This document shows positions 1 through 56,108 of a stretch of DNA of 56,108 nt, piece by piece. A program made the position numbers and the translations under genes. Source of the DNA: Alphaproteobacteria bacterium (GTDB taxonomy: Bacteria > Pseudomonadota > Alphaproteobacteria > UBA828); assembly GCA_022826665.1 (NCBI GenBank), contig JAJDUK010000060.1:1-56108 (forward strand), given 5' to 3'. Position 1 is the first letter of the stretch, and each line of letters begins with the position of its first letter. The notes under the pieces are model-generated. The model was not told the origin of the DNA. It was given only the letters and a program-made list of their open reading frames with translations, and did no database searches.

Positions 1-60
1 GACCCGTGGAACCCTGCGGAATCCAACTTAATCCCAGCTGATCCCGGCGAGTCCCGCCCA
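1..60. repeat. Degenerate 10-bp tandem array
   Basis: Six consecutive decamers share a CCC core in the same register, with rough consensus ATCCCNGCGA. The register is exact to the end of the array at base 60. The array starts at the window edge, so its full length is unknown. It lies in the gap downstream of the minus-strand dehydrogenase gene. No function is claimed. Confidence 0.5.
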
Positions 61-109
61 AAAAATGAGCGGCGCGCGTCTCAACACATTGCTTATTCCA
101 GCTGGCTCT

Positions 110-142
110 GTCCCCCTCCCCTCTAACAAGGCGGAGGGGGAC
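110..142 (-). terminator. Perfect 10-bp stem hairpin downstream of denD-like gene
   Basis: Bases 110-119 and 133-142 are perfectly complementary (10 bp, 13-nt loop). The hairpin sits 23 bp past the stop of the minus-strand dehydrogenase, so it may end that transcript. There is no U tract on either strand, so it is not a canonical intrinsic terminator. Its right half (128-141) recurs exactly at 16865-16878, so it may be a copy of a dispersed intergenic element. Confidence 0.5.
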
Positions 143-165
143 CGCACTGCGGCGAGCGGTGCGGG

Positions 166-1155
166 TCAGCGATCAACGTAGTCCTCGATGTACTGGCGCA
201 CCACCTCGTCGAGCGGCGGGTTCTGGGGCAGGCCGAGGCCGGCCGCGCGGTCGGCCTTCGCGTAGGCCGGCCAGGAGCCAACCAGCCTTTGGATCGCCGC
301 ATCGGGCGCGTCGATGACGGCGCCGAGCCTGCGGCCCGCGCCCACGCGCTCCAGCGCCGCCGCCATCTCGCCTGCCGTCGCCGAGAAGGAGGGCAGGTTG
401 ATGGTGCGGTCGTCGCCGAGGTCTGCACTCGGTATTTCGTGGAGGGTAACCAGGCTGTCGACGATCGTGCGGTAGCCGCCGAGGACGATGCGCGTGTCCC
501 GGCTCACCGGGAGCTCGTGGTCGATGCCGGCGAGCGGCTCGCGGAAGAGACCGCTGGCGAAGCCGGAGGCCGCCTTGTTGGGCTTGCCCGGGCGCACGAT
601 CACGGTGGGCGGCCTGCCGCCGCGGCCGTCCAGATAGCCCTTGCGGGTGTAGTCGGCCACCAGGTGCTCGTTGATGACCTTGGTGACGCCATAGGTGCCC
701 TGCGGCGTGATCTTGGTCGTATCGGAGACGGTTTCGGGGAGCGCGCTGCCGCCGTAGACCGCGATGCTGCTGGTGAAGACGAGGCGCGGCAAGCCCGGTG
801 CGGCGCGGCAGGCGTCGAGGATGTTGAGGCCGCCGGTGAGGTTGACGGCGAGCGCGAGGTCGAAGTCCTGCTCGGCGCCGGCGCTGACCACTGAGGCGAA
901 GTGGAAGACCGAGAGCGAGTCGCCCGCGATGAGCGCGCGCACGGTCTCGCCGTCAGAGACATCGCCGGCGACCAGCGAGACCCGCTCGTCGTCGAGGCCG
1001 GCGGGTGGTTGTTCGGGCACGACGGCATCGAAGAGGATCATCTCGTCGATCGGCTCCTGCTCGCCCGAGGCGCCGGTCAGCGTTCCCCTGTCGAGCAGCG
1101 TCCGCGCCAGCCTCAGTCCGAGAAAGCCCAGGCCCCCCGTAATCACCACCTTCAT
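166..1155 (-). CDS. denD: NAD-dependent epimerase/dehydratase, D-erythronate dehydrogenase (DenD)-like
   Basis: An extended short-chain dehydrogenase of 329 residues, predicted cytosolic. Its N-terminal Rossmann motif GGLGFLG is at residues 7-13. The catalytic set is visible as Ser129/Ser130 (TSSIAVYGG) and the YxxxK pair Tyr155/Lys159. Overall pattern and length fit the D-erythronate dehydrogenase family, which oxidises four-carbon sugar acids at C2 before decarboxylation by DenOTN-type enzymes. The partner kinase and isomerase genes are not in the window. The gene is divergent from the PLP aldolase at 1309. The start has a purine-rich ribosome site (GGAGGGAACGC) directly upstream. A generic nucleotide-sugar epimerase is the alternative. 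Family assignment is firm; the substrate is inferred from resemblance. Confidence 0.75.
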   Translation of the reverse strand: MKVVITGGLGFLGLRLARTLLDRGTLTGASGEQEPIDEMILFDAVVPEQPPAGLDDERVSLVAGDVSDGETVRALIAGDSLSVFHFASVVSAGAEQDFDLALAVNLTGGLNILDACRAAPGLPRLVFTSSIAVYGGSALPETVSDTTKITPQGTYGVTKVINEHLVADYTRKGYLDGRGGRPPTVIVRPGKPNKAASGFASGLFREPLAGIDHELPVSRDTRIVLGGYRTIVDSLVTLHEIPSADLGDDRTINLPSFSATAGEMAAALERVGAGRRLGAVIDAPDAAIQRLVGSWPAYAKADRAAGLGLPQNPPLDEVVRQYIEDYVDR

Positions 1156-1308
1156 GCGTTCCCTCCGTCCGCTCGGTCTGCATCGGTGTGCAACATATCC
1201 TATTGGCAGGGCGTGCCGGTATGCGGATGATAGGCGCCCTGACTATGCCTCCCGCCGCGCAACTGTGCGGCGGGGCAGGGAAGCACAGCGGGGCGATGGG
1301 GGGCTTGA

Positions 1309-2457
1309 ATGACCACGTCGGCGGCGCTTGGGCCGAACGAGTCTCTGATCGACGAGCGCGAGTCTCGGGCCCGCCTGATCACGCCCGTTCTCGTGCTCGA
1401 TCTCGACGCGATGGAGCGCAACATCGCCACCATGGCGGCCTACGCGGCGGAGCAGGGCGTCGCCGTCCGCCCCCACGCGAAGACCCACAAGAGCGTGCAG
1501 ATCGCCCGCCGCCAGCTGGACGCCGGCGCGTTGGGCATCTGCTGCGCCACCCTCGGCGAGGCCGAGGCCTTGGCGGCAGGGGGGATCGAGGGGCTGCTCA
1601 TCACCTCGCCGGTCGTGGCGCCTGCCAAGATCAACCGCCTCATGGCGCTCCGCCGGGACCACGAATCGCTCATGGTGGTGGCCGACGACATGGATAACCT
1701 GCGCGCGCTCGAGGCCGCTGCGGCCGCGTCCGGGTTCGTGCTGGACGTGGTGATCGATGTCGATGTCGGGCTGCACCGCACCGGCACGCGCGATGCGGAG
1801 ACGGCGGTCGCGCTGGCCGAGGTGGCGGACGCGAGCGAGAGCCTGCGTTTCTGCGGGCTTCAGGGCTATGCCGGGCACGTCCAGCACATCGAAGATTTCG
1901 GCGACCGCCGCGCGACCTCTCACGGCGATCTGGCGCCGCTGCGCGAGACCCGCGACCGGCTCGTCGAGCAGGGCATCGCGGTGCCCATCGTCTCGGGTGC
2001 CGGAACAGGCACCCACGACATCGACACGGAGATCGGGCTGATGACCGAGCTCCAGGTGGGCTCCTACGTGGTGATGGACGTCGAGTACCTTGACGTTCAG
2101 GCACGCGATAGCGGCGAGTGGCGCTTCGAGCCCGCGCTCTTCGTCCGCTCGACGGTGGTTTCCGCGAGCCACGACGGCAGCGCGACCATGGACGCCGGCC
2201 TCAAGTGCTTCGCCACCGACGGGCCGCTGCCGCGTTTCCACACCGGCGTGCCCATCGGCGCGCACTACGAGCATTTCGGCGACGAGCACGGGCGTATCGT
2301 CTTCGCCAGCGCCAATGAGCGGCTCAGGATTGGTGCGGCGCTCGAATGCATCGTGCCGCACTGCGACCCGACCGTGAACCTCTACGACCACTACCACTGC
2401 GTTCGTGGCGAGACCCTGGTCGACATTTGGCCGATCGAGGCCCGCGGCCGCCACTAG
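1309..2457 (+). CDS. D-threonine aldolase / DSD1-type PLP enzyme
   Basis: A 382-residue fold-type III PLP enzyme with an alanine-racemase-like N-terminal barrel and a C-terminal metal-binding domain. The PLP lysine is expected in PHAKTHK (Lys58). The C-terminal His351-x-Asp353 pair in PHCDPTVN matches the divalent-metal ligands of D-threonine aldolase and D-serine dehydratase-like enzymes. The family cleaves beta-hydroxy-D-amino acids (D-threonine, 3-hydroxy-D-aspartate) to glycine plus an aldehyde, or dehydrates D-serine. The exact reaction cannot be read from the sequence. Nine bases separate it from the first ABC ATPase gene, so the three plus-strand genes probably form one operon, suggesting a link to uptake of the substrate or a related compound. 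Confidence 0.8.
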   Translation: MTTSAALGPNESLIDERESRARLITPVLVLDLDAMERNIATMAAYAAEQGVAVRPHAKTHKSVQIARRQLDAGALGICCATLGEAEALAAGGIEGLLITSPVVAPAKINRLMALRRDHESLMVVADDMDNLRALEAAAAASGFVLDVVIDVDVGLHRTGTRDAETAVALAEVADASESLRFCGLQGYAGHVQHIEDFGDRRATSHGDLAPLRETRDRLVEQGIAVPIVSGAGTGTHDIDTEIGLMTELQVGSYVVMDVEYLDVQARDSGEWRFEPALFVRSTVVSASHDGSATMDAGLKCFATDGPLPRFHTGVPIGAHYEHFGDEHGRIVFASANERLRIGAALECIVPHCDPTVNLYDHYHCVRGETLVDIWPIEARGRH

Positions 2458-2466
2458 AGAAGAGCC

Positions 2467-3570
2467 ATGGCGTCAATCACGCTTGCCAGCCTGACGAAGC
2501 GCTTCGGCGACCTGACTGCGGTCGCCTCCCTCGATCTTGAAATCAGGGACAAGGAGTTCGTGGCCCTGCTCGGGCCGTCGGGCTGCGGCAAGACCACGAC
2601 GATGAACATGATCGCCGGCATCGAGACGCCGTCCGACGGGCAGATCCTCTTCGACGGCCGAGACATGCGCACGGTGCCGGCCAGCCGGCGCAAGGTCGGG
2701 TTCGTGTTTCAGAACTACGCCATCTTCACCCATCTTTCGGTGCGCGAGAATCTGGCGTTCGGGCTGAAGGTGCGCGGCGTGCCCAAGGCCGAGGTCCAGC
2801 GCCGCGTGGCTGCCATGTCTCAGCTCATGCGCCTCGAAGACCGAATCGATTGGCCCACCGCCAAGCTCAGCGTCAACGAGCTGCAAAAGGTCGCGATCGG
2901 CCGCTCGGCCATCACCGAGCCCGAGATTTTTCTGCTGGACGAGCCGCTGAGCAATCTCGATGCGGCCTTCCGGGCCTTCATGCGGACCGAGCTCAAGCAC
3001 CTGCAGCACCAGTTCCAGCAGACCATGGTCTACGTCACCCACGACCAGATCGAGGCGATGAGCCTCGCCGACCGGATCGCCGTGATGGACCTGGGCGTGC
3101 TGCAGCAGTACGGCTCGCCCATCGAGGTCTACAACGAGCCCCGCAACGTCTTCGTCGCCAACTTCATGGGCAGCCCCAGCATGAATCTGGTGCCGTGTAC
3201 GCTCTCCGGCGGAGACGGCAGCTATGCGCTTGATTTCGGCGAAGGTGGCAGCGCGGCCGTGGAAGACGGCGCGCTCAAGCGGCGCTGCGATGCGGCGCGG
3301 GATGCCGAGCTGATTTTCGGCGCGCGGCCGGAAGACCTCGAGATCGAGCCGACCGGCCATACCGCTCCCGGTATCGAGGCGACCGTAACGTTCGTCGAGC
3401 CCATCGGCCCGCGCACCATCGTTCATCTTGCCGCCGGCGAGCGCCGGCTGAAGATCGCCGAGGGCAAGCAGTACGGCATCGAGCTTGGCGCCCCGGTCAA
3501 GGCGGTGCTGCCGCCAGGCAAGTGCCACCTGTTCGATGCGGAAACGGGCGAGGCGCTGGGTCGCGCCTAG
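2467..3570 (+). CDS. CUT1/UgpC-type ABC transporter ATPase with degenerate signature motif
   Basis: A 367-residue sugar/glycerol-type ABC ATPase with a C-terminal TOBE/MalK-like regulatory domain (about residues 235-367). Walker A GPSGCGKTT is at 36-44, the Q-loop at VFQNYAIF, Walker B Asp158-Glu159 and the H-loop in YVTHDQ. The signature is LSVNE at 134-138 where LSGGE/Q is normal, so both glycines are missing. All other motifs are intact. Paired with the canonical ATPase at 3619 it would give a heterodimer with one degenerate composite site, like the paired ATPases of the rhizobial GlpS/GlpT glycerol importer. No permease or binding-protein gene is adjacent, so the partners are encoded elsewhere or have been lost. 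The substrate is unknown. Confidence 0.85.
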   Translation: MASITLASLTKRFGDLTAVASLDLEIRDKEFVALLGPSGCGKTTTMNMIAGIETPSDGQILFDGRDMRTVPASRRKVGFVFQNYAIFTHLSVRENLAFGLKVRGVPKAEVQRRVAAMSQLMRLEDRIDWPTAKLSVNELQKVAIGRSAITEPEIFLLDEPLSNLDAAFRAFMRTELKHLQHQFQQTMVYVTHDQIEAMSLADRIAVMDLGVLQQYGSPIEVYNEPRNVFVANFMGSPSMNLVPCTLSGGDGSYALDFGEGGSAAVEDGALKRRCDAARDAELIFGARPEDLEIEPTGHTAPGIEATVTFVEPIGPRTIVHLAAGERRLKIAEGKQYGIELGAPVKAVLPPGKCHLFDAETGEALGRA

Positions 3571-3618
3571 AGCGGCCCGCCCTCCGTCACTCGCCTAGGG
3601 GAGAGCTCCGACAACGCC

Positions 3619-4692
3619 ATGGCCCAGCTCGAACTGAGGAACACGAGCAAGTCCTACGGCAAGACCGTCGCCGTGAAGGACATCGAACTCGTTGTCGAGG
3701 ACAACGAGTTCTTCTGCATCTTCGGCCCGCCGAGCTCGGGCAAGACGACGATCCTGCGCCTGCTGCTCGGGCTGGTAGCGCCGGACGAGGGCGAGATCAT
3801 CATCGGCGACGAGCCCGTCGTCGATCAGGGGCCCAAGGAGCGCAATCTGGCGATGGTGTTCCAGAACCTCGCGCTCTTTCCGCACATGACCGCCGGGCAG
3901 AACCTCGCCTTCCCGCTGGTGGAGCGGAAGCTGGAGAAGGCCGCGATTAAGGCGCGGGTGGTCGAGGTGGCGGAGACCCTGCACATCACGCCGCTGCTCG
4001 ACAAGATGCCGGCACACCTGAGCGGGGGCGAGCGCCAGCGCGTCGCCATCGGCCGGGCGCTCGTGCGCGACCCTGCAGCCTTCCTCATGGACGAGCCGAT
4101 CGCCGCGCTCGATGCCAGGCTCCGCGAGGAGATGCGCGTCGAGCTCAAGCGCCTCCAACGCGAGCTGCATCACACCATCGTGTATGTCACCCACGACCAG
4201 GAGGAGGCGATGTCGATCGCCGATCGCATCGCCGTTATGGAGGAAGGCGAGATTCGCCAGGTGGGCACGCCGGCCGAGATCTACAACCTGCCGAACAGCC
4301 GCTACGTGGCGGAGCTGATCGGCGCGCCGCCGATGAACTTCGTCGACGGTACCCTCGCGAACGGTGGCCGGTTTGAGGGGCGTGACGTGCCGTTTTCGAT
4401 CACGTTGGAGGGTGCCGAGGGAGAGGGGCCTGCGGCCCTGGCCGTGCGGCCGGAGGACCTGGGGATCGGTGCGGCCGGCGCCAACGGTGGAGTCGAGGCC
4501 GCGATCTACGAGGTCGAACCGCTCGGCGCCTTCACCATCGTCGATGTCAGTGTGGGTGAGCAGATTCTCAAGGTGCAGGCGCCGGGCCAGCCGCAGTTCA
4601 CCCTTGGCGAGCGCGTGAACCTCGCGGTCGATCCCGACCGCTGTCACCTGTTCCACGGCGAGACCGGCGAACTCATCCGCTCCGCTCGCTGA
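3619..4692 (+). CDS. CUT1/UgpC-type ABC transporter ATPase, canonical partner
   Basis: A 357-residue ABC ATPase of the maltose/glycerol-3-phosphate importer class, cytosolic side of the membrane. Walker A GPPSSGKTT (36-44), Q-loop VFQNLALF, signature LSGGE (134-138), Walker B Asp158-Glu159 and H-loop YVTHDQ are all canonical. A TOBE-like C-terminal domain follows from about residue 235. Motif positions coincide exactly with those of the upstream ATPase, so the two are close paralogues, probably from duplication. The gap between them is 48 bp, with AGGGGAGAG before this start. The next gene is a VapB antitoxin, so the transport operon stops here without membrane subunits. Confidence 0.87.
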   Translation: MAQLELRNTSKSYGKTVAVKDIELVVEDNEFFCIFGPPSSGKTTILRLLLGLVAPDEGEIIIGDEPVVDQGPKERNLAMVFQNLALFPHMTAGQNLAFPLVERKLEKAAIKARVVEVAETLHITPLLDKMPAHLSGGERQRVAIGRALVRDPAAFLMDEPIAALDARLREEMRVELKRLQRELHHTIVYVTHDQEEAMSIADRIAVMEEGEIRQVGTPAEIYNLPNSRYVAELIGAPPMNFVDGTLANGGRFEGRDVPFSITLEGAEGEGPAALAVRPEDLGIGAAGANGGVEAAIYEVEPLGAFTIVDVSVGEQILKVQAPGQPQFTLGERVNLAVDPDRCHLFHGETGELIRSAR

Positions 4693-4731
4693 AGGGCGCG
4701 TCGGCATTGCTGGCGGCGTGATTGCTGCGCT

Positions 4732-4762
4732 AGGGTAGAAAGTACAGTGCAGCTTCTACCCT
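4732..4762. promoter_or_regulatory. Candidate VapBC operator (perfect 9-bp inverted repeat)
   Basis: AGGGTAGAA (4732-4740) and TTCTACCCT (4754-4762) are exact reverse complements separated by 13 bases. The repeat lies immediately before the antitoxin start. VapB-VapC complexes typically repress their own promoter by binding such palindromes, so an autoregulatory operator is the natural reading. A weak -35-like TTGCTG lies about 20 bp upstream. Confidence 0.6.
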
Positions 4763-4772
4763 GGTGGCGACA

Positions 4773-5030
4773 ATGGGCCTCAACATCAAGAACGACGAGA
4801 CTTGCCGGCTGGCCCGCGAACTCGCGCAGCTCACCGGCGAGAGCATGACCGGCGCCATCACCGTCGCGCTCCGCGAGCGGCTGGAGCGCGAAGAGAGGCG
4901 ACGCGATAAGGACGCCCTGCTGCGGGATATGCGCGCCATCGCGAAACGCTGTGCGGCGAAGCTGGGCCCGGGACCCTCGGCAGTGGAGCATGGCGACTAC
5001 CTCTACGACGAGCGCGGCCTGCCAAAGTGA
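4773..5030 (+). CDS. vapB: VapB-type antitoxin (Rv0623/PSK-like)
   Basis: A small protein of 85 residues. The N-terminal MGLNIKNDE strand and the following helices (LARELAQLTGESMTGAI) have the ribbon-helix-helix look of Rv0623-like VapB antitoxins. The C-terminal tail ends in a DYLYDERGLPK motif, which in this family wraps around the toxin's active site. ATG at 4773 is preferred; an in-frame GTG at 4764 would add three residues. The stop overlaps the toxin's GTG start, giving strict translational coupling. A perfect palindrome sits just upstream. Confidence 0.85.
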   Translation: MGLNIKNDETCRLARELAQLTGESMTGAITVALRERLEREERRRDKDALLRDMRAIAKRCAAKLGPGPSAVEHGDYLYDERGLPK

Positions 5031-5413
5031 TTATCGATACCTCGGCTATTCTCGCCATTCTGCTCCGAGAACCGGATGCCGGACGCCTTGAGGACGCAAT
5101 TGCTGATGCCTGGCCCCGACGCATGACGGCAGTCGCGTTGCTTGAGGCGACGATGGTGGTCGAAGGCAGGGGTGGCACTGAGGCGGGCGACGATTTGGAC
5201 GCCTTGCTGAAAAGAACGAGAGTCGAGTTCGTGCCCGTCACGCAAGAGCAAGCCCATGTCGCCCGCCAAGCCTGGCGGCGCTTCGGCAAGGGCAATCATC
5301 CGGCGGCGCTGAACTTTGGCGACTGCTTCGCTTACGCCCTCGCCGAGTTGACCGGCGAGCCGCTGCTGTTCAAAGGCGAGGACTTCGCCTTGACCGATAT
5401 CGAGGCGGCGTAG
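5027..5413 (+). CDS. vapC: VapC-type PIN-domain ribonuclease toxin
   Basis: A 128-residue PIN domain protein. The family cleaves RNA (initiator tRNA, other tRNAs or the rRNA sarcin-ricin loop) in a metal-dependent way and is neutralised by VapB. The acidic residues of the active site are visible: Asp4 (MIIDTSA), Glu40 (TAVALLEA), Asp99 (NFGDCFAYALA) and Asp119 (KGEDF). The gene starts with GTG inside the antitoxin stop (GTGA overlap). It ends 9 bp before the convergent dehydrogenase gene. It appears intact. The RNA target cannot be predicted. Confidence 0.9.
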   Translation: MIIDTSAILAILLREPDAGRLEDAIADAWPRRMTAVALLEATMVVEGRGGTEAGDDLDALLKRTRVEFVPVTQEQAHVARQAWRRFGKGNHPAALNFGDCFAYALAELTGEPLLFKGEDFALTDIEAA

Positions 5414-5422
5414 ACCGCGCGC

Positions 5423-6307
5423 TCACATGTTCTGCAACAGGTGAATCAGGCTGGAGGTATCCCAGCGGTTGCCGCCGCGCTGCTGCACGTGGGCGTAGAA
5501 CTGGTCCACCAGCATGGACATCGGCAGGAGAGCGCCGTTCTTCTTGCCTTCCTCGAAACAGAGGCTCAGGTCCTTCCGCATCCAGTCGACGGCGAAGCCG
5601 AACTCGAACTCGCCCCGCAGCATGGTCGAGCCGCGGTTCTCCATCTGCCAGGACTGCGCCGCGCCCTTGGAGATGACCTCAAGCACGGTCTCACCGTCGA
5701 GACCCGCGCGCTGGGCGAAGTTGATGGCTTCCGCGAGTCCCTGAACCACGCCCGCGATGCAGATCTGGTTCACCATCTTGGTGAGTTGGCCGTTCCCTGC
5801 CGGCCCCATGTGGGTAACGTTGCGTGCGAACGCGTCGATGACTGGCTGGGCACGCGCGAACTCGGCCTCGTCTCCGCCCACCATCACCGTCAGCACGCCG
5901 TTCTCGGCGCCCGCCTGGCCGCCGGAAACCGGCGCGTCGAGGAAGCCCACGCCCCGTTCCTTGGCAGCAGCATAGACCTCGCGGGCGACAACGGCGGAAT
6001 CGGTCGTGTGGTCGATGAAGATGGCGCTATCCGCCATGCCGGCGAGCGCGCCGTCGTCGCCGTAGACGACTGCACGTAGGTCGTCATCGGCGCCGACGCA
6101 GGCGAAGACCATCTCCGCGCCTTGGGCGGCAGCGGCGGGGGTCGGGGCGGCGCGGCCTTGGTGGGTCTCGGTCCATTGCTTGGCCTTGGCTGCGGTTCGG
6201 TTGTAGACGGTGACCTCATGGCCCGCTTTCGTGAGGTGCCCTGCCATGGGAAACCCCATCACGCCGAGCCCGAGAAACGCCACCTTGGTGCCACCGTCAT
6301 TAGTCAT
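5423..6307 (-). CDS. NAD(P)-dependent beta-hydroxyacid dehydrogenase (3-hydroxyisobutyrate / tartronate semialdehyde reductase family)
   Basis: A 294-residue cytosolic enzyme. It has the N-terminal dinucleotide motif GLGVMG (13-18), the family signature DAPVSGG (124-130) and the catalytic lysine in GNGQLTKMVN (Lys177). Members oxidise or reduce 3-hydroxyisobutyrate, tartronate semialdehyde, 6-phosphogluconate-like or succinic-semialdehyde-type substrates; the substrate here is undetermined. The start is the ATG preceded by GGGGAGGA; the longer in-frame reading lacks a ribosome site and homologous sequence. It is divergent from nosR, and the shared 199-bp region holds the FNR-type box, so co-regulation is possible but not shown. 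Confidence 0.85.
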   Translation of the reverse strand: MTNDGGTKVAFLGLGVMGFPMAGHLTKAGHEVTVYNRTAAKAKQWTETHQGRAAPTPAAAAQGAEMVFACVGADDDLRAVVYGDDGALAGMADSAIFIDHTTDSAVVAREVYAAAKERGVGFLDAPVSGGQAGAENGVLTVMVGGDEAEFARAQPVIDAFARNVTHMGPAGNGQLTKMVNQICIAGVVQGLAEAINFAQRAGLDGETVLEVISKGAAQSWQMENRGSTMLRGEFEFGFAVDWMRKDLSLCFEEGKKNGALLPMSMLVDQFYAHVQQRGGNRWDTSSLIHLLQNM

Positions 6308-6398
6308 AATTCGTCCTCCCCGCCGGCTTCTCGCGCCAAAGCGCGGCATCGTAGCGACGCCGAAACAGGCGGGCAATGACGGCCTCTGTGCCCATCTA

Positions 6399-6412
6399 TT
6401 GACGCAGATCAA
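6399..6412. promoter_or_regulatory. FNR/DNR/NnrR-type binding site
   Basis: TTGACGCAGATCAA matches the FNR/CRP-superfamily consensus TTGAT-N4-ATCAA at 9 of 10 fixed positions. It lies 94 bp upstream of the preferred nosR start. nos operons are classically activated by oxygen- and nitric-oxide-sensing FNR-family regulators binding such sites, so it probably controls nosRZDFYLX. No convincing -10 was picked out. Confidence 0.7.
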
Positions 6413-6506
6413 GGCGCTGGCGAATGCGGGCTTCAGACTGGTTCTGAGGGAGCCCGTCGCCGCACTTCATCGGAACCGATCGCCCATTCGCCACGACGCG
6501 CATGCC

Positions 6507-8759
6507 ATGACAGCGGGTTCGTTTTCTGGCGCGAGGCGCTGCAGGATCGCGGCGCGCACGGTCCACCTCGGGGCCAGCACCGCGGCATCGCTGTTGCTGC
6601 TTCTCGTCTTCGTCATTCTTGCTGGCGAAGCGCAGGCCGCCGTCAAGCTCGGCACCGCGCTCACCAAGATTGAGCCCGCCGAGCTTGTGCCGGGCGCCGA
6701 CCGCTTCGGCCCGGTCGAAGGTGCGCCGCCTCGCGCGCAGGCGCTCGAAGGGTCCTCGCTCAAGGGCTACGTCTTCCTCAACACCGATGTCGCGGGCGCC
6801 GTCGGCTATTCCGGCAAGCCCATTCACCTCCTGATCGGGCTCGACACCGAGGGCGCGATCACGGGCGCGGTGCTGCACAAGCACCACGAGCCCATCGTGC
6901 TGATCGGGATTCCCGAGCGGCGGATCAAGAGCTTCATCGCGGACTACGTCGGGCGCAACGTGCGCGAGTTCCTGGAGGAACGCGATGCCAGCGACCGCTC
7001 GCTCGATATCATCGCCGGCGCCACGGTCACCATCCTGGTGATCGACGACGCCATCCGCCGCTCCTCGCTGCGGATGGCGCGTGCGCTGGGCCTCGCTGGG
7101 CTCGACGGGGAACAGGGAACCGGCGCGCCGCCCCGGGGCGAGCTCGACACCGCGCAAGAGGGCGTCGAAGACTGGATGACCCTGATCGGCGACGGCTCGG
7201 TGCGTCGGCTCAACCTCAGCGTCGGCGAGGTGACCGCAGACTTCGCCGCTGCGGGCAAGGAGAAAGCCGCCGCGCGGCCCGAGAGCGACGACCCGGAGAC
7301 GCGCTTCATCGACCTCTACGCGGCAGAGGTCAGCGTGCCGGTCATCGGCCGGAGCCTGCTTGGCGACGCCGAGTACGAGAACCTCCGCGCACGGCTGGAG
7401 CCCGGCCAGCACGCACTGCTGATCGCCGCCAACGGCCTCTATTCGTTCAAGGGCTCGGGCTTCGTGCGCGGCGGAATCTTCGACCGCGTCCAGCTCGTCC
7501 AGGGCGATGGCAGCATCCGCTTCCGTGATCGCCAGTACAAGCACTTGGGTGAGGTGGCGGCGGACCTGGCGCAGCCCTTCTCCGAAGTCGGCCTCTTCGT
7601 GGTGCCGGCCGACGCCGAGTTCGACCCCGTAGCTCCCTGGACGCTCCAACTCCTGGTGCAGCGCGCGATCGGCGCGCTCGACAAGGATTTCTTGCTCTAC
7701 GAGCTCTCCTACACGTTGCCCGCACGATATCTGAAGCCGCTGCCCGGACCCGCGCCTTCTGCTGCCGACCAGACCCTGACCGAGCCGGAAGCCGCGCCGG
7801 AGCTCTGGCGGCGCATCTGGGAGGACCGGATCGTCGACGTGGCGGTGCTCGGCGCGGCCATGATCGCGCTCACCCTGATCTTCTTCTTCCAGGACTGGTT
7901 CGCGCGCCGGCCCAAGCTCGCAACCGGCGTGCGCGTGGGGTTCCTGCTCTTCATCGTCGCCTGGCTCGGCGGCTTCGCCCAGGCCCAGCTCTCGGTGGTC
8001 AACATCATGACCTTCGGCAACGCGCTGATCACCGAGTTCCGCTGGTCCTACTTCCTGATGGACCCGCTGATTTTCCTGCTCTGGTGCGGCACCGCGCTGG
8101 CGCTGATCTTCTGGGGCAGGGGCGTGTTCTGCGGCTGGCTCTGCCCCTTCGGTGCGCTGCAGGAGCTGCTCAACAAGGCGGCGCGGCTCGCGCGCGTGCC
8201 GCAGGTGACGCTGCCCTGGGGCCTGCACGAGCGACTCTGGCCGGTGAAGTACGTGATCTTCATCGGCCTCGCCGGAGTCTCGCTCTATGACCTCGCCTTC
8301 GCCGAGCGCCTGGCGGAGGTCGAGCCCTTCAAGACCACCGTGATCCTGCGCTTCGCCCATGACTGGCCGTTCGTGGCCTGGGCCGGCGTGTTGCTCGGCA
8401 CCGGGCTCTTCGTCGAGCGCTTCTTCTGCCGCTACCTCTGCCCGCTGGGGGCGGCGCTCGCGATCCCCGGCAAGATCAGGATCATGGAGTGGCTGCGCCG
8501 CCACAAGGAATGCGGCGCGCCCTGCCATCGCTGTGCCCAGGAATGCATGGTCCAGGCGATCCATCCGGACGGGCACATCAACCAGAACGAGTGCCTCTAC
8601 TGCCTGCACTGCCAGCAGGTCTATCACGACGAGCACCGCTGCCCGCCGATGATCCAGCGCCGCCTCCGGCGCGAACGGCGCCGGGCGCGCGCCTCCGCGA
8701 ATATCACCGTCCCGCCTGCAGCAACGGCAGGCCCAACCGGCACAGCAACGAGTCCCTGA
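6507..8759 (+). CDS. nosR: NosR, membrane flavo-iron-sulfur protein for N2O reduction
   Basis: About 750 residues, the normal length for NosR, which is needed for nos expression and for electron delivery to N2O reductase. In order: an N-terminal signal/membrane segment (about 20-40), a periplasmic FMN-binding domain with the flavin-attachment GAT motif near residue 173, several transmembrane helices (about 435-660) with two cytoplasmic CxxxCP motifs (CGWLCPFG near 541, CRYLCPLG near 640), then two [4Fe-4S] clusters ([12 protein letters not shown] and CLYCLHCQ, from about 668). ATG 6507 puts a signal anchor right after the start; the reading frame stays open further upstream but would run through the FNR-type box. 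It ends 23 bp before nosZ. Confidence 0.93.
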
Positions 8760-8766
8760 TGCCAAG

Positions 8767-8774
8767 TAAGGAGG
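8767..8774 (+). promoter_or_regulatory. Ribosome binding site deciding the nosZ start
   Basis: TAAGGAGG, a full-length match to the anti-Shine-Dalgarno, lies 8 bases before ATG 8783. It argues for 8783 as the nosZ start over the in-frame ATG at 8759 that overlaps the nosR stop. Confidence 0.7.
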
Positions 8775-8782
8775 AGAAAGCC

Positions 8783-10714
8783 ATGTCGAAGAAGAAACAC
8801 GATGCACCGGAGAAGACCGGCGTCACACGCCGCGATCTGATCGGCAGCACGGCCAAGATCGCCACGGTCGGCGGGGTTGTCGCCGCCGGGGTCGCCGGGG
8901 TCACTCCCGCCGATCCGCCGCGCAAGGCGCACGCCGCCACCGAGGCAGGCTCGGCTTACGTGGGACCGGGGCAGCTCGACGAATATTACGGCTTCTGGTC
9001 GAGCGGCCAGTCCGGCGAGGTGCGCGTCTTTGGCGTCCCCTCCATGCGCGAGCTCCTCCGTATCCCGGTGTTCAACCGCTGCAGCGCCACCGGCTGGGGG
9101 CTCACCAACGAGAGCCGCCGAATCATGACCGAGGGGCTCACACCCGAGACTCGGAAGTTCCTGGAATCCCGCGGCGGCATCTACACCAACGGCGATGCGC
9201 ACCACCCGCACATGTCCTTCACCGACGGCACCTACGACGGGCGCTACGTCTGGATCAACGACAAGGCGAACACGCGTGTTGCCCGCATTCGCTGCGACGT
9301 GATGAAGGTCGATAAGATCGTGGAGATCCCGAACGCCAACGACATCCACGGCCTGCGGCCCCAGAAATATCCGCGCACCGGCTACGTGTTCTGCAACGGC
9401 GAGCACGAGATTCCGCTGCCCAACGACGGCTCCGTGCTCAATGATCCGTCGCAGTACATCGCGATCTTCACGGCGCTCGACGGCGACACCATGGAGGTCG
9501 CCTGGCAGGTGATCGTCGACGGCAACCTCGATAACGTCGATGCCGACTATCAGGGCAAGTACGCGGTCTCCACCTGCTACAATTCCGAAATGGGCATGAA
9601 CCTGGAGGAGATGACCGCCGCCGAGCAGGACTGGGCCGTCGTCTTCAACATTGCCCGTATCGAGCAGGGGGTGAAGGACGGCGACTACACCATGCACCAG
9701 GGCGTCAAGGTGATGGACGGGCGCAAGGGCTCGCCCTACACCCGCTACATCCCGATCTCCACCAGCCCCCACGGCGTCAACACGGCGCCCGACGGCCACC
9801 ACATCGTCATCAACGGCAAGCTGTCGCCGACCGTCTCAGTCATCGACGTGCGCCGTCTCGACGACCTGTTCGACGACAAGATCGCGCCGCGCGACGTGAT
9901 CGTTGCCGAGCCCGAGCTCGGCCTCGGGCCGCTCCACACTGCCTTTGATGGGCACGGCAACTGCTTCACGACGATCTTCCTCGACAGCCAAGTCTGCAAG
10001 TGGAACATGGATGCGGCCATTCGCCAGTACAACGGCGAAGAGGTGGACCCGATCGTCGAGAAGATCGACGTGCACTACCAGCCGGGGCATAACCACACCT
10101 CCATGGGCGAGACCAAGGAGGCGGACGGCAAGTGGCTGGTCTCGCTCAACAAGTTCTCGAAGGATCGGTTCATCAACGTGGGCCCGCTCAAGCCCGAATG
10201 CGAGCAGCTCATCGACATCTCCGGCGACAAGATGCAGTTGGTCCACGACGGCCCGACCTTCTCGGAGCCCCACGACTGCATCATCGTCCATCGCTCCAAG
10301 GTGAACCCGAAGCAGATCTGGGACCGTGAAGACCCGACCTGGGAGGAGGCGCGTCAGCAGGCGGCGAAGGATGGTGTCGATCTCGACTGGGGCGAGGACG
10401 TGATCCGCGACGGCAACAAGGTGCGGGTCTACATGTACTCGATCGCACCCGCGTTCAGCCTCGAGACCTTCGAGGTGAACGAGGGCGACGAGGTCACCGT
10501 CTACATCACCAACCAGGACGATGTGGACGACCTCAGTCACGGCTGGTCGCTTTCCAACTACGGGGTGGCCATGGAGGTGGCGCCTCAGGCGACTGCGTCG
10601 GTGACGTTTACTGCCGACCGGCCCGGCGTACACTGGTTCTATTGCCAGTGGTTCTGTCATGCGCTGCACATGGAGATGCGCGGGCGCATGTTCGTGAAGC
10701 CCAAGACCGCCTGA
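8783..10714 (+). CDS. nosZ: Nitrous-oxide reductase NosZ, TAT-exported (clade I type)
   Basis: A 643-residue periplasmic multicopper enzyme that reduces N2O to N2, the last step of denitrification. It begins with a twin-arginine signal (TRRDLIG, Arg16-Arg17, then a hydrophobic stretch), the hallmark of clade I. A seven-bladed propeller follows, with CuZ-site histidine motifs ([21 protein letters not shown]). The C-terminal cupredoxin domain carries the CuA ligands in [16 protein letters not shown] (from about residue 620). No truncation is apparent. The stop overlaps the nosD start (ATGA), and the whole cluster follows in conserved order, so the gene is very probably functional. Confidence 0.97.
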
Positions 10715-11985
10715 TGCGTCTGCGGCGCGCGGCGCTCGCTCTCGGCGCGGCGGTGGTGATGTTCGCCGCTGCCGCGGGGGAGGTGCGCGCCGCGTCCGCC
10801 GCCGTCATCGAGGTCTCGCCCGGCGAGGGGGCGCTGCAGGCCGCGCTGGATACCGCTCCGTCCGGCGCGGTGCTGCGGCTCGCGCCGGGCCTTTACCCTG
10901 GGCCGATCGTCATTGACCGGCCGCTGACGCTGGAGGGGGAGCCCGGCGCGATCCTCGACGGCGGTGGCAAGGGGCGGGTGCTCAGCGTCGCCGCGCCCGA
11001 TGTGGTGGTGCGCGGGCTCACCGTCCGCAACTCCGGCACGAGCCTTGCCGATACCGACGCCGGCATCTTCCTCGACAAGCCGGCCAAGGGGGCGCTGATC
11101 GAGGACAACCGGCTGGAGAACAATCTGTTCGGCATCTACCTGCACGGCGCCCGCAACGCGCTGGTGCGGGACAACGTGGTGATCGGCAACCGCGACTTGC
11201 GCATGAGCGAGCGCGGCAACGGCATCCATCTCTGGGCGGCCAGGGGCTCGGTGGTCGAGGGCAATAGCGTGCAATACGGCCGCGATGGCATCTTCGTCAC
11301 CACCAGCCGCAAGAACGCGTTCCGAAACAACGAGTTTCGCGACCTGCGCTTCGCCATCCACTACATGTACACCCACGACAGCGAGGTCAGCGGCAACGTC
11401 TCCCACGACAATCACGTGGGCTATGCGCTGATGTATTCCGACCGGCTCCGCGTGTTCGACAACCGCTCCTTCGGCGACCGCGATCACGGCTTCCTCTTCA
11501 ACTTCACCAACAAGTCTCGCATCGAGCGCAATCTCGTGCGCGCCGGCCGCGACAAGTGCGTATTTCTCTACAATGCGAACCGCAACGTGCTCAGCGGCAA
11601 TCTCTTCGAGGGCTGCGCCATCGGTATCCACTTCACCGCAGGTTCTGAGGGCAACCGTATCGCGGGCAACGGCTTCATCGGCAACGCGACGCAGGTGAAG
11701 TACGTCGGCACGCGTCACGTCGAATGGTCCGACGAAGGCGTCGGCAACTACTGGAGCGACAATCCCGCCCTCGATCTCGATGGCGACGGCATCGGCGACG
11801 TGCCCTACAGGCCCAACGACCTTGTCGACCAGGTGGTCTGGCGCCATCCGCTGGCCAAGCTGCTGCTGACCAGCCCGTCGGTGCGTATCCTGCGCTGGGC
11901 TCATGATCGCTTCCCCTCCATCTATCCGGGCGGCGTGATCGATTCCGCTCCGTTGATGCGCCCACCCGAGCTCGGAGCTGGTTGA
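10714..11985 (+). CDS. nosD: NosD, periplasmic copper-site maturation protein
   Basis: A 423-residue protein with an N-terminal signal peptide (about 1-27, ending VRAASA) and many parallel beta-helix (CASH-type) turns, seen as repeated G-I-x-L and N-x-V-x-x-N patterns from residue 60 to 370. NosD works with the NosFY ABC complex in supplying sulfur and copper for CuZ assembly. The chosen ATG overlaps the nosZ stop and directly precedes the signal peptide. Its own stop overlaps the nosF start, so translation is coupled on both sides. Confidence 0.95.
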   Translation: MRLRRAALALGAAVVMFAAAAGEVRAASAAVIEVSPGEGALQAALDTAPSGAVLRLAPGLYPGPIVIDRPLTLEGEPGAILDGGGKGRVLSVAAPDVVVRGLTVRNSGTSLADTDAGIFLDKPAKGALIEDNRLENNLFGIYLHGARNALVRDNVVIGNRDLRMSERGNGIHLWAARGSVVEGNSVQYGRDGIFVTTSRKNAFRNNEFRDLRFAIHYMYTHDSEVSGNVSHDNHVGYALMYSDRLRVFDNRSFGDRDHGFLFNFTNKSRIERNLVRAGRDKCVFLYNANRNVLSGNLFEGCAIGIHFTAGSEGNRIAGNGFIGNATQVKYVGTRHVEWSDEGVGNYWSDNPALDLDGDGIGDVPYRPNDLVDQVVWRHPLAKLLLTSPSVRILRWAHDRFPSIYPGGVIDSAPLMRPPELGAG

Positions 11986-12920
11986 TGGAAGGGCCAGCAC
12001 TCGCGCTGGAGGCGGTGACCAAGTCTTACGGCCGGCACGCGGCGGTCGATGGGGTGACGCTCGGCCTGGCGCCAGGAGAGCGGCTCGCGCTGCTCGGCCA
12101 CAACGGTGCCGGCAAGACCACGCTGCTCAAGCTGGCCCTCAGTCTCACGCGGGCCGACGGCGGCACGGTAACGACGCTGGGCTGCGCCCCCGGAGGCTCG
12201 GCCTGGACCGAAGCAAAGCGCGAGATCGGCTTCCTGCCCGAAAGCGTGGCCTTCCTCGGCTCGATGACCGGGCGCGAGACGATCCGCTTCTACGGGCGGC
12301 TCAAGGGTGTCGGCCGGGCCGGCTGCGAGGAAGCGCTCGCCCACGTCGGTCTCGCCGGGGTGGCGGGCAAGCGGGTCAAGACCTACTCCAAGGGCATGCG
12401 CCAGCGTTTGGGCTTCGCGCAGGCGATCCTGGGCGCCCCCCGGCTCCTGATCCTGGACGAGCCGACCGGTGGGCTCGACCCGGAGTCGCGCCAAGCCTTC
12501 CACGAGACGCTGCATGAACTGGCCGGACGAGGCGCCGCCATCATTCTCTCCTCCCACGTGCTGACCGAGGTCGAGGCCGGGACCGACCGCATCGCGATCA
12601 TGCGCGAGGGCCGGCTTGCGGCCTTGGGCACGGCGGACGAGCTCAAGCGCCGGGCCGGGCTCGCGGTCACGATCCGCGTCGCCGTGCGCCCCGGTGGCGG
12701 CGCGCGCCTCGCGAGCGCCCTCGGCGGCCGCTCGTCCGAGCGGATCAACGATCACGCGGTCGAGCTTCGCTGCGCTGCCGGCGAGAAGCGCGCCCTGATC
12801 GAGCGGATTCTGGGCCTCGGCGACGAAGTCGAGGACATCGAGATCGTCCCCCCTGGCCTCGATGCGGTGTATGCGTGCTTTGGCGGCAGCGGCGGCGGTG
12901 AAAGGGAGCGTGCGTCGTGA
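11985..12920 (+). CDS. nosF: NosF, ABC ATPase of the NosDFY complex
   Basis: A 311-residue cytoplasmic ABC ATPase. Walker A GHNGAGKTT is at 38-46, the signature is YSKGMRQR (the variant usual for NosF-like ATPases), Walker B is LILDEPTGGLDP and the H-loop lies in ILSSHVLTE. It powers NosDFY, which interacts with NosZ and the copper chaperone NosL during metal-centre maturation. An in-frame TTG one codon upstream is ignored. The stop overlaps the GTG start of nosY. Confidence 0.95.
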   Translation: MEGPALALEAVTKSYGRHAAVDGVTLGLAPGERLALLGHNGAGKTTLLKLALSLTRADGGTVTTLGCAPGGSAWTEAKREIGFLPESVAFLGSMTGRETIRFYGRLKGVGRAGCEEALAHVGLAGVAGKRVKTYSKGMRQRLGFAQAILGAPRLLILDEPTGGLDPESRQAFHETLHELAGRGAAIILSSHVLTEVEAGTDRIAIMREGRLAALGTADELKRRAGLAVTIRVAVRPGGGARLASALGGRSSERINDHAVELRCAAGEKRALIERILGLGDEVEDIEIVPPGLDAVYACFGGSGGGERERAS

Positions 12921-13744
12921 CTGCGGTCGCAACCATCGCCGGGCGGGAGGTTCTGGCCGGCATCCGCAACCGCTGGATGCTCGCAGCCGCCTTGCTCCTT
13001 GGCGTTCTGGCGTTGACATTGGCCTTCGTCGGCTCGGCCCCGGCTGGTCCGGTCGCCGCCTCGCGTCTCGCGATCACGGTGGTCAGCCTCTCCAGCCTCT
13101 CGGTCTTCCTGGTGCCGCTCATCGGGCTGCTGGTGAGCTACGACACGCTGGTGGGCGAGATCGAGCGCGGCACCATGCCTCTGCTGATGACCCACCCGGT
13201 CACCCGCTTGCGCATCGTGCTCGGCAAGTTCGCAGGCCAGGTGGCGATCCTCGCCATCGCCACAGTCGTGGGCTTCGGCGTTGCCGCGCTCGCCACCGGC
13301 CTCGGCGACGGCGGCGATGCCGAGGCCTGGCGCGCCTTCGGGGTCATGGTCGGTGGCTCAATCCTGCTCGGCGCCGCCTTCATCGCGCTCGGTACGCTTA
13401 TCAGCGCCGTGGTGGCCGAGCGCGGCACGGCGGCCGGGGTCTCGGCGGCGGTGTGGCTGGTCTTCGTCGTGCTCTTCGACATGGCGCTCCTCGCCGTGCT
13501 CGTGGCGGACGAAGGGCAGGTAATCTCCGGCGACCTCTTCCGCGTGCTGCTCCTGCTCAACCCGACCGACGTCTACCGCATGCTGACGCTTGCCGGTTCC
13601 GAGACTGTGGGCGCGCTCTCCGGCATGGCGGGGGTGAGCGCCGAGGCCGCCTTCGGTCATGCGCTTCTGTTCCCGGTCATGGTGCTCTGGATCGCGGTGC
13701 CGCTCGGCCTCGCGGGCCTCCTGTTCGGGAGGAAGGAGCTGTGA
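12917..13744 (+). CDS. nosY: NosY, ABC permease of the NosDFY complex
   Basis: A 275-residue integral membrane protein with about six hydrophobic helices (for example MLAAALLLGVLALTLAFVG near the start and VMVLWIAVPLGLAGLLFG at the end). It is the membrane subunit of the NosDFY ABC complex. The GTG start is overlapped by the nosF stop (GTGA). The stop is overlapped by the nosL start. Size and position between nosF and nosL are standard. Confidence 0.93.
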   Translation: MTAVATIAGREVLAGIRNRWMLAAALLLGVLALTLAFVGSAPAGPVAASRLAITVVSLSSLSVFLVPLIGLLVSYDTLVGEIERGTMPLLMTHPVTRLRIVLGKFAGQVAILAIATVVGFGVAALATGLGDGGDAEAWRAFGVMVGGSILLGAAFIALGTLISAVVAERGTAAGVSAAVWLVFVVLFDMALLAVLVADEGQVISGDLFRVLLLLNPTDVYRMLTLAGSETVGALSGMAGVSAEAAFGHALLFPVMVLWIAVPLGLAGLLFGRKEL

Positions 13745-14289
13745 GACGTGCGCTTGCCCTGCTGGCCATCGGCCTGCTCGCGCTCTCGGGCGCTGCCGGC
13801 TGCGGCGAGGATGACGATGTTGTCGCCAAGCCCCCGCCGGTGGAGCCCACACGCGACGCCTCCGGCCACTACTGCGGCATGATCCTGGTCGATCACAGCG
13901 GGCCCAAGGCGCAGGTTCACCTGCCCGACGAGCCCGAGCCCGTGTGGTTCTCCTCGGTGCGCGATGCCATCGCCTTCACCATGCTGCCCGAAGAGCCGCG
14001 CAACTTCACCGCGATCTACGTGAACGACATGGGCGTCGCCCAGTGGGAAGCGCCGGAGCCCGGCACCTGGATCGATGCCAACGGCGCCTGGTATGTGATC
14101 GGGAGCGACCGGATGGGCGGCATGGGCGTGCCCGAGGCGGTGCCGTTCGCCACGCAAGAGGCCGCCAAGCGTTTCGTGGCAGCGCACGGCGGGAGCATCG
14201 TCGCGCTCACCGACGTGCCGGAGAGCTACATCTTCGCCTACGCCGACGAGGACGACACCGCGACGCCGGCGCATGGAGACCACCAATGA
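13741..14289 (+). CDS. nosL: NosL, outer-membrane copper chaperone lipoprotein
   Basis: A 182-residue lipoprotein that delivers Cu(I) to apo-NosZ. It has a short hydrophobic signal with a lipobox ending at Cys21 (LSGAAGC). The copper-binding CGM motif follows at Cys45-Met47 (HYCGMIL), and the C-terminal half has the NosL fold pattern (VYVNDM, WYVIGSDRMGGMG). The GTG start at 13741 overlaps the nosY stop and is preceded by AAGGAG inside the end of nosY. The stop overlaps the nosX ATG. Confidence 0.93.
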   Translation: MRRALALLAIGLLALSGAAGCGEDDDVVAKPPPVEPTRDASGHYCGMILVDHSGPKAQVHLPDEPEPVWFSSVRDAIAFTMLPEEPRNFTAIYVNDMGVAQWEAPEPGTWIDANGAWYVIGSDRMGGMGVPEAVPFATQEAAKRFVAAHGGSIVALTDVPESYIFAYADEDDTATPAHGDHQ

Positions 14290-15278
14290 CGCGCTGGCCC
14301 GCTGCCACGCCCACCCGGCGGCGCTTCGTCGCCATCGCGGCCGCCGCCGCCGGCCTGCCCTTCGCGGCGATGCGGGCCGGCGCCGAAACGGCGCATCTTC
14401 ACCGCTGGTCCGGTATCGCGCTGGGGGCCGCCGCGGAGATCGTCCTGCATGACCCCGACGCCGCCAGGACGCGCCGCCTGATCGCGCGCTGCGTCGCCGA
14501 GATCGACCGGCTGGAGGACGTGTTCAGCCTCTACCGGCCCGAGAGCGCCATCACGCGCCTCAACCGGGACGGCCGCCTCGCGGCGCCGCCGCTGGAACTG
14601 GTGACGCTGCTGGCCGAGGCCCGCTCCTATTCGGAGAGGACGAAGGGCGCCTTCGACATCACCGTGCAGCCGCTTTGGCGCCTCTACGCCGCGCACTTCG
14701 CACACCCCGGCGCCGATCCGCGCGGACCGGGCGAGGCCGCGCACGCCAAAGCGCAAGCGCTGGTGGACTACCGCGCCATCGAGATCGGGCCTGGGGAGGT
14801 CCGCTTCGCCCGGCCGGGCATGGCGATCACCCTCAACGGCATCGCCCAAGGCTACATCACCGACCGCGTGGCGACGCTGCTGCAGGACGCCGGCATGGGC
14901 GACGTTCTGCTCGACATCGGCGAGGTCCGGGCACTCGGCCGTCATCCCGATGGCCGCCCCTGGCATGTCGGCCTCCGCCACGCGGCCGAGCCCGAGACGG
15001 TCGCGCGCACCGTCACGCTGACCGACCGTGCCGTCGCCACCTCCGCCGGTATCGCGAGTCCGTTCGATGCGAGCGGGCGCCACCACCACCTGTTCGACCC
15101 CGCGACCGGCAGGCCCGCGCCGGGGGCCCGGCAGGTCTCGGTGATCGCGCCCCGCGCCACCATGGCCGACGCCCTCTCCACCGCGCTCGCCGTCTCCCCG
15201 CCCGCCCGCGCCGCCTCTTTCGCGACCCGCTTCCCCGAGATCGAGGTGGTGACCGATGGGGTGAGCCAACCGTCGTAG
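14286..15278 (+). CDS. nosX: NosX, periplasmic FAD:protein FMN transferase (ApbE family)
   Basis: A 330-residue ApbE-type flavin transferase. It starts with a twin-arginine signal (TRRRFVAIAAAAAGLPFA). Family motifs include the NGIAQGYITDRV region and the metal-binding DALSTALAV near the C terminus. NosX covalently attaches FMN to the periplasmic domain of NosR, which needs the GAT threonine seen in that protein. ATG at 14286 overlaps the nosL stop. This is the last gene of the nosRZDFYLX operon. Seventy bases with no obvious terminator separate it from thrB. Confidence 0.92.
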   Translation: MTRWPAATPTRRRFVAIAAAAAGLPFAAMRAGAETAHLHRWSGIALGAAAEIVLHDPDAARTRRLIARCVAEIDRLEDVFSLYRPESAITRLNRDGRLAAPPLELVTLLAEARSYSERTKGAFDITVQPLWRLYAAHFAHPGADPRGPGEAAHAKAQALVDYRAIEIGPGEVRFARPGMAITLNGIAQGYITDRVATLLQDAGMGDVLLDIGEVRALGRHPDGRPWHVGLRHAAEPETVARTVTLTDRAVATSAGIASPFDASGRHHHLFDPATGRPAPGARQVSVIAPRATMADALSTALAVSPPARAASFATRFPEIEVVTDGVSQPS

Positions 15279-15347
15279 CGGCTCCCCTCTACGGCGCACC
15301 TTGGCTAGGATGCGCCCCGATTCCTCTTCCCGCCGAGCGGGCGCCCG

Positions 15348-16313
15348 ATGGCCGTCTACACCGAAGTCTCCGACGACGAGCTCGCCGCGTTTATCGCGGA
15401 GTACGACATCGGCACGGCCGTCTCCTGCAAGGGCATCGCCGAGGGGGTCGAGAACTCCAACTACCTGCTGCTGACGGAGGGCGGCCCCTACATCCTCACG
15501 CTTTATGAGAAGCGGGTCGATGCAAGGGACCTGCCCTTCTTCCTCGGGCTGATCGAGCACCTGGCGGCGCGCGGCGTGCCCTGCCCGGTGCCGGTCCACG
15601 GGCGCGACGGCGCGGTGCTGCGCACCCTCTGCGAGCGGCCGGCGGCGATCACGAGCTTCCTTGCCGGCGTCTGGCCGAGGCGCCCGCGGCCCGAGCACTG
15701 CGCCGAGCTGGGCGAGGCACTCGCGCGGATGCATCTAGCGGGACTCGACTACGAGCCTGAGCGCGCCAACGCGCTCTCGGTCGACAGCTGGCGCCCGCTC
15801 TTCGAGAGGTGCCGCGCCGGCGCCGACGACGTGGTGCCCGGCCTCTCGGCCGAAATCTCCGCGGCGCTGGACCGCATCGAGGCGGACTGGCCGCGCGATC
15901 TGCCGCGCGGCGTGGTCCACGCCGATCTCTTCCCCGACAACGTCTTCTTCGAGCGGAACCGGCTCAGTGGCCTGATCGACTTCTACTTCGCCTGCAACGA
16001 CGCGCTGGTCTACGACCTCGCGGTCTGCCTCAACGCCTGGTGCTTCGAGCCCGACCTGAGCTTCAACGTGACCAAGGCTCGCCTCATGATCGGGCGCTAC
16101 CGCGCGGTGCGCCGCTGCTCCGAGGCTGAGATCGCAGCCCTCCCGCGGCTCGCCGAGGGCGCCGCGCTGCGCTTCCTGCTCACCCGTCTCTACGACTGGA
16201 TCAACCAGGTGGACGGCGCCCTGGTCAAGCCCAAGGACCCCCGCGAGTACCTGCAAAAGCTCCGCTTCCATCGCGGCGTGTCTGGCCCCGGCGCCTACGG
16301 GATCGAGCCGTGA
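15348..16313 (+). CDS. thrB: Homoserine kinase, ThrB (APH-fold type)
   Basis: A 321-residue kinase phosphorylating L-homoserine in threonine synthesis. It belongs to the aminoglycoside-phosphotransferase-like homoserine kinases usual in alphaproteobacteria, not the GHMP type. N-terminal [10 protein letters not shown], the catalytic loop [13 protein letters not shown] (about residues 188-200) and the Mg-binding [11 protein letters not shown] segment are clear. It ends in a GTGA overlap with rnhA, a pairing common in this class. In many relatives ispH lies upstream; here the nos operon does. Confidence 0.92.
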
Positions 16314-16744
16314 CTGTGGCGATCTATACCGACGGCGCCTGCAGCGGCAATCCGGGGCCAGGCGGATGGGGTGCGGTGCTGCTCTATGGCGAGCACCGGC
16401 GCGAGATCAGCGGCGCGGCGCCCGACACCACCAACAACCGCATGGAGCTGACCGCCGCGATCCGGGCGCTGGAGGCGCTCAACCGCTGCTCCGCCGTCGC
16501 CCTCTACACCGACAGCACCTACGTGAAGGACGGGATCACCCGATGGCTCCCCGGCTGGAAGGCCAAGGGCTGGCGCACCGCGTCCAAGTCCCCGGTCAAG
16601 AACCGCGACCTGTGGGAGGCCCTCGACGCCCTCTCGCAGCGCCACGACGTGACCTGGCACTGGGTGAAGGGCCACGCCGGCAACCAGGAGAACGAGCGCG
16701 CCGACACCCTCGCCCGCGAGGCGCTGAAGGCCGCAGCGATTTAG
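16310..16744 (+). CDS. rnhA: Ribonuclease HI
   Basis: A 144-residue enzyme that degrades the RNA strand of RNA-DNA hybrids. The active-site set is complete: Asp8 ([16 protein letters not shown]), Glu46 (NRMELTAA), Asp68 (YTDST), His122 and Asp132 (NERADTLAR). The length is normal for bacterial RNase HI. It starts with GTG inside the thrB stop, so the two are coupled. The next gene downstream is convergent. Confidence 0.96.
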
Positions 16745-16793
16745 CCCGCTCCCGCTCTCCATGGCGCCATCGTGGCGCAGCAACCGCGCGTCC

Positions 16794-16811
16794 TGCACCG
16801 CACCATGGTCC
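16794..16811. repeat. 18-bp word repeated exactly at 20848-20865
   Basis: TGCACCGCACCATGGTCC, containing the palindrome ACCATGGT, occurs here and again in the intergenic gap at 20848. Neither copy is in a gene. Confidence 0.6.
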
Positions 16812-16850
16812 AGAGAATCACGCGACGGCCCAAACAACTCCCACCTCCCC

Positions 16851-16929
16851 CTGTCCCCCCCCCGAAGGCGGAGGGGGAACGCAGGCGGCACCGCCTACTC
16901 TCCCTCTCCTCCGCTCGGGGAGGAGAGGG
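16851..16929. terminator. Hairpin-rich convergent intergenic element
   Basis: The gap between rnhA (+) and the oxidoreductase gene (-) holds a perfect 11-bp inverted repeat (16902-16912 with 16919-16929, 6-nt loop). It also has a 5-bp palindrome at 16884-16895 and a 14-base word (16865-16878) identical to 128-141. It probably acts as a bidirectional transcription barrier, although no U tract follows on either strand. Confidence 0.5.
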
Positions 16930-16973
16930 CCGGGGAGAGGAGGGGGCAGTCTGGCCGTAAGCCGCCGGGCGGG

Positions 16974-19900
16974 TTACTCCGCGGCGCTGGCCTGGGCGAC
17001 TGGCGCGCGGAAGGCGGCCAGCAACTCGGCCTCGCGCTCCTTCGCGCAGACGATGTTGGCTTCTTTCACGTGGCCGAAGCCCCGCATGGCAAGCGGCACT
17101 TCCGCGATCTCCACGGCGAGCGCGTGGTTGTCGGAGTCGAGGCCCGCGATCAGAGTCTCCATCGTGGCCTCGTACTCGCCGATCAGCGCGCGCTCCCGGC
17201 GCCGCTCGGCGCTGTAGCCGAAAATGTCGAGCGGCGTGCCGCGCAGACCCTTGAACTGCGCCAGCAGGCGGAAGGCCGAGAGCATCCAGGGGCCGAAAAT
17301 GCGCTTCTTCAGGTGGCCCGTCGCAGGGTCGCGCCCGGCGATGAGCGGCGGCGCCATGCTGAATCGGAGCCCAACCCGCCCCTCGAACTCTGCCTCCACC
17401 TGCCGGCGGAAGCGGCCGTCGGTGTAGAGCCGGGCGACCTCGTATTCGTCCTTATAGGCGAGCAGCTTGTGATAGGCGCGGGCGACCGCCTCGCCGAACC
17501 CCTCGCGGCCCGGCGCCCGCGCCCGCTCGGCCTCCCGCGCGCGGCTCACCAGGGCGCGGTAGCGGCTGGCAAGCGCGGTGTTCTGATAGGCCCGGAGGTC
17601 GGAAGCGCGGCGTTCGATCAGCGCATCCAGTCCCTGCGCCCGCGGCTCCTGGGGCAGGGTGCCGGTCTCGGCCGCGGCGGCGGCGACCGCGTCTGCATCG
17701 TGCGCGGCGGCGCGGCCCCAGCGAAAGGCGCGCAGGTTGGCCTCCACCGCGACGGCGTTGAGCGCGATCGCCCGCTCCAGGGCCTCGGCGCCGAGCGGCA
17801 CCAGGCCGCGCTGGTAGGCGAAGCCCAGGAGGAAGAGGTTGGTGTAGACGGCATCGCCGACCAGCGCCGTCGCCAGGCGGCTCGCGTCCACCACATCCAT
17901 CGCGCGCGCTGCCGCCCCAACCACGCCTTCGAGCTGCGCGCCGGGGAATTCGAGGTCGGGCGCGCGGGTGAAGTCACCGGTGGTGATCGGGCCGCCGTTG
18001 ACCACGGCGTGCGAGGCGCTCCTGTCGAGCCGCGTCACAGCCTCGCGGCTCGCCGCCACCACCCGGTCGATTCCCAGCAGCAGCCTGGCGCCGCCGACCG
18101 CGATGCGTACGGCGTGGAGGTCTTCGGGCCGCTCGGCGATGCGGATATGGCTGGTGACGGCGCCGTATTTTTGGGCAAGGCCGGCCTTGTCGAGCACCGT
18201 GGCGCCCTTGCCTTCCAGCCGCGCCGCCGTGCCGAGCAGCGCTGCGAGGGTGACGATCCCGGTGCCGCCCACGCCCGCCAGCAGGATGCCGTAAGGCTCC
18301 GTACACGAGGGGCGCTGCGGCTCCGGCAGCGCGGCGATCGGCCGCTCGGAGACGCCCGCAGAGGCGCCCGCCCGCCGCTTCCCGCCCTTGACCAGCACGA
18401 AACTCGGGCAGAAACCCTTGATGCAGGAGAAATCCTTGTTGCAGGCGGACTGGTCGATGGCCCGCTTGCGGCCGAACTCGGTCTCCAGCGGCACCACCGA
18501 GAGGCAATTGGACTGCACGCCGCAATCGCCGCAGCCCTCGCACACGTCCGGGTTGATGATGACCCGCCAGTCCGGCTCCTCCAGCAGGCCGCGCTTGCGC
18601 CGGCGCCGCTTCTCGGTCGCGCACATCTGGTCGTAGACGATGGCCGAGACCCCCTCCCACTGGCGCAGGTCGCGCTGCACCTGGTCGAGCTCGTCCCGGT
18701 GATGGATGGTCACGCCGTCCGCGAACTGCCCGTCGAAGGGGTATTTCTCCGGCTGGTCGGTGACCACCGCGATGCGGCCGACGCCCTCTGCCTGGACCTG
18801 TCGGGTCACGCGCTGGACCGAGAGCGGCCCGTCCATGGGCTGGCCGCCGGTCATCGCCACCGCGTCGTTGTAGAGAATCTTGTAGGTCATGTTGACGCCG
18901 GCGGCGACCGCGGCCCGGATCGCCAGAATGCCGGAGTGGAAGTAGGTGCCGTCGCCGATGTTCTGGAAGACGTGCTCGGTCTCGGTGAAGGGCGCTTGGC
19001 CGATCCAGTTCGCCCCCTCGCCGCCCATGTGGGTGTAGGTGTCGGTCTCGCGGTCCATCCACTGCGCCATGTAGTGGCAGCCGATGCCGGCGAGCGCGCG
19101 GCTCCCCTCGGGCACCTTGGTCGATGAGTTGTGCGGGCAGCCCGAGCAGAAGTAGGGCACCCGTTCCATCGCCGCGGGCTCCCCGGCGCGGCTCTCCGCC
19201 CACCTGGCCCGCAAATGAGCCAGCCGCGCCTCGATGCTCTCGTCGGAGCCGAGGCGCAGGAGCCGCTCGGCCAGCGTCTGCGCCACCCCGCCGGGGTCGA
19301 GCTCGCCCGAGGCACGGAGCAGCGGGCGCCCGTCCTCGTCGCACTTGCCGATCACGCGGGGCCGCTCCGTCGCAGGCAGGCTGTAGAGCAGCTCCTTGAT
19401 CTGACCCTCGATGAAGTCCCGCTTCTCCTCGACCACGAGGATCTCGTCGAGCCCGCCGGCGAAGCGCCTGATCCCGTCCGGCTCCAGCGGCCAGCTCATG
19501 CCCACCTTGTAGAGCGCGATACCCAGCCGCCGCGCCGTGCCCTCGTCGATGCCGAGGTCGTCCAGCGCCTGGCGCACGTCGAGATAGGACTTGCCGGTGG
19601 TCACGATGCCGAGCCGGCGTCCCGGCCCGTCGATCACGGTGCGGTCGAGCCCGTTGGCCCGGCCGTAGGCCCGCGCCGCGTCCAGCTTGTGCTCGAGCAG
19701 CCGCTCTTCCTGCGCCAGCGGCGTGTCGGGCCAGCGGATGTTGAGCCCGCCCGCGGGCAGCGCGTGGTCCTCCGGCGTGGCGATGGCGATCCGGTGCGGG
19801 TCCACCGAGACGATGGCCGAGCTGTCCACCGTCTCCGCGATGCAGATGAAGCCGACCCAGAGGCCGGCATAGCGCGAGAGCCCCCAGCCGTGCAGCCCGT

Positions 19901-20444
19901 AGTCCAGGAACTCCTGCACGCCGGCCGGGTTGATCACCGGCATGGTCGCGCTCACGAAGTTGAACTCGCTCTGGTGCGCGGTGGTGGAGGAGGCGCAGAC
20001 GTGGTCGTCGCCGGCCAGCGCGAGCACGCCGCCGTGGGCCGACGTGCCGGCGAGGTTGGCGTGCTTGAAGACGTCGATGGTGCGGTCGACGCCGGGCCCC
20101 TTGCCGTACCAGATGGCGAAGACGCCGTCGTGCTTCGCGCCGGGGAAGAGCCCGACCTGCTGCGTGCCCCAGAGCGCGGTGGCCGCCGTGTCCTCGTTGA
20201 CGCCGGGCTGGAAGTGCACGCCGTGCTGCTCGATGAACGGCCTGGCCTGCCAGAGCGCGCGGTCGAAGTTGCCGAGCGGCGAGCCCCGGTAGCCCGAGAT
20301 CATGCAGCGCGTGTCCAACCCGGCGGCCTTGTCGCGCAGGTGCTGCATCATTGGCAGCCTGACCAGCGCCTGGGTGCCGGTCATGTAGACCTCGCCCGAG
20401 AGGGCGGCGTACTTGTCGTCGAGTGAGACCGCGGCGAGGGTCAT
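16974..20444 (-). CDS. Fused indolepyruvate ferredoxin oxidoreductase (IorA-IorB type 2-oxoacid oxidoreductase)
   Basis: A 1156-residue thiamine-diphosphate enzyme that oxidatively decarboxylates aryl pyruvates or related 2-oxoacids to acyl-CoA using ferredoxin. Domain order: pyruvate-ferredoxin-oxidoreductase-type N-terminal region (about 1-400), TPP-binding region with GDGTYFHSG near 498, ferredoxin-like cysteine cluster (CEGCGDCGVQSNC, then CNKDFSCIKGFC, about 630-670), and the gamma domain starting with AGVGGTGIVTLA near 725, followed by a DUF6537-type C-terminal part. The start is ATG 20444 preceded by AGGA; the frame continues upstream without family-like sequence. It stands alone, convergent with rnhA. 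The family is certain; the preferred 2-oxoacid is not. Confidence 0.9.
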   Translation of the reverse strand: MTLAAVSLDDKYAALSGEVYMTGTQALVRLPMMQHLRDKAAGLDTRCMISGYRGSPLGNFDRALWQARPFIEQHGVHFQPGVNEDTAATALWGTQQVGLFPGAKHDGVFAIWYGKGPGVDRTIDVFKHANLAGTSAHGGVLALAGDDHVCASSTTAHQSEFNFVSATMPVINPAGVQEFLDYGLHGWGLSRYAGLWVGFICIAETVDSSAIVSVDPHRIAIATPEDHALPAGGLNIRWPDTPLAQEERLLEHKLDAARAYGRANGLDRTVIDGPGRRLGIVTTGKSYLDVRQALDDLGIDEGTARRLGIALYKVGMSWPLEPDGIRRFAGGLDEILVVEEKRDFIEGQIKELLYSLPATERPRVIGKCDEDGRPLLRASGELDPGGVAQTLAERLLRLGSDESIEARLAHLRARWAESRAGEPAAMERVPYFCSGCPHNSSTKVPEGSRALAGIGCHYMAQWMDRETDTYTHMGGEGANWIGQAPFTETEHVFQNIGDGTYFHSGILAIRAAVAAGVNMTYKILYNDAVAMTGGQPMDGPLSVQRVTRQVQAEGVGRIAVVTDQPEKYPFDGQFADGVTIHHRDELDQVQRDLRQWEGVSAIVYDQMCATEKRRRRKRGLLEEPDWRVIINPDVCEGCGDCGVQSNCLSVVPLETEFGRKRAIDQSACNKDFSCIKGFCPSFVLVKGGKRRAGASAGVSERPIAALPEPQRPSCTEPYGILLAGVGGTGIVTLAALLGTAARLEGKGATVLDKAGLAQKYGAVTSHIRIAERPEDLHAVRIAVGGARLLLGIDRVVAASREAVTRLDRSASHAVVNGGPITTGDFTRAPDLEFPGAQLEGVVGAAARAMDVVDASRLATALVGDAVYTNLFLLGFAYQRGLVPLGAEALERAIALNAVAVEANLRAFRWGRAAAHDADAVAAAAAETGTLPQEPRAQGLDALIERRASDLRAYQNTALASRYRALVSRAREAERARAPGREGFGEAVARAYHKLLAYKDEYEVARLYTDGRFRRQVEAEFEGRVGLRFSMAPPLIAGRDPATGHLKKRIFGPWMLSAFRLLAQFKGLRGTPLDIFGYSAERRRERALIGEYEATMETLIAGLDSDNHALAVEIAEVPLAMRGFGHVKEANIVCAKEREAELLAAFRAPVAQASAAE

Positions 20445-20610
20445 CGCGATTCCTGTCCTCAGCGTCCGGTTCTTCTTGGGGCTAGGCCGCAAGCAGCGGC
20501 CGCCGGATACGCGGCCGCGCCGCCATCATACCCCAAGGCGCACCGTCGGCGCGAAGCGGCGGCGGCCGGGATATCCTTGAGAGTTTAGTTTTATGCGGCC
20601 TATTCCGGCC

Positions 20611-20690
20611 CACTCCGGTCCAAAGTGGCCCAAGGTGGCCCAAGGTGGTCCAAAACCGGCGGCTCAAAGTGGCTCACGGTGGACCAAGGC
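20611..20690. repeat. 10-bp-period tandem repeat, unit about CCCAAGGTGG
   Basis: At least three near-identical decamers (CAAGGTGGCC and variants) run in exact register from 20621 to 20650. They are flanked by weaker copies before (20601-20620) and, after a short phase slip, again at 20665-20690. The unit differs from the array at bases 1-60, but the 10-bp period is the same. Confidence 0.65.
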
Positions 20691-20847
20691 AGCGCGGATG
20701 TGGGCGACGATCTCGAGCGAATGCCCCTTTTTGCCACGTCTCGCCAAAATGGAGTGCCTCGCGTCCGCGTAGGCGGCGACGCGTGTGGCGGCGTTTTCGC
20801 GGTCTGCACAACGCATCCGCCGAGACTGACTCCGCCCGCCCACGCCG

Positions 20848-20865
20848 TGCACCGCACCATGGTCC
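20848..20865. repeat. Second copy of the 18-bp intergenic word
   Basis: Identical to 16794-16811. Sequence similarity does not extend far beyond the 18 bases. Confidence 0.6.
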
Positions 20866-20948
20866 GGTGTCCCGGCCTGACGAGGCCACGTTGCGTTCGT
20901 GCCGACGTGCTGACACCCTCGCGCCGGCGTGCAGCACAGGAGACGAGC

Positions 20949-21749
20949 ATGACGGGCTACGATGGCTACACCACGATGACGTTCGCGCGCGAGCGGCGCG
21001 TGCTCACCGTGACGCTCAACCGGCCCGACGTGCTCAACGCCGTGAGCGCAGCCATGCACGCCGAGATGGCGCGGCTCTTCTACGACATCGCCGCCGATCG
21101 CGAGACCGACATCGTGGTGCTGACCGGCGCGGGTCGCGCCTTCTGCGCCGGCGGCGACATGGACTGGCTCCAGAGTGCGGCCGACGACCCCACGATCTTC
21201 GACGGCATCGCCGTCGAGGCGAAGCAGATCGTGTTTGGCCTGCTCGACCTGGAGAAGCCGGTGATCTGCCGCCTGAACGGCGACGCGGTGGGGCTCGGAG
21301 CGACGGTCGCGCTCTTCTGCGACATCATCATCGCGGTGGACGACGCGCGGATCGGCGATCTGCACGTCAACATCGGGCTCTCGGCGGGCGACGGCGGGGC
21401 GATTATCTGGCCTCAGCTCATCGGCTACCCGCGCGCCAAGGAGTTCCTGATGACCGGCCGGCTGATCGACGGCGCCGAGGCTGCGAAGATGGGTCTCGTG
21501 AACGAGGCCGTGCCGCTCGACGAGCTCGATGCCCGCGTCACCCGGATGGTGGGCAAGCTGGAACGAGGCGCGACACAGGCGATCCGCCTCACCAAGGTCT
21601 CGATCAACGTCGGCCTCAAGCAGCTCGCGCATGGGATGATGGACGCCTCTATCGCTTACGAGACGCTCACCAACGTCTCCGCCGATCATCGCGAAGGGCT
21701 CGCGGCCTTCCGCGAGCGGCGCAAGCCCAGCTTCGACCAGAGCCGGTGA
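20949..21749 (+). CDS. Enoyl-CoA hydratase/isomerase family protein
   Basis: A 266-residue crotonase-fold protein. The oxyanion-hole segments are visible (TGAGRAFCAGGDMDWL and GDAVGLGATVALFCD), as is the region where crotonases carry their catalytic acid (LSAGDGGAIIWP). Members hydrate or isomerise acyl-CoA intermediates in fatty-acid or aromatic degradation; the exact substrate cannot be told. The start is set by AGGAGA a few bases before ATG. The stop overlaps a possible GTG start of the oligopeptidase gene, suggesting an operon, though the functions are not obviously linked. Confidence 0.85.
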   Translation: MTGYDGYTTMTFARERRVLTVTLNRPDVLNAVSAAMHAEMARLFYDIAADRETDIVVLTGAGRAFCAGGDMDWLQSAADDPTIFDGIAVEAKQIVFGLLDLEKPVICRLNGDAVGLGATVALFCDIIIAVDDARIGDLHVNIGLSAGDGGAIIWPQLIGYPRAKEFLMTGRLIDGAEAAKMGLVNEAVPLDELDARVTRMVGKLERGATQAIRLTKVSINVGLKQLAHGMMDASIAYETLTNVSADHREGLAAFRERRKPSFDQSR

Positions 21750-21754
21750 CGGCG

Positions 21755-23593
21755 ATGGCGGCGCGACGGGCGCGAGGGCTCGACAGCGCGGCAGAGGCGC
21801 GGGACGACGCGGCGCTGCCGGGATGGGACCTCTCCGATCTCTATCCCGCGCCCGACTCGGACGAGCTCCAACACGACCTGGAGCAGGCGGCTGTGGCGGC
21901 CGAGTTGCTGCACGAGGAGTTCGCGGGCCGCGTCGCCGATCTCGACGGCGCGGCCTTGGGCGGCCTGATCGCGCGCTACGAGGCGATCCAGGAGACCCTG
22001 GAGCGGCTGACGAGCTACGCCTACCTCGTCTACTGCACGGCGATGGACGACGCCGAGACGGCGCAGTTTTTCCAGACCGTGCGGGAAGAGACCACCGTCA
22101 CAAGCAGCCGGCTGCTCTTCCTCACCCTCGAGCTCAACCGGATCGAGGACGCAGCACTCACGGCGAAGCTGCAGGCCCCGGCGCTCGCCCGCTACGCGCC
22201 CTGGGTGCGAGACGTGCGGGCGTTCCGCCCCTTCCAGCTCTCGGACGAGGTGGAGCGCCTCCTGCACGAGAAGCAGGTCGCGGGCCGCGCGGCCTGGATG
22301 CGCCTCTTCGACGAGACCATGGCGGCGCTGCGCTTTCCCGTGCGCGGCGAGGCGCTCACCAGCGCAGATGCGCTCAACCTGCTCTCGGACAAGGACCGCA
22401 AGGTGCGAAAGGAGGCGGCGCAGGCTTTGGGCACCGTGCTCGGCGAGAACGTGCGCACCTTCGCGCTCATCACCAACACGCTCGCCAAGGACAAGGAGAT
22501 CGAGGACCAGTGGCGTGGCTTCGAGCGGCCGATCTCGGCGCGCAATCTCGGCAATCGGGTCGAGGACGAGGTGGTGGACGCGCTGATCGCGGCCGTCGAG
22601 GCCTCGGCGCCCCGCCTCGCCCATCGCTATTACGCGCTCAAGGCGCGCTGGATGGGTGGGGACCGCCTCGACTATTGGGACCGCACCGCGCCGCTGCCGG
22701 AAGACGACGATCGGCTCATCGGCTGGGACGAGGCGGCGGAGACCGTGCTCACGGCCTACCGCGCCTTCTCGCCCGAGCTTGCGGCAATAGGCCGGCGCTT
22801 CTTCGAGAATGACTGGATCGACGCACCGGTGCGCCACGGCAAGTCTCCCGGCGCTTTCGCCCATCCCACGGTGCCGGGCGCGCACCCCTACCTGCTGCTC
22901 AACTACCAGGGCAAGACGCGCGACGTGATGATTTTGGCCCACGAACTCGGCCACGGGGTGCATCAGGTGCTGGCGGGCGGCCAGGGCCTCTTGATGGCGG
23001 AGACCCCGCTGACGCTGGCGGAGACCGCCTCGGTCTTCGGCGAGCAGCTCACCTTCCGCGCGCTGCTCGACGCCGAGAGCGATCCCGTGCGCCGCCGGGT
23101 TATGCTCGCCGGCAAGGTCGAGGACATGCTGAACACCGTGGTGCGCCAGGTCGCCTTCTGCGCCTTCGAGCGCCGCGTGCACGAGGAGCGCCGCTCAGGC
23201 GAGCTCACGCCGGATCGACTCTCCGAGCACTGGCTCGCGGTGCAGAGCGAGAGCCTGGGCCCGGCGCTCCGCTTCCACGACGAATACCAGCATTACTGGA
23301 CCTACATCCCGCACTTCATCCACGCGCCGTTCTACGTCTACGCCTACGCCTTCGGCGAGTGCCTGGTGAATGCGCTCTATGCGGTCTATCGCGCCGAGCC
23401 TGAGGGCTTCGAGCAGAAGTATCTGGATATGCTGCGGGCCGGCGGCAGCCTCCGGCACCGGGAGCTGTTGGCCCCCTTCGGCCTGGATGCAAGCGATCCC
23501 GCCTTCTGGTCGCGCGGCCTCGACGTGATCGCCGGCTTCGTCGACGAGCTGGAGGCGGCGTTCCAGGGCGAGAGGTCCCCGACCCCCGCCTAA
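21755..23593 (+). CDS. pepF: M3-family zinc oligoendopeptidase (PepF-like)
   Basis: A 612-residue cytosolic metallopeptidase that degrades short peptides. The zinc site is intact: HELGH (His396, Glu397, His400) with the third ligand Glu423 in TLAETAS. An N-terminal helical oligopeptidase-F domain covers about residues 30-200. A GTG at 21746 overlaps the preceding stop and is an alternative start adding three residues. The stop codon shares bases with the stop of the convergent SDR gene. Length and motifs fit PepF/PZ-peptidase. Confidence 0.9.
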   Translation: MAARRARGLDSAAEARDDAALPGWDLSDLYPAPDSDELQHDLEQAAVAAELLHEEFAGRVADLDGAALGGLIARYEAIQETLERLTSYAYLVYCTAMDDAETAQFFQTVREETTVTSSRLLFLTLELNRIEDAALTAKLQAPALARYAPWVRDVRAFRPFQLSDEVERLLHEKQVAGRAAWMRLFDETMAALRFPVRGEALTSADALNLLSDKDRKVRKEAAQALGTVLGENVRTFALITNTLAKDKEIEDQWRGFERPISARNLGNRVEDEVVDALIAAVEASAPRLAHRYYALKARWMGGDRLDYWDRTAPLPEDDDRLIGWDEAAETVLTAYRAFSPELAAIGRRFFENDWIDAPVRHGKSPGAFAHPTVPGAHPYLLLNYQGKTRDVMILAHELGHGVHQVLAGGQGLLMAETPLTLAETASVFGEQLTFRALLDAESDPVRRRVMLAGKVEDMLNTVVRQVAFCAFERRVHEERRSGELTPDRLSEHWLAVQSESLGPALRFHDEYQHYWTYIPHFIHAPFYVYAYAFGECLVNALYAVYRAEPEGFEQKYLDMLRAGGSLRHRELLAPFGLDASDPAFWSRGLDVIAGFVDELEAAFQGERSPTPA

Positions 23594-24351
23594 AGAAACA
23601 CCGTGCCGCCGTCCACCATCAGGGTCTGGCCGGTGACTAGCTTGCTCGCGTCGGACGCGAGGTAGAGCACGGTGCCGACCAGATCGTCGGTCTCGAGGTT
23701 CTTCTGCAGGCTCTGGCCGGTGGCGACGGCCTGGAGCAGCTTGTCCTTCTTCTCACCGAAGAACTCGTCCGTCCCCTCGGTCAGCACGGCGCTCGGCGCG
23801 ATGGCGTTGACCCGGATCCAGTCGCGCCCGAGCTCGCGGGCAAGCGCGCGGGTCATGCCGATCACCGCGGACTTCGAGGTCGCGTAGTGCAGGCCATAGG
23901 GCATGCCGTAGACCGCAGCGAGCGAGGCGATGTTGACGATGGAGCCGCCGCCCGCCTCGCGCATGGCCGGCACGCACGCCTTGGTGCATTGCCAGACGCC
24001 GCGCACGTTGACCGCCATGGTCTTGTCCCACTCGTCCTGCGGGATCTTGTCGAAGCGTCCGCCCTGGATGTCGCCATAGAGTGCTGCGTTGTTGATAAGC
24101 ACGTCGATGCGCCCGAACTCGGCGACCGCGTGCTTGGCCATGGTCTCGCAGCTCGCCATCTCGGCGGCGTCGAGCGCGATGCCGGTGACGCGCCCGTTGG
24201 TCTTGCCGATGGCGTCCACCGTCTCGGCCGTGTCGCGGATATCGGCGGCGACCACCGCCGCACCCTCGCGCGCCAGCGCCTCGCAATAGGCGCGGCCCAG
24301 GCCCCGCCCGCCGCCGGTGACGACGGCGACCTTTCCTTCAAGCTGTGCCAT
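23590..24351 (-). CDS. SDR-family NAD(P)-dependent oxidoreductase
   Basis: A 253-residue classical short-chain dehydrogenase. It has the coenzyme motif TGGGRGLG (12-19), the NNAA segment (87-90) and the catalytic Ser143, Tyr156 and Lys160 (YATSK). The C-terminal VTGQTLMVDGG is typical of FabG-like members. Substrate unknown; 3-oxoacyl or cyclic-alcohol dehydrogenase are the usual roles. It is convergent with pepF, the two stop codons overlapping by two bases, and divergent from the hydratase gene at 24523. Confidence 0.88.
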   Translation of the reverse strand: MAQLEGKVAVVTGGGRGLGRAYCEALAREGAAVVAADIRDTAETVDAIGKTNGRVTGIALDAAEMASCETMAKHAVAEFGRIDVLINNAALYGDIQGGRFDKIPQDEWDKTMAVNVRGVWQCTKACVPAMREAGGGSIVNIASLAAVYGMPYGLHYATSKSAVIGMTRALARELGRDWIRVNAIAPSAVLTEGTDEFFGEKKDKLLQAVATGQSLQKNLETDDLVGTVLYLASDASKLVTGQTLMVDGGTVFL

Positions 24352-24522
24352 GGGGTCTCCCGCTTATCTCGGATTCACGCGCGCCAGCCCGGCCGCGCCG
24401 GCGCCGACGGGCCACGACATAGGCCACAACGGGCGCCGCCGCAAGCCGTCCGCCCGGCTGCCTTCGCATTCTGCGGCCCGGTGCTAGAATGCCGCCCGCA
24501 AGCCCGAGAGTTGGAGGGAACG

Positions 24523-25335
24523 ATGGCGACCGAGATCGTGGAGCTGCCCGAGGGGATCGCGCGCACGCTGCGCCGCAAGGACGACGACGGCGTGACGACG
24601 CTTACGTTGAACCGGCCCAAGTCGGGCAACAGCCTCTCCCACCGGCTGGTGCACGAGCTGCAGGACACCCTCGACGAGATCAGGGACGACCGTTCCGTGC
24701 GGGTGGTGATTCTGGCGGCGGCCGGGCGGCTCTTCTGCACCGGGCACGACCTCAACGAGTCGGTCGAGGCCATGAAGGCGCCCGAGACCAAGCGGGAAGC
24801 CACCGCAACCTGCTCGCGCATGATGCAGAGCCTGATCGGCCTGCCCCAGCCCGTGATCGCCAAGGTCCACAGCATCGCCACGGCTGCGGGATGCGAGCTG
24901 GTGGCGAGCTGCGATCTGGTCTACGCCTCGTCGGAGGCCAAGTTCGCTACCCCCGGCGTGAACATCGGCTTCTGGTGCCACTCGCCGCAGGTGGCGGTGA
25001 GCCGCGCCATCGCGCCCAAGCACGCGATGCAGATGCTGCTCACCGGCCAGATGGTGGATGCCGAGACCGCCTTCCGCATGGGGCTGGTCAGCGAGGTCGT
25101 GGCGCCCGACAAGTTGGGCGAGCGGGTCGAAGAGGTCGCGCGCCATATCGCGTCGAAGTCGGCCTACGCCATCGCCCAGGGCAAGCGATCCTTCTACCGC
25201 CAGCTGGAGATGGACCGCGGCGATGCCTACGACTACGCCGGCGAAGTGATCTACCGCACCATCCAAGCCGACGACGCACACGAGGGCATCACGGCCTTCC
25301 TGGAGAAGCGCGACCCGGTCTGGCAGGATTCCTGA
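24523..25335 (+). CDS. Enoyl-CoA hydratase family protein
   Basis: A 270-residue crotonase-fold protein distinct from the one at 20949. Oxyanion-hole segments are AAGRLFCTGHDLNE and ATAAGCELVASCDLVYAS. The C-terminal helices end ITAFLEKRDPVW, as in short-chain enoyl-CoA hydratases. The start is fixed by GGAGG five bases before ATG. It probably acts in a beta-oxidation-like pathway; the substrate cannot be assigned. It is divergent from the SDR, and a shared role in acyl-CoA metabolism is plausible but inferred. Confidence 0.87.
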   Translation: MATEIVELPEGIARTLRRKDDDGVTTLTLNRPKSGNSLSHRLVHELQDTLDEIRDDRSVRVVILAAAGRLFCTGHDLNESVEAMKAPETKREATATCSRMMQSLIGLPQPVIAKVHSIATAAGCELVASCDLVYASSEAKFATPGVNIGFWCHSPQVAVSRAIAPKHAMQMLLTGQMVDAETAFRMGLVSEVVAPDKLGERVEEVARHIASKSAYAIAQGKRSFYRQLEMDRGDAYDYAGEVIYRTIQADDAHEGITAFLEKRDPVWQDS

Positions 25336-25356
25336 CGCCGCGCTCCTTACGTCGCC

Positions 25357-25896
25357 TTAATCGCGCGCGGGGTACCAGTAGAGCGGGTCCGGGCGCTGGT
25401 AGCCCTCCGGGCGGTAGATCAGCTCCAAGGTGGTCTTGAGCGCGTCCTCGGTCTGGAAGTAGCAGAAGCGCACGCCGCGCCATCCGCCGCTCATGACCCG
25501 CTCAAAGCCGCGCGCCTCCATGTCGGCGATGCAGCCGTCCATATCCAGGCCCGTGTCCTGCAGCAGAAAGCCCACGTGCTGCAGCCCCTCGCCGTGTTCC
25601 TCAAGGAACTCGTGGTAGATGCTGGGCCCCTCCAGCGGCTCGATTACTTCCCAGTTGAGATCGCCGGTCCAGGCCAGCGCGAGGCGCATGGAGAACTGGC
25701 CGGAGCCGCCGCGAAAGTACCTGTCGGTCAGGTCGGGCGGCCCGTATTCCTGGACCCACCAGGGGCCGATCCCCATGCGGTCCGCATAGTTGCGAATGCA
25801 GGCGTCGAGGTCGCGGGTGACAATGCAGATCTGCCGGGTCTGGCCGATGAGGCTGTTGGGTAGGTCGGTGAAGACATGGTCGGGCGAGACGCTCAT
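25357..25896 (-). CDS. VOC-family (glyoxalase/bleomycin resistance fold) protein
   Basis: A 179-residue protein with the paired beta-alpha-beta-beta-beta modules of the vicinal-oxygen-chelate superfamily: module 1 from about residue 20 (TRQICIVTRDLDACIRNY) and module 2 around 100-170 (GLQHVGFLLQD, TLELIYRPEG). Its length and pattern recall methylmalonyl-CoA-epimerase-like or dioxygenase-like members, but the substrate is unknown. It lies 13 bp downstream of the molybdenum hydroxylase gene on the same strand, with AAGGA ahead of the start, so the two are probably cotranscribed. Confidence 0.8.
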   Translation of the reverse strand: MSVSPDHVFTDLPNSLIGQTRQICIVTRDLDACIRNYADRMGIGPWWVQEYGPPDLTDRYFRGGSGQFSMRLALAWTGDLNWEVIEPLEGPSIYHEFLEEHGEGLQHVGFLLQDTGLDMDGCIADMEARGFERVMSGGWRGVRFCYFQTEDALKTTLELIYRPEGYQRPDPLYWYPARD

Positions 25897-25909
25897 ATGT
25901 ATCCGATCC

Positions 25910-28237
25910 TTAAGCTGTTGCTATTGCGCGCCAGACGCGCTCCGGGGTGAGCGGCATGTCGATATCGGTGACGCCGCGCTCCTTCAGCGCGTCGAGCACG
26001 GCGTTCACCACGGCTGCCGGCGCCGGGATCGCCCCCGCCTCGCCGCAGCCCTTGATGCCGAGCGGGTTCTGGTTGGTCGGCACGCCGTTGGAAGCGAGCG
26101 CGAAGGGCGGCATGTCGTCGGCGCGCGGCAGGCAGTAGTCCATGAACGAGCCGGAGAGCAGCTGGCCCGAGGCCTCGTCGTAGACGCAGTTCTCGAACAC
26201 CGCCTGTCCCAGACCCTGCGCCACGCCGCCGTGCACTTGGCCGTCCACCAGCACCGGATTGACGATGCGCCCGAAATCGTTGGCCGCCGCATAGTTGACG
26301 AGCTCAAGCGCGCCGGTCTCGGGGTCGATCTCGACCTCGCAGATGTGGCAGCCGTTGGGGAAGGTGCCCTCGAAGGTCTCCGTCTGGCCGTTCGCATCCA
26401 GCCCCGGCTTTATGCCCTCGGGCAGGTTGGCGGGGTCGTTCGCCTGCGCCGCCAGCGTCATGATGTCGATGGCGCGGTCGGTGCCGGCGATGGCGAAATC
26501 ACCGTCGGCGAAGCGGATGTCCGCCGGCGCCACCTCCAGCAAGTTGGCGGCGACCTGGGTGCCCTTCTCGATCACCTTGGCGGCGCCGTCCTCGATCGCG
26601 AGCGCCACCATGTAGGTGGAGCGCGAGCCTCCGCTGCCGCCACCGCCCGGCAGGTCGTCGCTGTCCCCCTCAATCAGGTCGATGGCCTCGAAGGGAATCC
26701 CCAGGCTCTCGCTGAGCAGCTGGGCATAGGTGGTCGTGTGGCCCTGACCGGAGGCGCGTGTGCCCGCGCTGAGGCTGACCCCACCGTCGTCGCGGAAGCG
26801 GATGGCGACGTGTTCGGCCGGATCGCCGATGGTCGATTCGACGTAGACCGCCATGCCGATGCCGCGCAGCTTGCCGCGCGCCGCCGAGTCCGCGCGCCGC
26901 TCGGCGAAGTCCGACCAGCCGGCGAGCGCCAGGCTGTCGTCGAGGTTGCGGGCGTAGTCGCCCGAGTCATAGGTGACGTCGAGCGGCACCTGGTACGGCA
27001 TCTCTGCCGCCGGAATCAGGTTGCGGCGGCGGATTTCGTCGGGCGCGAGGCCGAGCTTGGCTGCGGCCTTGTCCACCAGGCGCTCGACCACGTAGTTCGA
27101 TTCCGGAATGCCCGCGCCGCGGTAGGCATCGGTGAAGACGGTGTTGGTGAGCACGCCTTCGACCTCGGCATGGATCGCAGGCGTGCGGTAGGCGTTGGCG
27201 AGCATGCGCGTGTAGAGCAGGGTCGGCGAGATCGGCCCGAGGTTGGAGACATAGGCACCGAGATTGGCCAGCGTACGCACGCGCAAGCCCAGGAACTGCC
27301 CGCCCTCGTCCAGCGCCAGCGCCGCCCGGGTGATGTGATCGCGCGCCTGGGTGTCGCTCTGGAAGCCCTCGATGCGCCCGCACAGCCAGCGTACGGGCCG
27401 CCCCAGCTTGCGCGCGGCCCAGGCCACGAGCACGTGCTCCGGATAGGTGAAGTACTTCATGCCGAAGCCGCCGCCGAGGTCGTGGGAGAGGATGCGCAGG
27501 CGGTCCTCCTCGATCCCCATGATGCCGGCGATGACGGCGCGCGCACCGTGCACGTGCTGGCTGTTGATGTGGAGGGTGTAGCGCTCGCTCGCCGGATCGT
27601 AGACGCCGAGCGCGCCGCGCGGCTCGATGGTGTTCACCACCACGCGGTTGTTGACCAGCTCGATCTCCACCGTGTGGGCCGCAGCCTCGAAGGCGGCGTC
27701 GGTGGCGGCGGCGTCCCCTTGCGCCCACGTCAAGGAGAGGTTGCCCGGCGCCTCCGGCCAGATCTGCGGCGCGTCCGCATTGCGCGCCTTCGCCGCGTCG
27801 ACCACCGCCGGCAGCGGTTCGTAGTCCACGCTCACGAGCTCCGCCGCATCCTGCGCGGCTGCAAGAGTCTCGGCCACGACCATCACCACCGCCTCGCCGA
27901 CGTGGCGCGCGCGGTCCGTCGGCAGCATCGGGTTGGGCGGATAGCAGGCGGGGCTGCCATCCGGTCGCGTGAGCGGCACGAAGGCGTCGGCGATGCAGGG
28001 CAGCGTGCCAAGCCCGGCCGCCGCCACGTCCGCGCCGGTATAGACGGCAAGCACGCCGTCTGCGGCCGCCGCCGCTGTGTCGATCGCCGTTATGTCGGCG
28101 TGGGCAAGCGGCGAGCGCACGAAGCAGGCATGCACCTCGCCGTCGAGCGAAACGTCGTCCTGAAACCGCCCGCGGCCCCTGAGCAGAACGTCGTCTTCCT
28201 TGCGCGGTGCCGATTGGCCGACGCCGAACCGTGCCAT
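25910..28237 (-). CDS. Xanthine dehydrogenase/CoxL-family molybdopterin-binding subunit
   Basis: A 775-residue large subunit of a molybdenum hydroxylase. Family motifs are present: the N-terminal [16 protein letters not shown], the molybdopterin loop [26 protein letters not shown] at the active-site loop, GQGHTT, and the catalytic-glutamate region [12 protein letters not shown] near the C terminus. The AYRGAG loop resembles form II (not true CO dehydrogenase, which has AYRCSFR). The partner iron-sulfur and FAD subunits normally encoded next to it are absent; only a VOC gene follows. The start is ATG 28237 with GGGAGGGAA upstream. The likely reaction is hydroxylation of an aldehyde or N-heterocycle. 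Substrate unknown. Confidence 0.87.
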
Positions 28238-28427
28238 CGTTCCCTCCCCGTCTCGTGCGGGCATGATAGGGAACTCGGCCGCGGGCGTCATCTCGGCCGG
28301 ACACCGAGGACTTGCCGGTGCACGGGGCCTGCGCCTCTGCCCGAATCGGGCGCCTCTGTGCTACCTAGCCGTGGAGGAGGTCGGGGTGCCGGTGCGGCCT
28401 TCCGCGAGCGAGCCAGAGGAGGAAGGG

Positions 28428-28886
28428 ATGACGTTTGAGGAGAAGGTCGAGCGCCTCAGCGCGATCGAGGACATCAAGCAGCTCAAGGCGCGCTACTGCC
28501 AGCTCTGCGACGCCGGCTACGACCCCGACGGCATCGCGGCGATGTTCGTGGAAGACGGCGTGTGGGACGGGGGCGAGAACTTCGGCTGCCACGTGGGGCG
28601 CTCGGCGATCCACGGCTTCTTCTCAGGCATCTCCAACGACATCGTCTTCGCCGCCCACCTCGTGCTCAACCCGATCATCACGGTGGATGGCGACAGCGCC
28701 AACGGCAAGTGGTGGCTGATCATGCCGTGCACCACCGAGCTCGGCGGTGGACCCAAGGAGGCGCGCTGGCTGCTCGCGGAATACGACGACGACTACGTGC
28801 GCGTCGACGGCACCTGGTACTACAAGCACCTGCGCATCGACCTGAAGTTCTTCACCCCGCACAAGGACGGCTGGGTGGAGACCTGA
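28428..28886 (+). CDS. SnoaL-like / NTF2-fold protein
   Basis: A 152-residue protein with an alpha+beta NTF2-like layout: an N-terminal helix pair (IEDIKQLKARYCQLCDAGYDPDGIAAMF), then EDGVWDGG, a short helix and C-terminal beta strands ending DLKFFTPHKDGW. Such proteins are often small hydratases, isomerases or ring-hydroxylating-type dehydratases (SnoaL, scytalone dehydratase). No catalytic assignment is possible. AGGAGGAAGG precedes the ATG. It is divergent from the molybdenum hydroxylase gene, sharing a 190-bp promoter region. Confidence 0.75.
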   Translation: MTFEEKVERLSAIEDIKQLKARYCQLCDAGYDPDGIAAMFVEDGVWDGGENFGCHVGRSAIHGFFSGISNDIVFAAHLVLNPIITVDGDSANGKWWLIMPCTTELGGGPKEARWLLAEYDDDYVRVDGTWYYKHLRIDLKFFTPHKDGWVET

Positions 28887-29096
28887 GCTCGCCTCTCCCA
28901 ACTCATTCATTCCCTCGGTCGCCGAGCGCTCGCTCCGTTCGATCGTGCGCTCCGCGCGCGTGGACGCACGATGCTCCGCGCTTACGCACGGTGCCCCCTC
29001 CTCACCCCGGCCAGTTTTCCGGGTTTTCATCCCATTTGTCCCTCTGATTGAGGTGCAGGCCCTGATCCTGATGAGAAATCCGGGCTAGAAGGTCGC

Positions 29097-29990
29097 ATGG
29101 TCCCCCCGCAATCCGCGTCGGTCGCGCCGCTCCTCGGCGTCCTTTACATGTGCGTGGCCGCGGGCTTCGGGCTGCCGGGTCTGAACGCCCTCGTGAAGGC
29201 GCTCATCTCCGACTATCACATGGTGCAGATCATCTGGTTCCGCTGCGTCGTGCACCTGGGCTTCATGGTGGTGCTCTTCATGCCGGCGATGGGGCTGCGA
29301 GTCTTCGCGAGCCGTCGCCCGTGGCTGCAGTCGATCCGCTCGCTCACCCAGCTCGTCACCTTCACGTTGATCTGGGTCGCGCTCTTTTGGACGCCGATCA
29401 CCACCGTCACCATGGTGCTCTTCACCGGCCCGCTGATGCTGGTGGCGCTCTCCGTGCCCTTCCTCGGCGAGCGCGTGGGTCCGCGCCGTTGGGCTGCGGT
29501 CGTCATCGGCTTCGCCGGCGTGCTGATCGTGCTCCGTCCCGGCGCCGACGTGGTGCACTGGGGCGCGCTGCTGGTGCTCGGCGGCGCGTTCTTCTACGCC
29601 ATCTATCAGATCCAGACCCGCAAGCTCGCGGGCTACGATGATCCGCGCACGACGGCGGTCTACACCATTCTCGCCGCCTTCATCGTGGCCACGGTCGCGG
29701 TGCCGTTCTTCTGGGAAATGCCCGGAAACACGGTGGACTGGCTGCTGTTCCTGTCGCTCGGCGTGGTCGGCGGGCTCGCCCACTACTTCATCATCAAGGC
29801 CTATCAATATGCCGAGGCCTCGCTGGTCGGCCCCTTCGACTACAGCCAGCTCGTGGGCGCCAGCATCTTCGGCTTCGCGTTTTTCGGCGAGGTCCCCGAC
29901 GTCTGGACTTGGGTCGGCGCCGCCGTGATCATCGCGAGCGGGCTCTATATCGCCCACCGCGAGGCGCGCCTGAGGCGAACGGCAGTCTGA
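29097..29990 (+). CDS. EamA/DMT-family transporter, copy 1
   Basis: A 297-residue inner-membrane protein with about ten hydrophobic helices and two EamA repeats (about 14-146 and 160-285). The drug/metabolite transporter family exports or imports amino acids, sugars or metabolites; the substrate is unknown. It is closely related to the next gene: shared stretches include LVALSVPFLGERVGPRRWAA and YQIQTRKLAGYDD versus LSVPMLGERVGPRRWAA and FQIQTRQLAGHDD. The two are a tandem duplication with a 53-bp gap. The preceding 210-bp gap has a partial inverted repeat (ATCGTGCG...CGCACGAT) but no gene. Confidence 0.88.
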   Translation: MVPPQSASVAPLLGVLYMCVAAGFGLPGLNALVKALISDYHMVQIIWFRCVVHLGFMVVLFMPAMGLRVFASRRPWLQSIRSLTQLVTFTLIWVALFWTPITTVTMVLFTGPLMLVALSVPFLGERVGPRRWAAVVIGFAGVLIVLRPGADVVHWGALLVLGGAFFYAIYQIQTRKLAGYDDPRTTAVYTILAAFIVATVAVPFFWEMPGNTVDWLLFLSLGVVGGLAHYFIIKAYQYAEASLVGPFDYSQLVGASIFGFAFFGEVPDVWTWVGAAVIIASGLYIAHREARLRRTAV

Positions 29991-30043
29991 GCCCGCCAAC
30001 GCCCGCTCTGGCCGGGCCACGGGCGATCCCATAGAACAAGCAG

Positions 30044-30955
30044 ATGACCGTCGCGCCTGCCCGCCTCGACGACTCGTTCCGGGGCATCCTGTTCATGTGC
30101 CTCACCGCGATCGTCCTCTTTCCGTTTCTCAACGCGTTGGTCAAGTATCTGCTCTCGCACGATTATTCGATCGTGCAGATCATGTGGATGCGCTCGGTCA
30201 TCCACATGGCGTGGATGCTCGCACTGTTCCTGCCCCGTGGCGGCCTGCGTATCCTGCGCAGCAGCCGGCCCGGCCTGCAGCTCGTCCGTTCCTCGCTGCA
30301 GCTGGTGGCGCTGGTGCTCTACATCATCGCGCTCTCCCATGTGTCGCTCACCGCGATAACGATGGCCTTCTTCACGGCGCCGCTCATGGTGGTGGCGCTC
30401 TCGGTGCCCATGCTGGGGGAGCGGGTGGGGCCCCGGCGCTGGGCCGCCGTGGCATTCGGCTTTGCCGGTGCGGCGGTGATCTTCCGCCCCGGCGGCGAGA
30501 TCATTCACTGGTCGTTCCTGCTGGTGCTCGGCGCCGCTGCGGCTTACGCGGTCTTCCAGATCCAGACCCGCCAGCTCGCGGGCCACGACGACTACCGCAC
30601 CACCGCGATCTACACGATCATCGTGGCCTTGGTGGCGACCACCTGCGCCGGGCCGTTCTTCTGGACCTGGCCAACGGATCCGATCCACTGGGCGGTCTTC
30701 TTCGGCCTCGGCCTGTTCGGCGGCATCGGCCATTTCGGCGTCATCAAGGCGTACCAGTACGGCCGCGCCTCTGTGGTCGGTCCCTTCGACTACGGGCAGC
30801 TGATCGGCGCTGCGGTGATCGGCTTCCTCTGGTTCGGTGAGGTCGTGGACCTCTGGACCTGGCTGGGCGCAGCGCTGATTGTCGCCAGCGGCATCTACAT
30901 CGCGCGCCGCGAGGCGGTGCAGGGCGCAGGCCGCGGACCCAAGGCGCATCTCTAG
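30044..30955 (+). CDS. EamA/DMT-family transporter, copy 2
   Basis: A 303-residue membrane protein, paralogue of the preceding gene, with the same ten-helix, two-EamA-repeat architecture. The central conserved block GERVGPRRWAAVAFGFAG and the second-half segment IKAYQYGRASVVGPFDYGQL match copy 1 closely, while the N terminus (ARLDDSFRGILFMCLTAIVLFPFLN) has diverged. Tandem pairs may give different specificities or a heterodimer. Substrate unknown. Two stable hairpins follow its stop. Confidence 0.88.
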   Translation: MTVAPARLDDSFRGILFMCLTAIVLFPFLNALVKYLLSHDYSIVQIMWMRSVIHMAWMLALFLPRGGLRILRSSRPGLQLVRSSLQLVALVLYIIALSHVSLTAITMAFFTAPLMVVALSVPMLGERVGPRRWAAVAFGFAGAAVIFRPGGEIIHWSFLLVLGAAAAYAVFQIQTRQLAGHDDYRTTAIYTIIVALVATTCAGPFFWTWPTDPIHWAVFFGLGLFGGIGHFGVIKAYQYGRASVVGPFDYGQLIGAAVIGFLWFGEVVDLWTWLGAALIVASGIYIARREAVQGAGRGPKAHL

Positions 30956-30974
30956 CTATTCATCGCTCACGGCA

Positions 30975-31065
30975 GCCGGCCTACGGCCGGCGCCTCCGCG
31001 AGGGCGCCGCAGGAGCGGCGGGCCGCAGTCGCGGCCTTTCGCGCGTCCGTCAACGACGGACGCGC
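30975..31065. terminator. Two perfect hairpins between convergent genes
   Basis: A 7-bp stem with a 3-nt loop (30975-30981 with 30985-30991) and an 11-bp perfect stem with a 3-nt loop (31041-31051 with 31055-31065) lie between the DMT transporter and the DUF6064 gene. The second stem starts 1 bp beyond the DUF6064 stop. No U tract follows either one, so they may work as 3'-end-stabilising or bidirectional termination structures. Confidence 0.6.
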
Positions 31066-31066
31066 T

Positions 31067-31723
31067 CTAACCCGGCTTTCTCACCAGGGGTGCGACCCAG
31101 GCGGCGAGACCAGCGAGCAGGGCGGCGAGCACCGCCCAGCCCTGCCAGGCGCCCATGGTGACGAGCGTGAGCGTGGAAACCGCGAGCCACAGCACCGGGG
31201 CGATGCACAGGAGGGCCGTCCAGCGGCTGCGTTCCGCGAGCGCCAGCAGGCCGAGCGTGGCGACGGCCGTGGGGTCCGGCGCGAGCGCGATGATCTCGGC
31301 CTCGCGCCAGGGGCGTCCGTCGAGCGGCGCGAGAACGGGCCAGATCAGCACCGCCGCGACCAGGCCGATGCCGGGCCAGGCGCCGCGCTCCTGCTGTACG
31401 AAGACGAGCCGGCCCGAGAGGCCGAGCCCCACCAGCAGGGCGGCCTCGGCGTAGAAGCCCCAGGCGAGCGTGGGCGCGACCCAGTTGACCGTTCCATAGC
31501 GGAGCGCGACGAACTGCCAGCCGGTCCAGAGCCAGGCCGCACCGAGCACCGGGCCGAGCCAACGCCCGGAGGGCCGCCTGCCCCAAATGAAGGTGAGCGC
31601 AAGCAGCGCAGCCGCTGCCAGCACCACCGGTTGGGCCGGCCAGACCGCGTCGTTTTCCAGCGCGAAGAGCCGCCAATAGACCTGCGGCGAGAATAGCAGC
31701 AGGTCTTCCAGCGTCCAGGACAC
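31067..31723 (-). CDS. DUF6064-like integral membrane protein
   Basis: A 218-residue protein with about six hydrophobic segments (for example VVLAAAALLALTFIWG near 32-47 and WAVLAALLAGLAAWVAPLV at the end). The N terminus, with FSPQVYWRLFALENDAVWPAQ, resembles the family annotated DUF6064, whose function is unknown. It starts with GTG. It is the last gene on the minus strand after the aldo/keto reductase (63-bp gap) and may belong to the same transcript. No enzymatic motif is visible. Confidence 0.7.
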   Translation of the reverse strand: MSWTLEDLLLFSPQVYWRLFALENDAVWPAQPVVLAAAALLALTFIWGRRPSGRWLGPVLGAAWLWTGWQFVALRYGTVNWVAPTLAWGFYAEAALLVGLGLSGRLVFVQQERGAWPGIGLVAAVLIWPVLAPLDGRPWREAEIIALAPDPTAVATLGLLALAERSRWTALLCIAPVLWLAVSTLTLVTMGAWQGWAVLAALLAGLAAWVAPLVRKPG

Positions 31724-31786
31724 GGCTAGCGCGCGCTTTGCCTCTGCCCGAGGCTCCCGCGGGGCTTCAGTTCGAGCTGGGCGGCG

Positions 31787-32689
31787 CTACAGGCTCTCCA
31801 CATGCTCCGCCATACGCCGGCGCATGGCGGCGTCCGGCATGGGGCCGAATGCGGCGGACTTGTTCTCGCGCACGTGGTCCACCCGCCGCGTTGCGGGGAT
31901 CGCGGCCGTGACCGCGGGATGCGAGATGATGAACTTCAGCAGGAACTGCGGCCAGGTGGAGACCCCGATCTCGCTGGCCCAGCCGGGCAGCGGATGGCCC
32001 GCAAGCCAGTCCGGCAGCCGGCCGCGCTGGAAGGGCCGGTTGCAGATGACCGCGATCCCCTGCTCCAGCGCAAGCGGCAACAGGCGGCGTTCCACCTCCC
32101 GGTCCACGATGTTGTAGGTGAGCTGGACGAAATCGGGCGGCCGGCTGCGCATGACCTCCTCGAGCTCCTCGTGCCGGCGGCCGTGCGAGGTGGTGACGCC
32201 GGTGTAGCGCAGCCGCCCGGCCGCCTTCATGGCCTCGAGGGTGTCGAGATTCGCTTCCCAGTCGATCAGGTTGTGGACCTGCAGAAGATCGAAGCGCTGG
32301 ACGCCCCAGCGCCGGGTCGTCTCCGCAATCTGCGCCGGGCCGTCGGCGGCATCGATCCAGACCTTGTCGGCGGAGAAGAGTCCCGCCGGATGGCCGAGCG
32401 TCGCCAGCGCGTCGCCGATCACCGCCTGCGAGGAGCCGTACATGGGCGAGGAATCGACCATGCCCCCGCCCGCCTCGAAGAAGGCGGCCATCACGGCGCG
32501 GCATTCGGCCCGCAGCAGCGGATCGTCGCCCACATTGAAGGTGATCCAGCTGCCGATCCCGACCGCCGGCACCGGCTCTCCAGTTGCCGGAATGCGCTTG
32601 GATAGCGCCTCTCCGGCTGAGGCGCCGAGCGCCGGCGCCGCAAGCGCAGCGCCCGCTCCGACCAGCACCGCCCGGCGCGTCACGCGCAT
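31787..32689 (-). CDS. Exported (TAT-like signal) aldo/keto reductase
   Basis: A 300-residue AKR barrel protein with an unusual N-terminal signal (TRRAVLVGAGAALAAPALGASAG) with twin arginines, suggesting TAT export. The barrel begins VPAVGIGSW; family residues are in MVDSSPMYGSS (catalytic Asp and Tyr) and KVWID (catalytic Lys), and the substrate-loop HNL is present (LLQVHNL). AKRs reduce aldehydes and ketones with NADPH, a cofactor normally absent from the periplasm; a few TAT-dependent AKRs are known. It follows the carboxyltransferase gene by 23 bp, so it lies in the BC-CT operon. Confidence 0.82.
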   Translation of the reverse strand: MRVTRRAVLVGAGAALAAPALGASAGEALSKRIPATGEPVPAVGIGSWITFNVGDDPLLRAECRAVMAAFFEAGGGMVDSSPMYGSSQAVIGDALATLGHPAGLFSADKVWIDAADGPAQIAETTRRWGVQRFDLLQVHNLIDWEANLDTLEAMKAAGRLRYTGVTTSHGRRHEELEEVMRSRPPDFVQLTYNIVDREVERRLLPLALEQGIAVICNRPFQRGRLPDWLAGHPLPGWASEIGVSTWPQFLLKFIISHPAVTAAIPATRRVDHVRENKSAAFGPMPDAAMRRRMAEHVESL

Positions 32690-32712
32690 GGGACGCCCTT
32701 TCGCTTCCTCGA

Positions 32713-33582
32713 TCAGAACCGTTGGTCTTGGTCCAGCTTCCCGACCCAGTGCCTGTAGTTGTGCACCGAAAAGCGCTGATACTCGACCACGTTGTAGAGG
32801 TAGGTGCCCTCTTCGATCCGTGCCTCCGCCTGTTCGTAGCCCTCCTGGGTCACGGGCACGAACTTGATGCGGTCGCCCGGCTGGAACAGCACGATGTCCC
32901 CACCGAAGACGTCGAAGCGCTTCTCCGTGTCCCAGATCGGCACCGGTGTGCGGCCGAGTAGCTGATAGCCCCCCGGCGTGTTGACCGGGTAGATCGCGCT
33001 CGCCGACCCGCCCATGCCCACCGTCCCTTGCGGTGTCCAGGTGCGGGGCGGGTTGTACTTGGGCACGGTGATCATCGCCCGAGGGTCGAGCGGCTGGAGG
33101 AAGGGCAGCCCCGGCCAGAAGCCGAGGGAGGCCACCCAGTACTCCGAGCTCGAATGGACGCGGACGAGCTGGTCGCGGTCGGCGAGGCCGTTGAGCCGCG
33201 CCACCATGTCCGGGTCGTACTCCTTGGGTGTGATCTTCTCGCTGTAGTCCTCGATGCAGTCCCTGGTCCACGGATCGAGGTACATGGTCTCGAACAGGAA
33301 GAGCCGGCTGTCGAGCTCGATATCGTCGGTGGAGCCCAAGCTCGCGATCAGCGCCTTCAGCTCCTTCACCACGTCGTCGTAGGAGATCTCGCGCGGCTCG
33401 TAGTGAACCAGCATCGAGGCGAAGCAGGGCGCGGTCTCGACGATGCCCTTGGTCTTGTCGGCGACGATGCGCGCCGCTAGCCCCTGGGCGACGAAGTTCA
33501 GCTCCAGGTTCATCTCATTGCCGAACTCGATCAGCACGTAACGGTCGCCGCCGGGCAGGAACTTTGGCTCGTCGTAGATCAT
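32713..33582 (-). CDS. PxpB/KipI-type carboxyltransferase domain protein (subunit 1 half)
   Basis: A 289-residue protein of the allophanate-hydrolase-subunit-1 / 5-oxoprolinase-subunit-B family. The conserved core is ASLGFWPGLPFL, then GTVGMGGSASAIYP and NTPGGYQLLGRTP (about residues 150-215), with a C-terminal beta segment. It is longer than typical PxpB (about 220-240), with extra sequence around TMYLDPWTRDCIEDY recalling the urea-carboxylase carboxyltransferase region. Normally a second half (PxpC/KipA) is next door; none is seen here. It lies 24 bp downstream of the biotin carboxylase gene, so a biotin-linked carboxylation or ATP-dependent ring-opening role is plausible. Substrate unknown. 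Confidence 0.8.
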   Translation of the reverse strand: MIYDEPKFLPGGDRYVLIEFGNEMNLELNFVAQGLAARIVADKTKGIVETAPCFASMLVHYEPREISYDDVVKELKALIASLGSTDDIELDSRLFLFETMYLDPWTRDCIEDYSEKITPKEYDPDMVARLNGLADRDQLVRVHSSSEYWVASLGFWPGLPFLQPLDPRAMITVPKYNPPRTWTPQGTVGMGGSASAIYPVNTPGGYQLLGRTPVPIWDTEKRFDVFGGDIVLFQPGDRIKFVPVTQEGYEQAEARIEEGTYLYNVVEYQRFSVHNYRHWVGKLDQDQRF

Positions 33583-33606
33583 GGCGCGGCTCTCTCAGGC
33601 GGGCGC

Positions 33607-34968
33607 TCAGGCGCCCATCAAATCCGACCGATGCTCGTCCACGAAGCCGGTGTGGGTGTTCCCGGCGCGGAAGGCATCATGGTCGATAACTTTGCGCAGA
33701 AAGTCGATGTTGGTGACGATACCCTCTATACGGAATTCGCCGAGCGCCGTCAGCATCCTGTCGATGGCGGCGCTGCGGTCGTTGCCGTGGGCGACGAGCT
33801 TGGCGATCATGGGGTCGTAGAAGGGCGTGATCCGGTCGCCTTGCGCCACCCCGGTATCCAGGCGGATGCCTGCGCCTGTGGGCGGCGGCGCGAAGCGCTC
33901 CAGCAGGCCCGGCGAGGGCAGGAAATTCTTGTCCGGGTTCTCGGCGTAGATGCGGCACTCGATGGCGTGGCCGTCGGGCCCGTCCGCCGGCGCGGCGAGC
34001 CCCGACAGGTCCTCGCCCCGCGCGAGGCGGAGCTGAAGGCCCACCAGGTCGAGCCCCGTGATCATTTCCGTCGCCGGGTGCTCCACCTGGATGCGCGTGT
34101 TCATTTCAAGGAAGTAGAACTCGCCGTCCGGCGCCAGGATGAACTCGACCGTGCCGGCGCCGCGGTAGTGCTCCCGCGCCACCAGGGCGAGCGCCGCGTC
34201 CGCCATGCGCGCTCTCAGCGCGGGATCGACCGCAGGCGAGGGCGCCTCCTCGACGATCTTCTGGAAGCGCCGCTGCACCGAGCACTCGCGTTCCATCAGG
34301 TGGAAGCCGCGTCCGTCGCCGTGCCCGAACACCTGAATCTCGATATGGCGCGGGCGTTGCACCAGCCGCTCCAGGTAAACAGTGCCGTCGCCGAACGCGC
34401 GCTCCGCCATGGTCTGCGTGGCGGTGACGACGTCCGCGAGCTTGGCCGGCTCCTCCACCTGCCGCATCCCGATACCACCACCCCCGGCGGACGCCTTCAC
34501 CAGCAACGGGAAGCCCACGGCCTGGGCGGCGTCGTCGAGGCCGGAGGGATCGTTGGCCGTGAGCCGGGCGCTACCGGGGACGATGGGGAGCCCCGCTTCG
34601 CGGGCGATGGTGCGGGCGCGCTCCTTGTCGCCCATGGCGGCGATGCTCTCCGCCGTGGGCCCCACCCAGACAAGGCCGGCATCCTCCACCGCCTGCGCGA
34701 AGGCGGGGTTCTCGGCAAGAAAACCGTAGCCCGGATGGATCGCATCGGCGCCGCTCTCGCAGGCCGCCGCGACGATCTTGTCGGCGACGAGGTAGCTCTC
34801 CTTCGCCGCCGGCGGCCCGATGGGAAGCGCCTCGTCGGCCTCGGCCACGTGGCGGGCGTCGGCGTCGGCCTCCGAATAGACCGCGACCGTCGCGATGCCG
34901 AGCGACCGCGCGCTTCGCATGATCCGGCAGGCGATCTCGCCCCGGTTCGCAATCAGGAGCTTTTGCAT
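33607..34968 (-). CDS. Biotin carboxylase (AccC-like)
   Basis: A 453-residue ATP-grasp enzyme that carboxylates biotin on a carrier protein. The N-terminal LLIANRGEIACRIMRSARSLG, the glycine-rich ATP loop KASAGGGGIGMR, the Mg/ATP motif FLEMNTRIQVEHPATE and the C-terminal biotin-carboxylase domain (IECRIYAENPDKNFLPSPG) are all intact. No biotin-carrier domain is attached, and no BCCP gene is in the window. It is the first gene of the minus-strand BC-CT-AKR(-DUF6064) set, divergent from the acetone-carboxylase-like operon. The setting suggests a dedicated rather than housekeeping role. Confidence 0.88.
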   Translation of the reverse strand: MQKLLIANRGEIACRIMRSARSLGIATVAVYSEADADARHVAEADEALPIGPPAAKESYLVADKIVAAACESGADAIHPGYGFLAENPAFAQAVEDAGLVWVGPTAESIAAMGDKERARTIAREAGLPIVPGSARLTANDPSGLDDAAQAVGFPLLVKASAGGGGIGMRQVEEPAKLADVVTATQTMAERAFGDGTVYLERLVQRPRHIEIQVFGHGDGRGFHLMERECSVQRRFQKIVEEAPSPAVDPALRARMADAALALVAREHYRGAGTVEFILAPDGEFYFLEMNTRIQVEHPATEMITGLDLVGLQLRLARGEDLSGLAAPADGPDGHAIECRIYAENPDKNFLPSPGLLERFAPPPTGAGIRLDTGVAQGDRITPFYDPMIAKLVAHGNDRSAAIDRMLTALGEFRIEGIVTNIDFLRKVIDHDAFRAGNTHTGFVDEHRSDLMGA

Positions 34969-35134
34969 GGGCACCGGGCTCGTGGGCGCTGCGCGGCACG
35001 GCTTGCGGCCGCGCTCGGCAACCGGGCGAGAGGCTACCCGCCCCCTCCGGGTGCCGCAAGCCGAGGCCGGAATTTGTGCCCCTACGACCGGGCGGCAATG
35101 TGCGGCATAGTGTCGCCCGGCCTCCGCAACGGGG

Positions 35135-37300
35135 ATGTACGCGATGCTGGAAAAAGCGCTGATCCCGCAGATTCTCGCCATCGACGCGGGCGGGACGATG
35201 ACGGACACCTTCCTGATCGATCAGGACGGCAACTTCGTCGTCGGCAAGGCGCAGACCACGCCGCACGATGAATCGATCGGCTTCATCCAGTCGGCGAAGG
35301 ACGCGCTGAACTACTGGGACCTGGGGCTGGACGCAAGCTTCCCCCACCTCAAGACCGGCATCTATTCCGGCACCGCCATGCTCAATCGCCTGCTGGAGCG
35401 CAAGGGGCGCGAGGTCGGCGTGATCGTGAGCGGGGGCATGGAGGACTATCTCAGGACCGAGCGCGCCATCCAGACCTATCTCGGCTATCCGTTCTCGGAC
35501 CGCCTGCACGTCATCACGCACCACCACAACGAGCCGCTGGTGCCGCGCGAGCGCATCCTGGGTGTGCGCGGGCGTATCGACCTCTTCGGCAGGGAGATCA
35601 TCCCGCTCTACGAAGGCGACGTGCGCGACGCCGTGCACCGGCTGGTCGACCACGACGTCGCGTCGATCGTCGTCTGCCTGCTGTTCTCCTACAAGAACAA
35701 GGACCATGAGCGGCGGGTGCGCGAGATCGGCCAAGAGGTCATGGCCGAGCGCGGGGTGGCCGAGAAGCCCATCTACCTGTCGAGCGAGCTTTACCCCACG
35801 CGCCAGGATTTTCCCCGCCTCAACTCCACCATCATGGAGGCCTACGCGGCGGAGCCCTCGCGCGAGACGCTGCAGGTGGTCCAGGAGGTCTGCCGGCAGG
35901 CGGGCGGCCGGTTCGAGCTCCGGATCATGGCGAGCCACGGCGGTACGATCTCGATCAACGCGCGGGAGCTTGCGCGGACCATGATCAGCGGGCCCATCGG
36001 CGGGGTCGTGGGAAGCAAGTTCCTGAGCGAGCGGATCGACGTGCCCAACATCGCCTGCACCGATATCGGCGGCACCTCGTTCGATATCGCGCTCATCACG
36101 GACGGCGAGTTCTCTACAAAGCACGCGCCCGACATCGGCCGCATTCTGCTCAACATGCCGATGGTGCGGATCGATTCCGTAGGCTCGGGCACCGGCTCCT
36201 ACGTCCGCGTCAACCCGATCACCAACCGCATCGAGATCGGGCCGGACAGTGCCGGTGCCATGATCGGCGTCTCCTGGCCGGAGGGCGGGGTCGAGACCGT
36301 GACCATCACCGATTGCAACATCGTGCTGGGCTACCTCAATCCCGACTACTTTTTGGGGGGTGACATCACGCTGAGCCGGGAACGCGCCATTGACGCCGTG
36401 CGCGCGCAGATCGCAGACCCGCTCGGCATCGACGTGTACCAAGCTGCCGCCGGCGTGCTGGAGCTGTTCGAGGATCAGCTGAAGAACAGCCTGCTCGGCC
36501 TGATCCTCGGCAAGGGCTACACGCCCGAGAGCTACACGCTGCTCTGCTACGGCGGCGGCGGGCCGCTGCATGTGGCCGGCTACAGCCAGGGCCTCGCCTT
36601 CGACGACATCCTCGTGCCGGCCTGGGCGCCCGGCTTCTCGGCATTCGGCTGCGCCTGCGGCGAATACGCCTACCGCTACGACAAGACCCTGGACATGGCG
36701 CTGCTCCCCGGCGACGGCGCCGATAAGCGGCGCGCGGTGGCTGAGGCAATCATCGCCGCCTGGGACGAGCTGAAGGAGCAGGTCAACGCAGAGTTCAAGA
36801 AGAGCGGCGTGCGTCCGGAAGCCGTCAGCTACCGGCCGGCGGCCCGGATGCTCTACTATGGCCAGTTGAACGATCTCGAAGTCCCGGTGGACGACGGTTA
36901 CGGATCGAACCTGGAAAAGATGCTGGACGGGCTCTACGACGGCTTCGAGGCGGAGTACGGCAAGATGTATGGCCTCGCTGCCCGCACGCCGCAGTTCGGA
37001 TACATGGTGACGGCGGTGGTGATGACCGGGTCCACGCCCGTGGAGAAGCCTGAATTGCCAAACGAGGCGGAGGAGGGGCCGGCGCCACCGACTGCCGCGC
37101 TCAAGGCGGGCCGCAACATCTATGCGGACGGCCAGTGGGTGCCGGCGCAGATCCTCGATCTGCAGCGGCTCAGGCCCGGCAACGTCATAGAAGGGCCGGC
37201 CATCGTCGAATCGCCGGCGTCGACCATGCTGGTGCCGGCGGGCCGGACGGCACGGCTCGACCGGCACAGCATCTTTCACCTGACAACCGACGCGGCGTAG
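35135..37300 (+). CDS. Hydantoinase A / acetone carboxylase beta-like subunit
   Basis: A 721-residue ATP-dependent subunit of the hydantoinase/oxoprolinase family. The two actin-like ATPase phosphate motifs are visible: DAGGTMTDTFLIDQDG (about 17-32) and DIGGTSFDIALI (about 310). In acetone carboxylase this subunit phosphorylates bicarbonate and acetone. Length (about 717 in known AcxA) and the accompanying alpha and gamma genes point to an acetone/acetophenone-carboxylase-type complex more than a hydantoinase. ATG 35144 is an alternative start. It is divergent from the biotin carboxylase with a 166-bp shared region. The substrate ketone or lactam is not known. Confidence 0.85.
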   Translation: MYAMLEKALIPQILAIDAGGTMTDTFLIDQDGNFVVGKAQTTPHDESIGFIQSAKDALNYWDLGLDASFPHLKTGIYSGTAMLNRLLERKGREVGVIVSGGMEDYLRTERAIQTYLGYPFSDRLHVITHHHNEPLVPRERILGVRGRIDLFGREIIPLYEGDVRDAVHRLVDHDVASIVVCLLFSYKNKDHERRVREIGQEVMAERGVAEKPIYLSSELYPTRQDFPRLNSTIMEAYAAEPSRETLQVVQEVCRQAGGRFELRIMASHGGTISINARELARTMISGPIGGVVGSKFLSERIDVPNIACTDIGGTSFDIALITDGEFSTKHAPDIGRILLNMPMVRIDSVGSGTGSYVRVNPITNRIEIGPDSAGAMIGVSWPEGGVETVTITDCNIVLGYLNPDYFLGGDITLSRERAIDAVRAQIADPLGIDVYQAAAGVLELFEDQLKNSLLGLILGKGYTPESYTLLCYGGGGPLHVAGYSQGLAFDDILVPAWAPGFSAFGCACGEYAYRYDKTLDMALLPGDGADKRRAVAEAIIAAWDELKEQVNAEFKKSGVRPEAVSYRPAARMLYYGQLNDLEVPVDDGYGSNLEKMLDGLYDGFEAEYGKMYGLAARTPQFGYMVTAVVMTGSTPVEKPELPNEAEEGPAPPTAALKAGRNIYADGQWVPAQILDLQRLRPGNVIEGPAIVESPASTMLVPAGRTARLDRHSIFHLTTDAA

Positions 37301-37335
37301 GCCGCAGGCCGGTCGGAAGAGCAGCGGAGGCTGAA

Positions 37336-39576
37336 GTGAGCAACGTCGCACTGGAGCATGACTACGGGATCGGTTGGGGCGGTGCCTCGCTCGCCGGGAT
37401 GCTGGAAGAGAGCGAACGGATCTTCTCGGAGACCGGCCACTACGGGGGCCTCGACGAGCTCCCGCTCAAGGCTACCGAGCCCATCCGCTACGAGAAGATG
37501 TTCTCGCGTCTGCGCGGTGGCCTGGTGGGCGCGCGCGAGACGGCGATGAACATCTCGGCGAGCCCGATCGTGCGCGAAGTCGGCGAGCTCTGCTTCGCCC
37601 TCTACACGCCGGAAGGCGATGCCATCACCCTCAGCACCGGGATCATGGCGCACGTGCACACCATGTCCATGGCGATCAAGCACATGATCCGCTCGGACTA
37701 CGAGACCAATCCCGGGATCGCGCCTGGCGACATCTTCGTCAACAACGACCCCCAACTTGGCGGCGTCCACAACGCCGACGTCATGAATTTCCTGCCCCTC
37801 TTCCACGAGGGCGAGATCGTGGGCTGGGCCGCCGGCGTGGTGCACGAGCTGGACGTGGGCGCCCCGCAGCCGGCCAGCATGCCCATCGGCACCGTAAGCC
37901 GCTACGAGGACGGGCTGATTCTGTCGTGCATGAAGGTGGGGTCCAACGACACGCTCAACCGCGACTACGAGAACCGCATCGAGACTGCGGTGCGGATGCC
38001 GTTCTACTGGGTGCTCGACGAGAAGTGCCGCATCGCCGGCTGTCAGATCATCCGGGCGACGGTGGAGCGGCTCATCGCGGAAGAAGGCATCGACACCTAC
38101 AAGCTATTCATGCGCGAGGTGATCGAGGACGCGCGACGCGCCTTCAAGCGCAATCTCACGCAGATGACTGTGCCGGGCACCTACCGCGTGCCCTCCTTCA
38201 TGGATGTGCCCCATGAGGAGGACAAGGGGCTGATGCCGGACTACGCCGCGGTCAATTCGATGATGAACTGCCCGCTCTCGCTCACCATCGGGCGGGACGC
38301 CTCGTTCCACGTCGATCTCGACGGCGCCAACAAGTGGGGCTACCACTCGTTCAACTGCACGCCGTCCGGACTGCAGGGCGGGCTCTGGGTCGTGCTCTCG
38401 CAGACGCTCGTGCCCAACGACAAGGTCAACGACGGCGCCTATCTCGCGACCTCGTTCAACACGCCCTACGGCACCTGGTCCAATCCCGACAACAGGAGCG
38501 TCTCCAACACGCTCTCCTGGATCTTCCTGATCCCCTGCTTCACGGGGCTGGTTCATGCGCTGAGCCGCGCCTTCACCGCGCGCGGCTACCTGGAAGAGGT
38601 ACTGGCCGCCTATCCCTTCACCGGCAACATCACGCAAGGCGGCGGCATAAACCACCACGGCCAGGATGCCGGTTGGTCCAATTTCGAGCATTCGAGCTGC
38701 GGCATCTCCGCCCGCTGGGGCTACGACGGCGAGGTCTCGGGCGCGGCGATGTGGAATCCGGAAGGCGACATGGGCGATGTCGAGGCCTGGGAGCTGACCG
38801 AGCCGCTGCTCTATTTCGGCCGCCGGATCCGCCCCAACACGGGCGGGCCGGGCAAGCAGCGCGGCGGCTCGGGCTGGGAATGCGTGCGCATGCTCTACGG
38901 CACCGAGCGGCAGATCCTCTTCCACTGCAACAGCGGCCATGTCTTCCAGACCTCGGGCCTCTACGGCGGCTATCCGGGCTCCAGCGGCTACCGCCACATG
39001 ATCACCAACACCGACATGAAGGAGAGGATCGCCCAGGGCCTGCCCTACCCGGTCGAGGACAGGGATACAGAGGACAGCCAGATCGTGGCGAACGTGGAGG
39101 CCGATCACCTGATCGACCGCCGCTGCCATCACTTCCCGGTATCCCAGAGCGAGTACGACCTCTACCTGAGCGTGCTCAACGGCGGTCACGGCCTGGGCGA
39201 CCCGCTCGACCGCGATCCCGAGGCCGTCGTCGCCGATCTCAACTCGGGCGACGTGCTGCCGCGCTTCGCGCCGACGACCTACGGCGTTGTCGCCGAGCAA
39301 GATGCCGACGGGCACTGGGTTCTGGACCAGAGCGCGACCGATGCGCTACGCGCCGACATGCGCAAGCAGCGCCTCGAAGACAGCGTGCCGGTCGAGGAGT
39401 GGATGGAGGGCCAGCGCGGCCGCGCGGCCGATCTCGACTTCATCGAGCCGGTCGCCAAGGCCTATCGCGAGAGCATCGCGCTCTCCGAGAACTGGGCGGC
39501 GCTCTACAAGGACTTCTGGGGCCTGCCCGACGAGTGGTCTCCGCCCAACGGCGATGCCTCGGGCCGCGATCGTTAG
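37336..39576 (+). CDS. Hydantoinase B / acetone carboxylase alpha-like catalytic subunit
   Basis: A 746-residue protein of the HyuB family. In acetone carboxylase the alpha subunit binds Mn2+ through His150, Asp153 and His175. Here the same spacing is kept as His145, Asp148 (VHNADVMNF) and His170 (GVVHELDVG), so the metal site is intact. Further family stretches include NNDPQLGGVHNADV and GGPGKQRGGSGWE. The GTG start is set by GGAGG five bases upstream. It is 35 bp after the HyuA-like gene and 11 bp before the gamma gene, clearly one operon. The likely reaction is ATP-dependent carboxylation of a carbonyl substrate. Confidence 0.87.
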   Translation: MSNVALEHDYGIGWGGASLAGMLEESERIFSETGHYGGLDELPLKATEPIRYEKMFSRLRGGLVGARETAMNISASPIVREVGELCFALYTPEGDAITLSTGIMAHVHTMSMAIKHMIRSDYETNPGIAPGDIFVNNDPQLGGVHNADVMNFLPLFHEGEIVGWAAGVVHELDVGAPQPASMPIGTVSRYEDGLILSCMKVGSNDTLNRDYENRIETAVRMPFYWVLDEKCRIAGCQIIRATVERLIAEEGIDTYKLFMREVIEDARRAFKRNLTQMTVPGTYRVPSFMDVPHEEDKGLMPDYAAVNSMMNCPLSLTIGRDASFHVDLDGANKWGYHSFNCTPSGLQGGLWVVLSQTLVPNDKVNDGAYLATSFNTPYGTWSNPDNRSVSNTLSWIFLIPCFTGLVHALSRAFTARGYLEEVLAAYPFTGNITQGGGINHHGQDAGWSNFEHSSCGISARWGYDGEVSGAAMWNPEGDMGDVEAWELTEPLLYFGRRIRPNTGGPGKQRGGSGWECVRMLYGTERQILFHCNSGHVFQTSGLYGGYPGSSGYRHMITNTDMKERIAQGLPYPVEDRDTEDSQIVANVEADHLIDRRCHHFPVSQSEYDLYLSVLNGGHGLGDPLDRDPEAVVADLNSGDVLPRFAPTTYGVVAEQDADGHWVLDQSATDALRADMRKQRLEDSVPVEEWMEGQRGRAADLDFIEPVAKAYRESIALSENWAALYKDFWGLPDEWSPPNGDASGRDR

Positions 39577-39587
39577 GGTGCAATGCC

Positions 39588-40091
39588 ATGACCGTCTACG
39601 ACAAGGCCACGATCGAGGAGCTCTACCGCGGCACGCTGCCCTGGCCGCAGCTCAAGCAGATGATGAGCGCGTTCAAGGACGTGGAGCGCTTCGACACCTT
39701 CCTCGCTGTCCTCCAGGAGCAAGTGCCCTGGGACGACCAGGTGCTTCTGCCCCTCGGCCCCAAGCTCTTCATCGTGCTCAAGGACGACGGGTCCATCGTC
39801 ACCAAGAGCATGAGCGGCCACGAGTTCGGCGACTACCGGGAGAACTGGAAGCTCAAGGCGCGCATCGCCGTGCGGGATACCGACGAGAAGATGCAGGAGA
39901 TCTATCCCAGGTGGATGCACGCCGACCCAGCGTGGATGGAGCTCCGCGAGTACTACGACCCGCTGGACGGCTCATTGCTGGAGGTGGAGGCGGTGCCGCC
40001 GGGCTATCCCATCGTGCACAGCTTCGAGCCCTACCTCGAAGGCTTCTACACGGAGTGGCTCGGCCGGGAGTTCCCGCCCAAGCGAGCCTGA
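39588..40091 (+). CDS. Acetone carboxylase gamma-like subunit lacking the zinc cysteines
   Basis: A 167-residue protein that aligns along its length with acetone carboxylase gamma (LPWPQLKQMMSAFKD, VLLPLGPKLFIV, GHEFGDYRENWKL, LEVEAVPPGYPI, FYTEWLG). Known gamma subunits bind Zn through a CxCGH pair and a CPxCG pair. Here these positions are SMSGH (Ser74, Ser76) and DPLDG (Asp124, Asp127), so all four cysteines are gone although surrounding residues are well kept. That argues against pseudogenisation and for a zinc-free or differently metallated variant. It is the last gene of the three-gene operon. Confidence 0.85.
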   Translation: MTVYDKATIEELYRGTLPWPQLKQMMSAFKDVERFDTFLAVLQEQVPWDDQVLLPLGPKLFIVLKDDGSIVTKSMSGHEFGDYRENWKLKARIAVRDTDEKMQEIYPRWMHADPAWMELREYYDPLDGSLLEVEAVPPGYPIVHSFEPYLEGFYTEWLGREFPPKRA

Positions 40092-40127
40092 GCCAGACAC
40101 ATCCCCTGTCTTGCTTGCGGAGGGTTG

Positions 40128-42206
40128 TTAGGTCGCACGCTCGCGCAGGGTCAGCACGGCGCCCAGCACGACGATGCCGAAGATAATGTCGCGCCAGGCG
40201 AAGTGAAGCTCCGAGCCGGAGACCAGCGTGCCCACCGCCGTCAGCAGCAGCGCGCCGCCGAAAATGCCGAGGTAGTGCCCACGCCCGCCGATGGCGAGCG
40301 TGCCGCCCACCAGCACCACGGCAATCGCCGGCAGCAGGAAGCGCTGGCCCATGTTGAGGAAGGAGACGGTGGAGAAGCCCGTCATCAGCACACCGGCGAG
40401 CGCCGAGCAGAAACCGCTCAGCACGTAGACGCCGAGCACCGTCCAGTCGACCCGAACGCCGGAGAGTCGCGCCACCCGCGCGCTGTTGCCGACCGCGAAG
40501 ACGCGCCGGCCGAATGTGGTGCGATGCAGCACGACGTAGGCCACGCCGGCGAAGCCGATAAGGAACCACGCGGCGGGCGCAAGCCCGGCCAGCCGCTCGG
40601 TGAAGAACCACACCAGCGCCGGCGGCGAGCGTCCGGTGGGAATGCCGCCGGTAAAGAGCAGGCCCGCGCCCTGCATGATGCCGTTGGTGGCCAGCGTGAC
40701 CACGATGGCCGGCATTCCGAACAGCACCACGCCGATGCCGTTGAAGAGGCCGACGCCGATGCCGATGGCGAGCACCAGCGGCACCGCCCAGTAGGCTGGC
40801 CCGTCCATCCCGTTGCAGAGCGCGGCCAGCACGACGCCGGTGAAGGCAAGCGTGTGCGGCACCGAGAGGTCAAGCCCGCCGGTTAACACCACCGCGCCTT
40901 GCCCAAGGCCCAGCACGGCGAGGAAGAGCCCGAGCGTGAGCAGCGAGTTGAGGTAGTGGACGCTCACGCTCTCGCCGCCGATGACTGCGACCACGAGGAT
41001 GTAGACCACGACCAGCAGGGTCCAGGCCGGCACCATCAGGCGCAGCACGTCCCAGTTCTTGGTGGTCCACTGCCAGAGCTGCGGTCCGCTCAGTTCGTCG
41101 CTCGCCCGCGGGGTCCAGCTCGTGGCGAGCTTGCCTGTATTGGCCCGCGCGCCGCCGTGGAAGGAGGGCAGGCTCCTGTGCCTGAGCCCCGATAGCTTGA
41201 GGCCGGTCACCCGCCAGTATTCGGCGAGCGACGTGTCGCGGCCGATGGAGGCGCCGATCACCGCCAGCAGCAGGATCACCGCCTCGGTGATCGGCATGAC
41301 GTGGGGCGACCAGTTGAGCACGATCAGCACGTTCGAGATCAGCATCAGCGTGAACGCCGCGAACACCGTGCCGAGGCAGCCGCCCTCGCCGCCGCCGATC
41401 CGGGTGCCGCCCAGGATGGTCGCGGCGAAGATGAGGAGCAGCATGCCGCTGCCCACCAGCGGGTCGCCGGAGCTGGTCTGGGCGCTGAGGAAGACCCCGC
41501 CCGCGCCGTAGAAGGTGCCGGCCAGCGTGTAGCCGAGGAACTTGGTGCGCGCGACGTTGATGCCGTTGGCAAAGGCGGCGTCCTCGTTGCTGCCGACGGC
41601 GTAGAGCGCGGTGCCAAAGCGAGAGCGCTTGATGAGCGCCCAAAGCCCCAGCGCTAGTAGGATGACGAGCAGCGCGGCGGGGAAGCCGTCGGGGATCAGG
41701 TCGCCGGTGAAGACCATCGAGAGGCCGTAGGGGATGTAGCCGCCCGGGTCCGGCATCAGCAGCAGGTTGAGGCCGAGGATGATGAACATGACCGCCAGCG
41801 TCACCACCACCGGCTGCAGCCGCATGTAAGCGATGAAGAAGCCGTTGATGGCGCCGACCGAGGCCCCGATGCCGAGGCCTGCGAAGCACATCAGGACCTG
41901 GCTCCAGAGGGAATCGGTGGTGTGCAGCGCCATGATCACGTTGACCAGCGAGAGCACGGCGCCGCAGGAGAGGTCGAACCCGCCGATCAGGAACACCACC
42001 GTCTGGCCCATGGCGGCGAAGGCAAGTGGCCCGGTGTTGGACGAGAGGAAGTTGATTTCGAAGTAGCTGATCGGGCCCGGCGAGATCACGTCCAGGCAGA
42101 CGAAGATGCCGATGAAGGCCGTGACCGCGACCAGCAGGCGCCGGTTGCGGGCCAGCCCCTGCTGCCAGGAGAGCCGCGGCATCCGCGAGAGCGGGACGTC
42201 GCTCAA
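40128..42206 (-). CDS. Fused double permease of a sugar/nucleoside-type ABC importer (two RbsC-like domains)
   Basis: About 692 residues holding two complete BPD_transp_2 (RbsC-like) permease domains in one chain. The first covers about residues 20-330 (with GGFDLSCGAVLSLVN and NGINVARTKFLGY). A hydrophilic linker of some 60 residues follows. The second runs to the end (with GGLDLSVPHTLAFTGVV and RLSGVRVDWTVLGVYVLSG). Such permeases are usually separate genes that homo- or heterodimerise. A TTG start overlaps the ATPase stop and has GGGAG upstream; the first ATG is at 42182. The substrate is unknown. It is the last gene of the binding protein-ATPase-permease operon. Confidence 0.87.
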   Translation of the reverse strand: MSDVPLSRMPRLSWQQGLARNRRLLVAVTAFIGIFVCLDVISPGPISYFEINFLSSNTGPLAFAAMGQTVVFLIGGFDLSCGAVLSLVNVIMALHTTDSLWSQVLMCFAGLGIGASVGAINGFFIAYMRLQPVVVTLAVMFIILGLNLLLMPDPGGYIPYGLSMVFTGDLIPDGFPAALLVILLALGLWALIKRSRFGTALYAVGSNEDAAFANGINVARTKFLGYTLAGTFYGAGGVFLSAQTSSGDPLVGSGMLLLIFAATILGGTRIGGGEGGCLGTVFAAFTLMLISNVLIVLNWSPHVMPITEAVILLLAVIGASIGRDTSLAEYWRVTGLKLSGLRHRSLPSFHGGARANTGKLATSWTPRASDELSGPQLWQWTTKNWDVLRLMVPAWTLLVVVYILVVAVIGGESVSVHYLNSLLTLGLFLAVLGLGQGAVVLTGGLDLSVPHTLAFTGVVLAALCNGMDGPAYWAVPLVLAIGIGVGLFNGIGVVLFGMPAIVVTLATNGIMQGAGLLFTGGIPTGRSPPALVWFFTERLAGLAPAAWFLIGFAGVAYVVLHRTTFGRRVFAVGNSARVARLSGVRVDWTVLGVYVLSGFCSALAGVLMTGFSTVSFLNMGQRFLLPAIAVVLVGGTLAIGGRGHYLGIFGGALLLTAVGTLVSGSELHFAWRDIIFGIVVLGAVLTLRERAT

Positions 42207-43777
42207 GGGGCCGCTCCCGCCTCTGCCGCCGGCTGCGCCCCTTGCGTGGCCTCGGCACTCTCCTCCGAACCCTCGGCGCCCAGCGCGTAGCCCATGATCG
42301 CCTGCTCGGTGATCTCCTCGCCGATCAGCTCCTTGACCATGCGCCCGCGGTACATGACCAGCACCCGGTCGCAGATGTTCACGAGCTCCGGTATCTCGGT
42401 GGTGTAGTAGAGGATGGCGGCGCCAGCCTTGGCGAGCGCGCGGATCAGCACGTAGATCTCGTGCTTGGTGCCGATATCGACGCCCCGCGTCGGGTCGAAG
42501 GTGAGCAGCACCTGGCTCTGCGCCAGCAGCCACTTGGCGATGGCGATTTTCTGCTGGTTGCCGCCGGAAAAGGATGAGACGGTCTTGTAGAGCGCACGCG
42601 GGTGCACCTGCAGGTCGTTCAGCACCTCGTCCACGGCAGCGGCTTCGGCCCTGCGGTCGATCCAGCCCGCCGCAGCGAAGCGGTCGATGATCGGGATCGA
42701 GGCATTGGCCCCGCCCGTGAGCCTGAGGAACAGCGCTTCGGTCTTGCGATCCTCCGGCACCATGCTGATGCCGGCCCGCACCGCATCGGCGGGCGAAGCG
42801 AGCGTGAGTGCCCGGCCGCCGAGGGCGATGGTGCCGCTATCCACGCCGCGCTCGCCGAAAAGCGCCTCGAACAGCTCGCGCTGGCCCATGCCCTGGAGCG
42901 CGCCGATGCCGAGCACCTCGCCGGGCCAGAGCTCGAACGAGAGATCGTCCAGCGTGCCCCCGATGGTGAGTCCGTCGCCGGCGAAGGCCGGTGTTGTCGC
43001 GTCGGCCTGGCGGTAGTTCTCGCGCTCCGGATAGATCGCGCCGAGGGAGCGGCCGATGACGAGGCTGACCACCTCGTCGTCGCTCACCTCGTCGATCCCG
43101 TAGGAGCCCACGTGCCTGCCGTTGCGGAGCACGGTGAGGCTCTGGCAGAAGCGGCGCACCTCGGCCATGCGGTGCGAGATGAAGACGATCGTCACGCCCT
43201 CTGCGTTGAGGCTGTCGATGAGGTCCCCAAGCCAGTCCACGTCAGAGGCCGATAACGTGGACGTCGGCTCGTCGAGCAGCAGCACCCGGGGCTCGCGCGC
43301 GACCGCTTTCGCGATCTCGATCTTCTGGCGGGTGGAGAGCGCGAGGTCGCTCACCAGCGCGTTGGGGTCCACGTCGTCCAGGCCGAGCCGGGCGAAGTGC
43401 TGGACGACGGCGCGCTTGCTGCCGCGCCGGTCGATCTGGCCTGCTACCAGCGGCTCGTAGGGCAGCAGCATGTTCTGGATAACGGTCAGATCGTCGATCA
43501 GGGTCATTTCCTGAAACGCCGTCTGAATGCCGAGCCGGTGCGCGCGGGACGGGCGCCCGATGGTCACGTCGTCGCCGAAGACGTGGATGTCGCCGGTATC
43601 CTCGCGGATCAGACCGGCCAGAATCTTGACGAGGGTGGACTTGCCGGCGCCGTTCTCGCCGATCAACGCGCGGATCTCGCCCTGCGGAATGGAGAAGGTG
43701 ACGTCGTCGAGGGCGACGGTCGCGTCAAACCGTTTGGAGAGGCCGTCGACCGCGATGGCGGGCGCCGCATCGTTCAT
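42203..43777 (-). CDS. RbsA/MglA-type double ABC ATPase
   Basis: A 524-residue cytosolic ATPase with two ABC domains, as in ribose/galactose/nucleoside importers. N-domain: Walker A GENGAGKST (40-48), signature-like LALSTRQKIEIAKA, Walker B LLLDEPTSTLS and H-loop FISHRM. C-domain: the usual degenerate Walker A (GIGALQGMGQREL), signature SSFSGGNQQK, and FDPTRGVDIGTKHEIY, in which the Walker B Asp-Glu is Phe-Asp; this substitution seems typical of a subset of these proteins. It precedes the fused permease with a TTGA overlap. The C-terminal alanine/glutamate-rich tail is dispensable-looking. Confidence 0.9.
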   Translation of the reverse strand: MNDAAPAIAVDGLSKRFDATVALDDVTFSIPQGEIRALIGENGAGKSTLVKILAGLIREDTGDIHVFGDDVTIGRPSRAHRLGIQTAFQEMTLIDDLTVIQNMLLPYEPLVAGQIDRRGSKRAVVQHFARLGLDDVDPNALVSDLALSTRQKIEIAKAVAREPRVLLLDEPTSTLSASDVDWLGDLIDSLNAEGVTIVFISHRMAEVRRFCQSLTVLRNGRHVGSYGIDEVSDDEVVSLVIGRSLGAIYPERENYRQADATTPAFAGDGLTIGGTLDDLSFELWPGEVLGIGALQGMGQRELFEALFGERGVDSGTIALGGRALTLASPADAVRAGISMVPEDRKTEALFLRLTGGANASIPIIDRFAAAGWIDRRAEAAAVDEVLNDLQVHPRALYKTVSSFSGGNQQKIAIAKWLLAQSQVLLTFDPTRGVDIGTKHEIYVLIRALAKAGAAILYYTTEIPELVNICDRVLVMYRGRMVKELIGEEITEQAIMGYALGAEGSEESAEATQGAQPAAEAGAAP

Positions 43778-43799
43778 GCGTGCCCGCGCGAAGAAATGT

Positions 43800-43838
43800 G
43801 CGCCGGGGCTCTGCCAGACTTGCGGCCGGCCCCGGCGC
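43800..43838 (-). terminator. Hairpin between binding-protein and ATPase genes (possible attenuator)
   Basis: Perfect 10-bp inverted repeat: 43800-43809 with 43829-43838, 19-nt loop, in the 101-bp gap. On the minus-strand transcript a pyrimidine-rich run (ATTTCTTC) follows. Partial termination or mRNA protection here would give more binding protein than membrane subunits. Confidence 0.55.
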
Positions 43839-43878
43839 AGCAGTCGTCATGGATCATGGCGGACGAGCCGCCGATCCT

Positions 43879-45018
43879 TCAGGTTTCGTCGTCCAGCATC
43901 CCTTCGGTGGCCGCGCGGAAGCCGAGCTCGGGCACCTGGGGCGACCAGAAATCGATGGCATAGTCAGGCGGGACGATGCCGGGCTTGATGGTGTTGCAGC
44001 CCGCCGCGAACTCCTCCGCCGTGCCGTTCTCGCAGAGCTTCACGTTGTCCTGCGTGACCTCGACCCCGGTGTACCACCTGAGATGCGGCACGTCCTCGTT
44101 GCCGTCGAGCACCTCCATGGCGGTCTTGAAGGTGTAGGAAACCGCCCAGAGGCCGGAGCCGATGGACTGGCCCGTCTTGCCGAGCGCGCCTTCGATCCCG
44201 GAATCGACCGGCAGCATCTGCAGCCGGTTGCCGTTGGCCGACTCACCGGCACACGGAATGATCGGATTGTCGGGCCACCAGCCGTCCTCCACCTGCATCT
44301 GGGAGACCGTGTAGCAACCGGTCTGCGCCACGATGCCGTCGATGTCGGCCCAGCTCTTGGTGGCCAGCAGCTCGCGCATCTTGAGGCGGGCTTCGGAGTG
44401 GCTCCACATGCCCACGAGCTCGGCCAGCACGTTGACATCGGGGTGCCGTTCCACGGCCTGCTTGAAGCCCTTGTGGTGGTCCTCGCCGTAGGAGACGCCG
44501 GGCACGCCGGTGATCGCGACGATGTTGCCCTTGCCGCCCATCTGGTCGATCACGTACTGGGTGCGGTAGTCGCCGAGCGCTACGCCGTCGATCTTCACGA
44601 CATAGGCGCAGGGCTCGGTCACGCCGTTGATCACGGCCACGACCACGCCCTTGTTGCACGCGTTCCTGATGACCTTGTTGAGCGCCGTCGGCGAGATCGG
44701 GAAGGCCACGATGGCATCCGCGCCGGCCGCGATCATCGCGTTCATCTGCTGGATCTGCTTCTGCGCGTCGGGGCCCGAGGCCTGAACCCGCAGCTCCACC
44801 CGATCGCGATACTGCGGCGCCTTGGCCATGGCGATGACGGTGTTCTTGGCCTCCGTCTGCCAGGCGTTGCCGACATAGCTCATGCTGTAATAGACGAGGA
44901 ACTTGCCGTCCTCGGTCTTGGCCTCGGCCTTGTCGGCGGTCACGCTGGCGGCGAGTGCTATGCCCGCGCCGGCAGCAATCGCCCAGCGGGCGAGGCGTTT
45001 CGTTGCCCTGATTCTCAC
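43879..45018 (-). CDS. Periplasmic binding protein of the sugar/nucleoside-type ABC importer
   Basis: A 379-residue type I periplasmic binding protein (RbsB/Peripla_BP_4-like). A Sec signal peptide covers about residues 1-33 (LARWAIAAGAGIALAASVTADKAEA). The mature part opens with KFLVYYSMSYVGNAWQTEAKN and has the lobe-hinge patterns IAAGADAIVAFPISPTAL and GNIVAITGVPGVSYG. Start is GTG with GGGAGG upstream. It is the first gene of the importer operon and divergent from the CocE-type hydrolase, with a 149-bp shared region. The ligand is not predictable; sugars, purines and small cyclic compounds are all known for the family. Confidence 0.88.
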   Translation of the reverse strand: MRIRATKRLARWAIAAGAGIALAASVTADKAEAKTEDGKFLVYYSMSYVGNAWQTEAKNTVIAMAKAPQYRDRVELRVQASGPDAQKQIQQMNAMIAAGADAIVAFPISPTALNKVIRNACNKGVVVAVINGVTEPCAYVVKIDGVALGDYRTQYVIDQMGGKGNIVAITGVPGVSYGEDHHKGFKQAVERHPDVNVLAELVGMWSHSEARLKMRELLATKSWADIDGIVAQTGCYTVSQMQVEDGWWPDNPIIPCAGESANGNRLQMLPVDSGIEGALGKTGQSIGSGLWAVSYTFKTAMEVLDGNEDVPHLRWYTGVEVTQDNVKLCENGTAEEFAAGCNTIKPGIVPPDYAIDFWSPQVPELGFRAATEGMLDDET

Positions 45019-45167
45019 CTGTCTCCCTCCCTTGTTCGCTTTGCAAAACACCGGATGATCCTCGTCTTTAGAGTGTGCCGCCCGCAGCCGGGACGAGTCA
45101 ATTGCGGCCCGTTTCGACCGGCAGCCCAAGATGGGCTACGCTCCCGCGCCAGCAGGGAGGGGCGAAA

Positions 45168-46889
45168 ATGATGGACGCGCGTGAGGCCGCAGGCATCGTG
45201 GTCGAGACCGATGTCATGGTGCGGATGCGGGACGGCGTGCACCTCGCCTGCGACATCTACCGGCCGGCCTCGGGCGGGCCGGTTCCAGCCCTGGTCCAGC
45301 GCCAGCCCTACGACAAGCGCGTCGCCCAGACCTACGTCTACGACCACCCGGCGGTCTATGCGCGCCACGGCTATGCCGTGGTGATCGAGGACACCCGCGG
45401 GCGCTATGCCTCCGAGAGCGAGTTCTATCCGCTTCGCCTTGATGCCGAGGACGGCTACGACACCATCGAATGGTGCGCGGCGCAGTCCTGGTGCAACGGC
45501 CGGGTGGGGAGCTTCGGATTCTCCATTCCGGGTGTGAACCAGCTGCTCGCCGCCGCGCTCAAGCCCCCGCACCTCGCCGCCGCCGTGCCCGGCTTCTATC
45601 CGGGCGGCATGTACGAGGGCTTCACCCATGTGGGCGGCACCTTCGGGCTTGCGGCGGTGATGGACTGGGCGCTCATCCTCGCGGGCGACGCAGCGCGCAG
45701 GCGGAACGACAGGGAAGTGCTCAGTGCCCTCGGCGCGGCGCAGGCGGCCTGCGGCCGCTGGCCGGCGGCGCTCGGGCTCAGGGACATCCCTTTCCTGGAG
45801 ACGCCGGACCTCATGCCTTTCCTCAAGGACTACGTGGATCACCCCGCCCACGATGCCTATTGGCAGGAATGGGAGCTCGCGCCCCGGCTCGGGCAGATCG
45901 ACGTGCCCTGCCTCCACGTCAGCGGCTGGTACGACAGCTTCATCCCGCAGACCATCGCGGCCTACGAAGCACTGAGCGCCGCCGGCCGGGCCGAGCACCG
46001 GCTGATCGTCGGCCCCTGGTATCACATCCCGTGGACCCAGCAGGTCGGCGCCATCGACTTCGGTGACGAGGCGAAGAACACTGTCAGCGTCTACGAGCGT
46101 GCCTGGTTCGACGCCTGGCTGAAGGACGACCGCTCCGCGCTGGAGGCGCTGCCGCCCGTGCGCCTCTTCGTCACCGGCGAGAATCGTTGGCTCGACGCCG
46201 ATGCCTGGCCGCTCGCAGGCACGGGCTCCGAGCGCTGGTACCTGCACAGCGGCGGCCGCGCCAACTCGCTGAGCGGGGACGGGACGCTTGACCGGGAAGC
46301 GCCGGGCGACGAGGCGCCGGATTTCTTCATCTACAACCCGTTCGATCCGGTGCCGAGCATGGGCGGCCATTCCTGCTGCCTGCCGCAGACCGCACCCATG
46401 GGGCCCATGGACCAGCGCCCCGTGGAGTATCGTAACGACGTGCTGGTCTACACGTCGGCGCCGCTGGAGACGCGCTACTTCGCCGCCGGCCCTGTCACGG
46501 CGCGGCTGAGTGCCGCGACCAGCGCCGCCGATACCGATTTCACGGTCAAGCTCTGCGACGTGGAGCCCGACGGGTGTTCGATCAACCTGTTCGAGGGTGT
46601 GATCCGGGGCCGCTTCCGCGAGAGCCGGGAGCGCGAGGTGCCGCTGGAGCCCCACAGGGTCTACGAGTTCGCCATCGATATCGGCGTGATCTGCCACGTC
46701 TTCCGCGCCGGGCATCGCGTCCGGGTCGAGGTGTCGAGCAGCAACTACCCGGCCTTCGACCGCAACCCCAACACCGGCGGGCCCATCGGCTCCGAGCACG
46801 CCTTCGACCTCCAGCCCGCGCATCAGACCGTGTTCCACGATGGGGCCCGCCCATCATTCATCGACCTGCCCGTCATCCGGCGCCCCTGA
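45168..46889 (+). CDS. CocE/NonD-family hydrolase (X-Pro dipeptidyl-peptidase S15 type)
   Basis: A 573-residue alpha/beta-hydrolase with a C-terminal jelly-roll domain (about 400-573). Ser119 in SFGFSIPG is the expected nucleophile. The usual GxSYxG context reads GFSIPG, so the residue after Ser is Ile rather than Tyr, the residue that contributes to the oxyanion hole in CocE. A conserved EDTRGRYAS segment lies upstream of it. Family members cleave cocaine-type esters, glutaryl amides or Xaa-Pro peptides. The ATG is preceded by AGGGAGGGG. It is followed 22 bp later by the triple-RidA gene, probably cotranscribed. No signal peptide is evident. Confidence 0.87.
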   Translation: MMDAREAAGIVVETDVMVRMRDGVHLACDIYRPASGGPVPALVQRQPYDKRVAQTYVYDHPAVYARHGYAVVIEDTRGRYASESEFYPLRLDAEDGYDTIEWCAAQSWCNGRVGSFGFSIPGVNQLLAAALKPPHLAAAVPGFYPGGMYEGFTHVGGTFGLAAVMDWALILAGDAARRRNDREVLSALGAAQAACGRWPAALGLRDIPFLETPDLMPFLKDYVDHPAHDAYWQEWELAPRLGQIDVPCLHVSGWYDSFIPQTIAAYEALSAAGRAEHRLIVGPWYHIPWTQQVGAIDFGDEAKNTVSVYERAWFDAWLKDDRSALEALPPVRLFVTGENRWLDADAWPLAGTGSERWYLHSGGRANSLSGDGTLDREAPGDEAPDFFIYNPFDPVPSMGGHSCCLPQTAPMGPMDQRPVEYRNDVLVYTSAPLETRYFAAGPVTARLSAATSAADTDFTVKLCDVEPDGCSINLFEGVIRGRFRESREREVPLEPHRVYEFAIDIGVICHVFRAGHRVRVEVSSSNYPAFDRNPNTGGPIGSEHAFDLQPAHQTVFHDGARPSFIDLPVIRRP

Positions 46890-46911
46890 CCGCCCAGAGG
46901 AGGATCAACCG

Positions 46912-48105
46912 ATGGCCGACGATCGTACTTTTCTTACGCCCGCGAGCGAAGCCTGGATGAGCGGCCGGCCGGCCTCGGCGGCAGTCAGGGTCGGCGACCT
47001 CCTGTTCCTCTCGGGCCAGGGGAGCGTGACCGACGACGGCCGGGTGACGGCCGCGGGCGACGTCGGGGCCCAGGCGCGGAATGCCTTCGCCAGGGCCAGC
47101 GCGGTGCTGGAGGCGGCGGGCGCGGGCATCGACGACGTGCTCGACGTGATGACCTTCCACAGGGACCCGCGCACGATGGACGCCGTCTTCGACGTCGGCC
47201 GCGAGGTGCTCTCCGCCCCCTACCCGGCGTGGACCGCCCTCGGCATGGTGGGAGGGCACGATCCGGGTCTCGAGGTGGTGGTGCGGATGGTCGCCCACGT
47301 GGGTGCTGGCGAGAAGCAGGGCGTCACTCCGGCGGGTTTCGGCTGGGCCGAGGGCCTGCCCCTGTCGGCCGCCTGCCGCAAGGGCGATTACCTATTCACC
47401 AGCGGTATCGTCGCCGCCGACGATGGCGGCGCCGTGGTGGCGCCCGCCAACCACATGGCGCAGGCGCGCTTCTGCTACGACCGGCTCAAGGACGTGATGC
47501 AGGCGGCGGGCGGCTCGCTCGACGATATCGTCGACATGATCTGCTTCAATCACGACGCCCGCGGCATGGACGCTGCGGTGGATACTTGGTGCAACGAGAC
47601 CGTCGAGGGGCTGCCCATCGGCGAGGCCACGTCCTACACCGCGATCGGGATGACCGGCCTCCATCGGATGGGCCAGGTCGGCTGCTACCGGGCCATCGCG
47701 GACTTCAGCGAAGGCCCCCGCGTCGCGCACAATCTGCCGAGCATCCACTGGCACGACCAGCGCATCTCTGGCGCGAGCCGCAAGAAGAGCGGGCGGCTCA
47801 TCGGCATCTCAGGCCAGGTCGCCTCGGACGGGCAGCAGAACATCATCGCGCGGGGCGACGTTGCCTCCCAGGCGCACTACTGCTTCGGCCAGATTCGGGG
47901 CGTGCTGGAGAAGCACGGCGCGAGCCTCGACGACATCGTCGAGATCGTCTCCTTCCACAAGGACCCCAGAGCCTGGGAGACCGTAATGGCCGTGGGCAGC
48001 CAGCTGTTCCAATCGGGCCGCGGCCCGGCCTGGACGCCCATCGGCTGCACCGGCCTCTACCTCGAAGGCTACCTGCACGAAATCTACGCGATCGCGATGG
48101 TGTGA
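46912..48105 (+). CDS. Three tandem RidA (YjgF/YER057c/UK114) domains in one chain
   Basis: A 397-residue protein built of three Rid domains. The same internal motif appears three times: IDDVLDVMTFHRDPR (from 73), LDDIVDMICFNHDAR (from 203) and LDDIVEIVSFHKDPR (from 340). RidA proteins are homotrimers whose active sites lie between subunits, so this could be a single-chain trimer. The arginine needed for imine deamination (PAR) is PAW in domains 1 and 3 and Tyr-like in domain 2, which places it among non-deaminating Rid4-7-type proteins. AGAGGAGGA precedes the ATG. The likely role is in the pathway of the adjacent hydrolase and importer. Confidence 0.88.
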   Translation: MADDRTFLTPASEAWMSGRPASAAVRVGDLLFLSGQGSVTDDGRVTAAGDVGAQARNAFARASAVLEAAGAGIDDVLDVMTFHRDPRTMDAVFDVGREVLSAPYPAWTALGMVGGHDPGLEVVVRMVAHVGAGEKQGVTPAGFGWAEGLPLSAACRKGDYLFTSGIVAADDGGAVVAPANHMAQARFCYDRLKDVMQAAGGSLDDIVDMICFNHDARGMDAAVDTWCNETVEGLPIGEATSYTAIGMTGLHRMGQVGCYRAIADFSEGPRVAHNLPSIHWHDQRISGASRKKSGRLIGISGQVASDGQQNIIARGDVASQAHYCFGQIRGVLEKHGASLDDIVEIVSFHKDPRAWETVMAVGSQLFQSGRGPAWTPIGCTGLYLEGYLHEIYAIAMV

Positions 48106-48149
48106 ACGGGGCGGTCCGCGCCAAATGAGGAGCGGCCCTCGCAAATCCG

Positions 48150-48659
48150 TCAGCCGCGCATGTTTCCAAAGGCAAGAAGACCCGTCAGGAAGGTATCCGC
48201 CTGAACACTCCTGCGGACACTGGACCAGTCCGAAAACGCCTGTTCCGCCTGGCCAATCAAGTCGAGAGCCTCGCGGCGCGTAAAGCGATGCCCCGGATCG
48301 TAGTCCGCTTGGTGGCGGGCCTCCTGAAGTTCGACGAGCGCGCCCGCAACCCGGACGAGTTCCGGTTGCAACGCTTGGCCACCCAACGCGGGAGAGAGCT
48401 TTGGCGACACGTTGCAATCGGAAAACTGCTGGGCGACTTGTCTCATTGCGGCATGGCCGAACGCTCGCGCTAGGCAGCGTCGGAGAGCGACCCGGTCGCT
48501 GCCGCGAAGCATGCGCTTTGTCGCTTCGTCGACCAGCAGATGAAAGAGGGCGTAGTAGGACGCCGAAATCGCTCGGCGCAGGCTCGCTTGCAACGGCCGC
48601 CGCGGTTCCTTGACGGCGAGCTGTCGGGCTTGACGCAACAAATCAACGTGCAGGCTCAC
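48150..48659 (-). CDS. HEPN-like (UPF0332-type) helical protein
   Basis: A 169-residue, mostly helical protein. The segments LRRAISASYYALFHLLVDEATKRML (about 27-51) and EARHQADYDPGHRFTRREALDLIGQAEQAF (about 113-142) resemble HEPN/UPF0332 proteins, whose RxxADY region carries the candidate ribonuclease residues. HEPN proteins are often toxins or RNA-binding partners in two-gene modules. The GTG start lies 5 bp after the stop of the small upstream gene, whose end contains GGAGG, so they are coupled. Real function unproven; the family call is by eye. Confidence 0.6.
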   Translation of the reverse strand: MSLHVDLLRQARQLAVKEPRRPLQASLRRAISASYYALFHLLVDEATKRMLRGSDRVALRRCLARAFGHAAMRQVAQQFSDCNVSPKLSPALGGQALQPELVRVAGALVELQEARHQADYDPGHRFTRREALDLIGQAEQAFSDWSSVRRSVQADTFLTGLLAFGNMRG

Positions 48660-48664
48660 GAGAC

Positions 48665-48934
48665 TTAGGCTGCCTCCGAAGCCCCTCGGAAGCGAACATA
48701 GACCCAGATTGCAGACTCGGTTTCGCGGCGGACGAGATCGCGCACCATGTCCCGCAGCCGGGATCGAGTCTCGAAATCCACCTCTTCGTCCGTGAGATAA
48801 CCCCACACCCACACGGCGGGGGCGTCAGTAGAGTCGACCCCGGTTTCCACTTCCCAGCCGCTGACCGGGGTCGGAAGATTCCGCAGCGTTCCCAGCGCCG
48901 ACTCGATGTTGGCTGCCGTGATTTTCATCTCCAT
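48665..48934 (-). CDS. Small conserved-looking protein paired with HEPN-like gene
   Basis: An 89-residue protein of unknown family. It has an N-terminal ITAANIESALGTLRNLP helix, a central strand pair (VWVWGYL) and a basic helix RLRDMVRDLVRRE, ending WVYVRFRGASE. Alternating strand-helix composition would suit a small antitoxin or nucleotidyltransferase-like partner, but no catalytic motif is visible. It sits directly upstream of the HEPN-like gene. Start uncertain among GTG 48937, ATG 48934 and ATG 48928. A small palindrome lies 11 bp upstream. Confidence 0.55.
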   Translation of the reverse strand: MEMKITAANIESALGTLRNLPTPVSGWEVETGVDSTDAPAVWVWGYLTDEEVDFETRSRLRDMVRDLVRRETESAIWVYVRFRGASEAA

Positions 48935-48945
48935 CACCTGATGGA

Positions 48946-48959
48946 CGTTGCAAACAACG
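48946..48959. promoter_or_regulatory. Small palindrome upstream of the HEPN-like module
   Basis: CGTTG-CAAA-CAACG, a perfect 5-bp inverted repeat with 4-base spacer, lies 11 bp before the start of the small gene. It is a possible operator, but short enough to be chance. Confidence 0.3.
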
Positions 48960-49118
48960 CGCCCTTCGAGTGAACGATACCGGGAGACCGAGGTTCAGTG
49001 AACTGCGAATGACCGGCGCTGCCCTTCTTCCTTCGAATTTGCTGTGCCTTCTCCGAACCTCTTCCACCGTGGCACTATCACTCGTCGCGCCGCTGCGGCG
49101 CCTACCAAGGAGAAACCG

Positions 49119-49508
49119 ATGATCACGCTTCATAATCCGGATACGGTCGTGGCGGCCGCGTCGTTCTACAGTCAGGCGGCGGAGGTGGGGCCCGGCAAGC
49201 GCTGGCTCCACATCTCGGGACAGGTGGGCGCCGCGCCCGACGGCATATTGGCGCAGGGCTTCGAGGCGCAGGGCGACCAGGTTTGGCGCAACATCGAAGC
49301 CCTGCTCGCTGCCGCCGACATGACGATGGAGAACCTGGTAATCGTGCGGGCGCTGCTGGTGGATCGCGCCCACCTCGGGGCCTATCGGGAGATCAGGGAC
49401 CGCCACCTGCAAGGCCACCAGGCGGCGTCGACGCTCCTGATCGTGGCCGGCCTCGCCGACGAGCGCTGGCTGATCGAGATCGAGGCACTGGCCGCCGCCG
49501 ACACCTGA
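49119..49508 (+). CDS. Single-domain RidA-family protein
   Basis: A 129-residue Rid protein (HISGQVGAAPDG, ENLVIVRALLVDRAHL, WLIEIEALAAAD). The catalytic arginine position reads HQAAST rather than PxRS, so like the triple-domain protein it lacks the deaminase arginine. AAGGAG lies 6-7 bases before the ATG. The TGA stop directly abuts the stop of the convergent ABC ATPase with no base between. An active trimer is expected from the family. Confidence 0.85.
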   Translation: MITLHNPDTVVAAASFYSQAAEVGPGKRWLHISGQVGAAPDGILAQGFEAQGDQVWRNIEALLAAADMTMENLVIVRALLVDRAHLGAYREIRDRHLQGHQAASTLLIVAGLADERWLIEIEALAAADT

Positions 49509-50678
49509 TCAGGCGGCGTCGGCTTCCTCGCCCGAACCCGCGCCCGCGCCGTTCTCGGCCGAGGTGATGGCGCACTCGGATTCCCGCCACCAGAGCGCCT
49601 CCAGATCGGTGACATCGACGCCACGATCCCAGATACGCGCCTTGACCGGGCCGATGTCGGTATCGAGGGTCTGGTCAAGGTACTTGCCCTTGTAGATCGT
49701 CGCCCCGCTGGTGCAGGGCAGCGCGTTGACGCCGGGCTCGTCGACGGTCGCACCGCGCGGTGCGAGCCTGATTCGCTCCGCCCGCACAGCGACGCAGGCG
49801 GGCGCGCCTCTCTCGGCCAGACCGGTGCCGCTCCAGGCGCCGCTGATCACGTGTCCACCGATGCGCACGCTGGCCGTGCCGTTCTGCACGCTCTCGATGG
49901 TCCCTTCCAGCAGGTTCTCCACCCCCATGAAGTCCGCGACGAAGCGGCTCGCAGGCCGGTCGAAGAGGTCGGTGGGCGGCCCTTCCTGCACGATGCGCCC
50001 GCGCCGCATCAGGATGATCCGGTCGCTCATGGTGAGCGCCTCTTCCTGACTGTGGGTGACGTATATGAAGGTGAGGCCGAGCTTCTCGTGGAGGTCGAGG
50101 AGTTCGACCTGCATGTCGACGCGGAGCTTCTCGTCGAGCGCGCCGAGCGGCTCGTCGAGCAGCAGGATCGCGGGCTGCGTCACCAGCGCGCGGGCCAGCG
50201 CCACCCGCTGGCGCTCGCCGCCGGAGAGCTGATGGACGCGGCGGCCGTACTTGTCCAGCAGGCGGACCAGGGCGAGCGCGTCCTCCGCACGCTTGCGGCG
50301 CTGATCCCTGTCGATGCCGCGCACACGCAGCCCGTACTCGACGTTCTGCCCGACCGACATGTGGGGGAAGAGCGCGTAGTGCTGGAACACGGTGGTGCAG
50401 TTGCGGCGCGAAGCCGGGATGGCCGAGACGTCCTCGCCGTCGATGGCGATACGCGCGATCCGGGTCGGGCGCTCGAGTCCGGCGACGATTCTGAGCAGCG
50501 TCGTCTTGCCTGAACCGCTTTCTCCCAGCAGGGTGAGGAACTCGCCCCGCCGCGCCGTGATCGACACGTCGTCGAGCGCGACCACATCGCCGAAACGGTG
50601 GGTCGCGTGCTCCACATGAAGGATCTGATCGCCATTGCCGACGGCGGCGCGCGGCACGGTCACGTCACTGTTTGCCAT
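49509..50678 (-). CDS. Spermidine/putrescine-type ABC transporter ATPase (PotA-like)
   Basis: A 389-residue ATPase with canonical Walker A (GESGSGKTT), Q-loop (VFQHYALF), signature (LSGGERQ), Walker B ([12 protein letters not shown]) and H-loop (YVTHSQ), plus a C-terminal TOBE_2 domain. The start is ATG 50678, preceded by GGAGGAGG; an earlier in-frame ATG lacks one. It is the last gene of the operon binding protein-permease-permease-ATPase, and overlaps the end of the permease gene by 14 bp. The ligand is probably a polyamine or similar cation, but opine or amino-acid-type ligands are possible. Confidence 0.87.
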   Translation of the reverse strand: MANSDVTVPRAAVGNGDQILHVEHATHRFGDVVALDDVSITARRGEFLTLLGESGSGKTTLLRIVAGLERPTRIARIAIDGEDVSAIPASRRNCTTVFQHYALFPHMSVGQNVEYGLRVRGIDRDQRRKRAEDALALVRLLDKYGRRVHQLSGGERQRVALARALVTQPAILLLDEPLGALDEKLRVDMQVELLDLHEKLGLTFIYVTHSQEEALTMSDRIILMRRGRIVQEGPPTDLFDRPASRFVADFMGVENLLEGTIESVQNGTASVRIGGHVISGAWSGTGLAERGAPACVAVRAERIRLAPRGATVDEPGVNALPCTSGATIYKGKYLDQTLDTDIGPVKARIWDRGVDVTDLEALWWRESECAITSAENGAGAGSGEEADAA

Positions 50679-51567
50679 CTTTGCCTCCTCCGAAGGCAAG
50701 CTTGATCGCGAGGAAGGTCAACCCGATGCTCACGATCGTCACCAGCGTACTCATCGCATAGATCAGCGGCACGGTCGTGTTGTGTGCCCCCGATTGTATC
50801 CACAGATAGAGCGGTAGTGTGTCTTGGCCCGCACGCATGAAGATGCTGAAGGGCAGCTCGTTGAACGATAGCAGGAAGCCGAAGAAGCCTGCCGCGAAGA
50901 TACCGGGCTTCAGGATCGGCACCTCGATTTGCCAGAAGCGCTGCCAGCGGCTCGCGCCAAGGTCTTCGGCGGCCTCCATCAGCCGCGTGTCGAAGCGCGA
51001 AGCCACCACCAGCATCGCCAGCAGCGCGAAGGGGAAGGCCCAGACGAAATGGGCCAGCGCCAGCGACCACACGCCCATCTTCACGTTGATTACGAGGCGA
51101 TACCACATGAAGAGCCCGACGCCGGCGACGATACCCGGCACCATTAGCGGCATGAGAAAGCCGATGAGCAGCGGCCCGCGCCGCTTCACCCGGGGCAGCA
51201 CCGGCCCCACGATTAGTGCGCCGATCACGCACGCCGCCGAGGTGGCGAAGGCAAGTCCGATCGAGAGCAGCAGCGGATCGCCGACCCGGAAGTTGCTGCC
51301 GTAGGCCTCGCCGTCGCGCTGGGCGATGTCGGCGTAGATCACGTCCTCGTACCAGGTGAGCGTCCACTCGCCGGGAATACCCGTGAGCGGCTCGCCGCTG
51401 ATGGAGAGGATCATCAGCCAGACGATCGGCAGATAGAGGATGAAGAGCACCCCGTAGCCGAAGAAGAGGCCGGTGCCCCGCGGCAGGCCGTCCATGAAAC
51501 GCCGCCAGAACGGCGGGCGCACCTGCGCATAGGTAATCGTTTCGGAGGCGTGCGCGGTCATCGTCAT
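50665..51567 (-). CDS. PotC-like ABC permease
   Basis: A 300-residue inner-membrane permease of the spermidine/putrescine class with six predicted helices and the EAA loop (MEAAEDLGASRWQRFWQIEVP) that docks to the ATPase. It starts in an ATGA overlap with the upstream permease stop and ends inside the ATPase start region. It is thus translationally coupled at both ends. Confidence 0.87.
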   Translation of the reverse strand: MTMTAHASETITYAQVRPPFWRRFMDGLPRGTGLFFGYGVLFILYLPIVWLMILSISGEPLTGIPGEWTLTWYEDVIYADIAQRDGEAYGSNFRVGDPLLLSIGLAFATSAACVIGALIVGPVLPRVKRRGPLLIGFLMPLMVPGIVAGVGLFMWYRLVINVKMGVWSLALAHFVWAFPFALLAMLVVASRFDTRLMEAAEDLGASRWQRFWQIEVPILKPGIFAAGFFGFLLSFNELPFSIFMRAGQDTLPLYLWIQSGAHNTTVPLIYAMSTLVTIVSIGLTFLAIKLAFGGGKDGKQ

Positions 51568-52481
51568 CGGCGCAGGTTCGCGAAAACTTCGTTGAGCCCG
51601 CCCACCGGCTTGAGCGCAGCCCAGAGCAGGACCTGGAAGGCGAGCATGATACCCAGAACTACCGCCGCGAGCGCGGCCGCGACCAGGAAGTTCGAGACTC
51701 CGATCAGACTCTGAACTTGCGCGCTCAACATCAGCACGTTGTTGCCGCCCATGTGCTGCGCCACCACCGTGTCGCCCAGCATCGGGATGAAGGTGAAGAC
51801 GATGCCGGCGACGACGCCGGGCAGCGCGAGCGGGAAGATGACGTGCACGAGCGTCCTGAAGCGATTGGCGCCGAGGTCGTTGCTGGCTTCAAGGAAGTCG
51901 TTATCGATCAGGCTGATGGAGAGAAAGATCGGCCACACCATGGTAGGGAAGAAGGCGCCGAGGAAGCCAAAATGCACGGCGAACTCGGAGAAGATCAGCC
52001 AAGTCACGGGCTCGTCCACCGCGCCGGTCGCGAGCAGCGCCTGATTCACCACACCGTTGATGCCGAAGACCGAGCGCCAGACGATGACGCGCGCCGCCGG
52101 GCTCAGGAAGAACGGCACGGTGAGCGCGGTGAAGGTGAGGAGGCGCACCATGTTGTTCTTGCAGCCCTTCGCGAGCCAAAGCGCGAAGGGGAACGCGATC
52201 ATGAGTTCGATGAACGTGATCGTCGCCGCGATGCGCACCGAACGCGCGAGCAGATCGCTTCCGCCGTAGGAGAAGAACCGCTCGTATTGCAGGAAGGTGG
52301 GATCGAGGTTGATCCTGATCCCACGGCCCTGGAAAAACGAGACCAGGATGATGGCGAGCAGTGGGATAACGATGCCGCCGAACCAGACGACGGTGAAGCC
52401 CGAGAGCGACCAGACGCCTGCCGGCAAGCGCGGCAGCAGGCGGCGCATGACATCGTCGTTGGCGGTGAGCGTGGCGGCCAT
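51564..52481 (-). CDS. PotB-like ABC permease
   Basis: A 305-residue inner-membrane permease, partner of the PotC-like protein. About six hydrophobic helices are seen (for example VVWFGGIVIPLLAIILVSFF near 30-49). The EAA loop reads LEASNDLGANRFRTLVHVIFP. It follows the binding-protein gene with an 80-bp gap that holds a GC-rich hairpin. It is coupled to the downstream permease by an ATGA overlap. Confidence 0.87.
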   Translation of the reverse strand: MAATLTANDDVMRRLLPRLPAGVWSLSGFTVVWFGGIVIPLLAIILVSFFQGRGIRINLDPTFLQYERFFSYGGSDLLARSVRIAATITFIELMIAFPFALWLAKGCKNNMVRLLTFTALTVPFFLSPAARVIVWRSVFGINGVVNQALLATGAVDEPVTWLIFSEFAVHFGFLGAFFPTMVWPIFLSISLIDNDFLEASNDLGANRFRTLVHVIFPLALPGVVAGIVFTFIPMLGDTVVAQHMGGNNVLMLSAQVQSLIGVSNFLVAAALAAVVLGIMLAFQVLLWAALKPVGGLNEVFANLRR

Positions 52482-52504
52482 CCTAGCTAAGGCAAAATGG
52501 GCGA

Positions 52505-52539
52505 GGCCCGCCCCGCCCTCTCGTGGAGCGGGACGGGCC
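52505..52539 (-). terminator. Hairpin after the binding-protein gene (possible attenuator)
   Basis: 52505-52516 pairs with 52528-52539 over 12 positions. The single C-A mismatch on the plus strand becomes a G-U wobble in the minus-strand transcript, so the mRNA stem is complete, with an 11-nt loop. TTTT follows about 8 nt after it on the transcript. Its place mirrors the hairpin at 43800-43838. Confidence 0.55.
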
Positions 52540-52561
52540 CGGCCCGAATGCGCGCCGAACG

Positions 52562-53767
52562 TTAGGCGTTGAGCACGCGGTCCATCTGCGCCTGCATTTC
52601 CTGCAGGTTCGACGGCACCGCGCTGAACCAGAAGTCCTCCTTGGCGAACTTGAACTTGACCTTGGCCAAGGCCTCGTCGATCGCAACGCCCACCTCAGGC
52701 CCCATGCCGTTCTCTTCGGCGTACTGTGGGGCGAGGTCGGGCCGACCCGTGACGTAGCCGCGCAACGGCGTGATCCCGGCGGCGTAGCTGCCGCTCAGGA
52801 TCCAATTGAGCGCCGTGTGGACCTGCTCGAGGTTGCCGCGGTCGTGGACCTGGGTCGGGATGTAACAGGCGTGCATCCACTTGGTGTAGAACTCCGTGGC
52901 GTTGGCATAGACCCAGTCGCCGCCAGCCTTGTTGGCCTCGCGCACCGCAGGCTCCCAGCAGCGGATGGCGTCGACCTCGCCGTTCTTCATGTCGGAGACC
53001 TGGTCGTCGAAGATCTTCCAGAAGTTGCGGAACTGCCCGGCCTGCTTGCGCTCGATCAGGAAGTCCGCAGTCGCCGCAGCCTCCTCCGGTGACGGATCGA
53101 GGAGGTCGCCGACCTCTAGCTGCCCCGTATTCTTGAGATAGGCGAGCGCCTCCCACAGGTAGATGTAGTTGTCGCCGGTGGAGGACCGGCCCAGGGTCTT
53201 CTCGCTCTCGTAGACCAGCGACCAGGAGGCTTCCTCCGGCGGGCGCGGCTCGTTCAGCTTCTCGGGCAGATAGCCGAAGCTGTCCGCGTTCATCGCCAGC
53301 GGAACGCCCCACACGTAGCCTCCTTCCGGCGCGAGGTCGCGCTGGAGATAGGGCATTTGCGTGATGCTCTCGGGAATGCCGCCCCAGTTCGGGACTGCCG
53401 AGGTCTCGATCGGCTTGATCGCCTCGCCGTCGATCAAGTCCTGCTCGGCGCCCGTGAGCGCGGCGATGATGTCGAAGCGGTCGCCGCCGTCGTTCACCAG
53501 AATTTCGGTCAGGAAGATGCCGGGATCGTCCTTGATCACGGTGTCTTCCATCTTGAAGCCGGTTTCCCTCTCGAACGCGCTCCAGTCGCCGGGGATGAGG
53601 GTGGGGCCGGTGATCAGGAGCCGGATGGTGTTTTCGTCCTGGGCAATCGCCTTGCGGGTGAGCCCCTTGAGAATGGCGGGCGCGCCGACGATGGCCGTAC
53701 CCGCGGCCGCGCACTTGATGAAGTTGCGTCGCGAAAGGTGGAAGTAGAGATGTTTGCTCGTCCGCAT
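52562..53767 (-). CDS. PotD/PotF-type periplasmic binding protein, TAT signal
   Basis: A 401-residue spermidine/putrescine-type binding protein. The twin-arginine signal reads SRRNFIK (Arg13-Arg14) with a hydrophobic region to about residue 42 (RKAIAQ). The two-lobe type II fold is suggested by GGDRFDIIAALTG, YVWGVPLAMNADSFGY and CWEPAVREANK. The start is fixed by GGGAGG just upstream of ATG. It is the first gene of the four-gene importer operon. The actual ligand is unknown. Confidence 0.87.
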   Translation of the reverse strand: MRTSKHLYFHLSRRNFIKCAAAGTAIVGAPAILKGLTRKAIAQDENTIRLLITGPTLIPGDWSAFERETGFKMEDTVIKDDPGIFLTEILVNDGGDRFDIIAALTGAEQDLIDGEAIKPIETSAVPNWGGIPESITQMPYLQRDLAPEGGYVWGVPLAMNADSFGYLPEKLNEPRPPEEASWSLVYESEKTLGRSSTGDNYIYLWEALAYLKNTGQLEVGDLLDPSPEEAAATADFLIERKQAGQFRNFWKIFDDQVSDMKNGEVDAIRCWEPAVREANKAGGDWVYANATEFYTKWMHACYIPTQVHDRGNLEQVHTALNWILSGSYAAGITPLRGYVTGRPDLAPQYAEENGMGPEVGVAIDEALAKVKFKFAKEDFWFSAVPSNLQEMQAQMDRVLNA

Positions 53768-54710
53768 GGCGATGCCTCCCTGCATGGATTTGCGCGCACC
53801 CGCGTACCGCACGCCTTCGCCGACCGGCCGCAGCGCATCCGCAGGATGACGCCGGCAGGCGGGACGAGGCCCAGCGGGTGGAGGCATGATGACTGGTTTG
53901 GGCATGCCAAACAATCCCGCGTACCGGTTCGGGTCGGACGGAAAGGCAGGGTACCGAAGGCGAAACCGGCCCCTGGCGTACACCGGCGGTACCCGGCGCG
54001 TTCCTTCGTGTCTGCGTACCGTCCTGCGGTCACCAGGCTCGCCGCGACCGCCCTTTATCGAACCGCTGAGCCGAATAATTCTTGGTCGGACCAATCAACG
54101 CCTCAAGTGTCCGTGACAACACCCAAAATACCGTTGACAAGCCAATTCCCTGACCACAGGATTGCCCGTGGATCGGTCAATTCAAGAGCTACCAAGTGCC
54201 TCGGTACGGTGCTTGACAATAAATTGGGGAGGTTTGAGAGGCTAAGTCGACATCCAATAGTCAGCGGCAACTCTTCGCCAACCGAACTGACTATGATGCT
54301 TGATGTGCGCTCTTTCGCGAACATTGAGTCCTGGAACCGTGGCTTGAGCCGCTACGGGCGGCGTTGCTGAGGAGGAAGCCGGACAGGGTATGATGAACGT
54401 TCTGTATCCTGCTGATTTGCAACGAAAAGGCGTCGGCTCGAACGAGCATGACGTGGCGTTCAGCGATTGTCGGCGATCCTGCGAGCTGCGTTTGTACGCC
54501 AATATTCGGTACCTTAAAGTAGGCTGTCCGTGGCTTCAATGAAATGCACTCTATAGCCACGACGATGCCAAGATATTCTCAAATGCTACAGAATAGAGAG
54601 GGAGTAAGGCTTGAATTTCTGAAGTCCATAATTTTGAATCCCGTGTTGGAAGAACGCGGCCCTGTTTCAGGTTCGAATGGGCGTCTGTCTAGACGGGGAT
54701 GGGTGTTTTG
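53768..54710. other. 943-bp non-coding gap between divergent ABC systems
   Basis: The left part is GC-rich. From about 54060 it becomes markedly AT-richer and shows no codon bias in any frame. It contains a GntR/FadR-type palindrome at 54082 and two TTGACA words (54134, 54213) without good -10 partners. A minus-strand open frame of 89 codons (54291-54560) has no ribosome site or recognisable family and is not called. Promoters for both operons should lie here. Confidence 0.6.
54082..54094. promoter_or_regulatory. GntR/FadR-family-type operator
   Basis: TTGGTCGGACCAA is a perfect 6-bp inverted repeat around one base. It matches the TGGTC-N-GACCA form bound by FadR/PdhR/LldR-type GntR regulators. 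It sits between the two divergent polyamine-type ABC systems. No GntR regulator gene is in the window. Confidence 0.55.
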
Positions 54711-55826
54711 ATGACGACCGATACCCCGGATATTGTGGTCTTCGACCGCGTGCAGAAGAGCTACGACGGCGAGATCCTGGTCGTCAAGGACCTCAATCTA
54801 AGCATCAAGACCGGTGAGTTCCTGACGATGTTGGGTCCCTCGGGATCTGGCAAGACAACGTGCTTGATGATGTTGGCCGGCTTTGAGCCGGCTACTCATG
54901 GAGAAATTTATTTGAACGATCGCCCGATCAATAAAGTTGCGCCGCATCGACGAAATATCGGCATGGTCTTCCAGGATTACGCGCTGTTTCCGCACATGAC
55001 AGTCACGGAGAACCTGGCGTTTCCTTTGAAAGTTCGAAGGATTTCGAAATCGGAGGTCGAGGCGAAAGTCAAGCGCGCGCTGGACATGGTTCGCCTGCCG
55101 GACTTCGGTGGCCGCCGGCCCGGCCAACTCTCGGGCGGCCAGCAGCAACGCGTGGCGGTGGCACGGGCATTGGTATTCGAGCCTGACTTGGTGCTTATGG
55201 ATGAGCCGCTCGGCGCCTTGGACAAGAATCTGCGGGAGGAGATGCAGTACGAAATCAAACATCTTCACGAAGAGCTCGGCGTCACGATCGTCTACGTCAC
55301 GCACGATCAGTCCGAAGCATTGACCATGTCCAATCGTATTGCGGTCTTTAATGATGGTGTAATTCAGCAATTGGCAAGTCCTAGCGCGCTGTACGAGCAA
55401 CCGGAGAACGCCTTTGTTGCGCAGTTTATCGGCGAGAACAATCGTTTGTGCGGCAAGGTTAATTCCGTTGAAGGGAACCATTGCCAAGTGAATTTGGATG
55501 GTGGTGGCACCATTCGAGCCCTCAATGTAAAGGTCGAGGGGGCGGGCGCACGCACGACCCTGTCGCTCCGTCCTGAGCGCGTTATCGTCGCGTGCGAAGA
55601 CGGGGAGGCGGATAACTCGATTGTCGGTCGCGTCGAGGAGTTGATCTATCTGGGAGATCATATCCGTGCGCGCCTGTCGGTCGCGGGAACTGACGAGTTC
55701 GTTGTGAAGATTCCCAATACAGATCGGCATGCAGCGTTGCGGGAGGGAATGGACGTCAATCTGGGCTGGGCTGCAGAAGATTGCCGGGCGCTGGACGCTC
55801 CGGTTGACGCAGCCGAGCCCGGTTAG
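54711..55826 (+). CDS. Spermidine/putrescine-type ABC ATPase of a second system
   Basis: A 371-residue ATPase with canonical Walker A (GPSGSGKTT), Q-loop (VFQDYALF), signature (LSGGQQQ), Walker B ([11 protein letters not shown]) and H-loop (YVTHDQ), then a TOBE_2 domain (about 285-360). ATG 54699 is an alternative start, with GGGG adjacent; neither has a strong ribosome site. The codon use is distinctly less GC-biased than in the rest of the window, suggesting later acquisition. It precedes a binding-protein gene by 84 bp. The permeases would be beyond the window. Confidence 0.87.
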
Positions 55827-55910
55827 AGCAGATCAAGACGTGTCGGTGTTGCCGATGCGAGGCTTGAGAACCCGCCGGTGTGTCCGGCAAACGAGAGGGG
55901 AGTAAGCGAG

Positions 55911-56108
55911 ATGAGATGGCTATTGAGTACGACTGTCGTTGCCGCCGGCGTCGCGTTGGCGGCCGGGAGCGCCCAGGCACTCGACCTCACGATCGTGTCG
56001 TGGGGCGGCGCCTATACGGCGAGCCAGCAGAAGGCCTATCACGACCCCTACATGGCCGCGAACCCCGACATCAACATCATCAATGACGACAACGCCGCCG
56101 AAGGGCTG
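55911..56108 (+). CDS. Periplasmic binding protein, N-terminal part (cut by window end)
   Basis: The first 66 residues of an open frame that runs off the window. A Sec signal peptide (about 1-23, TTVVAAGVALAAGSAQA) is followed by LDLTIVSWGGAY, a start typical of PotD/PotF-like binding proteins, where the SWGG motif lies at the ligand lobe. AGGGGAG precedes the ATG. It belongs with the ATPase at 54711 in a second polyamine-type importer. Confidence 0.8.
   Translation, partial: MRWLLSTTVVAAGVALAAGSAQALDLTIVSWGGAYTASQQKAYHDPYMAANPDINIINDDNAAEGL

Follow-up and report, generated by a model that had tools for sequence, protein, structure and literature searches.

Ser/Ser/Asp/Asp in place of the zinc cysteines of an acetone carboxylase-like gamma subunit, and recurrent loss of this site among ketone carboxylases

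In the acetone carboxylase (AC) of Xanthobacter autotrophicus (XaAC; AcxABC, PDB 5svb, 5svc and 5m45), the zinc ligands of the gamma subunit are Cys74, Cys76, Cys124 and Cys127, and no catalytic role is predicted for the zinc (PMC5543143). In acetophenone carboxylase (Apc) the zinc is probably structural, and the gamma cysteines were stated to be highly conserved in both Apc and Acx (PMC5214803). The same source distinguishes AC by its subunits and gene order from hydantoinases, which have no gamma subunit, and from acetophenone carboxylases, which have alpha prime and epsilon subunits. A metal-analysed AC, that of Rhodobacter capsulatus, was reported to contain about 1 Zn per (alpha beta gamma)2 (PMC10865871). 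No earlier report of gamma cysteine loss was found in the literature searched.

The operon and its gamma subunit

The window (the whole stretch of DNA analysed, 56,108 nucleotides from an alphaproteobacterium) carried three same-strand genes (35135-40091, +) in the order beta (HyuA-like), alpha (HyuB-like) and gamma (Table 1). This acxABC-like arrangement matched the AC plan, and gene order and subunit lengths were like those of Xanthobacter AcxABC. Alpha and beta matched their XaAC counterparts with E-values of about 2e-211 and 7e-248 and identities of 45% and about 50%, respectively. All four Mn ligands of alpha were present (Glu89, His150, Asp153 and His175 in XaAC numbering; EHDH); three of these had been recognised in an earlier sequence-only reading as a retained triad His145/Asp148/His170, a numbering that is right if alpha starts at GTG 37336. 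The XaAC structure paper singles out four residues of beta, among them the nucleotide-site and switch residues Ser391, Phe405 and Asn578; in the window beta, Phe405, Met571 and Asn578 were identical and Ser391 was replaced conservatively by Thr (TFMN); alpha had Arg at the position of XaAC Glu85, a residue that touches beta Asn578. ApcABCDE of Aromatoleum (PDB 5l9w) belongs to the same superfamily and shares the zinc-ribbon core of gamma (Z 9.9), but differs in having two HyuA-type subunits, an epsilon subunit and a shorter gamma with CxxC knuckles. Neither alpha prime (the second HyuA-type subunit) nor epsilon was present in the three-gene window operon, and the window proteins scored far under the cut-off of the NCBIfam Apc models. 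The window gamma aligned from residue 4 with AC gamma and from residue 49 with Apc gamma, and thus has the AC-type N-terminal extension of about 50 residues.

Table 1. Coordinates in the window of the acxABC-like genes and of the codons discussed in the text.
Feature	Position	Strand	Evidence
AcxA-like beta subunit, HyuA family, nucleotide site	35135..37300	+	homology searches
AcxB-like alpha subunit, HyuB family, Mn site; start placed at GTG, an earlier start possible	37336..39576	+	homology searches
Alpha codon aligned with Mn ligand Glu89 of XaAC	37585..37587	+	alignment
Alpha codons aligned with the stretch between and including Mn ligands His150 and Asp153 of XaAC	37768..37779	+	alignment
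Alpha codon aligned with Mn ligand His175 of XaAC	37843..37845	+	alignment
AcxC-like gamma subunit without zinc cysteines	39588..40091	+	translation, Pfam and PDB matches, alignment, AF2 model
First former zinc knuckle, Ser74 and Ser76 for Cys74/Cys76	39807..39815	+	alignment, codons
Second former zinc knuckle, Asp124 and Asp127 for Cys124/Cys127	39957..39968	+	alignment, codons

The gamma ORF was intact (ATG start, 167 aa, 11 nt after the alpha stop) and was recognised as Acetone_carb_G (PF08882, E 8.8e-40). It aligned over residues 4-164 with the Xanthobacter AC gamma (PDB 5m45/5svb; E 2e-50, 49% identity), in agreement with the homology along the length claimed in the sequence-only reading, as was the replacement of four of four zinc cysteines: the XaAC ligands aligned with Ser74 (AGC, 39807), Ser76 (AGC, 39813), Asp124 (GAC, 39957) and Asp127 (GAC, 39966), abbreviated here as SSDD. 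The identical four residues were found in the gamma of locus L074 in an independent genome of the same class (G048:C50); this gamma was 75% identical to that of the window. Between these two genes dN was 0.19 and dS was saturated, which indicates purifying selection. A sequencing error is therefore unlikely, because the second genome has the same residues, and decay of the gamma gene is ruled out by the substitution rates. Further SSDD gammas were sought among 60 relatives, in 398 genomes of the phylum and in the orders of the window genome and of G048, and only G048 had one; likewise, a PF08882 census of 385 genomes of the class showed SSDD beyond the window only in G048. Two other gamma-type domains in the window genome (L002, fused to HyuB, and L003) kept CxxC and CPGC, and the acetophenone carboxylase-like gamma adjoining the L074 operon kept CRRC and CPKC; the loss therefore concerns this protein and not the organism's use of zinc.

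Neither flank of the operon was on its strand. Upstream and divergent (32713-35208, -) were a biotin carboxylase (AccC-like) and a CT_C_D gene (PxpB/KipI-like); the longest biotin carboxylase ORF overlapped the beta gene, and its true start is probably internal. Downstream and convergent (40128-45129, -) was a sugar-type ABC transporter (fused permease pair, ATPase and periplasmic binding protein). The sigma-54 regulator seen upstream of several of the acx operons examined was absent next to the window operon. In the L074 locus (G048:C50:4001-19731) the AC-like operon was followed directly by an acetophenone carboxylase-like apcABCD operon; the apcE position was taken by a 287-aa ORF that matched no Pfam or NCBIfam model.

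Recurrence and independence of the cysteine loss

Relatives from public genomes and plasmids were aligned at the four zinc positions. All four cysteines (CCCC) were present in 20 rows, XaAC and 19 further loci, including Ancylobacter, Acidibrevibacterium, Methylorubrum CM4, Paraburkholderia, Cupriavidus and Sinorhizobium/Shinella. Ser/Ala/Cys/Ser (SACS) was found in 25 of 25 aligned Rhodobacterales-type rows; this number is not a frequency, since the loci were retrieved through patterns derived from the window protein. These rows comprised Paracoccus, Rhodobacter CZR27, Cereibacter, Rhodovulum, Roseovarius and Thioclava, together with a few Hyphomicrobiales such as Martelella, Aquamicrobium and Chelatococcus. 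The SACS enzymes resemble that of the window in having lost the zinc site while keeping the Mn ligands, but differ in that one cysteine is left, the loss is a separate one beside the Xanthobacter group, and annotated examples have an upstream sigma-54 regulator. Brevibacterium mcbrellneri had SSDS. Over the three lineages, 10 of the 11 replaced positions were Ser or Asp and the remaining one was Ala; columns co-varying with the cysteines were too few, and too closely tied to lineage, to be informative. One of the SACS gammas (L012) belongs to Paracoccus solventivorans, named as acetone-degrading in a title (Siller et al. 1996) cited in PMC4543880. On this evidence an ordinary acetone carboxylase seems able to work with a gamma that lacks the zinc site, the acx operon being presumably the gene set responsible for acetone degradation in this species.

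Among named relatives, the gamma closest to that of the window (55-58% identity) was encoded in the acxABC-like operon of Sinorhizobium/Shinella (pSymB), which, unlike the window operon, has intact zinc cysteines, Gln for alpha His150 and, downstream, genes for an SDR and for an ABC binding protein of the choline type. The same His150 to Gln change, with Glu89, Asp153 and His175 kept, was observed in the acxABC-like operons L078 (Sinorhizobium meliloti pSymB), L079, L089-L092 and L077, the last from G003, a genome of the same genus as the window.

The independence of the losses was assessed on a maximum-likelihood tree of alpha and beta, leaving gamma out; L074 was placed by alpha only, its own beta being cut at the contig end. 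SACS rows were the sister of the Xanthobacter group (support 100/99), Brevibacterium branched outside both, and the window and L074 lay outside the whole AC clade, as its sister (100/100). The outgroups (Sinorhizobium-type and L096/L097) were CCCC, and the direction of change was therefore loss. This tree requires at least three independent changes. With the constrained groups defined by the trait and not read off the tree, a single clade of all cysteine-less rows was rejected (p-AU 7e-59), as were the groupings of SACS with Brevibacterium (p 0.001) and of the window and L074 with Brevibacterium (p 9e-66). Loss of the structural zinc site is thus recurrent and convergent in ketone carboxylases, contrary to the high conservation of the cysteines stated in PMC5214803. 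The four cysteines are, moreover, a poor defining feature of Acx, because the 25 Rhodobacterales-type loci and Brevibacterium also lack the full set.

Gamma-type zinc-ribbon domains were also observed at the C-terminus of HyuB-like proteins (G000:C36:25607-25900, covering L002 and L075; L043; L050; and G048:C53), in frames of about 770-830 aa, the cysteines being kept in those read (L002 and L043). The HyuB-fused domain of L008 (G006:C16:26668-26922) had a half-degraded motif (CAET ... CPVSG) and may represent yet another independent loss of this site.

Interpretation of the cysteine-less gamma subunit

The AF2 model of the window gamma (mean pLDDT 90; 97 for residues 71-80 and 96 for residues 121-130) superposed on XaAC gamma 5svb_F over 163 residues (Z 19.8, rmsd 2.1). 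The underlying alignment left out the plasmid-collection rows and included zinc-site homologues. Since these homologues guided the prediction, the modelled fold is consistent with a metal-free gamma and is not proof of it. Asp-Pro-x-x-Gly and Ser-x-Ser-Gly are turn-forming motifs. Replacement of zinc-binding by nonzinc forms has precedent in ribosomal proteins, in S4 (PMC3087516) and in zinc-independent paralogues (PMC5912738).

The three genes probably encode a ketone carboxylase that depends on ATP and Mn and forms a sister lineage of the AC clade; its gamma would act as a clamp in which Ser/Asp turns free of metal replace the zinc knuckles. The complex would be of the (alpha beta gamma)2 type and would act on a ketone; beta would activate ketone and bicarbonate with ATP, and the alpha Mn site would join the two activated substrates. 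Gamma would retain the AC gamma fold and still serve as the structural clamp of alpha and beta without zinc, the knuckles CxCG and CPxCG having become the turns SxSG and DPxDG. In the most economical reading, Ser and Asp side-chain oxygens would replace the sulfur-to-amide hydrogen bonds, so that the hairpins stay pinned without a metal. The gamma zinc is probably a dispensable structural staple, because its site was lost at least three separate times, known acetone-eating bacteria included. Some considerations weigh against this explanation. R. capsulatus belongs to Rhodobacterales, the order that typifies the SACS rows, and if its gamma is also SACS, the zinc measured in its enzyme may bind elsewhere. 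The window enzyme is also 45-50% identical to XaAC and placed beside and not inside the AC clade, with alpha Arg for Glu85 and without the sigma-54 regulator.

That the operon encodes an ordinary acetone carboxylase in all respects, its cysteine loss being neutral drift without consequence, seems unlikely. The retained Mn ligands, gene order and most nucleotide-site residues, and the presence of SACS enzymes in an acetone degrader, would fit such an enzyme, but the window lineage lies outside the AC clade (45-50% identity), the neighbouring genes that were scanned included none of an acetone pathway, and the same replacement residues are kept in two genomes under purifying selection.

It is quite improbable that the window/G048 lineage is instead a distinct carboxylase of a ketone other than acetone, with gamma rebuilt around the SSDD site for a function of its own, be it the binding of another metal (Ca, Mg or Mn) or a novel contact that regulates the enzyme or selects its substrate. 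The predicted fold is unchanged, and cysteines were also lost in acetone-degrading Paracoccus (SACS) and in Brevibacterium (SSDS), residue sets that make no metal site. In favour of a changed function, Asp occupies two of the four positions in both the window and L074, the lineage branches deeply and apart from the AC clade, and the acetophenone carboxylase-like operon adjoining that of G048 makes another ketone plausible. The sequence-only reading had proposed such a subfamily with a different gamma function. That the complex forms a lineage of its own is upheld by the tree and by the identities to XaAC, but not the use of cysteine loss as a sign of a different function, because this site has also decayed, in separate events, in enzymes closely related to the AC of known structure and in Brevibacterium; loss of the zinc site is by itself no pointer to a new gamma function. 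The other metal suggested for the Asp positions is disfavoured, since the adjacent His78 is Phe in L074 and SACS offers no plausible metal site, and the two Asp, being both acidic, cannot form a salt bridge with each other; a turn of the Asp-Pro kind is more probable.

An ATP-dependent hydrolase of the hydantoinase/oxoprolinase type carrying a gamma subunit is very hard to credit: alpha and beta do belong to the HyuB/HyuA superfamily and there is a CT_C_D gene (PxpB/KipI type) close by, but the AC matches (E 1e-211 and 7e-248) far exceed those to hydantoinases or caprolactamase (1e-17 and 1e-75), the Mn ligands are the same as in AC, and HyuAB enzymes have two subunits and no gamma (PMC5214803), whereas the window operon has one.

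Meaning for ketone carboxylases

Published work takes the gamma cysteines as a signature conserved among ketone carboxylases and leaves open what the zinc does. The independent losses number at least three, and one of these lies next to the Xanthobacter enzyme of known structure. They amount to a natural experiment, which suggests that the gamma zinc is dispensable for ketone carboxylase chemistry and which supplies putatively zinc-less enzymes for comparison. They are also a warning that these cysteines are unfit for annotating or excluding acetone carboxylases.
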